Positions 1-43,140 of a stretch of 43,140 nucleotides of DNA are shown here, piece by piece. Position 1 is the first letter of the stretch. Every line of letters starts with the position of its first letter. The translations under genes were made by a program, and so were the position numbers. The notes below the pieces were generated by a model, which saw only the letters and a list, made by a program, of their open reading frames with translations, was not told where the DNA came from and made no database searches. The DNA comes from a virus, in the IMG/VR virus record IMGVR_UViG_3300028399_000011, positions 1 through 43,140 of that record; one strand, given 5' to 3'.

Positions 1-1
1 G

Positions 2-106
2 CGCGAGAAGATCCTGTCCCACCCGAAGGTCAAGGAGAAGGCGGATGCCATCCGCGCCGCGCGGGAGGCGGCCGAAGGCGAGCTGGACTTTGCCGACCTG
101 GCGTAA
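2..106 (+). CDS. 3' end of a small phage protein, paralogue of the gene at 339 (5' truncated)
   Basis: The window opens inside a frame that can be read from base 2 to the TAA at 104-106, giving 34 residues with no start in view. The end, REAAEGELDFADLA, matches the end of the product of the 339-815 gene (RQAAEGADLDFGDLLEA) with similar charged residues before it, so the two are probably tandem duplicates. The function of the family is unknown to me. A hairpin-T terminator follows 25 bases later. Confidence 0.7.
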   Translation, partial: REKILSHPKVKEKADAIRAAREAAEGELDFADLA

Positions 107-130
107 GGGGCTCCCTACCCCCGCAACCTT

Positions 131-155
131 GGGCGGCCGAGTGCCGCCTTTTTTT
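131..155 (+). terminator. Rho-independent terminator
   Basis: GGCGGC (132-137) pairs with GCCGCC (143-148) across a 5-base loop and is followed by seven T. It ends the unit whose last gene is the truncated CDS at the window edge. Confidence 0.85.
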
Positions 156-259
156 GTCTGCGCGCTTTGTGGGGCCTCGCCTGTTGGGATTAGAGGATTC
201 TACAGGCAGTCGGCAAAAGTAGGGATAAAGGATACGCCTCTGCCGTAGGCTTGTACGAC

Positions 260-288
260 TGGCACCGCCTACCCGGCTGTGCTATAAT
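260..288 (+). promoter_or_regulatory. sigma70-type promoter with extended -10 (copy 1)
   Basis: TGGCAC (260-265), a 17-base spacer and TATAAT (283-288), preceded by TGC, which makes an extended -10. The 17 bases ending at the -10 box (272-288) are identical to 861-877 in the second promoter, and ACTGGCA is shared at the -35. The predicted start is near 295, just before a stem-loop. It drives the 339-815 gene. Confidence 0.85.
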
Positions 289-297
289 ATCGGTGAA

Positions 298-318
298 GTC
301 GCAGGATGGGCCTGTGAC
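298..318 (+). other. 5'-terminal mRNA stem-loop (copy 1)
   Basis: GTCGCAGG (298-305) pairs with CCTGTGAC (311-318), eight pairs including one G-U, with loop ATGGG. It would sit within a few bases of the 5' end of the transcript from the 260-288 promoter and ahead of the SD CGGAGG. There is no T-run, so it is not a terminator. A 5' stem-loop of this kind could stabilise the mRNA (inference). Confidence 0.6.
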
Positions 319-338
319 AAAAACGGAGGAACCAACCA

Positions 339-815
339 ATGGCAAAACGCACAGTGAGCCTTAAGGTGGATCAAGAGAATGGCCGGATCGTCTTCTCGGC
401 CGGCCCCGTGGTGCAGCTGCCGGCGTACCACGACATCCCCGAGAGCATTAGGCACAGGCTGTGGAACGCTGCAGTGGCGGACTTTTTGCAGTCCCGCACG
501 TCCCAGCTTTCCAAGGCTGGGGCGGAGGCCCGGGCGCGGGGCATGAAGGAAGTTATCGCCCTGTGGAAGGGCGGTGAATGGGCATCCCCGCGTGCGGCCG
601 GTGCGCCTACGGTCCGCGTCGAGGTGGAGGCCCTTGCCCGCCACTACAAGACGTCCGTCGCCGCCGTGCAGCGCAAGTTGCGCGACCTGCCGGAGGAACG
701 GCGGGAAGCGCTGTTCAACTCCCCGCAGATTCAGCGCTTGGCGGAGAAGATCCGCAAAGAGCGCCAAGCCGCCGAAGGCGCGGATCTGGACTTTGGGGAT
801 CTGTTGGAGGCGTGA
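339..815 (+). CDS. Hypothetical phage protein, 158 aa
   Basis: The ATG follows a good SD (CGGAGG) and lies 44 bases after the predicted transcription start. The product is highly charged. It has a short beta-rich N-terminus (about residues 1-35), a middle segment with ARARGMKEVIALWKGGEW, and a helical C-terminal half ending in an acidic tail (DLDFGDLLEA). No catalytic motif is evident and I do not recognise the family. The truncated gene at 2-106 has the same tail. It has its own promoter and 5' stem-loop, and its GC-rich composition differs from the genes after 1.5 kb. Confidence 0.8.
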   Translation: MAKRTVSLKVDQENGRIVFSAGPVVQLPAYHDIPESIRHRLWNAAVADFLQSRTSQLSKAGAEARARGMKEVIALWKGGEWASPRAAGAPTVRVEVEALARHYKTSVAAVQRKLRDLPEERREALFNSPQIQRLAEKIRKERQAAEGADLDFGDLLEA

Positions 816-848
816 TCCCCTCTTGGCCGGGCCGGGGACGCCACGGAC

Positions 849-877
849 TGGCATCCCTGTCCCGGCTGTGCTATAAT
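849..877 (+). promoter_or_regulatory. sigma70-type promoter with extended -10 (copy 2)
   Basis: TGGCAT (849-854), a 17-base spacer and TATAAT (872-877) with upstream TGC. It is a near copy of the promoter at 260-288. The predicted start is near 884. It serves the gene at 926. Confidence 0.85.
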
Positions 878-888
878 TCAGACATGAA

Positions 889-907
889 GTCCCGGGTGGT
901 CCGGGAC
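889..907 (+). other. 5'-terminal mRNA stem-loop (copy 2)
   Basis: GTCCCGG (889-895) pairs perfectly with CCGGGAC (901-907), loop GTGGT, ahead of the SD AAAGGAGG. It occupies the same place relative to its promoter as the stem at 298-318 and shares the leading TGAAGTC, but the stem bases differ on both arms, so the pairing rather than the sequence is kept. Confidence 0.6.
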
Positions 908-925
908 AGCCCAAAGGAGGCAGAT

Positions 926-1267
926 ATGGACAGCCTTAGGCAGGTCGCGCGCGAGTACGCGCTGTCGTGCTATGCCCGCAGGTTTTATACCTGCGGGGGT
1001 GTTGAAGTGGGGATCTTGTTGCTCCGCGACGAGATCCCCACGCCGCCGTGGGCGTGTGACGGGGCGGCGGTACTCCGCCGCCTATACACCGACCGCTTCT
1101 TGGCGGTCACCGCTACCGCCCGGCGGGACTGGGGCCTGCCGGACGCCTTCGCCATCCCGGTCCCGGATATACCGGGTTGGCGAGTTCGGCATTCGCTGGT
1201 CGATTACGACCAGCACGGTAGCAGTTATAGTGCTATGCGGGACGTTTGGACATACGTCCCGCTATAG
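926..1267 (+). CDS. Hypothetical phage protein, 113 aa
   Basis: The start is set by AAAGGAGG five bases before the ATG at 926; longer versions of this frame run back through the promoter and the previous gene and are not credible. The product starts MDSLRQVAREYALSC, has a central stretch with several Arg and Trp residues and ends DVWTYVPL. No known domain is recognised. It is a single-gene unit with its own promoter and a strong terminator 29 bases after the stop. Confidence 0.75.
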   Translation: MDSLRQVAREYALSCYARRFYTCGGVEVGILLLRDEIPTPPWACDGAAVLRRLYTDRFLAVTATARRDWGLPDAFAIPVPDIPGWRVRHSLVDYDQHGSSYSAMRDVWTYVPL

Positions 1268-1295
1268 CCCCTGCCCGTCCCACCCCCTCCCCTTT

Positions 1296-1324
1296 GCCCC
1301 GCCTCAGCGCGGGGCTTTTTTTTT
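1296..1324 (+). terminator. Rho-independent terminator
   Basis: GCCCCGC (1296-1302) pairs with GCGGGGC (1309-1315), followed by nine T. It isolates the GC-rich left-end genes from the packaging and head operon. Confidence 0.9.
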
Positions 1325-1516
1325 GTCCCCTTGGTTTTGCTTTTGGCCGGGTGGGGATCCGTAGGCCCTGCCATCCAGGCCCCCGCCCGACCCCCCATCG
1401 GCCCCCCGGCCGGCCGGCCTTTGAGACCCCTCACGGTAATTTACCTCGATTTTCCAACTCAGCCCCCAAGTCCGGACCACCTAGCGCCCCGCACCCCCAC
1501 CCTCTATTATATACTC
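1325..1516. other. GC-rich intergenic region before the head operon
   Basis: No convincing gene. It contains a 12-bp palindrome of alternating CCGG units (1406-1417), an 8-bp palindrome GTCCGGAC near 1470, and a -10-like TATTAT (1505-1510) immediately before the next start codon. I see no clear -35. Confidence 0.5.
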
Positions 1517-2074
1517 ATGCCATCGCGCCTACACGAAGCTCTCGCCGACGCCCTGCTCGCGAATCCCAGCGCGCGCCAGCGCGACATCGCGAAGCAACTT
1601 GGCGTAACAGAGGCGTGGCTGAGCACGGTGAAGAACTCCGACGCCTTCAAAGCCTATTATGAGAAGCGGAGAAAGGAGTTCAACGAAAAGCTACATGAGG
1701 CCACGGTGGCGAAGCTCTACGCAACCGCCATCGAAGCCGCGCAAAGAGTCCTAGAGGCGGTGGGGGACGAGGATTGTCCTGCGGATTTTGCTCTCGAAGC
1801 GCTCGACACCAGCTTGAAGCGACTAGGCTACGGCGCGGGCGGCACGAGTGTGGTTATTGATAATTCAACGACGCAGCTTGGAGTAGCTGTCGTGGATAGG
1901 GGCATTCTGGAGGAGGCAAGAAGGAGAATGCTTAATGGAGTGGCGGAAAATCGGCCCGCTGCGCTGGGCGGAAGTAGCGGAGCCGCCAGACTTCTCGAGG
2001 CGGAGCCCGAGGCCGATCGGGGTGAAGGGGAAGGGGATCAGGTACGAGCGCCAGGCGCACCAGTATCTGATTAA
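1517..2074 (+). CDS. Putative small terminase subunit (helix-turn-helix DNA-binding protein)
   Basis: The 185-residue product begins MPSRLHEALADALLANPSA and has a helix-turn-helix-like segment around residues 17-38 (RQRDIAKQLGVTEAWLSTVK), then a charged helical middle. An HTH protein placed just before the large terminase fits a small terminase subunit, which recognises the packaging site; that role is inferred from position and fold. The ATG at 1517 has no SD and a -10-like box ends seven bases before it. The last about 46 residues overlap the next gene in another frame and are low in complexity, so the native end may be earlier or a frameshift may exist. Confidence 0.6.
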   Translation: MPSRLHEALADALLANPSARQRDIAKQLGVTEAWLSTVKNSDAFKAYYEKRRKEFNEKLHEATVAKLYATAIEAAQRVLEAVGDEDCPADFALEALDTSLKRLGYGAGGTSVVIDNSTTQLGVAVVDRGILEEARRRMLNGVAENRPAALGGSSGAARLLEAEPEADRGEGEGDQVRAPGAPVSD

Positions 2075-2435
2075 GAAATTTGGCACGGGCTATGCGCCAG
2101 GAGTCTGGTTCAGGTATCTTGAGGAAGGTGCAACTAAGCCGCGCTTCTGTCAGACTGATGGAATTTGGATTGATCCAAAGGCAGGCCGAATCGTAATTAT
2201 CGAGATCAAGCTCCGGCATACGAGCGTTGCGTGGTTTCAGCTAAATGAGCAATACTATCCAATCATCCGCCACCTATTTCCGGAGAGTATGTGGAAGATT
2301 GGATTATGCGAGGTCGTTGCATGGTATGCGCCTAATGTGCCAATCCCCGGGACGGTGAAGTTGCTATCCGACCCCCGGAAGGCCCTCCCCGGCGCATACG
2401 GAGTCCATATATGGAACCCGCGGTACAAGAAATAG
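1935..2435 (+). CDS. PD-(D/E)XK-type endonuclease
   Basis: 166 aa. The core reads DGIWID, about 13 residues, then IVIIEIKLRH: an acidic residue followed by a beta strand ending E-I-K, the signature of the PD-(D/E)XK fold (Holliday-junction resolvase and VRR-NUC-like phage nucleases). AAGGAG lies eight bases upstream of the ATG. Small nucleases next to the terminase in other phages are thought to help clear branched DNA before or during packaging; that role is inferred. It overlaps the previous gene by 140 bases and the large terminase gene by 25. Confidence 0.65.
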   Translation: MEWRKIGPLRWAEVAEPPDFSRRSPRPIGVKGKGIRYERQAHQYLIKKFGTGYAPGVWFRYLEEGATKPRFCQTDGIWIDPKAGRIVIIEIKLRHTSVAWFQLNEQYYPIIRHLFPESMWKIGLCEVVAWYAPNVPIPGTVKLLSDPRKALPGAYGVHIWNPRYKK

Positions 2436-3913
2436 ACCTCCGTGAGGCGGCCGTCCTAGGGGCGACGGACGGGGTCTTATTCTCCCACGTCTTTTTCCCG
2501 AAGACCTACCGCGTGCCAAGTCCCCCCATGCACTACGAGATGTGGGATAGTTTTCTTACGCCCGACCGCCGGTTTATTTCCTTCCAAGTATTCCGCGGCG
2601 GCGCTAAGACGACAATCTGCCGCACGAATATCGCACACCGAGTCGCCTACGCAATCTCGCGGACGATTCTCAATATCGGCAAATCCGAGGACGCGGCCTC
2701 TAAGACAATCCAATGGCTGAAGCGGCAGGTCGAGCACAATACCCGCTACGCGTCGACCTTTGGGCTCCGGCCGGGGAATAAGTGGACGGAGACGGATATA
2801 GAGATTGTGCATGAGGTCGAGGGGATTACGATCCGTTGTATTGGGATGGGCATAACTGGCTCCGTCCGCGGTCTCAATATCGACGACCACCGGCCGGATT
2901 TCATCATCTTGGATGACGTGTTGGATGAGGAGAATTGCGCCACTCCCGAGCAGCGGCGGAAGGTGACGGAGAAGATCTTCGGCGCGGTGGAGAAGAGCCT
3001 CGCCCGCCCCGCGGATAATCCACGGGCGCAAATGGTAATGCTCCAGACCCCCATCGACGTCGATGATGCAAGCGAACTCACCATGCAGGATCCCGAGTGG
3101 CATCCGGTGAGGTTTGGATGCTTCGATGAGGATGGGGAATCCCGCTGGCCCGCGCTCTTCCCGACGGAAGAACTACGGAAGCAGAAAGAGAGCGCCATCG
3201 CCCGCAATATGCTGTCCATTTGGATGCGGGAGATGGAGTGTAAGGTTGTCGCTGATGAGAAGCGGTACTTCCGCCCATGGTGGCTCAGTGAGTGGACCAC
3301 TCGACCCGAAGTCGGCTTCCTTGCGGTGCTGGCGGTTGACCCGTCGCCGCCGAAGGATGAGGAGCCGGAGAAGCGCAAGACGAAGGATCCGGACCCCGAG
3401 GTGCTATCCGTTGTTGGGATTGTCGGCGGGAAGCTCATGGTCCTAGAGACGGTTGTGATTCAGGATCCTAATCCCGCCGTCACCCTTACGACGATGCGCA
3501 GTCTGATGCTTAAGTGGCGCGTGAAGGCGATTGGGGTAGAGACTGTCGCCTATCAGGCTACTCTGAAGTGGCTCATCGATGAGAAGATTCGGCGCGGCGA
3601 TTTGCCGGCTGTTCCGGTCTATAAGATTGACGACAAGCGGAAGAAGACGAAGCGCATTCGCCACACCTTTACAAGTGCCATTGAGGAGTTCGGCACCATT
3701 TATATCCATCGGACGATGGAGACCTTTCGGCAGCAGTTTGAGGACTACCCGGATGTGAAGCACGATGACGTCCTGGATTCCGTCGCAATTGGGATTCAGA
3801 CGCTCGAGCGGTATAGGAATCTGACCTACGACGAAGACGGGAATGTGCTCGAAGAGGGCTTTACTGATCTCTTCGACGCGAAGATGGATACGAGTATTTA
3901 CGCAGCGCCATGA
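2411..3913 (+). CDS. terL: Terminase large subunit
   Basis: 500 aa. The N-terminal ATPase has a Walker A-like FRGGAKTT (residues 61-68) and Walker B with catalytic acid FIILDD (164-169). The C-terminal RNase H-like nuclease has acidic residues in LAVDPSPP (D310), the GVET strand (about 375-378) and KHDDVLDS (452-453). This is the usual layout of the DNA-packaging motor that translocates DNA into the prohead and cuts it. The start at 2411 follows CGGAG. The stop overlaps the portal start by four bases (ATGA), so translation is probably coupled. Confidence 0.95.
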   Translation: MEPAVQEIDLREAAVLGATDGVLFSHVFFPKTYRVPSPPMHYEMWDSFLTPDRRFISFQVFRGGAKTTICRTNIAHRVAYAISRTILNIGKSEDAASKTIQWLKRQVEHNTRYASTFGLRPGNKWTETDIEIVHEVEGITIRCIGMGITGSVRGLNIDDHRPDFIILDDVLDEENCATPEQRRKVTEKIFGAVEKSLARPADNPRAQMVMLQTPIDVDDASELTMQDPEWHPVRFGCFDEDGESRWPALFPTEELRKQKESAIARNMLSIWMREMECKVVADEKRYFRPWWLSEWTTRPEVGFLAVLAVDPSPPKDEEPEKRKTKDPDPEVLSVVGIVGGKLMVLETVVIQDPNPAVTLTTMRSLMLKWRVKAIGVETVAYQATLKWLIDEKIRRGDLPAVPVYKIDDKRKKTKRIRHTFTSAIEEFGTIYIHRTMETFRQQFEDYPDVKHDDVLDSVAIGIQTLERYRNLTYDEDGNVLEEGFTDLFDAKMDTSIYAAP

Positions 3914-5862
3914 ATGTCGAATTGCCATATGGCTCCAAGCGGCACGCCCGCGTGTTGAAGGAGCTCTGTACGCGGCGGGACTACGCTGAGCGGCACATGA
4001 CGGAATATTATTCCGAGCTTGCCCAGGCGGAGGACGATGCGAATTTCTATATTAAGGAGACGGAAGGGGACGCGCTGCGGCGGGTAGCTAGGGATGCTGG
4101 GCGGCCGCAATATACCACTATTGTGGTCCCGTACTCGTATGCTCTTATGCTCACCGCGCATAGCTACTTTGTGAGCGTGTTCTTGGGGCGGAATCCTGTG
4201 CATCAGTTCTCTGGCCGGAATTCGGATGGACAGCAGGGCGTCCTTCCGTTGGAGGCCATTATCGACTACCAGGTCCGCGTTGGGCGGCATGTTGCGCCGT
4301 ATATTATTTGGCTGCTGGATGCCTGTAAGTATGGCATCGGGATCCTGGGTGTCGACTGGCGGGAGGATCGCGGAAAGGCCGTCTCCTATGAGGAGGTGGA
4401 AGAGACGATATTTGGCATCCCGACGGGGAGGAAGAAGAAAGTCAAAGTCGTCGAGGAGACGGTAAATTTCCTCGGAAATGGGGTCTTTAACATTCGGCCG
4501 CAGGATGCGTACCCAGATCCGCGCGTTGCGCTGTCGGACTATCAAAGCGGGGAGTTCTTCGGGCATCGGATTGAATTGCTTTGGCATCAGTTCCTCGCCG
4601 GAGTGGAGAGTGGGAAGTACATTAATGAGGAGGTGATGCGGAAGCTGTACTTGGGCGGCGTGAGGAAGCGGCGGGATGAGAGTTCCTTGCGCCTCCCTGA
4701 CACAACTGATGCCTATGTGGCGTCGAAGAAGGCCCTCGCGCCCTTCGAGGGATTTCAAATGGAGGTAGAGATTATCCCGCGGGAATGGGGACTGGATGGC
4801 TCGACGGAGCTGGAGCGCTGGGTCTTCACCGTTATTGCGGACGAGGTTGTGATTCAGGCGCGGCCTTGTGGAGCGCTGCATGGGAAGTTCCACTACTGTG
4901 TGCTTGAAGTGGATTTGGAGGGGTATGGGTTTAAGAAGCGCGGGCTGATGGAGATCGGCAAGCCCCTCAATCACACGATGACGTGGTTGTTGAATAGCCA
5001 CTTCCACAATGTCAGAAAGACCCTCAATAATGAGTTCATTGTGGATACGGGGCTGATTAATGTGGCGGATTTGAAGAACCCCAATCCTGGCCGCTTCATT
5101 CGTGCGAAGGCTTTTGCCATGGGGGCGCGGCTGAGTGATGCTATTCAGCAGCTTACTACTGTCGATGTGACCAGGACGCATATAAGCGACATGCAGCTTA
5201 TTGCGACCTTTATGCAGCAGCTCCTTGGAGTGTCAGATTGGTTTACCGGCGGCCCGCCAACTCGGAGCTCGCGTAGGACGGCCACTGAAGTGCGGACGAA
5301 TTCCACTGGCAGTATGACTCGGATGCAGACCGCCGCGCTGTATCAGAGCTCGCTAGGGTGGGAGTTGCTGGCGCAGATCCTCGTCCAAAATACGCAGCAA
5401 TACATGGATGAGGAGTTGCAGCTGCGCGTCGCGGGGGATGCTGTTGGGGCTGAGCAATTCATCCGCGTATCGCCGGAGGATATTGCCGGGTTCTTCGATT
5501 ATGTGCCGGCCGATCCCAGTGCGCCGCCGGATAAATTCGCAATGGCGAATCTTTGGAGGGAGTTTCTGAAGGATATTATTGCCGTGCCCGGCCTGGCGCA
5601 GGGATGGGATTTGAATAAGATTGTGAGCTATGTCATGCAGCTCGCGGGGGCGAAGAATGTCAATCAGTTTCGCATCCAGGTGATGGATGATGAGGATGTC
5701 ATCCGTCAGGCGATGATGGGGAACTTAGAGCCAATAGGAGGTCGTGGTGGAGGAAATACCGGAGTTCAATCTGCTGGAAACCTACAGCCGGGAAGAGCTG
5801 TATCAGTTGAGGAAGGAGCTGGCGAGCCTGGACAAATCCCTGGTATGGGATCTACTGGTTAA
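3910..5862 (+). CDS. Portal (head-tail connector) protein
   Basis: 650 aa, directly after the large terminase and before the scaffold, the canonical portal position. The sequence has the mixed helical and sheet character of podovirus portals, with a helical stretch near HVAPYIIWLLDACKYGIGIL and a C-terminal part rich in Gly and Pro. Portals form the dodecameric ring through which DNA enters and leaves the head. The last 40 codons overlap the next gene, which begins at a GTG in a different frame. Confidence 0.88.
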   Translation: MNVELPYGSKRHARVLKELCTRRDYAERHMTEYYSELAQAEDDANFYIKETEGDALRRVARDAGRPQYTTIVVPYSYALMLTAHSYFVSVFLGRNPVHQFSGRNSDGQQGVLPLEAIIDYQVRVGRHVAPYIIWLLDACKYGIGILGVDWREDRGKAVSYEEVEETIFGIPTGRKKKVKVVEETVNFLGNGVFNIRPQDAYPDPRVALSDYQSGEFFGHRIELLWHQFLAGVESGKYINEEVMRKLYLGGVRKRRDESSLRLPDTTDAYVASKKALAPFEGFQMEVEIIPREWGLDGSTELERWVFTVIADEVVIQARPCGALHGKFHYCVLEVDLEGYGFKKRGLMEIGKPLNHTMTWLLNSHFHNVRKTLNNEFIVDTGLINVADLKNPNPGRFIRAKAFAMGARLSDAIQQLTTVDVTRTHISDMQLIATFMQQLLGVSDWFTGGPPTRSSRRTATEVRTNSTGSMTRMQTAALYQSSLGWELLAQILVQNTQQYMDEELQLRVAGDAVGAEQFIRVSPEDIAGFFDYVPADPSAPPDKFAMANLWREFLKDIIAVPGLAQGWDLNKIVSYVMQLAGAKNVNQFRIQVMDDEDVIRQAMMGNLEPIGGRGGGNTGVQSAGNLQPGRAVSVEEGAGEPGQIPGMGSTG

Positions 5863-6046
5863 GACATGCAACTCGAGCGTCTTTTTCTTAGTGCAGCGGC
5901 TTGCGGCGCCCGCCGATACTCAGGACGGGCTTATAAAGAAGGAGCATCTGGCGGGGAAGGCGACGGCGTATTCGGCAATCGCTGGGTTGCCCGAGGTGTG
6001 GAATGAGATGCTTAATGAAGTTTTGAAGGAGGAAGAAGATGGCTGA
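5744..6046 (+). CDS. Small head-region protein, 100 aa
   Basis: The GTG start is supported by AGGAGGTC five bases upstream, inside the portal gene. The product starts MVEEIPEFNLLETYSREELY and ends KEEEDG because the stop overlaps the SD of the scaffold gene. It is helical, with no enzymatic motif. Position between portal and scaffold suggests a head-assembly accessory role; I cannot name a family. Confidence 0.7.
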   Translation: MVEEIPEFNLLETYSREELYQLRKELASLDKSLVWDLLVKTCNSSVFFLVQRLAAPADTQDGLIKKEHLAGKATAYSAIAGLPEVWNEMLNEVLKEEEDG

Positions 6047-6947
6047 GGAAGCTATGGAGAAGAATGTGAACCCGATGCCGGGGGAAACTGCCGCCGGAAG
6101 TGGTGGCTCAGGTGGGATCGATTGGAACGCGGTCCTGGCTGACTTCGAAGGTGAGGAGGAATCGGCGCTGGAGAGTGAGGAGGGCGCTGAGGAGGAGACC
6201 ACTTCGGAGGAGGCCGAAGAAGAGACGTCCACGAGTGAGCAGGACGAAAGCGAGGAAGGCGAAGAGGAGGGCGATGGAGGCGAAGATGAAGGTGCCTCCG
6301 AGGCCCAGTCTTCGGCGGAGGAAGAATCCGCGGAAGCCGATGCGGCGAAAGAGTCCTACGAGACGAGGCTTACTCCGGAGAAGATTGAGGAGAAGCTGGC
6401 GGAGGAGCGCAAGAAGCTCGTCGCTGAGTTGGAGAAGCGGTTTGCTATCTCTGAGGAGGAAGCTGAGGAGCTGATTGCAGAGCCGCAGAAGGTTTTGCCG
6501 CGCTTCAAAGCGCAGCTTATGGTGGAGTTGTACGAGAATCTACTGCGTGCCGTTCACACGACCGTGCCGGCGATTGTCGATTCCGTCCAGCAGTATCGGA
6601 GCCAGGCGGATGAGTACGAGCGGGCGTTCTTTGAGCGGTGGCCGGAGCTGAAGGATGAGAAGTATCAGGATGCGCTCTTGCGGATGGCGACTGCCTACCG
6701 GCAGGCGAATCCTGATGCGAGCCCCGAGGACTTTATTGAGGAAGTCGGGGCGCAGGCGATGGTCAGGTTCAAGATCACGCCCAAGGGCGGCGGCGAGGAG
6801 CGGCTGCCTGAAGGGAAGCGGAAGATGCGGGATGTTGAAAAGACCCCGCCTTCGCGACCGAAGGGCGGCGCTCAGCCTGGAAAGGTGAAGCGGACGCAGG
6901 TAGAGGAGTTCTTTGAGGAAATCACTGCGCTTGATGAGGAGGGATAA
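6039..6947 (+). CDS. Capsid scaffolding protein
   Basis: 302 aa, immediately before the capsid gene. Residues about 35-110 are an extremely acidic Glu/Ser/Ala-rich stretch. It is followed by helical, coiled-coil-like segments (about 110-230) and a basic C-terminus (KPKGGAQPGKVKRTQ region). An acidic, helical protein with a basic tail upstream of the capsid gene is the standard profile of an internal scaffold, which is removed from the prohead after assembly. I see no protease motif. The start ATG at 6039 sits after GGAGGAAGA. Confidence 0.85.
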   Translation: MAEEAMEKNVNPMPGETAAGSGGSGGIDWNAVLADFEGEEESALESEEGAEEETTSEEAEEETSTSEQDESEEGEEEGDGGEDEGASEAQSSAEEESAEADAAKESYETRLTPEKIEEKLAEERKKLVAELEKRFAISEEEAEELIAEPQKVLPRFKAQLMVELYENLLRAVHTTVPAIVDSVQQYRSQADEYERAFFERWPELKDEKYQDALLRMATAYRQANPDASPEDFIEEVGAQAMVRFKITPKGGGEERLPEGKRKMRDVEKTPPSRPKGGAQPGKVKRTQVEEFFEEITALDEEG

Positions 6948-6950
6948 GAG

Positions 6951-8180
6951 ATGCCTGCTGTAACTGGACTGAGAGGAACTGGAGACTGGGGGCCTGACGA
7001 GCGGCCCAAGAACTTCCGTGAGATGATCCTGTGGCTGAATCCGAATGGGGATGCACCGCTACAGGCGCTCATGTCGAAGATGCGGAAGGAATCCACGGAT
7101 GACCCTGAGTTTTCGTGGTGGGAAGAGACGAATGTCGTGTGGCGGGGTGCCATCAATAATGGTGCGGGCTACACGGCGACGGACACCACGCTGACCATCG
7201 ATACGGCGGATGCCTTGGAGCTGAAGAAGGGCGACCTGCTGCTGGTCGAGACGGCGGAGGACACCGCGTATAGCGCGGAGATTATGGAGATCGCAAGTGA
7301 TCCGACCTCCAGCACGTCGATCACCGTCACGCGGGGTGTCGCTGGGTCAACGGCGGCTGCGCTGCCGGATAACACCTTCCTGACGAAGATCGGCAATGCG
7401 AACGAGGAAGGCAGCCGCGCGCCCACCGCGACGAGTCGGAATCCGACGAAGCAGTTTAACTACACTGAGATTCAGAAGGATTCCTACTCAATCACTGGCA
7501 CCGCCGAGGTGACGAAGGCGCGTACTGGGGATCCGGTGAAGAACGACAAGAAGCGGAAGATGTTCGACCATTTCGCCGCTCTTGAGTTCACTTCGATCTT
7601 CGGGAAGCGCTTCGAGACCACCGGCGCCAATGGGAAGCCCAAGCGGTACTCGGGCGGGCTGATGTACTTCCTCGCAGATGCGGCGACCAATCGCGGGATC
7701 ACTTCAGCGATGCAGATTTGGGGTGCCGCGGCGACGGAAGACACCTTCATCGACGCCATCGCCCCGATGTTCGACTATCGGACGGATGATGGGAATGTCG
7801 ACACCCGAATCGTGCTGTGCGGGAATGGGTTCCTGACCAACCTGAACAAGCTGGTGAGGAACAGTGCCAGTACGCGGATTCAGTACGATGGGAAGATCGA
7901 CTTCTACGGGCTGAGTCTGCGGCAGTTCACCATCCCGCAGGGAACGCTGTACCTGAAGACCCATCCGCTGTTCAACCAGCATGGGCGGTACACGAACTCG
8001 GCGCTGTTCATCAACCCGAGTGCGATTCGGTGGCGGTACATGAATGGACGCGATACCAAGTTCAAGGACAATGTGCAGCTGCCGGACGAGGACGCGCGTA
8101 GGGGGTATTGGCTCACCGAAGGTGGGATCGAGGTCAACTACGCTCGGACCATGCAGTACCAGGGCAACTTCCAGATCTAA
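6951..8180 (+). CDS. Major capsid protein (SU10-like family)
   Basis: 409 aa. It follows the scaffold after a GAGGAGGG SD and is followed at once by a strong terminator, as expected for the most abundant virion protein. Segments such as TKQFNYTEIQKDSYSITGTA and KKRKMFDHFAALEFTSIFGK resemble the capsid family described for podovirus SU10 (formerly DUF5309, HK97 fold). The family call is from memory of the pattern and should be tested by profile search; the capsid role itself is well supported by position. Confidence 0.85.
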   Translation: MPAVTGLRGTGDWGPDERPKNFREMILWLNPNGDAPLQALMSKMRKESTDDPEFSWWEETNVVWRGAINNGAGYTATDTTLTIDTADALELKKGDLLLVETAEDTAYSAEIMEIASDPTSSTSITVTRGVAGSTAAALPDNTFLTKIGNANEEGSRAPTATSRNPTKQFNYTEIQKDSYSITGTAEVTKARTGDPVKNDKKRKMFDHFAALEFTSIFGKRFETTGANGKPKRYSGGLMYFLADAATNRGITSAMQIWGAAATEDTFIDAIAPMFDYRTDDGNVDTRIVLCGNGFLTNLNKLVRNSASTRIQYDGKIDFYGLSLRQFTIPQGTLYLKTHPLFNQHGRYTNSALFINPSAIRWRYMNGRDTKFKDNVQLPDEDARRGYWLTEGGIEVNYARTMQYQGNFQI

Positions 8181-8199
8181 GGAGGGAGTGTGGCCGTTT

Positions 8200-8226
8200 G
8201 GGAGGGCTTCGGCCCTCCCGCCTTTT
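8200..8226 (+). terminator. Terminator with UUCG tetraloop after the capsid gene
   Basis: GGGAGGGC (8200-8207), loop TTCG, GCCCTCCC (8212-8219), then GCCTTTT. The U-run is short, so partial read-through into the downstream structural genes is plausible. A matching hairpin follows the candidate ssDNA-binding gene at 30774-30801 on the other strand. Confidence 0.8.
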
Positions 8227-8232
8227 AACCAG

Positions 8233-8550
8233 ATGAACGACTATATCATCTTTAGGAAGAATCCACTTGGCCTCCCGATTGGGACGAGGCTGGAGCTGAC
8301 GGACTATGGATTTGAGAAGGTCATTTGTCGGCAAGTCGATGGGAGGAGTGTCGGTGTGGGGTACTATGGGATTGTGTACCCGACTGAGGCACTTGCGGAC
8401 TACGTTGTGAAGATTTGCAACGAAGGGTTTGATGAGAGGGCGTTTCTGAAGACCTATAGGAGGAGGACGCTTGAGGTAAAGCTGACGGAGGAAGAGGCGT
8501 CCTTTGACCCGGAGGAGTTTGGGTATCGGGAGCCTAGTAGGGAGGTGTAA
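8233..8550 (+). CDS. Hypothetical protein, 105 aa
   Basis: Begins MNDYIIFRKNPLGLPIGTRL at the ATG at 8233. It is predicted to be mixed sheet and helix with an acidic Glu-rich C-terminus. No family is recognised. The start lies only seven bases after the capsid terminator and has no SD of its own, so it depends on read-through and is perhaps weakly translated. Codon use is like the neighbours. Confidence 0.65.
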   Translation: MNDYIIFRKNPLGLPIGTRLELTDYGFEKVICRQVDGRSVGVGYYGIVYPTEALADYVVKICNEGFDERAFLKTYRRRTLEVKLTEEEASFDPEEFGYREPSREV

Positions 8551-8601
8551 CGGGGGCCGATATCGTAAGTGGTATTGGGGGCTAACTAGAGGAGGTGCGA
8601 A

Positions 8602-8655
8602 ATGGGCTGCAAAAAACATCGTAAGAAGGGCAAGATGCCGCCGAGGCGGAAGTAA
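8602..8655 (+). CDS. 17-residue basic microprotein
   Basis: A strong SD (AGAGGAGG, seven bases before the ATG) leads to a 17-codon frame encoding MGCKKHRKKGKMPPRRK, then TAA. Ten of 17 residues are Lys, Arg or His. The next gene starts three bases after the stop. The SD belongs to this ATG, not to the GTG at 8659, which argues that the peptide is made. A charge-neutralising or nucleic-acid-binding virion peptide is one possibility; the function is unknown. Confidence 0.55.
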   Translation: MGCKKHRKKGKMPPRRK

Positions 8656-8658
8656 GAA

Positions 8659-10164
8659 GTGGCTGGACCGACGATAGAAGGCACCTACACCGCTACGGCA
8701 AGCGGTGTTGAGACGTGGGACATCACGGGTGTCGTCATACCCTCTGGTCTCACGGACGGCCTTCTCATCGTCGGTAACAGCTACGAGTATGGTAACAACG
8801 GAAACGAGTCCAATGTTACTGGAGTGCAGATAGATCCTGGTGGGGCAAATCAGGCGGATTTTACCAAGATCAATAACGCGTCTGTCTTTGGATCGTATGG
8901 GAACGAGGCAAGCCTGTGGTACTTGGCCGATGCGAATATTCCACCTGCTGGAACTTATACCATCAGGATTACGACCAACCTGCCTAGTGGGTATGCCTAC
9001 ACGGTCTATGCGGCGAGTGGGTGTTATGTGCTGTCGGGCGCCAAGCAGACGGGGATCCCCGATGCGCAAAACACACAGACTGCGACGACGAGCACGGGAG
9101 TCACGACAAGCCTGACGACCGTGGCGGCGGACACCATTTTGATTGGTAGTTACTCGCAGGGGGATAATAACGCGCCGACCGCCAATTCTGGACAGACTGT
9201 TGCATGGGATTTAGCTAGTGGTACGAGTCGAGGGACGAGTTCCTATAAGCAGCTGACGAGTGCTGGGTCAGCATCGCTTGGATACACGCACGCATCGAGT
9301 AATCGCGTCGCGCATGCAATTGCATCGCTGGCAGCGTCTGGTGCGGCGACTAGGACCCTTACCACGTCGCTTGATGCGGCTTTGAGGAAGATTGGAGTTA
9401 CGAAGTCCACTACTCTTGATGCCGCGCTTCAGAAGCAAGGGCTGTCGTTGCAGACTACGCTCGATGCCGCGCTGCAGATAGCAAGGCAGCTGAGTGCGAC
9501 TGCCGATGCCGCGCTTCAAGGGAGCAAAGTAAAGACTACCACCCTAGATTCTGCTTTGCAGGCGCAAAGGCAGCTCCAAGCGACGCTAGATGCGGCGTTG
9601 CAAAAGGCACTCCAACTGAGTGTTACTCTTGATGCTGTGTTGCAGGATGGGAGTTCGACGACTAAGACACTCACGACTACCCTTGATGCGGCGGTGAAGG
9701 CTCTAAGAGGGCTTCAGGTGACGATGGATGCTGCTGTGAAGGCCATCGGGGTTCTGCGGCAAACGACGCTGGATGCGGCTATTCAGCGTGTGGGGAATTT
9801 GCTGAGTGTTGCGTTGGATGCCGTGCTTCAGCGGCAGCAGGCTTTGCAGGTTGTCCTTGATGCTGCGATTAAGGGTACGAAACAGAAGAGCGTTGTGCTG
9901 GATTCTGCCCTTGTGCGGCGGTATGCGCTTACGCTGTCTCTTGATGCGCAGTTGGTCTTCCAGCGGACGTTGGCTGCTACGCTTGACGCCGCTGTGAAGA
10001 AGCTCGGCTATACGCTGACCCTGACTGTAGATGCGTTCATTCGGCCGCCGGATGGGGTATGGCCAAAGGAAGGGAGTGTGAACAGCTCCTGGACGGCGGA
10101 AGGGGATGTTAGTTCCTCCTGGACGAAGGAGGGGGATGTCAGTTCGTCTTGGACGAAGGGGTGA
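8659..10164 (+). CDS. Repeat-containing structural protein (LDAAL repeats)
   Basis: 501 aa from a GTG start. Residues 1-225 form a beta-rich, Thr/Ser/Gly-rich domain typical of phage surface proteins. About residues 234-462 are 16 imperfect repeats of 14-18 residues around a TLDAALQ core. The C-terminus has three short repeats around EGDVSSSWTK. There is no enzymatic motif. It lies between capsid and tail-fibre genes, so a virion surface fibre or decoration is likely, but this is inference. The GTG is supported by position rather than by a clear SD. Confidence 0.65.
   Translation: MAGPTIEGTYTATASGVETWDITGVVIPSGLTDGLLIVGNSYEYGNNGNESNVTGVQIDPGGANQADFTKINNASVFGSYGNEASLWYLADANIPPAGTYTIRITTNLPSGYAYTVYAASGCYVLSGAKQTGIPDAQNTQTATTSTGVTTSLTTVAADTILIGSYSQGDNNAPTANSGQTVAWDLASGTSRGTSSYKQLTSAGSASLGYTHASSNRVAHAIASLAASGAATRTLTTSLDAALRKIGVTKSTTLDAALQKQGLSLQTTLDAALQIARQLSATADAALQGSKVKTTTLDSALQAQRQLQATLDAALQKALQLSVTLDAVLQDGSSTTKTLTTTLDAAVKALRGLQVTMDAAVKAIGVLRQTTLDAAIQRVGNLLSVALDAVLQRQQALQVVLDAAIKGTKQKSVVLDSALVRRYALTLSLDAQLVFQRTLAATLDAAVKKLGYTLTLTVDAFIRPPDGVWPKEGSVNSSWTAEGDVSSSWTKEGDVSSSWTKG
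9369..10044 (+). repeat. In-gene tandem repeats encoding LDAAL units
   Basis: Sixteen copies of a degenerate 42-54 bp unit whose core codons read Thr/Ser-Leu-Asp-Ala-Ala-Leu/Val (for example at 9369, 9414, 9459, 9585, 9768). Copies are alike in protein but variable in DNA (GATGCG, GATGCC, GATGCT, GATTCT), so the repetition is old or selected at protein level. Confidence 0.85.
10068..10161 (+). repeat. In-gene C-terminal repeats (EGDVSSSWTK)
   Basis: Three consecutive 30-33 bp units encoding EGSVNSSWTA, EGDVSSSWTK and EGDVSSSWTK at the C-terminus of the LDAAL protein. The last two are nearly identical in DNA, which points to recent duplication. Confidence 0.8.
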
Positions 10165-10167
10165 GAG

Positions 10168-10665
10168 ATGGTTGCGACGGTACGAGTTGTTGAGAAGAAT
10201 GGGAGTTCGACCAGTCCTACTCTAACGCAGAAGGACGGCGGAACGGTCCGCTTTAAGAATGCGGACGATGCGAATGTGGATTTGAACAATCCGATGGTGA
10301 TCCCGAGTAGTGGGAGTGATTGGAGCTTTGAGAAGTGGCTCCGGCTCGAGATCACCGGCGGGACGTTCACGGAGATTACCAATTTGAAGTTCTATACGGA
10401 TGGGCAGAATAACTTCGGAACTGGTGTGAATCTGTGGGCGAAGAACGTGGCGACGTATGCCACGCCGGCAGAAGGGACAGGAAGTACGGGCTACACCGAT
10501 GCCTTTACTTATACGTCGAGCGCCCCGCTGAATTTGGGAGCTGGGCCGTACACGGCAACCGGTGAGATTGGGGATCATGTTGTGATGCTCCTTGAGGTGC
10601 AAAGCTCGGCGTCGAGTGGGGTGCTATCTGGGGAGACGGTCACGTTCTCCTACGACGAGATTTAG
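10168..10665 (+). CDS. Putative virion surface protein, 165 aa
   Basis: The ATG follows the previous stop by three bases, with a GGGGTGAGAG-type SD overlapping that stop. The product is beta-rich with alternating hydrophobic residues and many Gly/Thr/Ser (for example TNLKFYTDGQNNFGTGVNLW) and no Cys, the look of a small jelly-roll or head-decoration domain. No family is recognised with confidence. It sits within the fibre block. Confidence 0.65.
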   Translation: MVATVRVVEKNGSSTSPTLTQKDGGTVRFKNADDANVDLNNPMVIPSSGSDWSFEKWLRLEITGGTFTEITNLKFYTDGQNNFGTGVNLWAKNVATYATPAEGTGSTGYTDAFTYTSSAPLNLGAGPYTATGEIGDHVVMLLEVQSSASSGVLSGETVTFSYDEI

Positions 10666-10666
10666 G

Positions 10667-10909
10667 ATGGACGCCTCCAAGTACAATCGTATTGTGCATG
10701 AGGATGGGTCCATCCAGGTGGATGGAGATGGAGTTAAGCTCCTTGTGATGAATGATGGCCAGGCGAAGGCGTTCTCTCGTGTAGGGCTTCGGGTTGGTGT
10801 TAGAGGTCCGGAGAGCGCGGTGCGCTGGCTTGTGGGGGAGCTGAATGGCGTGCGGGTGTATGTAAGCCCGGAGGCTGTTATCCTTACGACGCAAGATTTG
10901 TATCCGTGA
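10667..10909 (+). CDS. Hypothetical protein, 80 aa
   Basis: The ATG at 10667 lies one base after the previous stop and has only a weak SD. The product begins MDASKYNRIVHEDGSIQVDG and is beta-rich, ending in SPEAVILTTQDLYP. Probably a small structural accessory of the fibre genes; not recognised. Confidence 0.6.
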   Translation: MDASKYNRIVHEDGSIQVDGDGVKLLVMNDGQAKAFSRVGLRVGVRGPESAVRWLVGELNGVRVYVSPEAVILTTQDLYP

Positions 10910-10918
10910 GGGAAGAAG

Positions 10919-12574
10919 ATGCCGATTGAGAATGCGACGTACATCTCGCAGCTGGATCCGAACAATCCGCAGGGGAATGTGCGGAAGGTTCTTGAGGGGG
11001 ATGATGAACTGCGGCAGCTCAAGAGCGTGTTGCAGAATACCTTTCCGAATGCGAATGGGGCGATCAATCCTACGCCGGCGGAATTCAATATCCTTGTCGG
11101 AGCGACGATTACCACTGCGCAGTTGAATAGGCTTGGTGGGCTTGGGGGGACTGCTTCGCGGGCTGTAGTCACGGATTCGAGTGGGAATCTGTCCGAGAGT
11201 TCTGTGACTTCGACGGAGCTGGGCTATCTGTCTGGCGCCACTAGTAATATTCAGGGGCAGATTGACAACATTCTGCCCTCTGCAGCCAGTGGGAATCTTC
11301 TGCCTAATTCAGACTTTGAGGTTGATGACAATGGAGATGGTGTTCCTAACGGATGGGACGTTACCACTTATAGTGGTGGGAGTCAGTCTTTGGACACTTC
11401 TACGTTTGCCACCGGATCTAAGAGTGTAAAATTCACTTCAACGTCAGTGGCGAATGGTGGTGGTTACTTGTTAAGTGCCAACTACATACCGGCCTATGAA
11501 GGAGATGTGTTTGAGCTGTCGTATTTGGTAAAAGCCGCCAATACTGGAGTGTCCCATGCCGTGCAGTTTTACTTTTACGACTCCGCTGGGACTTTAATTG
11601 ACTCTGCCAACACGACTCAGTTGTCTGATACGCCGACAAGCTGGACCAGGTTTAGCCTGGTTGCTCGAGCCCCGGCCAATGCCGCCAAGTTGAAGATTAT
11701 AATGGTTGGCGGGTATCCCAATGTTGGGGCGTCAACTGGATCTATTTGGTTTGATAATGTGATGCTGCTACGACAGCATGTGAGGGAAACCCCCGAGTGG
11801 CTCTGGAGTTTTGACTCTGGCGGCTTGGGATTCGATGCTCAAGGGACGGACCTGAATTACACCACCAACACTACACTTACTGACAATTTTATTAGTTGTC
11901 GTACTTTCACTGTGCAGAGTGGGGTCACTGTTACTACGGCGGGGTTGCTTGTTGTGCGGGCTAGGCGGTCCATTACCATTTATGGAACGATAAATGGTAA
12001 GGGTCTCGGTGCAGCTGGTGGTGCCTCCGACACGGCTGGTGCAGATGGGTTGCTTGGTGGAGGTGGTGGGGGAGGTGGAGGAATGGAATTCTCTCCCTAT
12101 ACTAAAGGAAAAAATGGAGGTTACGGCCTGTATCGTTACGGCTATGGGGCGGGGGGCAGGCCTGGAAGCAGTGCTCCTGCTATTACCAGCTCTGCTCTTA
12201 ATCTGTTTAAGATGTTCGGCCCAATGCCTATGATTGATTTCTCTTCGCTGGCGCTCGGAGGTGGGGGCGGTGGCGGAGGCGCCAATGGTGGAAGTGCTGG
12301 TGGTGCTGGCGGGGCTTTTGTGATGTTGGTAGCTCCCACTATTCAGCTCATTGGGGGACATTCCATCAATGTGAGTGGTAATAACGGCGGTGCTTGTGGA
12401 GCCGACTATGGAGCCGGAGGTGGTGGCGGAGGCGGCTGCGTTGCTTTGATTTATCAGTATCTTAGCGGCACGCCTAATGCAGTGCTAACTGGTGGGTCTG
12501 CCGGTAGTTGTTCCAACTCATACAGGCGAGCTGGGAATGGTGCTAGTGGTCAGCTGATTCAGGTGCAAGTATGA
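10919..12574 (+). CDS. Tail fibre / receptor-binding protein, glycine-rich
   Basis: 551 aa. The N-terminus (YISQLDPNNPQG, EGDDELRQLKSVLQNTFPN) is the common phage tail-fibre attachment segment. Residues about 125-290 (NLLPNSDFEVDDNGDGVPNG to SIWFDNVMLLR) look like a carbohydrate-binding jelly-roll module. The C-terminal third has several poly-glycine runs (eight or more Gly) separated by short aromatic or Ser/Thr loops, as in polyglycine-helix adhesins such as phage S16 gp38. This supports host-receptor binding. The C-terminus overlaps the lysozyme start by four bases. Confidence 0.85.
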   Translation: MPIENATYISQLDPNNPQGNVRKVLEGDDELRQLKSVLQNTFPNANGAINPTPAEFNILVGATITTAQLNRLGGLGGTASRAVVTDSSGNLSESSVTSTELGYLSGATSNIQGQIDNILPSAASGNLLPNSDFEVDDNGDGVPNGWDVTTYSGGSQSLDTSTFATGSKSVKFTSTSVANGGGYLLSANYIPAYEGDVFELSYLVKAANTGVSHAVQFYFYDSAGTLIDSANTTQLSDTPTSWTRFSLVARAPANAAKLKIIMVGGYPNVGASTGSIWFDNVMLLRQHVRETPEWLWSFDSGGLGFDAQGTDLNYTTNTTLTDNFISCRTFTVQSGVTVTTAGLLVVRARRSITIYGTINGKGLGAAGGASDTAGADGLLGGGGGGGGGMEFSPYTKGKNGGYGLYRYGYGAGGRPGSSAPAITSSALNLFKMFGPMPMIDFSSLALGGGGGGGGANGGSAGGAGGAFVMLVAPTIQLIGGHSINVSGNNGGACGADYGAGGGGGGGCVALIYQYLSGTPNAVLTGGSAGSCSNSYRRAGNGASGQLIQVQV

Positions 12575-12990
12575 GCTGGCGAGAGGATGTCAAGAAGGCT
12601 CTTGAGCGGGATGAGGGACGCATTCCGTATGCTTATCAGGACTCTGAGGGGTATTGGACTATTGGCGTTGGGCACCTTATTGATAAGCGCCTTGGTGGTC
12701 GGCTTCCTGAGCATATTATTGATGCGTTGCTTGAGTACGATATTGAGTTGGCCATTGCGGAGGCGCGGGCGTTCTTGTGGTTTGAGGAGCTGAGTGACGC
12801 TAGGAAGGCGGTAATTGTGAACATGATGTTCAATCTTGGATTGAGGAAGTTTAAGGGATTCAAGAGGATGATTGCGGCGCTGGAGAGGGGAGATTATGAG
12901 GCCGCGGCTGATGAGATGCTGGACTCTAAGTGGGCTCGTCAGGTTGGGCCGCGGGCGGTGAGACTTGCGCAGCAGATGAGGGCTGGTTGA
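12571..12990 (+). CDS. Endolysin, T4-type lysozyme (GH24)
   Basis: 139 aa. E15, D24 and T30 stand at the spacing of the T4 lysozyme catalytic residues E11, D20 and T26, within RDEGRIPYAYQDSEGYW and the TIGVGH signature. It cleaves the glycan strands of peptidoglycan. The length is close to the family's usual 140-165. There is no signal peptide, so it needs a holin to reach the wall. It is coupled to the tail fibre by ATGA and overlaps the next start (TGATG). Confidence 0.95.
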   Translation: MSWREDVKKALERDEGRIPYAYQDSEGYWTIGVGHLIDKRLGGRLPEHIIDALLEYDIELAIAEARAFLWFEELSDARKAVIVNMMFNLGLRKFKGFKRMIAALERGDYEAAADEMLDSKWARQVGPRAVRLAQQMRAG

Positions 12991-13250
12991 TGAATGGGAA
13001 TCCGATGAAGTGGTGGCCTCTTGTAATGACGGCGGCGGCTGTTGTGGCGTCGTTCTCGGCGTCGCAGGTGCAGATTGCCGCGAATGAGAAGGCAATTACG
13101 AAGTTGCAAAAGAGGGAGGAGAGCCAAATTCGGACTGAGGAGCAGGTGAAGCAACTCAAGAGGGACCTTGAGGAAGTGAAGCAGGCGGTGGATAAAAATA
13201 GTCAGAAGTTGGATAGGATTCTCTACGAGATGAGGAGGCAAGCGAGATGA
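12990..13250 (+). CDS. Membrane-anchored coiled-coil protein of the lysis cassette
   Basis: 86 aa. One hydrophobic segment (about residues 7-24, KWWPLVMTAAAVVASFSASQ) is followed by a long charged heptad-like helix to the C-terminus. Start ATG at 12990 overlaps the lysozyme stop. One membrane segment with a coiled coil fits a holin- or spanin-accessory protein; it could also be the holin. Exact role is uncertain. Confidence 0.7.
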   Translation: MNGNPMKWWPLVMTAAAVVASFSASQVQIAANEKAITKLQKREESQIRTEEQVKQLKRDLEEVKQAVDKNSQKLDRILYEMRRQAR

Positions 13251-13435
13251 AGAATGTGTTTCGGACTCCGGTGAAGGAGCAAATCAAGTCTAAGGGCTTC
13301 CTGGCTGGCTGGGGGCTCGTTGGGCTTGGAGTCTTTTTGATGGTGGAAAGGGCCGAATATGGCTCCGGCATCCAGGTGCTGCTATTTGGCCTGGGGATTC
13401 TGGGGCTGCGGGACAAGCTGGGAGAAGGGCAATGA
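13247..13435 (+). CDS. Putative holin, 62 aa
   Basis: Two predicted membrane segments (about 18-33 GFLAGWGLVGLGVFLM and 40-55 SGIQVLLFGLGILGLR) with a charged N-terminus and a short charged tail. Size and topology suit a small class II-like holin next to the lysozyme. ATGA overlaps link it to both neighbours. There is no family assignment, so holin is inferred from topology and position. Confidence 0.6.
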   Translation: MKNVFRTPVKEQIKSKGFLAGWGLVGLGVFLMVERAEYGSGIQVLLFGLGILGLRDKLGEGQ

Positions 13436-13833
13436 GGGTAGACTGGGGAGCAGTCTGGGTAGTGTTCTTCCTTGTGGTCGCTGTCCTTGGGCTGCTCGCA
13501 GAAGCATCGAAGGCCGCGCCTACTGCGGAAGTGGTGTATTCGCAGAGCTGGTGTAAGGCCGCCGGCGGCAAGCACCAATTCCGTGTTACGCATCCGGTGA
13601 CTGGGGAGCTGGTAGGGTTTGCGGATTGCGTGACGGATAAGTGGGCGGTGGAGGTGGAGAAGGAACGGAGGTGGTATCAGGCCGTGGGCCAGAGCCTTAT
13701 GTATGCGCAGTATACTGGACTACGGGCGAAGATAGTCCTCATTGGGAAGGAATATGGCAAATACCACCTGCGGCTGTTGAATATGATTTGGAACTACCAG
13801 CTTCCAATCGAGGTGGAGGTGATTGCGCCATGA
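13432..13833 (+). CDS. Secreted PD-(D/E)XK nuclease-like protein
   Basis: 133 aa with an N-terminal hydrophobic signal or anchor (about residues 7-24, VWVVFFLVVAVLGLLAEA). The rest resembles a conserved small secreted family: FADCVTDKWAVEVEKERRW, then AVGQSLMYAQYTGLRAKIVL. The D, E-V-E and downstream Q-S-L-x-Y-A are the pattern of a restriction-endonuclease-like fold (Asp, Glu-x-Glu/Lys, Gln). It may be exported to the periplasm; substrate unknown. Finding it between holin and spanin genes is unusual. Confidence 0.55.
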   Translation: MRVDWGAVWVVFFLVVAVLGLLAEASKAAPTAEVVYSQSWCKAAGGKHQFRVTHPVTGELVGFADCVTDKWAVEVEKERRWYQAVGQSLMYAQYTGLRAKIVLIGKEYGKYHLRLLNMIWNYQLPIEVEVIAP

Positions 13834-14009
13834 GCAAGGTTGTGGATTTAGCGGAGTGGAAAGAGGAAAAGGAGCGGTCTGACTTCAGCTTCGTGGCGAC
13901 GTGTGGGGAGTGTGGAGGGCAGAGTCTGGTGATTCACATGGATGGGTCGCTGGAGTGCCCGAAGTGCGAGCGCATTCTGAAGGCGCGGGTGAGCGTGGAG
14001 TTCGAGTGA
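13830..14009 (+). CDS. Zinc-ribbon protein, 59 aa
   Basis: The start ATG at 13830 overlaps the previous stop. Two Cys pairs, CGEC and CPKC, about 17 residues apart, form a classical zinc ribbon. The N-terminal 20 residues are charged helix. It likely binds nucleic acid or protein; no more specific family is recognised. Confidence 0.7.
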   Translation: MSKVVDLAEWKEEKERSDFSFVATCGECGGQSLVIHMDGSLECPKCERILKARVSVEFE

Positions 14010-14010
14010 G

Positions 14011-14379
14011 ATGAGGATGTGGCTGACGTTTGGAGGACTATTGGCGATTGTCGTCCTCGTCTTTGGCGCGGCGGTCGCTGGGTGGAGCTACTGCAAGTAT
14101 CGGACGGAACGTGGACTCGCTGCGAAGGTACAGGAGTTGGAGAGGCAGCGGGCGGATCTTGAGAGGCAGATCGGGGAGATGGCTGTCGCCCTGAGTAAGG
14201 AGACGAATAGGGTACGGGTCGTCTACAGGGATTTGCGTAGGGAGGTGGAGAGGCGTGAACGTGAAGTTCCTAATGCTAGGTGTCTTGATGATGGGGATGT
14301 TCGGCTGCTCAACGCGGCCGCTAGTGGTGCAGGAATCGCCGCGCTTTCCGGAAGGATTACTGAGCGCCCGCTGCCCTGA
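14011..14379 (+). CDS. Rz-like inner-membrane spanin
   Basis: 122 aa: one N-terminal membrane segment (about residues 4-27, WLTFGGLLAIVVLVFGAAVA) followed by a long charged coiled coil (about 35-88). This is the i-spanin layout, with the body reaching across the periplasm to the o-spanin. The 3' third overlaps the lipoprotein gene at 14255 in another frame, the known Rz/Rz1 arrangement. Spanins fuse inner and outer membranes in Gram-negative lysis. Confidence 0.8.
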   Translation: MRMWLTFGGLLAIVVLVFGAAVAGWSYCKYRTERGLAAKVQELERQRADLERQIGEMAVALSKETNRVRVVYRDLRREVERREREVPNARCLDDGDVRLLNAAASGAGIAALSGRITERPLP

Positions 14380-14521
14380 GGAGCTGCCGAAGCTGCGGAC
14401 CGGCAGCAGGAATGATATCCGCCGCACGATGCTCGCATGGGCGGAGGAATATCATCTTTGCCGGGTGCAAGTGGATGCGTTGAGGGAGACAATCCGTAAG
14501 GTGCAGGAGGGAAGGAAGTGA
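14255..14521 (+). CDS. Rz1-like outer-membrane spanin lipoprotein
   Basis: 88 aa from a GTG start. The N-terminus MNVKFLMLGVLMMGMFGC is a lipoprotein signal with a lipobox-like sequence ending at Cys18. The mature part contains Pro-rich and charged segments ending in a helical tail. It starts inside the Rz-like gene in another frame and ends beyond it, the overlapping type of Rz/Rz1 pair. An alternative start is the next GTG two codons downstream. This gene is the best evidence for a Gram-negative host. Confidence 0.8.
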   Translation: MNVKFLMLGVLMMGMFGCSTRPLVVQESPRFPEGLLSARCPEELPKLRTGSRNDIRRTMLAWAEEYHLCRVQVDALRETIRKVQEGRK

Positions 14522-14931
14522 GGAGAAGTATTGTCGGAATAGTGCTCTTTGCATGTGTTGCTGGCGTGAGTGCGGGAGAGATTGGATTTGGGATTGTCAT
14601 CAACGGGCAGTCGCTTGGATGGACAATTCGAGGCGTTGACAACAATGTAGAGGTTGGGGTTGTTGTCAGGGACACTGCGCGGTGGTACGCCGCGGCGCTT
14701 GGAAAAGACGGTAGGGTGGCTGCCGGTGGTATGTTTGGGAAGGATGTCCGCCCCTATGCTGCGTTGAGGGGAAGTGGGAGCGATGGCTATGTGGGGGTAG
14801 AGACGGATTTGTGGAGTGTTTGGGGAGTTGGGGTGCTACTTACGAAGGAGGAGGAGGGGATCCCTACTGTGGTCGAGGAGAAGGAAGAAGAAAAATGTGA
14901 GAAATATGACCATCCCCCGCCTTGCATTTAG
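14518..14931 (+). CDS. Secreted glycine-rich beta protein, 137 aa
   Basis: GTG start overlapping the o-spanin stop (GTGA). A clear signal peptide (RRSIVGIVLFACVAGVSAG) is followed by short alternating strands (IGFGIVINGQSLGWTI, VEVGVVVRDTARWYAAAL) and an acidic C-terminus with KEEEEK-like runs and CEKYDHPPPC. The pattern could be a small outer-membrane barrel or a periplasmic protein. No family is recognised. Location next to spanins suggests envelope function. Confidence 0.65.
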   Translation: MRRSIVGIVLFACVAGVSAGEIGFGIVINGQSLGWTIRGVDNNVEVGVVVRDTARWYAAALGKDGRVAAGGMFGKDVRPYAALRGSGSDGYVGVETDLWSVWGVGVLLTKEEEGIPTVVEEKEEEKCEKYDHPPPCI

Positions 14932-14941
14932 GAGGTGACTT

Positions 14942-15082
14942 ATGCCAAAGGCGTTCGAAGATTGTCGTCGGCGCGGTGGGAAGATTAGGACGAGGAATCT
15001 ACCGGGGAATCGCTACCAGCATATTTGCATCTTGGATGGGAAGGTATACCCTGGTGAGATCAAGAGGAAGAAGGGCAAATGA
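14942..15082 (+). CDS. Small conserved podophage protein, 46 aa
   Basis: A short gene with a strong SD (AGGAGGTGACTT before the ATG). The product begins MPKAFEDCRRRGGKIRT and includes a HICILDGKVYPGEIK hairpin. Very basic. Proteins of this length and pattern are common before tail-adaptor genes in podophages, but no function is established to my knowledge. The stop overlaps the adaptor start (ATGA). Confidence 0.75.
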   Translation: MPKAFEDCRRRGGKIRTRNLPGNRYQHICILDGKVYPGEIKRKKGK

Positions 15083-15735
15083 AGCGCGACGCTGGGGTTG
15101 ACCTTATCATGTCGTGGCTGGGTGCGAGGACCAGCGCGACGCTGAGGGATAAGGTCATCGCGAATATGTCGTATGTGCAGGAGACTCTTGAGACTGAGGA
15201 GCAGGTCCTGCCGTGGTTCCTCGTGACGACGAATGCGAGTACGACTACTGTCACCGGGAATGAGAGGGTGCAGCTGCCGGATGACTTCCTTGTAGAGTAT
15301 GAGCCCAGTGCGCTTTGGATTAAGGATAGCAGTGGGAAGTACGTGGAGTTGGTCAAGGAGGATATCGACTACATTACGAAGAAGTATGAAGGAAAGGCAA
15401 ACGGGCTGCCAAAGTATTATGCACTGGTGGGGAATTACTTTTACTTCCGGCCAATTCCGGACAATGTGTACACCATTCGGATGAAATACTATGCCAGGGA
15501 TGCTAGTATTGCGGGGACGTATGGGGATGCGAACAATATTGAGAACAAGTGGCTGAAGTTCGCAAGCGGATTGGTTCTTCCCCTTACGGCCGCTCTTACT
15601 GCGACTAGGGATTTGCAAGATCCCAATAAGGCCGCCGCGTATCAAGGGGAGGTCCAGGCGGCAAGGATTAAGCTCATTCAGCGGACTCAGGATGTCCTGC
15701 ACACGAATATGAAGATGAACATGGGGGATGACTGA
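15079..15735 (+). CDS. Tail adaptor (tail tubular protein A-like)
   Basis: 218 aa. The segment VQLPDDFLVEYEPSALWIKD, followed by GLPKYYALVGNYFYFRPIPD and YTIRMKYYARD, is the pattern of short-tail adaptor proteins of podoviruses (T7 gp11 and SU10-type adaptor families). These form the ring joining the portal to the nozzle. The helical N-terminus and the size match the family. It directly precedes the nozzle-like gene, as in related phages. Confidence 0.82.
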   Translation: MKRDAGVDLIMSWLGARTSATLRDKVIANMSYVQETLETEEQVLPWFLVTTNASTTTVTGNERVQLPDDFLVEYEPSALWIKDSSGKYVELVKEDIDYITKKYEGKANGLPKYYALVGNYFYFRPIPDNVYTIRMKYYARDASIAGTYGDANNIENKWLKFASGLVLPLTAALTATRDLQDPNKAAAYQGEVQAARIKLIQRTQDVLHTNMKMNMGDD

Positions 15736-17333
15736 TGCCGACCGCGCGGCTATACAATATAGGCGCGTATGGGCAGATAAGCGATCTGCCACCACATGAG
15801 CTTCCCCTCGAGGCGTTCCTTGAGGCAAGGAATCTGCGCGTGGGTAGGGAGTTCGTGCAGAAGATGCCTGGGTCGAAGGATGCCTATGTTGCGGGGGACA
15901 GTATTTTCTATGGCTTCGGCTGGCCGGGGGTGGCGGAATATCTTTGGCTGTATGCGAGTGGAAGTCGGATATATACTTACAACGGCACAGTTGAGACGAA
16001 TGTCACTCGCTACAACTCTACGCCGGGGGATAACGACTACAATGGCGGGGCGAGTCCGGTGTGGACTGGGGGTATTCTGAATGGCGTGCCGGTGTTGACG
16101 AACACGAGTTTGCTCGATCCGCCGCAGCAATGGGATGCTAGTCTTGGGCGGATGAAGGATCTCGCTAACTGGCCCGCCGGGACGTATTGTAAGACTATTC
16201 GGCCGTTTGGGAACTTCCTCGTTGCGCTTCATATAAAGGATTCGAATGGGGAGTTTCCATACGACGTTATGTGGTCGCATCCCGCGGACCCCGGGACAGT
16301 ACCTGCAACGTGGACTGCATCGGCGAGTACGCTTGCGGGGAGGAGGTCAATTGGGAGTACAGGTGGATTCCTAGTTGATGCCGTCCCGATGCGGAATGTG
16401 CTCATTTTGTATAAGGAGGATGCCGTTTGGGGGATGCAATTCGTCGGTGGGCAGAGTATCTTCCGAACGTGGGAGATGTTCGACTCCTTTGGGGTATTTG
16501 GCCGGAATTGCGTTGTGCAATTTAAGGCCGGGCAGCACTTCTGCTTGGCGGTGGAAGATGTCATTGTGCATAATGGCGCGCGGTGGGATAGTATTGCCGA
16601 GCGCCGCGTAAGGAACGCAATCTTTAATGAGTTGGATACGGCGAATTTGGATCGGGCCTTTGTAACGCATCATCCGAAGGAGAGGGAGATTTGGGTCTGT
16701 ATTCCGACGGGGGCTGGAGCGTATGCTAGTAAGGCGTATGTGTGGAATTATACATACAATACGTGGACGACGAGGGATTTAGATCAGCTCCGCTGGGCGA
16801 TGGCCGTACAAAATATCTCTGGGCAGCAGGATCTCACTTGGGATGCACAGAACTATACCTGGGACGAGGCCCAAGGGGTGTGGGACGTTCGGGTGTATGG
16901 GCCGGCGAATAGGGATCTAGTGTTCTTTAGCGGGAATGGAAATAATGTCCGGGTGGAGGGGAGTATCGCTGGTGGGACGGGAGAAACTCTCCGTGCTGTC
17001 ATCCAACGGCCAGGGTTGGCGCTGACAGGGGAAACGAGGGATGGGCAGCCAAAGCTGAATCTGGATCTAGTCAAGTTCTGTTCCGGGATGCGGCTGCATT
17101 TTGATGTCGCCCCGACGACGACGATATATGTCTACATTGCGTCGCAAGACACGCCCCAAGGCGCGGTTACATGGAATGGTCCATACAGCGTTGATCCAGG
17201 GTCTGAGTATTGGGTTGACTTTGAGGTGTCGACTAGGTTGGTGGGATTCCGGATAGAGGATTCCATGGCTGGGGATACGCAATGGCGGCTGTCAGGTATT
17301 GAGCTTGACATTATGCCGCAAGGGAGGTTCTAG
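15735..17333 (+). CDS. Tail nozzle / stabilisation protein (tail tubular protein B-like)
   Basis: 532 aa. It consists mostly of repeated beta blades with aromatic motifs such as YLWLYASGSRIYTYNG, AVWGMQFVGGQSIFRTWEMF and KAYVWNYTYNTWTTRD, a propeller-like pattern seen in podovirus nozzle and stabilisation proteins. It follows the adaptor with a one-base overlap and carries no enzymatic motif. It would form the distal tube of the short tail. Family-level assignment comes from pattern and gene order. Confidence 0.75.
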   Translation: MPTARLYNIGAYGQISDLPPHELPLEAFLEARNLRVGREFVQKMPGSKDAYVAGDSIFYGFGWPGVAEYLWLYASGSRIYTYNGTVETNVTRYNSTPGDNDYNGGASPVWTGGILNGVPVLTNTSLLDPPQQWDASLGRMKDLANWPAGTYCKTIRPFGNFLVALHIKDSNGEFPYDVMWSHPADPGTVPATWTASASTLAGRRSIGSTGGFLVDAVPMRNVLILYKEDAVWGMQFVGGQSIFRTWEMFDSFGVFGRNCVVQFKAGQHFCLAVEDVIVHNGARWDSIAERRVRNAIFNELDTANLDRAFVTHHPKEREIWVCIPTGAGAYASKAYVWNYTYNTWTTRDLDQLRWAMAVQNISGQQDLTWDAQNYTWDEAQGVWDVRVYGPANRDLVFFSGNGNNVRVEGSIAGGTGETLRAVIQRPGLALTGETRDGQPKLNLDLVKFCSGMRLHFDVAPTTTIYVYIASQDTPQGAVTWNGPYSVDPGSEYWVDFEVSTRLVGFRIEDSMAGDTQWRLSGIELDIMPQGRF

Positions 17334-17581
17334 TGGCGGAAACTTACTATCCGCTTGATCCGCCGGAGGAGTATGATCCGGTTTGGCTGGCGGATGAACT
17401 GAGGAGAATCTCGGCCGCGCTAGCGGAGATGGAAGTCGGGGTTGTCCTCTTAGTGCCGCAGGGTGTAGAGCCGAGCCAGCGGTCGGCCGGGATGATTGCC
17501 TGTGCGGATGGGAGTAATTGGGATCCAGGTTCAGGGTTTGGCCTTTATGAGTGGACAGGAACAGCTTGGCGAAAACTTTAG
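17333..17581 (+). CDS. Small structural protein, 82 aa
   Basis: A GTG start shares a base with the stop of the nozzle gene. The N-terminal half is acidic helix (WLADELRRISAALAEMEVG). The C-terminal half is a small beta motif, DGSNWDPGSGFGLYEWTG, seen in short tail-associated proteins. It overlaps the next gene by 35 bases. Function unknown; probably virion-associated. Confidence 0.7.
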   Translation: MAETYYPLDPPEEYDPVWLADELRRISAALAEMEVGVVLLVPQGVEPSQRSAGMIACADGSNWDPGSGFGLYEWTGTAWRKL

Positions 17582-17993
17582 AATAGATGCCGTCCCGCCG
17601 CAGTATGCAGCGGGGGTGTTGAAGTATATCGAGGAGTGGTTGGAAGAAGGACGACGGCGCGGGGGCGTTGAGTGGGAGTTCGATAAAGTCCTTGCTGACG
17701 TGAAGGCAGGCCGCCTTCAGCTTTGGGTGGGAGTAGAGGGGACGAGAATAATCGGCGGCGGCCTGACGGAAATTGTCGAAGTGGATGACGGGGAGAGTGA
17801 GTTGTGGGTCTATACTGTTGGCGGGGATGGAGTTTTGAAGTATATAGACCAGGTTGTGGAGTTTATTACGGATTTCGCTAAGTCTGTGGGATGCAAGAGG
17901 TTCGCATTCTGGGGGCGGCCAGGATGGCAGAGGGCGTTGAAGGATAGAGGGTTTACGCTCTTAGCTGTGAGGCTTGGGAAGAGAGTGGAGTAA
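17547..17993 (+). CDS. GNAT-like acetyltransferase-fold protein
   Basis: 148 aa. The start at 17547 is preferred because upstream codons in this frame are out of character. After an N-terminal segment (VLKYIEEWLEEG), the central strand GTRIIGGGLTEIVEVDDGESELWV leads to an HGGDG-like turn and helix (VGGDGVLKYIDQVVEFITDF), then CKRFAFWGRPGWQRALKDRG. That order fits GNAT folds (strand 4, acetyl-CoA loop, helix), although the canonical R/Q-x-x-G-x-G/A loop is degenerate. Such genes recur among podovirus internal-protein genes. Confidence 0.55.
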   Translation: MSGQEQLGENFRIDAVPPQYAAGVLKYIEEWLEEGRRRGGVEWEFDKVLADVKAGRLQLWVGVEGTRIIGGGLTEIVEVDDGESELWVYTVGGDGVLKYIDQVVEFITDFAKSVGCKRFAFWGRPGWQRALKDRGFTLLAVRLGKRVE

Positions 17994-17996
17994 GGT

Positions 17997-18845
17997 ATGT
18001 CTGGTGGACGAGGAAACCAAGAGCCTACCTACAAGCGGCAGGAAGTCGTACCGTGGTCGGGTGTGCAGCCGTTCCTTCGGGATGTATTTCAGCGGCTGAA
18101 TGAGCTATACTCCCAGGGGGCGCCGGAATATTTTCCAGGGCAGACTGTTGCCCCCTTGGGGCCGGACATCACGGCCGGTGTGCAGAAGATGCGCGATGCC
18201 GCTGGCCAGCAAGAGCAACTTCTGCAGGATACCCTCGGTCGGCTGCAGGTCGCTACGAATCCGGATGTTGGAAATGACCCATATCTTGCCGGCGCGGTGC
18301 AGGGCGCGATTCGCCCTGTTATGCGGCAGCTGAATGAGGTTATTCTGCCAAGGATCGATTCGGAGGCGGTGGCCGCTGGCGGATATGGTGGTGCGCGGCA
18401 GGGCATTGCGCAAGGGATTGCAGCAAGGGGAGCTGTGGATGCGATTGCGGATAGGACGTTTGCGGCGTATAGCAATGCGCTTCAGAGGAATTTGGATCGG
18501 GTGTTGAAGTCGACCTTCGCCCTTCCGCAGCTCATTGCTGGGACGCAGGCGCCTGCGCAGACTTTGATTGGCGCGGGGAATATCATGCGGTCCTTCGAGC
18601 AGGCGCTCTTGGATGAGGCAAGGGCAAGGTATGAATACAATGCGACGAAGGATCTGGACTATCAGCGGCAGTTCCTTCAAGATTTGCTTGGGGTGCCGAT
18701 GGGGCAGGAAGCGACTACGAATGCGGATGCCATGCGGCGACCGAGTACGTTGAATCGGGTGCTTGGTGGTGCTGCCGCTGGTTATGCGAGCACTGGTAAT
18801 TGGTGGGGTGCGGCTGCGGGCGCACTCGCCGGGCTGTTCTTGTAG
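17997..18845 (+). CDS. Putative internal virion / ejection protein, 282 aa
   Basis: Ala/Gln/Gly-rich and helical, with no enzymatic motif. It contains GGYGGARQGIAQGIAARGAV and a C-terminal small-residue hydrophobic stretch (WWGAAAGALAGLF) that could insert in a membrane. It opens the gene group before the giant polyvalent protein, the usual place for ejected proteins that form the trans-envelope channel. Assignment is by position and composition. Confidence 0.6.
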   Translation: MSGGRGNQEPTYKRQEVVPWSGVQPFLRDVFQRLNELYSQGAPEYFPGQTVAPLGPDITAGVQKMRDAAGQQEQLLQDTLGRLQVATNPDVGNDPYLAGAVQGAIRPVMRQLNEVILPRIDSEAVAAGGYGGARQGIAQGIAARGAVDAIADRTFAAYSNALQRNLDRVLKSTFALPQLIAGTQAPAQTLIGAGNIMRSFEQALLDEARARYEYNATKDLDYQRQFLQDLLGVPMGQEATTNADAMRRPSTLNRVLGGAAAGYASTGNWWGAAAGALAGLFL

Positions 18846-18857
18846 GAGGGACATGGG

Positions 18858-19205
18858 ATGCAGCATGACATAAATGTGGGGCAGTTTCAGCAGATTGAGT
18901 CGCTGCTGAGGAATATTGGGTATCCGGGCTTTCAGCAGGGGAGTCCGTTGGGGCAGGCCATCGCTGGTAAGCAAGGCCCTGTGAATCCGGCAGCCCCCGC
19001 GGCTAATTTCGTCGGACAAGCGGCGGTGGGTCAGAGTCCGCAGCCGGGTGAGGCAGATGCTAAGATGGCGATTGCGAAGGCATTTGCGAGTCTGCTAGGC
19101 GGCGGTCTTGGGCAGCAGCAGGCACCGATGGATATTTCACTCGGACCTCTCGCCGTCGCAACGCAACGGACTCCCATGCCGATGGCGCAGTTATTTCGGA
19201 GGTGA
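18858..19205 (+). CDS. Hypothetical internal virion protein, 115 aa
   Basis: ATG at 18858 with AGGAGGGACATGGG upstream. The product is low in charge and rich in Gln, Gly, Pro and Ala (PVNPAAPAANFVGQAAVGQ), probably partly disordered. It lies between two ejection-type genes. No family is recognised. Confidence 0.6.
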   Translation: MQHDINVGQFQQIESLLRNIGYPGFQQGSPLGQAIAGKQGPVNPAAPAANFVGQAAVGQSPQPGEADAKMAIAKAFASLLGGGLGQQQAPMDISLGPLAVATQRTPMPMAQLFRR

Positions 19206-19208
19206 GAT

Positions 19209-20066
19209 ATGAGCGTGCCGCAGAATGAGATCGTGCAGCTTCTTCAGCAGGTTGGGCAGATGCAAAATCCCTTTGCTGCCCAGCAGGCACAGACGCAGCC
19301 TGCTCAAGCGCCAGAGCCGGCACAGCAAGGTGGCAGTCTGTTCGATTTCAAGGATCCGCTCTTTCGGATGGCACTTCTCCAAACCGGCCTCACGCTGATG
19401 GGGGATATCTCGCGGAGGGAGTCGTCCGCTAACGCAGCTGCCCGCGCGCTGTTGGGAGGTCTGGAAAGCTACGGAACCCTCAAGCAGGCGGCGGCTGAGA
19501 GCAAAATGAAGAAGGAGGAGTTGAAGCTCAAGAAGCAGAAGGCCGCTGGGGAGTTCGAGCTCGGGAAGGCCGGCGTCATGGCGGATCTGTTGAAGGCGCT
19601 GAAGAGCGGTGCAAAGGGGAAGAGTACCGACCAGTGGCAGTGGGAGCTTGCTGCAGACGTGGCTACGGGAGAATTGGAGACCTTGGCGAATAGCATGGGG
19701 ATGACGCCGAAGCAGTTCCTCGCTCGCTATCCGTCGGGGCTGCCTGGATTTGTGAAGGCGGTGAAGGCGGTGCTCTTCGATGGCGCAGATCGGTCGCTGT
19801 TGACGCAGGGGCTTCAGCCGGAGAAGGCGGTGGGGGATGATGAAAATTCTGTGCTTTCTGATGCGCTCAAGCAAATCATTCGGGATCAGCTGGACATAAA
19901 TCCGGTCCTTATTCTCTTGCGAGTACTGTCACAGAAGGCTCCCGACGTGAAGGACGCACTTGGGAGCGTGCTTGAGTCGCTGCGGGAGAGGATGGCTATG
20001 GATCGTGAAAAGGGCCTCGACAAGGAGAAGTTGGATCAGTTGATGGATGTCTTGGCGGGTTCGTAA
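19209..20066 (+). CDS. Putative internal virion protein, 285 aa
   Basis: The start has SD GGAGGTGAGAT. The N-terminus is Gln/Ala-rich. A hydrophobic helix (about residues 50-63, FRMALLQTGLTLMG) is followed by a Lys/Glu-rich coiled coil (KMKKEELKLKKQKAAG) and a helical C-terminal half. This resembles ejection proteins in composition, and it ends one base before the giant gene. Function is inferred from context. Confidence 0.6.
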   Translation: MSVPQNEIVQLLQQVGQMQNPFAAQQAQTQPAQAPEPAQQGGSLFDFKDPLFRMALLQTGLTLMGDISRRESSANAAARALLGGLESYGTLKQAAAESKMKKEELKLKKQKAAGEFELGKAGVMADLLKALKSGAKGKSTDQWQWELAADVATGELETLANSMGMTPKQFLARYPSGLPGFVKAVKAVLFDGADRSLLTQGLQPEKAVGDDENSVLSDALKQIIRDQLDINPVLILLRVLSQKAPDVKDALGSVLESLRERMAMDREKGLDKEKLDQLMDVLAGS

Positions 20067-20067
20067 G

Positions 20068-23000
20068 ATGGCGAATGAACTAGAAGGTCTCTATAATCCT
20101 CAAGCCGGCCTTGCGCTGGAAGAGGCTCTTGACGGGGAGTCACAGCCGAGCAGCCTCATGCAGGGGCTAAGGAGTGGGCTGTGGAATCTCCTCCAGAGTC
20201 AAATCGAAGCCGGGGCAATAAAGGATAAGATCCTTACCGGCGAGGTGCCTGAGTCGCGGATCGAGCTTATCCGCGCTATGTCGGAGGAGGCAAAGAAGTT
20301 CCAAGGGACGGTGACGAGAATTGAGGATGTGGACAGCATCCCGAAGTTCCTGTCCTATATGGCCTTCCAGACCGGGGCGCAGGTGCCCGTTATTACGTCG
20401 ATTGTGTTTGGGGGTGGAATTGGTGGCGCCATTGGGAAGGGGCTTGCGAAGGGCGTCACGAAGGCCGCGATTGAGAAGGAGCTAAAGAAGGCAGCGGGCA
20501 TCAAAGAGGCGCTGAAGAAGGTTGAGAAGAAGTACGTTGCCCGTGGGGCCGGCGCGGGGGTGGCGTCTGTTACAGCCCCGATGCATGTAGGGGAGAATGC
20601 GGGGGAGCAAATTGAAGCCACTGGGGATGTCAATGTCCCACTGAACTTGACGGTGGCAAGTCTGAATACGGCGCTGGATCTGCTGCCTGTAGCTCACGTT
20701 GCTAGGGCGCTTGGCATAGGGCGCGGCGCTGAACGGGCGTTCTATCGTATGCTGGCTGAGATGCCGCGCGCGCAGCGGATGGCCCTCTTAGCTACGACTA
20801 CGGCTGCGATTGAGACTCCGACCGAGACGCTTCAGGAGTTGAATAATCTTCTCGCTAGGAAGATTATCGATGAGAATTATGAGGTGCTCGGGCCGGAAGG
20901 GATCAGTAGGCTGAAGAACGCTGCTGCGGCTGCTGCTGTGTCGTCGCCATTCTTTGGTGCGCTGGCTGGTGTGCCGAAGGTGCAAAGGGTTATTGATGAG
21001 AAGGGGGAAGTTGTCGATGAGGGTACTAAAGCGCTTCCGAAACCGGAGGATGTTCCTGCGCTTCCTGCGGCGGAAGGTCCAAAAGAGGCACCGAGTAGGG
21101 TAATCCCTGATAGGGTCTTCTCCCCTAAGCGTGGGCCGGAAGAAATCTATATTCTGGGTGAGGAGGGCATCCAGCACTACAAGGATGTGCAGCTTATCAC
21201 CGCTCTTAGTGAGGAGGAGTTGCAAGATTTGCCTCCGGTTGCGCGGGTGTTGAAGGCGGAGGAGAAGCTGCCGCAGGATGAGAGCGTGTATGCGCCGAAT
21301 GTCCCTGAGAAGAAGGGGACGTTGGAGAAGAATATTCCTGCCAGGGGCCGGGCGAGGAGGTATGGGAAGAGCCTTGATGCGCTCCTCCGCGCGTATAAGG
21401 AAGTATTGAATAATCCGAAAAGCTATCAGTCCGAATCTGCCTTTGTCTTTGGAAAGACGGAGAGGCTGACTCTTGCCGCTAAACGCCGTCTGAAGGCGCT
21501 GGAGAGGGCGATACAAGAGACTGCGGATCGGGCCGGTATTGTGCCCCAATACCCAAGTGGTATTAGGGGCCAAGATACAGGCCAAAAGCCCCCTGCTGCC
21601 CCTCCAAGGGAATCAGACACTACCCTTGACCTTTCCCGCCTGTCGAAGGGACAGCAGCGTATCTACGAGCGGCTGAGTGAGAAGGAGGTCGTTGAAGGAC
21701 TAAGCGAGCGGGAGTATGAGCAGCTGGAGAAGCTCCAAGCGATTGCCCGTGGGGAGGTTGCGGAGAATATCAGGAAGCTCTCTCCAGAGGAGAGGATTGC
21801 GCAGGAGAGGGAACTCCTTGAGGAGCTACGTAAAGAGGAGGTCCTCTCTGCGACGAAGAAAGATGAGGTTGTTGGGATTAAGCGGAAGGAGATTGCAGAT
21901 GCAATCCGTCCTATCCTTCGCGGATTGAAGGTGCGGCCGAAGGTCGTCATCATGAACAGCCTCGACTTCATTGGGACGGAACTTGAAGAGCGGGCGATAA
22001 AGAGTAGGGCGATCTTTACGAATACCACCGGTACGCCGTATGTTATTCTGCTGGAGGATAACATTGGGTCGAAGGAAAGGGCAGTTGCATCGCTCCTGCA
22101 TGAGGTCTTCGGCCACTTCGGGCTACGGGCGATTATGGATGCGAAGGAGTTAAAGAACTTCCTTCGGATGGTGGATAAGTATGCCAATCAAGATGAGTTG
22201 CTGAAGATTGCGGAGGAGTATGGACCTACGATTCTGAAGGAGCTCGAGGAGCGCGGCATCACCGGCAAACTGGCCCAGCAGCGAATGCGGGAGATCGTAG
22301 CAGAGGAATATATCTCCAAGCAGGCGGAGGCGGGGAACTTCAAACTTCCCTTCATGAAGCGCCTGGTAGCGAGGATTCGGCAGCTCTTAAGGAAGCTGGG
22401 TGTTAAGCTGAAGCTGACGGAAAATGACATCCGCCTCATTTTGAGGGATATTGATAAGGTCCTTCGGAGTGGGAAGGGCGCGCTCGAAGTTGGTTATCAG
22501 GCACGGGATGGAGAGGTGTATTCCGCCATTACGTCTGCCAGGCTGGCGAATCTTGCAGATGAATTGAGCATGGATGAATTGAAGGAGATTGCGAAGGAAA
22601 TTGATGGCTTGGGTAGTGTGTGGGGGATTCGGCTGAAGAGAGGTTGGTTGACGCTCATTCAGCTCGTGGAGCAGTATAATGTCCCTTGGGCAAAGGACTA
22701 CCTTGCTGAGGTGGAGAAGTGGTGGGCGTCGAAGATGCGCTTCGTCTCCCATGCGAATGAGGTGGGGATCAAGTGGATGCAGCTCCCCAAAGCCGAGGCG
22801 AATCGGCTGGCGAAGGCGTTCTACGAGATTTCGATGGAGTCGTTTGAAAGGAACGAGCGGATTTCGAACGACGTCATTGCGACTTGGCTGGTGGAGAAGT
22901 ACCAGCTTGGCAAGGAGGCGGTGGAGATTTACTTCGAAGTGCAAAGGCAGTTGGATAACATTGTCGACGAGATGGAGCGCAGCCTGAAGTATAGTGCAGT

Positions 23001-25374
23001 AAGGGAGGCGTTCCCGGATATTACGAAGGAGGAGGCACTCGATTTCCTCGACCAGTGGCAAGCACTGCGGGATAGGGATGCGGAATTTGATGAGTTCGTA
23101 AATCTGGCGAAGAGGTGGAGCAAGGGGGAGTTAGAGGAGTTTTCATTCCTCAGCCATATGCTCGAGATTGAGCAGGACGCGACTACTATGCGGCTCCGCA
23201 ATTACTTCCCGCTGAAGCGGTTTGGGAAGTGGACAGTCGCGGTGCGCGCGAAAGAGGCAATGGAGTTTAAGGGGAAGAAGTACAAGAAGGGACAACTGAT
23301 TGCCTTCTATACCTATGAGAATGAGCCTGCGGCAAAGGAAGGCGCCGCGTTGGCACGGAAGGAATTTAAGAACCTTCCCATCTACGTGCGGGAGAGTGTG
23401 CTTACGGATGCGGAGTATCAGGCGCTTGGGCTGCCGCCGAGCGCGCTGCGTGGGAAGATTGAGCAAGAGCTTCAGCTTACGCCGGAGCAGATTCGCCGGC
23501 TGCGCGACATTTGGATTGCTATGTCGCCGGGCAAGTCATGGTTGAAGCATCTCACAAAGAGGCAGGGGATTGAGGGCTATTCGGTCGATGCGCTGCGGAC
23601 GTTCGGCTCCTATATGCTGTCGGCTGCTAGTTACCTTGCCAGGGCGAAGCACTACTACGACATGCGCGAGCCGCTCAACGCGATGCGGAACGCACGGCGA
23701 GTCACTGGGGAGTTGGTGGAGAATGACAGGGCCTTCGAGTTCCTGCGGGAGGAATTGGAGAAGCACTTCAGCTATTTGATGAAGCCTGAGAATGACCTTG
23801 CCATGCTGCGGGCATGGGGCTTCATCTTCTACTTGGGCTTCAATGTGAAGTCGGCGCTCGTGAATGCCACCCAGGTGCCGATGGTGACGTTCCCATTCCT
23901 CTCTGCGCAGTATGGCGCAACGAGGGCGATGAAGGCTATTGCGGATTCCTACGGGAAGGCCGTCGATGTGCTGAGGGGAAGGAGGGAAAAGGTTGATAAG
24001 GATGTCGTTCGTATGCTCGATGAGCTGATTGAGATCGGGGTGCTGGATGAGAGCCAGGTGTCCGAGCTGGCTGCCATCGCGGAGGCCCCGAATCTGCAAA
24101 AGATCCTTCCCACGCAGAAAGGGGCCTTGTGGACCAACAAAGTGTCCTATGTTGCTGGCTGGATGTTCCGTCACGTTGAGGTATTCAATCGCCGGGTGGC
24201 GGCAATCGCGGCGTATAATCTTGCTCGGCAGAATGGGAAGAATCACGAAGAAGCCACCGCCCTGGCGAAGGATGCCGTACAGGCGACGCAATATGAATAT
24301 GCGAAGTGGAACAGGCCGCGCTTCTTCAGAGGGAAGGCGTCAGTCATCTTCCTCTTTTACATGTATATGCAGCATACGCTGTATCTGATGGCTGGCGGAC
24401 GGGGAATGAAGACGGCAGCCGGCGTGTGGTTTATGCTTCTTATGGGCGCGGGGCTGATGGGGCTGCCGGGAGCAGAAGACATCCTCGACATCATTTCCGC
24501 CGGCGCCACGAAGTTCAAGGAGCTTACGGGGATGAAGAATCCCCGAGTGGACCTCAAGCTGGCGCTGCGGGAGTGGCTGTCAGAGTACACCGACCGGCCG
24601 GATCTATTCATGTATGGGCTCGGTCGGTATTATGGCCTTGGCCCGTTGCATCTCCTAAAGGCGGCTGGAATTCCTGTGCCGAATGTCGACGTCTCGGGGT
24701 CGCTGAGTCTTGGACGGATTGTACCTGGGCTGCGCGGGGCAATGGAGTCGGGGGACAGGAATCCTGAGGAGAAGTTCGGCCGGACGATTTCGGACGCCTT
24801 GGGACCGGTCTTCGCGATTGGGTATAACCTCTGGCGGGCGGTGGAGAGCAATGAGCCCGATACGTGGAAGAAGTGGGAGAGGACATTGCCCACTGCCTTC
24901 AGGAATGTGTCGCGGAGCCTGCGACTCACGCTAAGGGGCGTCGAGCGGACAAGGGATAATGTCGATCTGATTGAATTCGATAAGACCGATCCGCAGCAGG
25001 TAGCGGAGTTGATAGGGATGCTCTTCTCCTTTACGCCGACAAGACTGCGGCAGGTCTACGAGAGGCGAAGGACGATAAAGGAAGTCCAAATGTATTGGAT
25101 GACCCGCCGGGCGGTCCTCATGGATCAGCTTGCGTTCGCTGTGTTTTCGAAGAATCGAGCGGCGGAGCGCGACGTGAAGGACGGCATCCGGGAGTACAAT
25201 AAGGGCGTCCCGCATCCGAAGTTGAGGATCACTCCGCAAGACCGGTCCCGAAGCCTCAGGACGCGGCGGCGGCGGAAGAAGAGGATCGAGGCCCAGTTCC
25301 TTGCAGAACGGCGATTACAGCCGCTTGCTGCGCAGATAAGTCGGAGCTTTCCCGAACTTTCGACCGAACGTTGA
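20068..25374 (+). CDS. Giant polyvalent-type virion protein with metallopeptidase-like motif
   Basis: 1768 aa from the ATG one base after the previous stop; a longer version would overlap that gene without an SD. Features: an Ala/Gly hydrophobic region near residues 105-140; charged helical linkers (about 400-620); a zinc-peptidase-like HEVFGH motif (H678, E679, H683) as in phage polyvalent proteins; helical regions to about 1300; hydrophobic segments near 1422-1445 and 1450-1470; and a basic C-terminus. Giant multi-domain proteins at this position are typically ejected with DNA and can protect or process it. The peptidase activity is inferred. The last 119 bases overlap a minus-strand gene tail to tail. 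Confidence 0.75.
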   Translation: MANELEGLYNPQAGLALEEALDGESQPSSLMQGLRSGLWNLLQSQIEAGAIKDKILTGEVPESRIELIRAMSEEAKKFQGTVTRIEDVDSIPKFLSYMAFQTGAQVPVITSIVFGGGIGGAIGKGLAKGVTKAAIEKELKKAAGIKEALKKVEKKYVARGAGAGVASVTAPMHVGENAGEQIEATGDVNVPLNLTVASLNTALDLLPVAHVARALGIGRGAERAFYRMLAEMPRAQRMALLATTTAAIETPTETLQELNNLLARKIIDENYEVLGPEGISRLKNAAAAAAVSSPFFGALAGVPKVQRVIDEKGEVVDEGTKALPKPEDVPALPAAEGPKEAPSRVIPDRVFSPKRGPEEIYILGEEGIQHYKDVQLITALSEEELQDLPPVARVLKAEEKLPQDESVYAPNVPEKKGTLEKNIPARGRARRYGKSLDALLRAYKEVLNNPKSYQSESAFVFGKTERLTLAAKRRLKALERAIQETADRAGIVPQYPSGIRGQDTGQKPPAAPPRESDTTLDLSRLSKGQQRIYERLSEKEVVEGLSEREYEQLEKLQAIARGEVAENIRKLSPEERIAQERELLEELRKEEVLSATKKDEVVGIKRKEIADAIRPILRGLKVRPKVVIMNSLDFIGTELEERAIKSRAIFTNTTGTPYVILLEDNIGSKERAVASLLHEVFGHFGLRAIMDAKELKNFLRMVDKYANQDELLKIAEEYGPTILKELEERGITGKLAQQRMREIVAEEYISKQAEAGNFKLPFMKRLVARIRQLLRKLGVKLKLTENDIRLILRDIDKVLRSGKGALEVGYQARDGEVYSAITSARLANLADELSMDELKEIAKEIDGLGSVWGIRLKRGWLTLIQLVEQYNVPWAKDYLAEVEKWWASKMRFVSHANEVGIKWMQLPKAEANRLAKAFYEISMESFERNERISNDVIATWLVEKYQLGKEAVEIYFEVQRQLDNIVDEMERSLKYSAVREAFPDITKEEALDFLDQWQALRDRDAEFDEFVNLAKRWSKGELEEFSFLSHMLEIEQDATTMRLRNYFPLKRFGKWTVAVRAKEAMEFKGKKYKKGQLIAFYTYENEPAAKEGAALARKEFKNLPIYVRESVLTDAEYQALGLPPSALRGKIEQELQLTPEQIRRLRDIWIAMSPGKSWLKHLTKRQGIEGYSVDALRTFGSYMLSAASYLARAKHYYDMREPLNAMRNARRVTGELVENDRAFEFLREELEKHFSYLMKPENDLAMLRAWGFIFYLGFNVKSALVNATQVPMVTFPFLSAQYGATRAMKAIADSYGKAVDVLRGRREKVDKDVVRMLDELIEIGVLDESQVSELAAIAEAPNLQKILPTQKGALWTNKVSYVAGWMFRHVEVFNRRVAAIAAYNLARQNGKNHEEATALAKDAVQATQYEYAKWNRPRFFRGKASVIFLFYMYMQHTLYLMAGGRGMKTAAGVWFMLLMGAGLMGLPGAEDILDIISAGATKFKELTGMKNPRVDLKLALREWLSEYTDRPDLFMYGLGRYYGLGPLHLLKAAGIPVPNVDVSGSLSLGRIVPGLRGAMESGDRNPEEKFGRTISDALGPVFAIGYNLWRAVESNEPDTWKKWERTLPTAFRNVSRSLRLTLRGVERTRDNVDLIEFDKTDPQQVAELIGMLFSFTPTRLRQVYERRRTIKEVQMYWMTRRAVLMDQLAFAVFSKNRAAERDVKDGIREYNKGVPHPKLRITPQDRSRSLRTRRRRKKRIEAQFLAERRLQPLAAQISRSFPELSTER

Positions 25375-26533
25375 GAGCTGAGCCGACTTGCTCAAGTGAG
25401 GCTAGTCCTGCCTTTACGATTCCATCCAGTGCGCGGCTGAACTCGTCGAGGCTCATTGTGTGCATGACGAGGCGCCATAGGGCCTTCTCGTTGATGGTGT
25501 CGTGGCGGGAAAGGGTCTTGATGAGGATTTGCGTCGCGCGAACCAGCGGACTGCCCGCGATATGGGAGAAGACTTTGTAGAGATTCGCCTCCATCGCGTC
25601 CATAATGCGCAGGGCCTTTGTGAGGTCGGAGGCGGTAATGCGCATGTCGTCCGCGCGGGCAGCGGAAAGAATCATAGCCAGTTTGTGAATGTGAGTTTGC
25701 TTCCTCGCAAGGTAGCCAGTTAGTCGATCGTCGGAAGCAGATTCAATCGTCTGACAGTGTTCCTCATACCACTTGGTGCCCCACTCGTAGGCGTCGTCCG
25801 TCAGCGTGAAAGGGCCTTTCATGTTGGCAATGATGGCGAGGTCTTCGACAAGTTTTTGGCGGAGGGTACTGTCGATTTGCATCTTCCTGCCAGGGTAGGC
25901 TTCGTAGTGACGCTTCTTCTCCCCGTAGACGAATACAGTTCGTGAGACGAACCCGCCGCCAATCGCATACTCAGGGAAGTTCTCGTTTATCCAGCTTGGC
26001 GTAGTCGCGCCGATGAAGTTTATCCAGGGATTGGGGATTTCGATTTCCCCTTCGTAGGATGTATGCCTGCGCCAAGGTCTGGACCTACCGTCCCACAGGT
26101 CCACAAGGACATCTATCATCTCTTTATTCTTCGGGTCTAGGAAGGTGCCTAACTCGCTTGCGATGATGGTAATGGGGGAGTGTTCCTCGCTCTTTCCTCC
26201 AGGCAGCTCCACTACATCGCGGGCGGCAAGGAGGGCCTTCGTGAGCCCTTGCCATGTCGCGCTATGCGGACCGAAGTGGATGCCATCGATTTCGGAAAGG
26301 AGTTCTTCCCCGATTCCGATGGTAGTTGACTTCGCAATTACGCCCGGCGGCGCGACGAAGATTATGAAGAAGTTCGGCTTCCACTTCCAATAGGTCATAT
26401 CTATCCACGTCTTACCCCGCAGCGCGCCGGCGATCGTCGCAATGCCGGAGAAGAAGTGAAAGATATCCGGCGCCTCTAGGTGTTTTGTGTAGTCGAGGTA
26501 AGACAGCAGCCAGTTGTCCAGACTACGCGGCAT
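25256..26533 (-). CDS. DUF3987-like ATPase (putative replicative helicase-type)
   Basis: 425 aa. The N-terminal pattern DIFHFFSGIATIAGALRGK and NFFIIFVAPPGVIAKSTTIG, followed by PITIIASELGTFL and PWINFIGATTPSWIN, matches DUF3987-type P-loop proteins, which sit near primase and helicase genes in phages. The P-loop has Ala in place of the Gly before Lys. It probably acts in replication initiation or DNA unwinding. It overlaps the polymerase fragment upstream by 11 bases, has no clear SD, and overlaps the giant plus-strand gene at its 3' end. Confidence 0.65.
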   Translation of the reverse strand: MPRSLDNWLLSYLDYTKHLEAPDIFHFFSGIATIAGALRGKTWIDMTYWKWKPNFFIIFVAPPGVIAKSTTIGIGEELLSEIDGIHFGPHSATWQGLTKALLAARDVVELPGGKSEEHSPITIIASELGTFLDPKNKEMIDVLVDLWDGRSRPWRRHTSYEGEIEIPNPWINFIGATTPSWINENFPEYAIGGGFVSRTVFVYGEKKRHYEAYPGRKMQIDSTLRQKLVEDLAIIANMKGPFTLTDDAYEWGTKWYEEHCQTIESASDDRLTGYLARKQTHIHKLAMILSAARADDMRITASDLTKALRIMDAMEANLYKVFSHIAGSPLVRATQILIKTLSRHDTINEKALWRLVMHTMSLDEFSRALDGIVKAGLASLEQVGSALNVRSKVRESSDLSAQQAAVIAVLQGTGPRSSSSAAAAS

Positions 26534-27260
26534 GGAGTTCTTTTACTTCGCCCCAGGAGGAATCAGAATAAGCCAAATCAACAGGGATGATGAGTGGGTC
26601 GGGGTAAGGAATTTCTACTTCAATTGTCTTCTTAATTTCGTCAGCATACGAGAGGAGGAAGGTTTCCTTCAGTTGGAAGATAAGGCTGTCGTGGACTTGA
26701 AGGAGGACTTCGATGTCCTTGGGGAAGCGCTCCTCTAGTCGCTCCCAGCCGATGTTGATGGCGATTCCTACGGTGGATTGAGGGATCCATGCTAGGGCGT
26801 CTGTGAAGCAGCTCTCTGGTCGGTCAAGGAATATCCTCCGATAGCCAAATCTATTCTCGACCCGGCGAGCGGAAGCAAGTTGCAGCTGGGTTCTGTCATG
26901 CCATTTGCGAATCCCCGGATGCGCGGCGAACCAGCGGGTCTGGAGTTCCTCCACCTGGGCAACTGGGAGGCCAAGGATCCGCGCAAGAGTGCGTGCGGTT
27001 GCGCCATAGTTCGTGCCGTGACAGAAGTTCTTTGCGAATGTCCGCTCGCGGGAAGTGAAATTATCCCCAAATAAGGCGCGGGCGTTTTCGTTGTGGATGT
27101 CCTTTCCTTCCCGAAGGGCGGCCTTTAGCGGCTCATCGTCGGCTTCCCACACGACTACTTGGAGGTCGGCCCGCTGTAGGTCTGCTTCGCAGATGACGTA
27201 GCCGTCGTCGGGAAGGAATAGCTCCCGTATATTCGGCAACTCGATTGTCTTCGCAACCAT
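26523..27260 (-). CDS. Family A DNA polymerase, C-terminal catalytic fragment
   Basis: 245 aa containing the three polymerase motifs. Motif A is CEADLQRADLQVV (catalytic D27, with Asp at the steric-gate position). Motif B is RTFAKNFCHGTNYG (R73, K77, H81, Y85). Motif C is LLQVHDSLIF (H190, D191). It lacks the exonuclease and thumb, which are encoded by the gene just upstream. The ATG lies two bases after that gene's stop, in another frame, with an AGAGGAAGA SD. The two chains presumably associate to form a complete palm domain (inference). Confidence 0.9.
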   Translation of the reverse strand: MVAKTIELPNIRELFLPDDGYVICEADLQRADLQVVVWEADDEPLKAALREGKDIHNENARALFGDNFTSRERTFAKNFCHGTNYGATARTLARILGLPVAQVEELQTRWFAAHPGIRKWHDRTQLQLASARRVENRFGYRRIFLDRPESCFTDALAWIPQSTVGIAINIGWERLEERFPKDIEVLLQVHDSLIFQLKETFLLSYADEIKKTIEVEIPYPDPLIIPVDLAYSDSSWGEVKELHAA

Positions 27261-27262
27261 GA

Positions 27263-28945
27263 TTATTCTTCCTCTTCGAGCTTGTTTCCCTTTGTGATGT
27301 TTTGTAAGTTGATGCCCATGTTGAAGGCATCTTTAGATGAGGAGAGGCGGAATGTCTCCGTCCCATCTGTTTTTAGCATCGTGCGCACGCGCTTGTCGGA
27401 ATAGATTTTCGCCCGGATGTAGGTTTGTTCGAACTGGCGTAAGCTGGATAGCTCAATCAGGGCGCGCGTTATGGGAAGGAGAATAGGATCCTGCTTGGCA
27501 AGTTGCTGGAGCGCATTCTGGTCGGTCGTTGGCTTCTTGGTCTTTGGGTTGAGGACTTTGCGTAGTTTCATCTCGTCGTAGAAGAGAATCTTCATCTGTG
27601 TGTCGCTGGTGTACCACGGGGCTTTGTAGCGTTTCGTCCCCACGTTTCGGCCAACGATCTTCTCCAGCCAGCGTTCGCGCTTCTCGATTTCAAATTCAAT
27701 GTAGCTTGCAAAGCGCAGGCACCGCGCGTCGTTCCAGCGGATCCCCCTAAGCCAGACGTTGAAGTTGCGCTCATTCTGCCTATGTTGGAAGGCATGAAGG
27801 GGAATCAGCCGCTCTTCGCGAGAGAGGAGCTTCTCCTGCTCAAAGCGCACTTCGTATGTGACACAGCAGTCCTTGCAATTGTAGCGCCAATATTGCTCAT
27901 CAGGGACAGCGGCGTTTTGTTCCTTCGACTCGTCTTTCCAATAGCGGTGGTAGGAGCAGTAAATGCTGGATAGGAAGTCCAGAGCCTTCGGCGTGCCGGG
28001 GAGGAGGAGGTTCTGAGTGATAGAGGTGTCCCAGTCTAGCCGCGGCCGGATGCCCCACCAGTAGGAAAGATATTGCCTGTCGTAGTTGAAGTTCTGTCCA
28101 ATTATGCGCGCATTGGGATGGGTGAGGATGCGGCGAAGTAGTTTGACGATGAGGAGTTCTTCCTCTTCGGAAAAGTATTCTCCTCTATCCCGGTAGAGGA
28201 ATGGGATACAAATCGCCTCATCCGCGCTCCACGAGAAGCCGATGCAAGAGATATACGGCCTAAAGGTCTCGATGTCACACGCGAGCCAAATCTCCTCCTG
28301 TTCGAGGCGGGAGAGGAGTCCAGTTGCCCATTCGACGCAATCCGATGCCGACGGCCGGATGTGGAATTTGTAAGTCGGCTGGGGAATGGAGGGGTGAGAT
28401 AGCTCCGGCCGAATCCGCATCTTTATATCGTGGCGAACCCACTCAATCCACTCCCACTGGCGGAGGACAAGGGCGGGATGGAGAATGGGAATCACCTTGT
28501 ATGGCGTGCCATCGGGACGGCGGTAGATGGACTCTAGCACACTCCCTCGCCACTTTGTGATTCCGGATTCTCCCGTGAGTGCCCACAAAGCGGTGTCCCC
28601 TACAGCGACGATGAGATAGGGATTCGTCTCCCGGATTTCTTCCTTCAGCAGTTCGATGCCGGCTCGGATTGGTTCCTTCGGATACCGGCCGAGGTACTCC
28701 TCTACGCCTTCCTTCTTTGCGGCGGTCTTTGTGAGGAAGAAGTGGGAGATCTTGTTCCCCGGCGGACGGACGTGGCATACGTTCGTAATCCGGGCAGAAG
28801 ATAAGTCAATCCCATTCTCCTGAAAGAGGTCGCGAAGGAGGCGGCCTGATGCTCCCACAAAGGGGATGCCCCGGTGGATTTCATTCTCACCGGGGGCTTC
28901 CCCTACGATGAGGAGCTTATTGGGGCGGGGTCCGGCGCAGATCAT
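27263..28945 (-). CDS. UDG-like domain + 3'-5' exonuclease + N-terminal part of family A DNA polymerase
   Basis: 560 aa. Residues about 8-180 resemble a uracil-DNA glycosylase of the family 4 type: LLIVGEAPGENE, NVCHVRPPGN, ILHPALVLR (H156). The expected CxxC iron-sulphur cysteines are not visible. Residues about 215-370 are a DEDDy exonuclease: CDIET (D224, E226), NFNYD (D289), YNCKD (Y355, D359). Residues 380-555 are the thumb and the palm segment TFRLSSS to NLQNI. The protein stops just before motif A, which lies in the next gene. SPO1-type phages also place a UDG domain on polymerase, as I recall. It starts in an ATGA overlap with dUTPase. Confidence 0.88.
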   Translation of the reverse strand: MICAGPRPNKLLIVGEAPGENEIHRGIPFVGASGRLLRDLFQENGIDLSSARITNVCHVRPPGNKISHFFLTKTAAKKEGVEEYLGRYPKEPIRAGIELLKEEIRETNPYLIVAVGDTALWALTGESGITKWRGSVLESIYRRPDGTPYKVIPILHPALVLRQWEWIEWVRHDIKMRIRPELSHPSIPQPTYKFHIRPSASDCVEWATGLLSRLEQEEIWLACDIETFRPYISCIGFSWSADEAICIPFLYRDRGEYFSEEEELLIVKLLRRILTHPNARIIGQNFNYDRQYLSYWWGIRPRLDWDTSITQNLLLPGTPKALDFLSSIYCSYHRYWKDESKEQNAAVPDEQYWRYNCKDCCVTYEVRFEQEKLLSREERLIPLHAFQHRQNERNFNVWLRGIRWNDARCLRFASYIEFEIEKRERWLEKIVGRNVGTKRYKAPWYTSDTQMKILFYDEMKLRKVLNPKTKKPTTDQNALQQLAKQDPILLPITRALIELSSLRQFEQTYIRAKIYSDKRVRTMLKTDGTETFRLSSSKDAFNMGINLQNITKGNKLEEEE

Positions 28946-29448
28946 ACGCCGGTGCTGCCCAGGCCATTGGTGCCGCGCGTACCCGCCCCGCTGGCCGCCT
29001 GTGCGCCCGCGTCAGCGGCGTTCGCCCCCCGCCCTATACCTAGGTACCGCCCTACCCGCAAAAGCGCCTGTCGTAGCCTCTCCAGCCGACGGCTCTTATT
29101 CAGACACGGCACCACTACGAGCTGCGCAATCCGCTGTCCAGGATTGATTTGCATTTGTGCGGTGGACTTCAGAATGACCTTAATGGTCCCGCGGTAGCCA
29201 GGATCGATAATGCCGGGAGCGTTGAGGACGTAGAGGCCCTTGGCGGCAAGTCCGGAGCGGGAGCAGACGAGGCCAACGAATCCCTTTGGGATGCTTACGG
29301 TGACGCCCGTGTCGACGATGTAGGGAAGGTCGCCCGGGGCGATCTGCGCAAAGGCCGTTGGGTTGACGAGGTCGAAGCCCGCGTCGGAAGGATGGGCCTT
29401 CTCAGGGATGATGGCTTCAGGGATGGCTTTCTTGAATTTGATTCGCAT
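28942..29448 (-). CDS. dut: dUTPase
   Basis: 168 aa. All five trimeric dUTPase motifs are visible: DAGFDL (1), CSRSGLA (2), NAPGIIDPGYRGTIKV (3), GQRIAQLVV (4) and RGTNGLGSTG (5, with Leu where Phe is usual). A Gly/Ala-rich linker of about 40 residues separates motifs 4 and 5. It converts dUTP to dUMP and PPi, lowering uracil incorporation, which fits the UDG-like domain on the adjacent polymerase. The start follows AGGAGGACACACCA. Confidence 0.93.
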   Translation of the reverse strand: MRIKFKKAIPEAIIPEKAHPSDAGFDLVNPTAFAQIAPGDLPYIVDTGVTVSIPKGFVGLVCSRSGLAAKGLYVLNAPGIIDPGYRGTIKVILKSTAQMQINPGQRIAQLVVVPCLNKSRRLERLRQALLRVGRYLGIGRGANAADAGAQAASGAGTRGTNGLGSTGV

Positions 29449-29460
29449 TGGTGTGTCCTC

Positions 29461-30759
29461 CTATTCAGCTTTGCCCGTCTTTTTGAGAAGGGCAAGGTTA
29501 TAATACTTCTCGTTCAGTTCGATTCCGGTGGCGAAACACTCCGCGCGACTCGCGGCTGGGAAGATGTTGCCGCTCCCGCAGAAGGGGTCAAGAACCTTGT
29601 CGCCTGGGTAAGCGGAGCGGATGAGGAGGTTGTGAAGTAGGTCTACTGGCTTGTGCGCTGGGTGGTCGGTCTTTGTGGGTTGGGGAATGGAGAGTACATC
29701 CGTGTAGAGGCCGGTGACTTTCTTGCCGCCTCGATAGGCGTACATGATTGCCTCGTAGGTATAGCGAGGGCCGAAGTCGGCATTCGGATATGCGCCCGTG
29801 TTGCCTTTTGCCCAGATAAGGGGGCGCGGCCAGACATCCCAGCCACAGGTCATGAATGCGATTTGGACGTAGCCCCAATGGTTGATGTCGCAGAAGACGT
29901 ATGCGTGGGCCTGGGGCTTGCAAAGGCGGGAAGCTTCTTCCGCAAGGAATTGGATAAGTTCTTCGAACGCCTCGCGGGAATCGTCGTATTCATGTTCATC
30001 CGTGTCAAAGGTGCCCTTCTTATGGATGTCGATTCCATAAGGGGGGTCGGTGAGGAGGATGTCGAACGTGGATGGGGGGAGGGTAGGGAGGATCTCCCGC
30101 ATGTCGCCCAGGCGCAGGTCATGGGAAGATTCAACTTCCTCTAGCTCCGCCCGCCTGGCTGCAATCTCCTCATGCTTCTTCTTCTCGCGGATGAGTTTGA
30201 GTGCTTCCTTCTCGTTCTTCGCGGCGGCGACAAATGGGTCGTCCATGTGCTCGGCGATGACGATTGCAGTAGAGGCTTCCGTTACATCGCGCTGCGTCGC
30301 AGGCCGGCCCTTGTGGATGATTGCGAATTCTTCTGCGGTGTCGGTCTTCCGCCAGGAGTCGCCATGCTGTTCTTTGCGGAGTTTGTGGAGGAGGGCGATG
30401 GCGGTAGTCTTCTCCTGCCAAGTGAGGTCGCGGCGACGAATGTTCTCCTCCAGCTCCGCTTCATACGCGGCAGCGTCGTCGATGTTCGTGATGAAGGTGA
30501 CTGGGACTTTGCCGAGCGGGACTTCGGCCCCGTCGTGGCGGAAGGTCAGGCCGCACTCGTGGAGAAGGCGAATGGCGCGGAGCCGGTTCTCCCCCGCGAC
30601 GAGGATGACAGATTCCTTCCCGTCGCGGACTACGAGTGGGTTAAGAAGCTCGCTTTGGTAGATCGACGCCGCGAGTTCTTCTATGAAGGTTTCGTCGAAT
30701 TGCTTGCGAATTCGCTTGTCGTGCTGAACGACGATTTCGTCTGTTGGAAGAAGCTCCAT
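29461..30759 (-). CDS. ParB-like nuclease domain fused to beta-class DNA methyltransferase
   Basis: 432 aa. The N-terminal ParB/Srx-like domain (about 1-110) has the phosphate-binding AGENRLRA motif (55-62). A helical linker with HTH character follows (110-200). The methyltransferase has DPPYGID (238-244) before the S-adenosylmethionine motif DPFCGSG (391-397), the order of beta-class N6-adenine or N4-cytosine enzymes. It probably methylates phage DNA, perhaps against host restriction; target unknown. The start has SD GGAGGTACT. It follows a terminator-like hairpin. Confidence 0.88.
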   Translation of the reverse strand: MELLPTDEIVVQHDKRIRKQFDETFIEELAASIYQSELLNPLVVRDGKESVILVAGENRLRAIRLLHECGLTFRHDGAEVPLGKVPVTFITNIDDAAAYEAELEENIRRRDLTWQEKTTAIALLHKLRKEQHGDSWRKTDTAEEFAIIHKGRPATQRDVTEASTAIVIAEHMDDPFVAAAKNEKEALKLIREKKKHEEIAARRAELEEVESSHDLRLGDMREILPTLPPSTFDILLTDPPYGIDIHKKGTFDTDEHEYDDSREAFEELIQFLAEEASRLCKPQAHAYVFCDINHWGYVQIAFMTCGWDVWPRPLIWAKGNTGAYPNADFGPRYTYEAIMYAYRGGKKVTGLYTDVLSIPQPTKTDHPAHKPVDLLHNLLIRSAYPGDKVLDPFCGSGNIFPAASRAECFATGIELNEKYYNLALLKKTGKAE

Positions 30760-30773
30760 AGTACCTCCAAGTG

Positions 30774-30801
30774 AAAAGGGAGAGGGGGCCGAAGCCCCCT
30801 C
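30774..30801 (-). terminator. Terminator/attenuator with UUCG loop
   Basis: On the minus strand GAGGGGGC, loop TTCG, GCCCCCTC (30801-30782), then TCCCTTTTC. It lies between the candidate ssDNA-binding gene and the methyltransferase gene, and would lower expression of the methyltransferase, dUTPase and polymerase genes relative to those upstream. Confidence 0.75.
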
Positions 30802-30807
30802 GCTCAG

Positions 30808-31278
30808 TTACGCGACAGGCGCGAAGTTGCGCACCACCGCGCGGGTCCGGTCGTTGTAGGTTTCATGTCGGACGGACACGCGGGCAGAGCGGCCTTCGAG
30901 CATGCGGAAGGACCAGCCCGAGTTGGGGTCAATCCCCAATGCGGCGAGCAGCATACCCAGGCGGACGTTCTTGGTCTTGTCGTTCATGATGAGATTGCCC
31001 TCGGAATCGAGGTCCAGCCAAATGGACAGGTCCGCCGTGGGTTTGTCATGACCGACGGCCTCCCGCGCCCGCTCGTCGTCGATGACGAAGGACAGGGTGA
31101 GCTGGTAGGAGGGTTCAGTGCGGTCGGAGTCTTCCTTCGGGTCGAACTTGCGCACCTTGACGGAGCCCTCTTTGACGGTGCCAATGGCCTCGTCGATCTC
31201 AGGGATGAGGGGGTACTCCGTCGGCAGTTCGCCGGAGAAGCTGCGGTCAAGGAAGGTATCAGGGTCGAACGATCCCAT
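30808..31278 (-). CDS. Putative ssDNA-binding protein, 156 aa
   Basis: Start with SD TTGGAGGC. The product is a beta-rich domain (PSYQLTLSFVIDDERAREAV, ADLSIWLDLDSEGNLIMN, SARVSVRHETYNDRTRAVV) without enzymatic motifs, encoded beside a Sak4-like ATPase and ahead of the replication genes. An OB-like SSB is the usual occupant of this place. The terminator directly after it suggests high expression. The C-terminus lacks the usual acidic SSB tail, so the call is tentative. Confidence 0.5.
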   Translation of the reverse strand: MGSFDPDTFLDRSFSGELPTEYPLIPEIDEAIGTVKEGSVKVRKFDPKEDSDRTEPSYQLTLSFVIDDERAREAVGHDKPTADLSIWLDLDSEGNLIMNDKTKNVRLGMLLAALGIDPNSGWSFRMLEGRSARVSVRHETYNDRTRAVVRNFAPVA

Positions 31279-31330
31279 AGTGTGTTGCCTCCAAGTTGGT
31301 CTGTGTTAGGGTCTGATATCGCGGGCGGTA

Positions 31331-32167
31331 TTAGCCCCCGTTTGCTTTGGCGCGCCAACTCTCAATCAGCGCGCCAAAACCCGGCTTCAGCTTGTCACTC
31401 TGCGGAAGGTTGCGGGACTTGGCAACCGCGCCCTCAGGGACAACGGACCAAGTAAAGGTCGCACCCTCTCGGCGTTGCAGAATGACATCTGAGAAGATTT
31501 GCGGAAGCTCCGGGCCGATAGCCCTTCCGAGCGCATTCGGCACGGCTTTTCGGATTCCGTATTCCACGTCGTAGTCGATGTGGGAGACGAGCACAAAGTG
31601 GCAGCGCGTCAGGTTGCAGAGGGAATCGATGATGGCGATTTCCTTCTTCTGGGATGCGCCCCATTGAGGTTGGCTAAGGGCCACTGGCTCGCCTACCATG
31701 AACTGCATTGCGATTTTGTTCAGGCCGGTGAGGGAGTCGATGACGATAACGCGATCCGTCCCCCATTCTTCGACTGAGCCAAACTCCTTCCCATTCTGGT
31801 CGACGAAGTTGTCCAGGGTCTCAAGGAGACGGATGTATTGGTCATATTTGACCTTATTGGGGTCGTTGGTTCGTTCCTTGAGGGAGTTCCAGGACAGCGG
31901 GGCAATTTCCTTTGCGGCCTTCGCCATGTCGCGGAAGGAGCTTGCGCCCGGAGGGATATAGGCCCAGTGGACTTTGTCCGGGTCGATCTCCGGCCACGGG
32001 CAGTTGGGGAACTTCGGGGCCAGGTTTTCCATACTGGGCTCGGTGAAGATGACGAAGAGTTCCAGACCGGCCTCCGCCACAAGGGAGCGGAGGGATGTGG
32101 TCTTCCCTGAGCCCGAGTCGCCCATGAGGAGAACGTTCACGCCATGAGTCAGGTAGTTGTTAGTCAT
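31331..32167 (-). CDS. Sak4-like RecA-fold ATPase (recombination mediator)
   Basis: 278 aa. Walker A is GDSGSGKT (16-23) and Walker B is VIVIDSL (140-146). The segment LFVIFTEPSMENLAPKFP is typical of phage AAA_24/Sak4 proteins. These promote single-strand annealing with an SSB partner, which fits the adjacent candidate SSB gene. It overlaps the previous gene by eight bases. Role is inferred from the family. Confidence 0.8.
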   Translation of the reverse strand: MTNNYLTHGVNVLLMGDSGSGKTTSLRSLVAEAGLELFVIFTEPSMENLAPKFPNCPWPEIDPDKVHWAYIPPGASSFRDMAKAAKEIAPLSWNSLKERTNDPNKVKYDQYIRLLETLDNFVDQNGKEFGSVEEWGTDRVIVIDSLTGLNKIAMQFMVGEPVALSQPQWGASQKKEIAIIDSLCNLTRCHFVLVSHIDYDVEYGIRKAVPNALGRAIGPELPQIFSDVILQRREGATFTWSVVPEGAVAKSRNLPQSDKLKPGFGALIESWRAKANGG

Positions 32168-32504
32168 AGGGGAGTATACCTCGCTCTAGTAGGGAGAGAG
32201 TGTGGAGTAGAACTTCCTTAGGTATATAGCCTGCCAGTACGCGACCTTGGGATATTTCATAGTCTGACAGCAGGTGCCCACCGCCGCACTGGGGACAGGG
32301 TTCCATAGTAGCAGTAAATGCGTGTTGACATCCAGCAGTCTGTAGATGAGTAATGCTCCCCCAGGGAGTTCCACAGACTGGGCACACAAATACGGTCGAC
32401 CAGAGGACTTTATTGCAAGCATGGGTCGTTCCGATTCCGAGGAAGCGTTCATAGGGGTATGTGATCCGGTATGCCGTCTCAACGAAGATTGCTTGTATGT
32501 CCAT
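32160..32504 (-). CDS. Zinc-ribbon protein, 114 aa
   Basis: CPVC and CPQC pairs about 32 residues apart form a zinc ribbon in the middle, followed by a helical C-terminus (LLHTLSLLERGILPYD). I place the start at MDIQAIF (32504), because the upstream extension comes from a TTG and is not protein-like. The gene overlaps the next one by eight bases. Function unknown. Confidence 0.6.
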   Translation of the reverse strand: MDIQAIFVETAYRITYPYERFLGIGTTHACNKVLWSTVFVCPVCGTPWGSITHLQTAGCQHAFTATMEPCPQCGGGHLLSDYEISQGRVLAGYIPKEVLLHTLSLLERGILPYD

Positions 32505-32718
32505 AGGTTCGCACAAGTTTGCGCAAGTAGGACTCGATTTCAGGGAGAAGGGCAATCAGCTCCGCAAATGCACGGTCTTCGATACCGGAGGCAAGTACCC
32601 TGCCAGGCGTGTGGGTGTCGCAGATGCAATAGTAGTTGCCTTGCTTCTCCACGCGAAGTGGGAAGATGCTAAGGTTCGACCGCGTGTAGAGGGCGAGGAT
32701 GTCGTGGATTGTTGTCAT
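32479..32718 (-). CDS. Hypothetical protein, 79 aa
   Basis: The start at 32718 overlaps the nuclease stop (ATGA) with GGAGG ten bases upstream. The product MTTIHDILALYTRSNLSIF has a short Cys-containing middle (YYCICDTHTPGR) and a helical C-terminus. It overlaps the zinc-ribbon gene by 26 bases. No family is recognised. Confidence 0.55.
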   Translation of the reverse strand: MTTIHDILALYTRSNLSIFPLRVEKQGNYYCICDTHTPGRVLASGIEDRAFAELIALLPEIESYLRKLVRTYGHTSNLR

Positions 32719-33689
32719 AGATGCTCTACCTCCACGGGAGACCAAGTGCGTTCCTGATATGCGCTGAAGTTCGGTACGGCTGGGGTTTGGGTCATGCAGA
32801 GATCCTTATACCCGCAGCCACCATATTGGCTACACGGCTCCCCCCAGGCGCGGTGGAAGCGGAGGGATTTCCAATCCGCGACAATCTGCCGCACGGTGTG
32901 GAGGAGTGAGTCATACCAGTCGTCGAGCTTCCACTGTGGGGGCATGAGAATTGTGTCGGCATAGTGTAGCTTCGTCTTAAGGATTCCTGCTCCGCGAACG
33001 ATTGCCCCACGGACGTTGATGCCGACTTCCCGTGCGCCCCAGATGTAGCCAAGGAGCTGGCCGCGGGTCTCCCACTTCTCTGCCCAGGACTCGCCCATGG
33101 AGCCGGTTGTCTTGTCGTCGTAGACAAAGGGGCGAGCGTCGCCGGCTTGCATGATGGCGTCGAAGCGACCGGCGTAGAGGATTGGGTCGCCCGTCTCGGG
33201 ATTGGAAATAGGCAGCGGGACGACAAAGCCGAATTCCACCGCAAGGGAATCGTGTACCTTCGCCGGCGCGAATGGGTCGATGTTCGGCGTGCCGAAGTAG
33301 TCGAAGTAGCCGAGGAAGGCGTCGATTACGCGATAGTAGGGCTTCTTGCCGTCTGCTGGTTCGAAGTCCCCGTAGGTCTTTATGATTGCTTCGACGCCAC
33401 GGTGGACAGCGGAGTCGAAGTCGAGGCCTTCCTCGTAGTATGCTTTGCGGTAGGCACGCATCCCGTCCGCATAGGCGCCGCCCGCAAGTAGATGGACGGA
33501 TGGTACAACGGGAACGCGGTTCGCGCAATATTCCCAGAAGAACGCTCGTGGGCAGGAGCGATACTTGTCAATCAGGCTCGACGACAGAGCTTCTGGAAAG
33601 CGAGGAGTTATGTCCGTCGCCTTCACGAGGCCGGATAATGAGAGATTTGCCTGACCTGTGGAAGGAGACTCGGTATGCAAGTTTTGCAT
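32715..33689 (-). CDS. Fe-S PD-(D/E)XK nuclease (Cas4/RecB-like)
   Basis: 324 aa. The nuclease core has GRFD (D177), VYDDKTT (D191, K193) and QLLGY (Q211). One Cys (C46, in SCPRAFF) plus a C-terminal cluster (C286, C292, C298) supply four ligands for a 4Fe-4S cluster, the Cas4/AddB layout. It is encoded between recombination and helicase genes, so DNA end processing for recombination is likely. The assigned start overlaps the upstream gene by 122 bases and has a poor SD, so the true start may be later. Confidence 0.78.
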   Translation of the reverse strand: MQNLHTESPSTGQANLSLSGLVKATDITPRFPEALSSSLIDKYRSCPRAFFWEYCANRVPVVPSVHLLAGGAYADGMRAYRKAYYEEGLDFDSAVHRGVEAIIKTYGDFEPADGKKPYYRVIDAFLGYFDYFGTPNIDPFAPAKVHDSLAVEFGFVVPLPISNPETGDPILYAGRFDAIMQAGDARPFVYDDKTTGSMGESWAEKWETRGQLLGYIWGAREVGINVRGAIVRGAGILKTKLHYADTILMPPQWKLDDWYDSLLHTVRQIVADWKSLRFHRAWGEPCSQYGGCGYKDLCMTQTPAVPNFSAYQERTWSPVEVEHL

Positions 33690-33876
33690 CTTCTATTCTT
33701 TCCCCTTGTTCGTAAGCGCGGCGGAGGGAAGAGCGGTAAGAATAGAACTCCGCTTGAAGGCGGCGCACCGCTTCCTCCGACGGCAGTTTGATTACGAGTT
33801 CCCCAGCGTCCAACGCTTCGCTGACGAGGTAAAGGAAGTCGTCGGGGATGTTGGACCAATGCTTGACGTCAACCAT
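33568..33876 (-). CDS. Small phage protein, 102 aa (family also seen at 42301 and 42523)
   Basis: Pattern: VIKLP, a helical stretch (EEAVRRLQAEFYSYRSSLRR), variable charged residues, then a strand LIIRPRE. The same pattern appears in the proteins at 42301 and 42523, so they form a small paralogous family. No function is known. The 3' end overlaps the nuclease gene and the start overlaps the preceding gene by eight bases. Confidence 0.6.
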   Translation of the reverse strand: MVDVKHWSNIPDDFLYLVSEALDAGELVIKLPSEEAVRRLQAEFYSYRSSLRRAYEQGERIEDAKLAYRVSFHRSGKSLIIRPREGDGHNSSLSRSSVVEPD

Positions 33877-34075
33877 TCAGGAGGTCGTCGAAGTTGGGAA
33901 GGGTTTCCTTCTTTCGTCGTGCTTTGGGCTTCTCAGCCGCCCGCCGCTCCTCGCGAAGGATGTGCCTGCGGAAGGCTATTGCCTCCGCAAGCTCCTCGTC
34001 AGTGTATTCCTCGCCGGCAAGGATTCGCCGGCGGAGGTCGTTGAGTTTGTGGATGTCGAAGTCGCTCGCGCTCAC
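33869..34075 (-). CDS. Hypothetical charged helical protein, 68 aa
   Basis: GTG start with TTTGGAGGAGA upstream. Highly charged helical product (ILREERRAAEKPKARRKKE) ending NFDDLLNG. A promoter inside the preceding gene (34103-34131) lies just upstream. It overlaps the next gene by eight bases. Function unknown. Confidence 0.65.
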   Translation of the reverse strand: MSASDFDIHKLNDLRRRILAGEEYTDEELAEAIAFRRHILREERRAAEKPKARRKKETLPNFDDLLNG

Positions 34076-34437
34076 CTGTTGGTCTCCTCCAAATTGGGGT
34101 CCATTATACCACCGTTGTTGCGAAGGATCAAGTCAAGGAGCTGCGTTGCAACGCCCCTCGTTTCCTTCATACCGTGGTTGGCAAGGAAATGCAGGCCGGC
34201 GATGAGCAGGTCGCGGTCGATGGTCTCCGCGCCTTTCAATCGCGCGGCGATCTGCTTGTGCGCGTCGGAAGAGTGCAGGGTGTTCCAAGCGCGAAGGAGG
34301 TGGGTAATGAGGCTGCTCCGCGCGCCATGTGGAATGCGGTCGAAGAGCGGGTCGCGGAGAAGCTCATTGTTTACCTCGAGGACGTCCTGCGGGACGTAGA
34401 CTCGGAGCTTCATCGTTGGCATGGTTTTCTTAGGCAT
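34072..34437 (-). CDS. Hypothetical protein, 121 aa
   Basis: The start at 34437 (MPKKTMPTMKLRVYVPQDV) has SD TGGAGGAAACA and overlaps the helicase stop by eight bases; the longer upstream frame is an artefact of the helicase gene. The product begins with a basic N-terminus and a strand, then helices. No motif is recognised. A promoter for the next gene lies inside its 3' end. Confidence 0.7.
   Translation of the reverse strand: MPKKTMPTMKLRVYVPQDVLEVNNELLRDPLFDRIPHGARSSLITHLLRAWNTLHSSDAHKQIAARLKGAETIDRDLLIAGLHFLANHGMKETRGVATQLLDLILRNNGGIMDPNLEETNR
34103..34131 (-). promoter_or_regulatory. sigma70-type promoter with extended -10
   Basis: On the minus strand TTGATC (34131-34126), a 17-base spacer, TATAAT (34108-34103) preceded by TGG. 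It would restart transcription for the recombination and replication genes from 34075 downward. Confidence 0.7.
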
Positions 34438-35821
34438 TGTTTCCTCCAATAAGGGTGAGAGAAAGTTTGGCTCGAGTATAAGCGACGTAGCGGAGATTGT
34501 CTTCCTGGAGGAAGTCCTCTTCCGTCGTCGCGAACTTGGAGGGCATGAGGCCGGGGTAGAGGATGTATGTGAAGTCGGCCTCGTCGCCCTTTGCACGATG
34601 TATTGTGGAGAGGGTTACGCCGCCGTCGGTGGAAAGGAGTGCCTTTACTGCGTCGAGTAGGTCGCCGACGGTCGAGAGATTCTCATCCTCCGCAAGGGAG
34701 GCGTAGGTGGTGTAGAGTTCATCCAGGGCCGCCTTCTTCCTCTCAGGTGCTTGGTTGATTTCGACTTCCAGCAGGCGGAGGAACTTCTTGATTGGCGTCG
34801 TCCGCTTGTGCTTGGAGAGGCGGCTGAGGATGTAGCGTCCCAATGAGGTTCGGATGCGCATGGGAACTTTGTGGCGAAAGAGATAGAGGCCGAAGGAGAA
34901 GAGCGGGCCGTTGTTGCGACAGAGAAATAGGGCGCGGGCGGGAATTTCGTTGTATTCGGGAGTGTGGGGAATGGTGATTACTTCCCCGTCCGTAGCCTCG
35001 GGGGCGGCCTGGATGTCAGGGACGATTCCTTGCGCAGCGCGGATGACGGCCTTCGAACAGCGATAGGAAATCGGCATAAGGAGGCGCGTTGCGGAATGGG
35101 TGTCCGCAAGGAGGTCCATGCTGTTTGTAGCCGCGCCTCGGAAAGCGTAGATGCTCTGCCGCGGATCGCCGCAGATGATGAGGCGGCGAGGGGAAAGCTT
35201 CTCAATAATATGGTGCTGTATGGGGTTGAGGTCTTGGGCCTCGTCGACGAGGAGAATGTCGGGACGAGGGAGTGGGATGTCCCGCAGGAAGGGCAGCTCT
35301 AGCATGTCGTTGAAGTCGATTGTGCGAGTGTCGGACTGAAGGAGCTCCAGGATGCGAGGCAGGTAGTTGGAGAGGGTTGCCTGCTCATCGTCCGTAAGGG
35401 GCGCGGCGGAAAGTTGGGATTCCCAGTCGTAGTCGTCGTCCAGGCCGGCGCAGTTCGCCCGGGCGAGGTCAAGCTGGCGATTGGCCTCGTAGTGGATGTC
35501 CTTATGGCGGGAAGGGATGAGTTGGCGAATCGTGTCGAGGGCTTTCCTCGTGTCGATTTTGACTTTGAGTTTCTTACGGACGGCAGCCAGGCAGAGGGAA
35601 TGGAAGGTTGCGACGTTTGTGCCGGGCATCCTCGCCTTCATGGTTTCTGCGATGTGTTTGTTGAAGGCAAGGGCATAGACCTCCGATAACTCGGGGGCGA
35701 CTGAGGCGAGGTGGGTGAGGATGGTAGTCTTTCCACTGCCCGCCCGCGCGATGATGGAAAGGTTTTCCTTAGTCGACGTGAAGGCGTCGATAATCTTCTG
35801 CTGGTAGTCGTCGAATTGCAT
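34430..35821 (-). CDS. UvrD/Rep-like superfamily 1 DNA helicase
   Basis: 463 aa from the ATG at 35821 (AGGTGA upstream; a GTG nine bases earlier is an alternative). SF1 motifs: ARAGSGKTT (I), LLVDEAQDLNP (II), IICGDPRQSIYAFRGA (III), ISYRC (IV), VTLSTIHRAKGDEAD (V), LRYVAYTRAKLSL (VI). A compact single-polypeptide 3'-5' helicase for replication or recombination. It overlaps the next gene by eight bases. Confidence 0.9.
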   Translation of the reverse strand: MQFDDYQQKIIDAFTSTKENLSIIARAGSGKTTILTHLASVAPELSEVYALAFNKHIAETMKARMPGTNVATFHSLCLAAVRKKLKVKIDTRKALDTIRQLIPSRHKDIHYEANRQLDLARANCAGLDDDYDWESQLSAAPLTDDEQATLSNYLPRILELLQSDTRTIDFNDMLELPFLRDIPLPRPDILLVDEAQDLNPIQHHIIEKLSPRRLIICGDPRQSIYAFRGAATNSMDLLADTHSATRLLMPISYRCSKAVIRAAQGIVPDIQAAPEATDGEVITIPHTPEYNEIPARALFLCRNNGPLFSFGLYLFRHKVPMRIRTSLGRYILSRLSKHKRTTPIKKFLRLLEVEINQAPERKKAALDELYTTYASLAEDENLSTVGDLLDAVKALLSTDGGVTLSTIHRAKGDEADFTYILYPGLMPSKFATTEEDFLQEDNLRYVAYTRAKLSLTLIGGNNA

Positions 35822-35826
35822 TGTCG

Positions 35827-36168
35827 TCACCTGTCGGAAATGAGTTGTGCTGTCTTCTTGTTCAAAAGGAGGCCGAGGCCGGCGATATCCCCGCGGTCGT
35901 AAAGTGGGAGGATGTCACGCAAGGGGATGAGGAGGAAGTTGCAGCGCGGTTCCATGAACGTCAAATTGACATAGGTGCATGCGCCGGGGGCATAGGTGAG
36001 GAAGCAGGTATCAACACCCTCGTCCATGTCCGCGCGGGAGATAGTTGGTTCGTCGTGGAAGAATGGATAGAAGCATGCGCAAAGTTGCTCGATGCGCGTG
36101 GGGTTCTTTGCGATGAGAATTTCATCCGCGACGTCAACGTGGAGTGGAATTGTGATTGTGTATGACAT
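35827..36168 (-). CDS. Hypothetical protein, 113 aa
   Basis: The start overlaps the previous stop (TGATG). The product begins MSYTITIPLHVDVADEILIA, with a Cys-containing middle (LCACFYPFF) and a helical end. Its gene-order position, just before the helicase, suggests an early protein. No family is recognised. Confidence 0.65.
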   Translation of the reverse strand: MSYTITIPLHVDVADEILIAKNPTRIEQLCACFYPFFHDEPTISRADMDEGVDTCFLTYAPGACTYVNLTFMEPRCNFLLIPLRDILPLYDRGDIAGLGLLLNKKTAQLISDR

Positions 36169-36449
36169 CAGTCGTTGTCCCCATAGGTTGCCCAGGAAGA
36201 TGCGATGTCGTGTGCCTCGTCCTCAATGGTGGCGGTGACGCCGGAAGAGTCGAGGCTGTGGATGATGAGGCGGCCGACGGCTGCCACGTCGTTCTTCGCG
36301 ATGGCGACGGCGAGGTCTTCCAAATCGCGGTCGGAAGTGAATCCTTCCGCGAGATCGTAGAAGAAGTCCAGCGGGGTGTCGAGAATATGGCGTGTCCAAG
36401 CCTTCTCACGGGCGGCGGGAAGGTGGGACTGGATGTCGTCGTTGGTCAT
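36168..36449 (-). CDS. Acidic hypothetical protein, 93 aa
   Basis: The start at 36449 follows the shared leader CAGGAGGACTAACC. The product MTNDDIQSHLPAAREKAWTR is acidic and mainly helical (DLEDLAVAIAKNDVAAVGRL), ending DND. No motif is recognised. Confidence 0.7.
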   Translation of the reverse strand: MTNDDIQSHLPAAREKAWTRHILDTPLDFFYDLAEGFTSDRDLEDLAVAIAKNDVAAVGRLIIHSLDSSGVTATIEDEAHDIASSWATYGDND

Positions 36450-36451
36450 GG

Positions 36452-36979
36452 TTAGTCCTCCTGTGAGTAGATTGCTTCTTTGGTCCAGCGAAAGGGCCAG
36501 TCTCCACATTCTACGAGGCAGATGTCGTAGATTACCTTGCCTACGCGAATTGCGGCGTAAGGGAATTGCTTACGGCATTCTACCATATAGAGAAGTGAAG
36601 TGGAGTTCATCTTGATGGTGTGGTATTCTCCGCCCTCCGTCTTCGTCGTTTCAACGGGGACTTCGTGTGTTTGGTTGTCGCTGAGGCGAATGACCTCTCG
36701 GCGGAAGTCGCGGAAAGTGGGCATCCTTTGTGTGGTGACGAGGATGAGTTGGCGACACGGCTGCCGCTTGCATAGGATGTCGCACTTGGCATGAGGGAAG
36801 AAGATATCTGTAGTCACGAAGTAGTCAATCTCTTGTCCGTACTTGAGCCAAAGGTGGCGGTACTCACAGTCGCGCCACTCTTCGAGGATATCGAGTTCGT
36901 GTTGTGATAGCTGGCTGAAGTCTTTTGTTGCGAGAGCTTGTGCGATGTGCTCTGCGACGGTGTAAAGGTGGTGTGGCAT
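36452..36979 (-). CDS. Hypothetical protein, 175 aa
   Basis: The start at 36979 (MPHHLYTVAEHIAQAL) has the shared leader AGGAGGACTAACT; the longer frame is a readback of the upstream gene. The product is a helical N-terminal half with a Cys-bearing middle (KCDILCKRQPC) and a C-terminal beta part (ICLVECGDWPF). It ends QED in the SD-stop-start junction. No family is recognised. Confidence 0.7.
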   Translation of the reverse strand: MPHHLYTVAEHIAQALATKDFSQLSQHELDILEEWRDCEYRHLWLKYGQEIDYFVTTDIFFPHAKCDILCKRQPCRQLILVTTQRMPTFRDFRREVIRLSDNQTHEVPVETTKTEGGEYHTIKMNSTSLLYMVECRKQFPYAAIRVGKVIYDICLVECGDWPFRWTKEAIYSQED

Positions 36980-36981
36980 AG

Positions 36982-37242
36982 TTAGTCCTCCTTGTTGCGC
37001 AGGTCCTGGAACTTGTCCTTGGGGCACCAGATTGTATGTCCGTGGCACAGGTCGATGCGTACCTCGTTGCCAGAGGTGCAAAAGGGCTCTCCAAAGAGCG
37101 GGCACCAGTCGCCACACGGAATCATTGCTTCACTGCTACCAACGTAGCTAAAGGGGCAAAATTGCTGCTTCAGTTGGGCACCCCTCTTCACTTTTAGGTA
37201 TCCACTGGTGGTGATTTGGATGTCACGGTCGTGATCTTCCAT
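36982..37242 (-). CDS. Cys-rich zinc-binding protein, 86 aa
   Basis: Start with GAGGACTGAAAA before the ATG. CPFSYVGSSEAMIPCGDWCP, then FC and a final LCHG and WCP, give several Cys that may bind zinc. Similar Cys-rich small phage proteins are common. It ends NKED in the SD-stop junction. No specific function is known. Confidence 0.65.
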   Translation of the reverse strand: MEDHDRDIQITTSGYLKVKRGAQLKQQFCPFSYVGSSEAMIPCGDWCPLFGEPFCTSGNEVRIDLCHGHTIWCPKDKFQDLRNKED

Positions 37243-37245
37243 TTT

Positions 37246-37458
37246 TCAGTCCTCTTCTGTCTTTATACGCTTGTTCCACAGGCGTGTTGCCTCTGTCCGC
37301 CAGTCCGCTACATCCGTGCGGATTGCTGGTCCTTGAGCTCCGCACTTATTGCATAGCGTGAATCCATACTCATCATCATAGGTAAACTCAGCTATGGGAG
37401 CCAGATCCAGGCTTCCGCAAAATGGGCAAGGGTTGACTTTGACTCGTTCTGTTGGCAT
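37246..37458 (-). CDS. Lar-like restriction-alleviation zinc-ribbon protein
   Basis: 70 aa starting MPTERVKVNPCPFCGS at 37458, after AAGGAGGACTAACC. CPFCGS and CNKCGAQGP with a downstream Trp-Asn-x-Arg pattern (LWNKR) match the Lar family, which modifies host restriction. An in-frame upstream start at 37548 (MKVIIDDRLGDWRIF) also has an SD (AGGAGATCAGTC), giving a possible 100-residue form. It ends EED at the SD-stop junction. The leader contains a 68-nt hairpin. Confidence 0.65.
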   Translation of the reverse strand: MPTERVKVNPCPFCGSLDLAPIAEFTYDDEYGFTLCNKCGAQGPAIRTDVADWRTEATRLWNKRIKTEED

Positions 37459-37568
37459 GGTTAGTCCTCCTTCTGTTCTGCGCGCGGCACCAATCCCCAA
37501 TGAGAATATTCTCCAATCTCCCAACCTGTCGTCAATGATCACTTTCATGACTGATCTCCTAAATTGGC

Positions 37569-37636
37569 GGCAACCTCACCGGCTGACTCGGCGCCCAGCG
37601 TTACCGCTTCCCCACGCCGCAGCCAGCAAGGTTGCC
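37569..37636 (-). ncRNA. Candidate structured RNA (68-nt nested hairpin)
   Basis: On the minus strand, nested arms: GGCAACCT/AGGTTGCC (8 bp, 37636-37629 with 37576-37569), GGCTG/CAGCC (5), CGGCG/CGCCG (5), and AGCG-GTAA-CGCT with a GNRA-type tetraloop. Twenty-two pairs in one stem. It starts two bases after a stop codon and ends before the SD of the Lar-like upstream start. There is no U-run, so it is not a typical terminator. It could be a cis-regulatory leader or a small RNA. Confidence 0.5.
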
Positions 37637-37637
37637 A

Positions 37638-37892
37638 TTACTCCATGCAATCGTCGCAAACCCACTTCTCATCGTCGAAGAGGAAGAAGTTGGGCTCTGT
37701 TGCTTCGCAGACAGCGCACTGCTGGGGGTCTTCAAGTCCAGTTGCCCAAGCGCCGTCGTACCAGACTCCCGGAATAGAAGTGAGCTTTTTGACAAGTGGG
37801 TGTTGTTCAGCGCGCTCTTCCGCCTCGTCTTTGGACTCGGCGGGGATGAGAATGAGTGCGCCGAATTGGATCACGAGGGGGTAGTGTTTCAT
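37638..37892 (-). CDS. Zinc-ribbon protein, 84 aa
   Basis: Starts MKHYPLVIQFGALILIPAES; SD GGAGCGCGAAT. CAVCEATEPN and CDDCME at the C-terminus form a zinc ribbon. The N-terminal part is beta-helix-like with charged residues (ESKDEAEERAEQHPLV). Function unknown. Confidence 0.65.
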   Translation of the reverse strand: MKHYPLVIQFGALILIPAESKDEAEERAEQHPLVKKLTSIPGVWYDGAWATGLEDPQQCAVCEATEPNFFLFDDEKWVCDDCME

Positions 37893-38155
37893 GATTCGCG
37901 CTCCTGTCTAGGGGTTGCCTTCTTGAGCCCTAAATAGACTCGCCTTGCAAGCGGTCCCTTGCATGGACACCGCTCAAGTCTTGTCATAATCTTTGCATCT
38001 GTTAGATTGAGAGCGTATACAACAGTTTCATATTCGCATGCTAGGTACGGTCCGCCAGGTAGCGTTGCATGGTCGTGTTGCTTCGCTATACGAAGGCGGT
38101 TGCGGATTATGTCTGCGTCGATAGCTGTTAGAGGCTTTTCGGTGTGAACAAGCAT
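37889..38155 (-). CDS. Hypothetical protein, 88 aa
   Basis: The start at 38155 follows AAGGGG. The product MLVHTEKPLTAIDADIIRNR is mixed helix and sheet with CPCKG near the middle. It ends RES in ATGA overlap with the next gene. No family is recognised. Confidence 0.65.
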   Translation of the reverse strand: MLVHTEKPLTAIDADIIRNRLRIAKQHDHATLPGGPYLACEYETVVYALNLTDAKIMTRLERCPCKGPLARRVYLGLKKATPRQERES

Positions 38156-38176
38156 TTACTGTGTACCCCTTTCCGA

Positions 38177-38470
38177 TTAGATCTTTGGCGCATCCACATA
38201 CCTGTGGCGAAAGTTGTCAATCCATTCTTCGATTGCTGCTACGCGCTCTTCTAGGGTCATGCGTTTTCGTATTTCCTTGAGTTCCTCCGTGCGTCGTCTA
38301 ACCTCTTGCTCGTAACAACGGGCGCACTTTAGGTTGATGTGAATGGTCTTGCCTCCGCAAACGGGGCAGTGTTCTTCGCATTTGGACAGATGCCGCCATT
38401 CTCGTCGATTTCTTCCTGATGCAGGATAGCACCTGCAAGGCTGAGGAACATCCGATTGCATTGTGCGCAT
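38177..38470 (-). CDS. Zinc-ribbon and coiled-coil protein (5' part doubtful)
   Basis: The convincing part begins near CEEHCPVCGGKTIHINLKC: CPVC and CARC (zinc ribbon), then a charged coiled coil (RRRTEELKEIRKRM). The first about 40 residues and the start at 38470 have no SD and overlap the gene at 38329-38517 in another frame. It may be the second half of that gene after a frameshift, or use an unusual start. Confidence 0.5.
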   Translation of the reverse strand: MRTMQSDVPQPCRCYPASGRNRREWRHLSKCEEHCPVCGGKTIHINLKCARCYEQEVRRRTEELKEIRKRMTLEERVAAIEEWIDNFRHRYVDAPKI

Positions 38471-38517
38471 GTCGGGCCGAGCAGGGTTTGCTTGATGTCA
38501 GGCAGTTCTATGTTCAC
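38329..38517 (-). CDS. Zinc-finger-like protein, 62 aa (possibly the 5' half of a split gene)
   Basis: GTG start with CAGGAG nine bases upstream. CAQCNRMFLSLAGAILHQEE and downstream ENGGIC give a C-x2-C...H zinc-finger-like pattern. The last 15 residues look out of frame; a -1 shift would continue into the zinc-ribbon protein at 38177. Either a short gene or a broken one. Confidence 0.5.
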   Translation of the reverse strand: MNIELPDIKQTLLGPTCAQCNRMFLSLAGAILHQEEIDENGGICPNAKNTAPFAEARPFTST

Positions 38518-38523
38518 TTTAGT

Positions 38524-38817
38524 CTACTCCTGTGATTTATGGAGCGCTTGGGCTAGCAGCGCCTTGCTCAGCAGGAATTTGCCAAGCTCTTCAATTCGGT
38601 ATGCATCTATCCCGTAGAGGTCTTTAAGTGCTTCATTCGCGACGTCTTCAACTATAAGCCCGACCGCGTTTACTGAGCAAATCTTCCTTGATAGGGTAAG
38701 AAGGAGTTCTCGCAGTGCTGTTGGATCTCTAACGACGCTATTGATAATGTCGTCCAGAGTCGCCGTAGCGTCTAACTCTTTCGAGAGTTTGATTGGGATT
38801 GTGAATTGATTAGTCAT
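38524..38817 (-). CDS. Hypothetical helical protein, 97 aa
   Basis: AGGAGG eleven bases before the ATG. Begins MTNQFTIPIKLSKELDAT, then mostly helix (LRELLLTLSRKICSVNAVGL). It overlaps the upstream zinc-ribbon gene by eight bases. No motif is recognised. Confidence 0.65.
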   Translation of the reverse strand: MTNQFTIPIKLSKELDATATLDDIINSVVRDPTALRELLLTLSRKICSVNAVGLIVEDVANEALKDLYGIDAYRIEELGKFLLSKALLAQALHKSQE

Positions 38818-39052
38818 CTGTTTGCTTGCCTCCTGTAGTTGCAGTTCCGTATTGGAATTTTGTGCCTTCGTTTGTGACGTCGAAGCGGACGCGCTGCCCG
38901 CAGTAGGGACAGTAGTCGTGCGTAAGGCCCGTTGACCACTGGACGGGCTTCGTTACCCACTCTTTGCCAACCCAAAACAAAGCTACATCAAGTCTGTTCT
39001 CGCATGAGGGACATGCAAGGACATGGCGAATATGACTGATCGGGACTATCAT
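38810..39052 (-). CDS. Zinc-ribbon protein, 80 aa
   Basis: CPSCENRLD and CPYCGQRV, about 33 residues apart, make a zinc ribbon. Start at 39052 in an ATGA overlap with the small membrane gene upstream; GAGGAG lies nearby. Function unknown. Confidence 0.7.
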   Translation of the reverse strand: MIVPISHIRHVLACPSCENRLDVALFWVGKEWVTKPVQWSTGLTHDYCPYCGQRVRFDVTNEGTKFQYGTATTGGKQTDD

Positions 39053-39207
39053 GGCTTGTCTGGCTCCTCTCCGTTCAGTGTGGGCGTGCAGTCTACTGCT
39101 TCACTGTCTACTACCCTGACGTTGAGTTGGCAGCGGGAAAGGGTCATGATGAGAATGCTTAGTACCATCAAGATGACAGCGATTCCGAGTAGCTTGTCGG
39201 TGTTCAT
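39049..39207 (-). CDS. Small membrane protein, 52 aa
   Basis: A short gene encoding MNTDKLLGIAVILMVLSILI, one membrane helix (about residues 6-23), then a short polar tail ending EEPDKP. The start follows the previous stop by six bases with AGGT nearby; the stop overlaps the next start (ATGA). Function unknown. Confidence 0.6.
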   Translation of the reverse strand: MNTDKLLGIAVILMVLSILIMTLSRCQLNVRVVDSEAVDCTPTLNGEEPDKP

Positions 39208-39213
39208 GGCTTG

Positions 39214-39330
39214 TTACCTGGTTCCGATGTAGACGAGGAGCGCAATCGTGCCAATGGAAATGAGGGCCGACAGCGCGTAGATTGTGATGAAGGCGATTGT
39301 GTCGATGGTCTTTGGGCTGAGTCGTGGCAT
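39214..39330 (-). CDS. Small membrane protein, 38 aa
   Basis: MPRLSPKTIDTIAFITIYAL followed by a second hydrophobic stretch (SALISIGTIALLVYIG), ending GTR. GGGAG lies nine bases before the ATG. It is mostly membrane-embedded. It precedes another small membrane gene, and the two may act as a pair. Function unknown. Confidence 0.6.
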   Translation of the reverse strand: MPRLSPKTIDTIAFITIYALSALISIGTIALLVYIGTR

Positions 39331-39350
39331 GGTTTGGGTCTCCCTGTTGG

Positions 39351-39725
39351 TTACTTTACAATGGGGACGAGGCGCACGTAGAGTGGACGCGCGTTGTTGA
39401 AGTCGACTTCCAAGCGGCGGCGGACGGCGGACATAAGCCAGAATGTGCCGTCGAGGTGCTTCGGCATTGCTGGCCCGGAGTGGGCAAGCAGAGGATAGCT
39501 GAGGTCGTGCGGTCCGTCCCAGCCGGCGATGATGAAGTGGGCCGGTCGGCGAAGGGGGACGTCGGAGACGACGGCCATGATGAGTCTGCATCGCTGTCCG
39601 ACGGCTTGGATAACGAGTGGCGCGCATACGGCCTCATTTTTGTCGCTTGAATCGGTGTTGTAGTAGAACATAAGCGTATTGCTTATGTGGTTTGTGGGGC
39701 CTCCGAGGAAGTAGCGTTTGAGCAT
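39351..39725 (-). CDS. Hypothetical protein, 124 aa
   Basis: Starts MLKRYFLGGPTNHISNTLMF with SD AGGAGCT. The product is beta-rich with several Arg (RRLEVDFNNARPLYVRLVPI). No family is recognised. It follows the structured intergenic segment at 39751-39813. Confidence 0.65.
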   Translation of the reverse strand: MLKRYFLGGPTNHISNTLMFYYNTDSSDKNEAVCAPLVIQAVGQRCRLIMAVVSDVPLRRPAHFIIAGWDGPHDLSYPLLAHSGPAMPKHLDGTFWLMSAVRRRLEVDFNNARPLYVRLVPIVK

Positions 39726-39750
39726 GGTTGTGAGCTCCTATAACTAAATG

Positions 39751-39813
39751 ATGCCCTTGCGGAGAACGACCGGGCCAGCCGGGGAACCATCAGGGTCTCC
39801 GCTCCCTGGGCAT
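39751..39813 (-). ncRNA. Candidate structured RNA between two early genes
   Basis: On the minus strand ATGCCC/GGGCAT (39813-39808 with 39756-39751) encloses GCGGAGA/TCTCCGC (39802-39796 with 39765-39759), with further pairs such as GACC/GGTC inside. It begins six bases after a stop and ends before the SD of the next gene. Weaker than the hairpin at 37569 but unexplained. Confidence 0.35.
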
Positions 39814-39819
39814 TGGGCC

Positions 39820-40044
39820 TTACTTCAAAGTGTCCACCACCACGTACTTGTCCGCGTTGGCGCGGTACTCGCAGCCGGCGACCTCGAACTGGTAGTTCGG
39901 GGCATCGGGGCCGACGTAGCGGACCACGCGGATGGGATCCTTCGCGCAATCCAGCGGCTCGACGCCGTGCTGGGTGCCGAAGTAGTAGGGGGTGGCGATG
40001 AAGGCCAGGGCCATCGTCAGGCCGTGAAGGATGGTCGGGAGCAT
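39820..40044 (-). CDS. Secreted or membrane protein, 74 aa
   Basis: MLPTILHGLTMALAFIATPY is a signal or anchor segment. The rest is a small domain with Cys near CAKDP and AGCEYR. GAGGAG lies before the ATG. Function unknown. Confidence 0.65.
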   Translation of the reverse strand: MLPTILHGLTMALAFIATPYYFGTQHGVEPLDCAKDPIRVVRYVGPDAPNYQFEVAGCEYRANADKYVVVDTLK

Positions 40045-40056
40045 GGTGCTTCTCCT

Positions 40057-40566
40057 CTACTGTGCCGCACTCGCTGCCCCGTGCGGCTTGGGGCGGATTA
40101 TGTAGTTTGTCTGTAGGCAGACAGCGTTGTATGTCCTTGCCGTGGGGTAGGCACACTCGCGTAGCTTGTTGAGTGTAAGTACTTCACCTTTCCACAGGGG
40201 CGGGACGTGGACGGGAATTTCCGTCACTAGGGCTGCCCGCCGTGCGAGGCCCAAGGAAATGGGGTCGCTGGTGATGATGTGTCTGCCCCAGACGTCCTCG
40301 ATTCTGGGGGACGCTGTGGTTGGGATGTATTCCTCACCAATAAGGTCGACTTCGCGGAGGTAGTCCGTAAACGCGGGGTGCTGGGAGACGACGATCTTCG
40401 GCGCCTCGAAGCGAGCCCGCGTGAGAATTTTCCTCCCGATGCCTGGGAGGGTGAGGGCATCTAGTTCGTCCATGGCGAGGACGTCGGCTACGGAATGCCT
40501 CGACGCCAGACCGTGGTCGCGTAGGGCGCGGGCGATGGCGCGAGTGTAGTAGAATGGGTCGCTCAT
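40057..40566 (-). CDS. HhH domain fused to a Csx16-like domain (anti-CRISPR candidate)
   Basis: 169 aa from the start at 40566 (GGAGGTCCAAGAA upstream); the longer frame is an artefact. Residues 30-50 (LAMDELDALTLPGIGRKIL) form a helix-hairpin-helix. Residues 57-150 resemble the CRISPR-associated Csx16 (VVA1548) family: KIVVSQHPAFTDYLRE, GRHIITSDPISLGLA, VTEIPVHVPPLWKGEVLTLN. Csx16 proteins occur in type III CRISPR loci and have been proposed as ring nucleases. A phage copy could be an anti-CRISPR ring nuclease; this is an inference to test. Confidence 0.5.
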   Translation of the reverse strand: MSDPFYYTRAIARALRDHGLASRHSVADVLAMDELDALTLPGIGRKILTRARFEAPKIVVSQHPAFTDYLREVDLIGEEYIPTTASPRIEDVWGRHIITSDPISLGLARRAALVTEIPVHVPPLWKGEVLTLNKLRECAYPTARTYNAVCLQTNYIIRPKPHGAASAAQ

Positions 40567-40751
40567 TTCTTGGACCTCCGTAGGCGCGGGGTGGGCAGGA
40601 TGCCGCGGCTGTGAAGGTCGTCGATGGTTTTGCGAAGGTAAGCATCGACGTCCTTCTTGGTGCCGAGGCGCCAGCCGGTTAGGCCAATGGCGGGGATTTC
40701 GTAATTCCACCCGCCGAGGGACTTTGAGGTGATGCGGTATTCTTTTCGCAT
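40563..40751 (-). CDS. Hypothetical protein, 62 aa
   Basis: MRKEYRITSKSLGGWNYEIP, mostly beta and loop with a basic C-terminus (RLRRSKK). It ends in ATGA overlap with the HhH/Csx16-like gene. No clear SD; the start could be read by coupling from the previous gene. No family is recognised. Confidence 0.6.
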   Translation of the reverse strand: MRKEYRITSKSLGGWNYEIPAIGLTGWRLGTKKDVDAYLRKTIDDLHSRGILPTPRLRRSKK

Positions 40752-40756
40752 GGGGG

Positions 40757-40924
40757 TTATTTGATGGTTCGAAGGAGTTTTGCAACGGCCTTCGCCTTTT
40801 CGCGGTTAGTCTTGTAGGCGCGCGGGAAGGCGAAGTCGATAAGGGTGCGAATCTCGGCCTTCGACAGGTGCGTGCCGTTGATTTTGTATGGCTTGGGGCC
40901 GCGGGTGTAGAGAAGTTTCATCAT
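40757..40924 (-). CDS. Hypothetical protein, 55 aa
   Basis: The start at 40924 follows GGGAGGTACCGC and overlaps the previous gene stop (ATGA). MMKLLYTRGPKPYKINGTHL, then a basic helical end. Function unknown. Confidence 0.6.
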   Translation of the reverse strand: MMKLLYTRGPKPYKINGTHLSKAEIRTLIDFAFPRAYKTNREKAKAVAKLLRTIK

Positions 40925-41241
40925 GCGGTACCTCCCTGGGCGGCGCTGGTGGCGAGGGATTGGAGCTTGAGGATGACTTCGCGTCGGAATTTGCGCTTGG
41001 TGAGGATGGGGAAGCAAATTCCCGCGATGCCGTTTGCCTGCATGGTCTGCGCGACGCCGGCAAGTGGGATGTCGGCGTTGGTGACGTGGATGCGCGGGTC
41101 GACGCCGGGATAGGGAAGGGTGAAGAAGACGACGTCGAGGTCACCCAATTTGTCCTTCCCTTCGGCGAGGTAGGGCTGTAGGGTCGCCATGCAGAGGGAG
41201 TAGGCTGATTGGTACTCGGTGAATGTCTGTTCGGCTATCAT
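40921..41241 (-). CDS. Small phage protein, 106 aa (paralogue of the 41256 gene)
   Basis: Start at 41241 with GGAGGACACCACC. The pattern DVVFFTLPYPGVDPRIHVTN, then AGVAQTMQANGIAGICF and a basic tail (KRKFRREVILKLQ), lines up with the neighbour at 41256 (DVLILVMAGKDTYHRILFYC, then TATVLFTIPFKRKHLDDIL). They are paralogues of unknown function. Confidence 0.65.
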   Translation of the reverse strand: MIAEQTFTEYQSAYSLCMATLQPYLAEGKDKLGDLDVVFFTLPYPGVDPRIHVTNADIPLAGVAQTMQANGIAGICFPILTKRKFRREVILKLQSLATSAAQGGTA

Positions 41242-41255
41242 GGTGGTGTCCTCCA

Positions 41256-41579
41256 TTAGGCGGTGGTCCCTTCTTGCGGAGGCAGGGTTGTGACGGTCTG
41301 CGGGACGACTTCGTTGATGATTTGGAGGATGTCGTCCAGGTGCTTCCGCTTGAAGGGAATGGTGAAGAGGACGGTTGCGGTTTTGTGTTCGACTGCAAGT
41401 TCGGCGAAGAAGTCGAGAAGTCTGATGTCCGCATCGCAGTAGAAGAGGATGCGGTGGTAGGTGTCCTTCCCTGCCATGACGAGGATGAGGACGTCGGTCA
41501 GGAGGTCGTCCGCTGCGGGAAGGTAGTCGGCCATAGCGGCGGCGAGTTTGTCGTAGAGGATTTGGTCTGCGGAAGTCAT
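41256..41579 (-). CDS. Small phage protein, 107 aa (paralogue of the 40921 gene)
   Basis: Start with AAGGAG. MTSADQILYDKLAAAMADY, then DVLILVMAGKDTYHRILFYC and a TVLFTIPFKRKHLDDIL end. It aligns along its length with the next gene downstream. Probably arose by duplication. Function unknown. Confidence 0.65.
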   Translation of the reverse strand: MTSADQILYDKLAAAMADYLPAADDLLTDVLILVMAGKDTYHRILFYCDADIRLLDFFAELAVEHKTATVLFTIPFKRKHLDDILQIINEVVPQTVTTLPPQEGTTA

Positions 41580-41591
41580 GTTGGTGGCTCC

Positions 41592-42131
41592 TTAGTTGAG
41601 TTCCTCGATGAAGGTGAGTTCGTCCGGGTCATCGAAGAGCGAGGTGATGGAAGGCTCTTCTTCGTAGGTCCAGCCTGCGGGACGGGGTAAGGCGAGGGGC
41701 GTCCCGGGGGCCGCGGTGCGCGGTAGGCAGGCGGGACAGGTGGGGGTTGTGCGGTCCCGGTATTCGACCCTCCGTGGGGTGAGGAGGGCGGCCTGCTGCT
41801 CGGTGTGGGAGAGGCCGGTCCAGGGGATGAGGATGGTGTAGGGGTTCTTGAGGCGGTTGGGGACTGCGATCTCGGCGTAGAGGCCGGCTTCCCACGGGCA
41901 GGTGTACTCTTCGCCGCAGGAGGTGCAGCGGGTGCGGGTCCAGATGAGGCGAAGGGCGATGGGCCTGCGGCTCTTTGGATGGAGAAGGAATTTCCTCCGT
42001 TGGTCCTCCGGGGTGGGAGGTGGGGTGTAGCGGGGGATGCCCGCCTTGGGCTTGGACTTCGCCTTGGGTTTGCGGGTCCGCTTTTCTTTGGAGAGGAGTT
42101 TGCCGAACTCCTCGAGTATGTCGTTGGTCAT
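41592..42131 (-). CDS. Zinc-ribbon protein, 179 aa
   Basis: Start with AAAGGGAG. The N-terminus is basic (SKEKRTRKPKAKSKPKAGIP). CTSCGEEYTC and CPACLP form a zinc ribbon in the second half. The C-terminus is acidic (SLFDDPDELTFIEELN). A DNA- or RNA-associated early protein is likely; no family is recognised. It is served by a promoter-like site at 42192-42221. Confidence 0.65.
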   Translation of the reverse strand: MTNDILEEFGKLLSKEKRTRKPKAKSKPKAGIPRYTPPPTPEDQRRKFLLHPKSRRPIALRLIWTRTRCTSCGEEYTCPWEAGLYAEIAVPNRLKNPYTILIPWTGLSHTEQQAALLTPRRVEYRDRTTPTCPACLPRTAAPGTPLALPRPAGWTYEEEPSITSLFDDPDELTFIEELN

Positions 42132-42191
42132 GGCGTTTGGCTCCCTTTGGTTGTGGATTTGGTGGGGGCGCGGCGGCCCCTAAATGGGGGT

Positions 42192-42221
42192 ATGATACCA
42201 TAGGCGGTACCGGGGGCGCAA
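42192..42221 (-). promoter_or_regulatory. Putative promoter with overlapping palindromes
   Basis: On the minus strand TTGCGC (42221-42216), 18 bases, TATCAT (42197-42192) preceded by TGG. Palindromic CGGTACCG lies in the spacer and GGTAT/ATACC arms straddle the -10, so it may be an operator. It serves the gene at 41592-42131. Confidence 0.45.
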
Positions 42222-42272
42222 GTGGGGGCCGTTTTGCGCGCCCGGCTTATATAGGTGGATAGCGGCCATGTA

Positions 42273-42304
42273 TAGGTCCGTAGGTGCGTAGGTCCGTAGG
42301 TTAC
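42273..42304. repeat. 8-bp tandem repeats
   Basis: TAGGTCCG, TAGGTGCG, TAGGTCCG, TAGGTTAC: four units, the last two bases shifted. They span the stop of the 42301 gene and the start of the noncoding segment. Possible protein-binding sites or slippage. Confidence 0.6.
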
Positions 42305-42507
42305 ATGAGCCACAATTCTAGGGCGATTTCGTACTTTTCTTCCGGCAGGATGAGAATCCTTGAAGCGAGGTTGGGTAGGGGGGATTCGGCATGTATTTGG
42401 CGCTGGTATGCTTCGGCCTCGCGCCGGTAGCGGAAGGGAATCCGAATTGAGGCGATTTCGGGGTTGAGAAGTTTTTGGGTAATTTCGTCCGTTGTTGGGC
42501 GGTGCAT
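42301..42507 (-). CDS. Small phage protein, 68 aa (family of 33568 and 42523)
   Basis: Start with AAGAGG. MHRPTTDEITQKLLNPEIAS, then IRIPFRYRREAEAYQRQIHA and a final ILILPEEKYEIALELWLM. It shares the IRIP-helix-LILP pattern with the proteins at 33568 and 42523. Function unknown. Confidence 0.6.
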   Translation of the reverse strand: MHRPTTDEITQKLLNPEIASIRIPFRYRREAEAYQRQIHAESPLPNLASRILILPEEKYEIALELWLM

Positions 42508-42522
42508 GGGTGAGGGCCTCTT

Positions 42523-42882
42523 TTAGTTGTCTTCCAAAATTGACTTGGGGTCGAAGGGTTGGGTGGCTGCCTCTTGGATTTTTGCGCTTTCGCCCATGAG
42601 GGCGTCGAGGATGCGCGTGTTGAGGATGCTTTGGTCTTTGGGAGCCAAGATGAGCGCGGGAGGGGATTGCTGCACAATGAGGTTGCGCATGGCGAGGGCT
42701 TCGGCGAGTTTGGGATGGGTGGGCTTGAGCGCTCTCCTATAGGCGTAGAGGGAGCGGCGAAGGGTGTAGGCTTCGGAGGTTGTTTGGGTTGGGATTGTTA
42801 TGGTGTCGGGGTCGGAAAGGAGTCTTTCCGCCAAGAGTTTGTAGGCGCGGCCGTATTTGTCGGGGTCACGGGAGTATGGCAT
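42523..42882 (-). CDS. Small phage protein, 119 aa (family of 33568 and 42301)
   Basis: Start with AAGGAGG. The pattern TITIPTQTTSEAYTLRRSLY, AYRRAL, then ALILAPKDQ matches the proteins at 33568 and 42301. It is the first gene of the leftward early block, directly under the promoter at 42928. Function unknown. Confidence 0.65.
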   Translation of the reverse strand: MPYSRDPDKYGRAYKLLAERLLSDPDTITIPTQTTSEAYTLRRSLYAYRRALKPTHPKLAEALAMRNLIVQQSPPALILAPKDQSILNTRILDALMGESAKIQEAATQPFDPKSILEDN

Positions 42883-42927
42883 GGTTGGGGGCCTCCTTGT
42901 GGGGTGGAGTGTGCCTTTGGGGCCTAT

Positions 42928-42936
42928 ATTATAGCA
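42928..42936 (-). promoter_or_regulatory. Extended -10 promoter of the leftward early block
   Basis: On the minus strand TGC TATAAT (42936-42928). There is no good -35; that position is taken by G-runs on the plus strand. The extended -10 may suffice for sigma70. It would start transcription of the 42882-to-left genes. Confidence 0.6.
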
Positions 42937-42941
42937 TAGGT

Positions 42942-42968
42942 GGGGGGATGGGGTGGGGGGATGGGGGG
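42942..42968 (+). other. G-quadruplex motif next to the early promoter
   Basis: On the plus strand G6-AT-G4-T-G6-AT-G6 (42942-42968), four G-runs with one- or two-base loops. It covers the -35 area of the leftward promoter. A strong candidate G-quadruplex on the template strand. Confidence 0.6.
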
Positions 42969-43024
42969 ATTCTGCGGGAGGTGTGGGGGTTTGGGAAGGG
43001 GTGGGAGCGCGGAGGCGCGCAGCG

Positions 43025-43073
43025 CTGGACCGTGTTGGACCGTGTTGGACCGCGTCGGACCCTGAAATGGACC
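43025..43073. repeat. 10-bp iteron-like repeats (TGGACC core)
   Basis: CTGGACCGTG, TTGGACCGTG, TTGGACCGCG, TCGGACCCTG in direct tandem, then a fifth TGGACC (43068-43073). The ten-base period puts each copy on the same helical face. Candidate binding sites, for example a replication or packaging control site. Confidence 0.6.
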
Positions 43074-43140
43074 CTGGAGTAGTCGGATCGGGGGACCCCC
43101 CCTCTCCCTCTCCTTGCCCCCCTAAGCCTCGAAAAAAAAA
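43074..43140. other. Right-end noncoding tail
   Basis: No gene. Contains GGGGGACCCCCC-type symmetry and pyrimidine-rich sequence, ending in nine A. The A-run could be the U-tract of a leftward terminator whose stem lies outside the window, or simply the assembly edge. Confidence 0.4.

Follow-up and report, generated by a model that had tools for sequence, protein, structure and literature searches.

A divergent Csx16 domain fused to an HhH-like region in a tailed phage marks a probable early counter-defence gene

We analyzed a 43,140-nucleotide stretch of viral DNA (IMG/VR record IMGVR_UViG_3300028399_000011, hereafter the window) and found that an open reading frame on the minus strand, at positions 40057 to 40566, encodes a protein of 169 amino acids (plus stop codon) in which a region resembling a DNA-binding-type helix-hairpin-helix (HhH) is followed by a Csx16 domain. 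Judged by profile and pairwise comparisons, the Csx16 homology is secure, and the window protein is a divergent homologue distinct from canonical Csx16. The same architecture was found in a second protein, L152; by alignment of the two, the HhH-Csx16 fusion is real and occurs on two separate phage contigs. The gene is probably an early counter-defence gene.

The reading frame starts with ATG and ends with TAG. A perfect ribosome-binding site, GGAGG, was located 8 nt upstream of the ATG (40575 to 40579, minus strand), and the stop codon of a small upstream gene of 62 amino acids (40563 to 40751, minus strand) overlaps the start of the fusion gene in the sequence ATGA. Because of the perfect GGAGG and the ATGA overlap with the preceding gene, the frame was considered genuine and the two genes probably co-transcribed; the Csx16 profile matches and the orthologous fusion in L152 also support the frame. 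The 62-amino-acid gene had no match in Pfam and PHROG profile searches.

The window represents a tailed phage of roughly 43 kb, with terminase, portal and capsid genes on the plus strand and genes for DNA polymerase A, a UvrD-type helicase, a dUTPase, a Sak4-like protein and a methylase on the minus strand. By terminase, the nearest isolates were Microcystis phage Mel-JY34 (39%) and Vibrio phage VS-ABTNL-3 (37%). The fusion gene sits in a leftward array of small genes adjoining the replication module, which agrees with the early-type phage region named in the original prediction. In the same array, about 2.6 kb from the fusion gene, lies a Lar-like (restriction alleviation) zinc-ribbon gene (37246 to 37470, minus strand; PF14354, E 1.1e-8, 35.6 bits, cut-off 28.6), the ATG of which is probably at 37458. 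No Cas10 was found in the window, which led us to reject a phage-borne type III CRISPR locus; the absence of such a locus beside the Csx16 domain is expected for a viral copy in a phage genome. Neither tRNA genes nor CRISPR-like tandem arrays were found when sought in the window, so it offers no clue to the host. Elsewhere on the minus strand, a family A DNA polymerase was divided between two adjoining frames (26523 to 28945) that matched consecutive parts of the PHROG polymerase profile (480-990 and 996-1236), the upstream one starting with a uracil-DNA glycosylase-superfamily domain; the polymerase of a related Vibrio phage is likewise annotated in pieces. A frame at 29461 to 30759 (minus strand) joins a ParB N-terminal domain to an N6/N4 DNA methylase.

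The divergent Csx16 domain covers residues 57 to 147 (40126 to 40398, minus strand), as defined by PF09652, PDLC01635, our own HMMs and the order of the predicted structural elements. The motifs from which Csx16 had been recognized in the original prediction are present, namely H63-P, GRHIITSDPISLGLARR (residues 94 to 110) and IPVHVPPLWKGEVLTL (residues 117 to 132). Pfam Cas_VVA1548 (PF09652, Csx16) matched residues 59 to 139 with E 4.6e-5 and 24.0 bits at the protein level, borderline against the curated cut-off of 25, and scored 25.2 bits, above the cut-off, in the genome search. The PADLOC Csx16 model PDLC01635 gave E 3.6e-6. NCBIfam and PHROG profile searches of the window protein matched nothing, including the NCBIfam Csx16 profile TIGR02620.

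When the window protein alone was used, a peptide-pattern scan of viral and genome contigs found no close relatives, and tblastn in phages yielded insignificant matches only. Two Deinococcota plasmid Csx16 proteins, which were marginal tblastn matches of the query, seeded the scans that gathered viral Csx16 proteins. Our first HMM was built from 19 domains without the query and the second from 76 other Csx16 domains. Among 12,641 open reading frames of the window and related phages, the window protein was the sole significant match of the 19-domain HMM (E 1.3e-10), with 42.3 bits compared to 11.5 for the next frame and 6.9 for the best of 5,000 shuffles, and the sole match of the 76-domain HMM (E 2.6e-12). 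Its blastp alignment with the viral Csx16 L127 showed 42% identity across 83 residues, and pairwise identity to several viral Csx16 proteins (L127, L152, L153 and others) was 40-45% over the aligned part. The Csx16 reading therefore holds as homology, whereas the high divergence of the window copy had been missed. Pseudanabaena phage Pan4 was checked and has no Csx16. A profile of the alignment matched designed ankyrin repeats in the PDB; this match was rejected as a motif artefact of 'PLHLAAEA', since that stretch is missing from the window protein and the fold predicted is alpha/beta.

The HhH region spans residues 6 to 53 (40408 to 40551, minus strand). Pfam HHH_5 (PF14520) matched residues 10 to 50 below its threshold (E 0.0018, 19.1 bits, cut-off 27). 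AlphaFold2 predicted helices at residues 6-17, 26-31, 34-38 and 44-53, and the hairpin LTLPGIGRK (residues 38 to 46) places LPGIGRK between the last two of them; the counterpart in L152 is LPGVGRK. The HhH half alone was unmatched in PDB sequences and in phages. L152 came to light when the sequences preceding the domain in viral Csx16 proteins were screened for the HhH hairpin. It is carried by a 19.6-kb phage contig (IMGVR_UViG_3300026519_000082), on which some of the neighboring frames, read by eye from the sequence, resemble a lysis amidase and tail proteins. L152 and the window protein are 45% identical over 113 amino acids that span both domains. The alignment score was 94 for the N-terminal half and 131 for the Csx16 half, against maxima of 50 and 63, respectively, in 5,000 shuffles each. 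In L152, the N-terminus gave weak HhH matches at the position where the window protein has its own, and the Csx16 half is of the canonical type (Pfam E 6.5e-18). Since L152 shares the architecture, a misassembled or chimeric frame was rejected, and the fusion inferred from the window alone was borne out. A final scan for more HhH-Csx16 fusions yielded none beyond these two. No paper describing the fusion was found in the open-access literature searched, as originally supposed, but the fusion is not unique.

In the stretch from 1080 to 1320 of its contig, L152 carries, near the end of the Csx16 part, a 20-bp tandem duplication that apparently shifts the frame into the following zinc-ribbon gene. 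In four other viral frames (L141, 5626 to 6270; L176, 5779 to 6270; L162, 3072 to 3608; L130, 5533 to 6414), sequence resembling, on reading, an HNH domain or a zinc ribbon precedes Csx16; each may represent a further N-terminal fusion, or else a neighboring gene read through into Csx16.

Residue conservation was assessed by column counts against the 76 other Csx16 domains. The window protein keeps His63 (76/76; codon at 40378 to 40380, minus strand), the invariant histidine of the T-R-H motif, together with Pro102 (76/76), Gly127 (75/76) and Leu130 (73/76). Six near-invariant positions are altered. Arg62 is replaced by Gln (Arg in 73 of 76 members, Gln in three) and the second histidine, His86, by Ser (His in 68, Ser in two). 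In the GxLP loop, Gly99 is replaced by Thr (Gly in 76/76) and Leu101 by Asp (Leu in 74/76), and in RGxEL, Arg126 is replaced by Lys (Arg in 71/76) and Glu129 by Val (Glu or Asp in 75/76). The last four replacements are essentially private to the window protein, and a two-residue insertion in its LP..LA loop is shared by no other member. In published Csx16 models, the conserved residues group at the modeled nucleotide site (PMC12409355), and for this reason the altered positions probably reshape the nucleotide site of the window protein. Neither residue roles for Csx16 nor a mutational study was found in the literature searched.

The AlphaFold2 model of the window protein had a modest overall pLDDT of 75, with most of the Csx16 part at 84-93, compared to 95 for the canonical viral Csx16 L127. 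The predicted strands and helices follow the same order as in L127, which may reflect a CARF-like alpha/beta fold. Foldseek gave neither the window protein nor the L127 model a significant match to any solved structure in the PDB, and a Foldseek search of viral models was likewise without a significant match; the putative fold is therefore read from the sequence and the predicted secondary structure.

Across the union of our scans, Csx16 was present on 80 distinct IMG/VR contigs (among L138 to L209, L023 to L028 and L123 to L136), a count of contigs rather than of confirmed phages, since IMG/VR contigs are uncultivated and some carry no detected hallmarks. Cas10 was searched for in 50 of these contigs and found in none (0/50), while control genomes gave Cas10; at least 19 of the 50 carried a terminase. 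The lack of Cas10 and the presence of terminases fit a role in viruses better than one in CRISPR loci. None of the PHROGs searched captured viral Csx16, and Csx16 has been published in 2 of 28,114 phage genomes (PMC12409355). Among Deinococcota, 2 of 111 genomes carried Csx16, a frequency uninformative for the window phage. Tandem Csx16 domains in one protein, the second copy degenerate, were observed in Meiothermus luteus (L022) and on the A. silvanus plasmid pMESIL02 (L017); a further Csx16 on pMESIL02 forms the N-terminus of a 671-amino-acid protein directly 3' of an ankyrin-repeat gene.

The window protein was compared with known systems. With Csx16 of type III CRISPR loci (PF09652/TIGR02620), it shares homology over about 85 residues, the invariant histidine and the order of strands and helices; it differs in being phage-borne without Cas10, fused to HhH, altered at near-invariant residues, extended by the two-residue insertion and unrecognized by TIGR02620. 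A phage location is common to the window protein and the other viral Csx16 proteins, both those of the two published phage genomes and those of the 80 contigs. Except for L152, however, the other viral proteins examined had no detectable HhH; all of them retain the GxLP motif and most retain the second histidine and RGxEL, which the window copy has lost. L152 has the same two domains and differs by its canonical Csx16 half and an additional zinc-ribbon tail. The viral ring nucleases AcrIII-1 (Crn2) and AcrIII-2 (Crn5) serve, or have been put forward, as type III anti-CRISPRs; like the window protein, they are encoded by phages and have relatives among the host domains that handle cA4, but they belong to different families. 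Phage and plasmid homologues of Crn4 bear an N-terminal extension of 60-80 amino acids (PMC12830947) and thus resemble the window protein in that a protein of ring-nuclease type, encoded by a mobile element, is extended at its N-terminus, although the fold is unrelated.

Csx16 had earlier been described to us as a proposed ring nuclease; the tested Csx16 is now biochemically confirmed as one, specific for cA4, with cA6 left uncleaved (PMC12409355), so cA6, initially suggested beside cA4 as a test substrate, is a poor discriminator. In the reading we prefer, which has about an even chance of being correct, the window gene is an accessory phage gene. During infection, Cas10 of a host type III CRISPR system would make the alarm signal cA4, the divergent Csx16 domain would bind it and remove it by cleavage, and the cA4-activated effectors would stay off, which would protect the phage. 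The HhH region would most likely aid dimerization or place the enzyme near nucleic acid; HhH motifs make protein contacts besides binding DNA. Phage counter-defence was considered the best reading because the 50 Csx16 contigs tested were without Cas10 and at least 19 of them carried a terminase, and it is further supported by the Csx16 homology, the L152 fusion, the tailed-phage window without Cas10, the nearby Lar-like gene and the retention of His63, Pro102 and Gly127. Neither the fusion gene nor any Csx16 was found in 50 records of phages related to this one through capsid or terminase, a pattern that an accessory anti-defence gene would be expected to show. The six altered positions, the unique insertion and the TIGR02620 miss weigh against this reading, as does the dispute over natively expressed AcrIII-1 as an anti-CRISPR, as far as the exchange cited in PMC12751052 conveys it. 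Cleavage of cA4 by the window protein is plausible, but we placed it well below certainty because several near-invariant residues are gone. The anti-type-III role put forward in the original prediction therefore stays the leading idea, with ring-nuclease activity less certain than the motifs had suggested.

Sponges that soak up immune nucleotides are known from phages; here, an altered site could hold cA4 or some other cyclic nucleotide uncleaved and so counter type III or CBASS-type signaling by sequestration. The fold core and His63 are retained while several conserved positions are replaced, which would suit such binding, and the ring nuclease Csx15 is reported to be effective as a cA4 sponge while cleaving very slowly (PMC13148439). 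Against this, binding by the window protein is itself a prediction, and the type III messenger has been argued to be so abundant that sponging may be fruitless (PMC13148439); we consider sequestration rather unlikely, though a serious rival. A similar probability, and likewise the rank of a serious rival, was given to a Csx16 domain that has left signal nucleotides altogether for another early-phage task, such as binding nucleic acid or a host protein through the HhH region. The long branch, the loss of several near-invariant residues, the HhH-type hairpin and the surrounding array of small genes of unknown function would all be compatible with such a change, but the window protein still has His63 and the fold elements, and in L152, which is built from the same two domains, the Csx16 half has stayed canonical, which suggests that the fusion arose around a functional-looking Csx16. 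It is very improbable that the fusion is decaying toward loss with no current function: conserved positions have diverged and related phages are without the gene, but the frame is intact, the ribosome site is perfect, translation appears coupled, and the two halves of the protein are conserved to a similar degree when compared with L152. A chance resemblance of motifs, for which only a Pfam score 1 bit under the cut-off speaks, has a negligible probability and was refuted by the 19- and 76-domain HMMs and the orthologous L152 fusion, in line with the shuffles and the 40-45% pairwise matches to several viral Csx16 proteins.

Phage Csx16 and viral ring nucleases are known kinds, the former from the two published phage genomes; as far as the literature was searched, what is new is the joining of HhH to Csx16, the finding of this architecture a second time, and the remodeled site. 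The viral proteins that attack, or have been suggested to attack, the cA4 signal of type III CRISPR are, to our knowledge, few. It is conceivable, though we think it improbable, that HhH-Csx16 proteins are a viral class of their own among type III counter-defence proteins, in which HhH targets or assembles Csx16, with the pocket here shifted to sequestration or to another cyclic nucleotide, as part of a broad and largely unrecognized viral Csx16 repertoire. The occurrence of Csx16 on at least 80 viral contigs, with Cas10 in 0 of 50, suggests a common viral tool beyond a host off-switch, and the pair of HhH fusions, canonical in L152 and remodeled in the window, offers a natural comparison for the role of HhH and for the residues that separate cleavage from binding.
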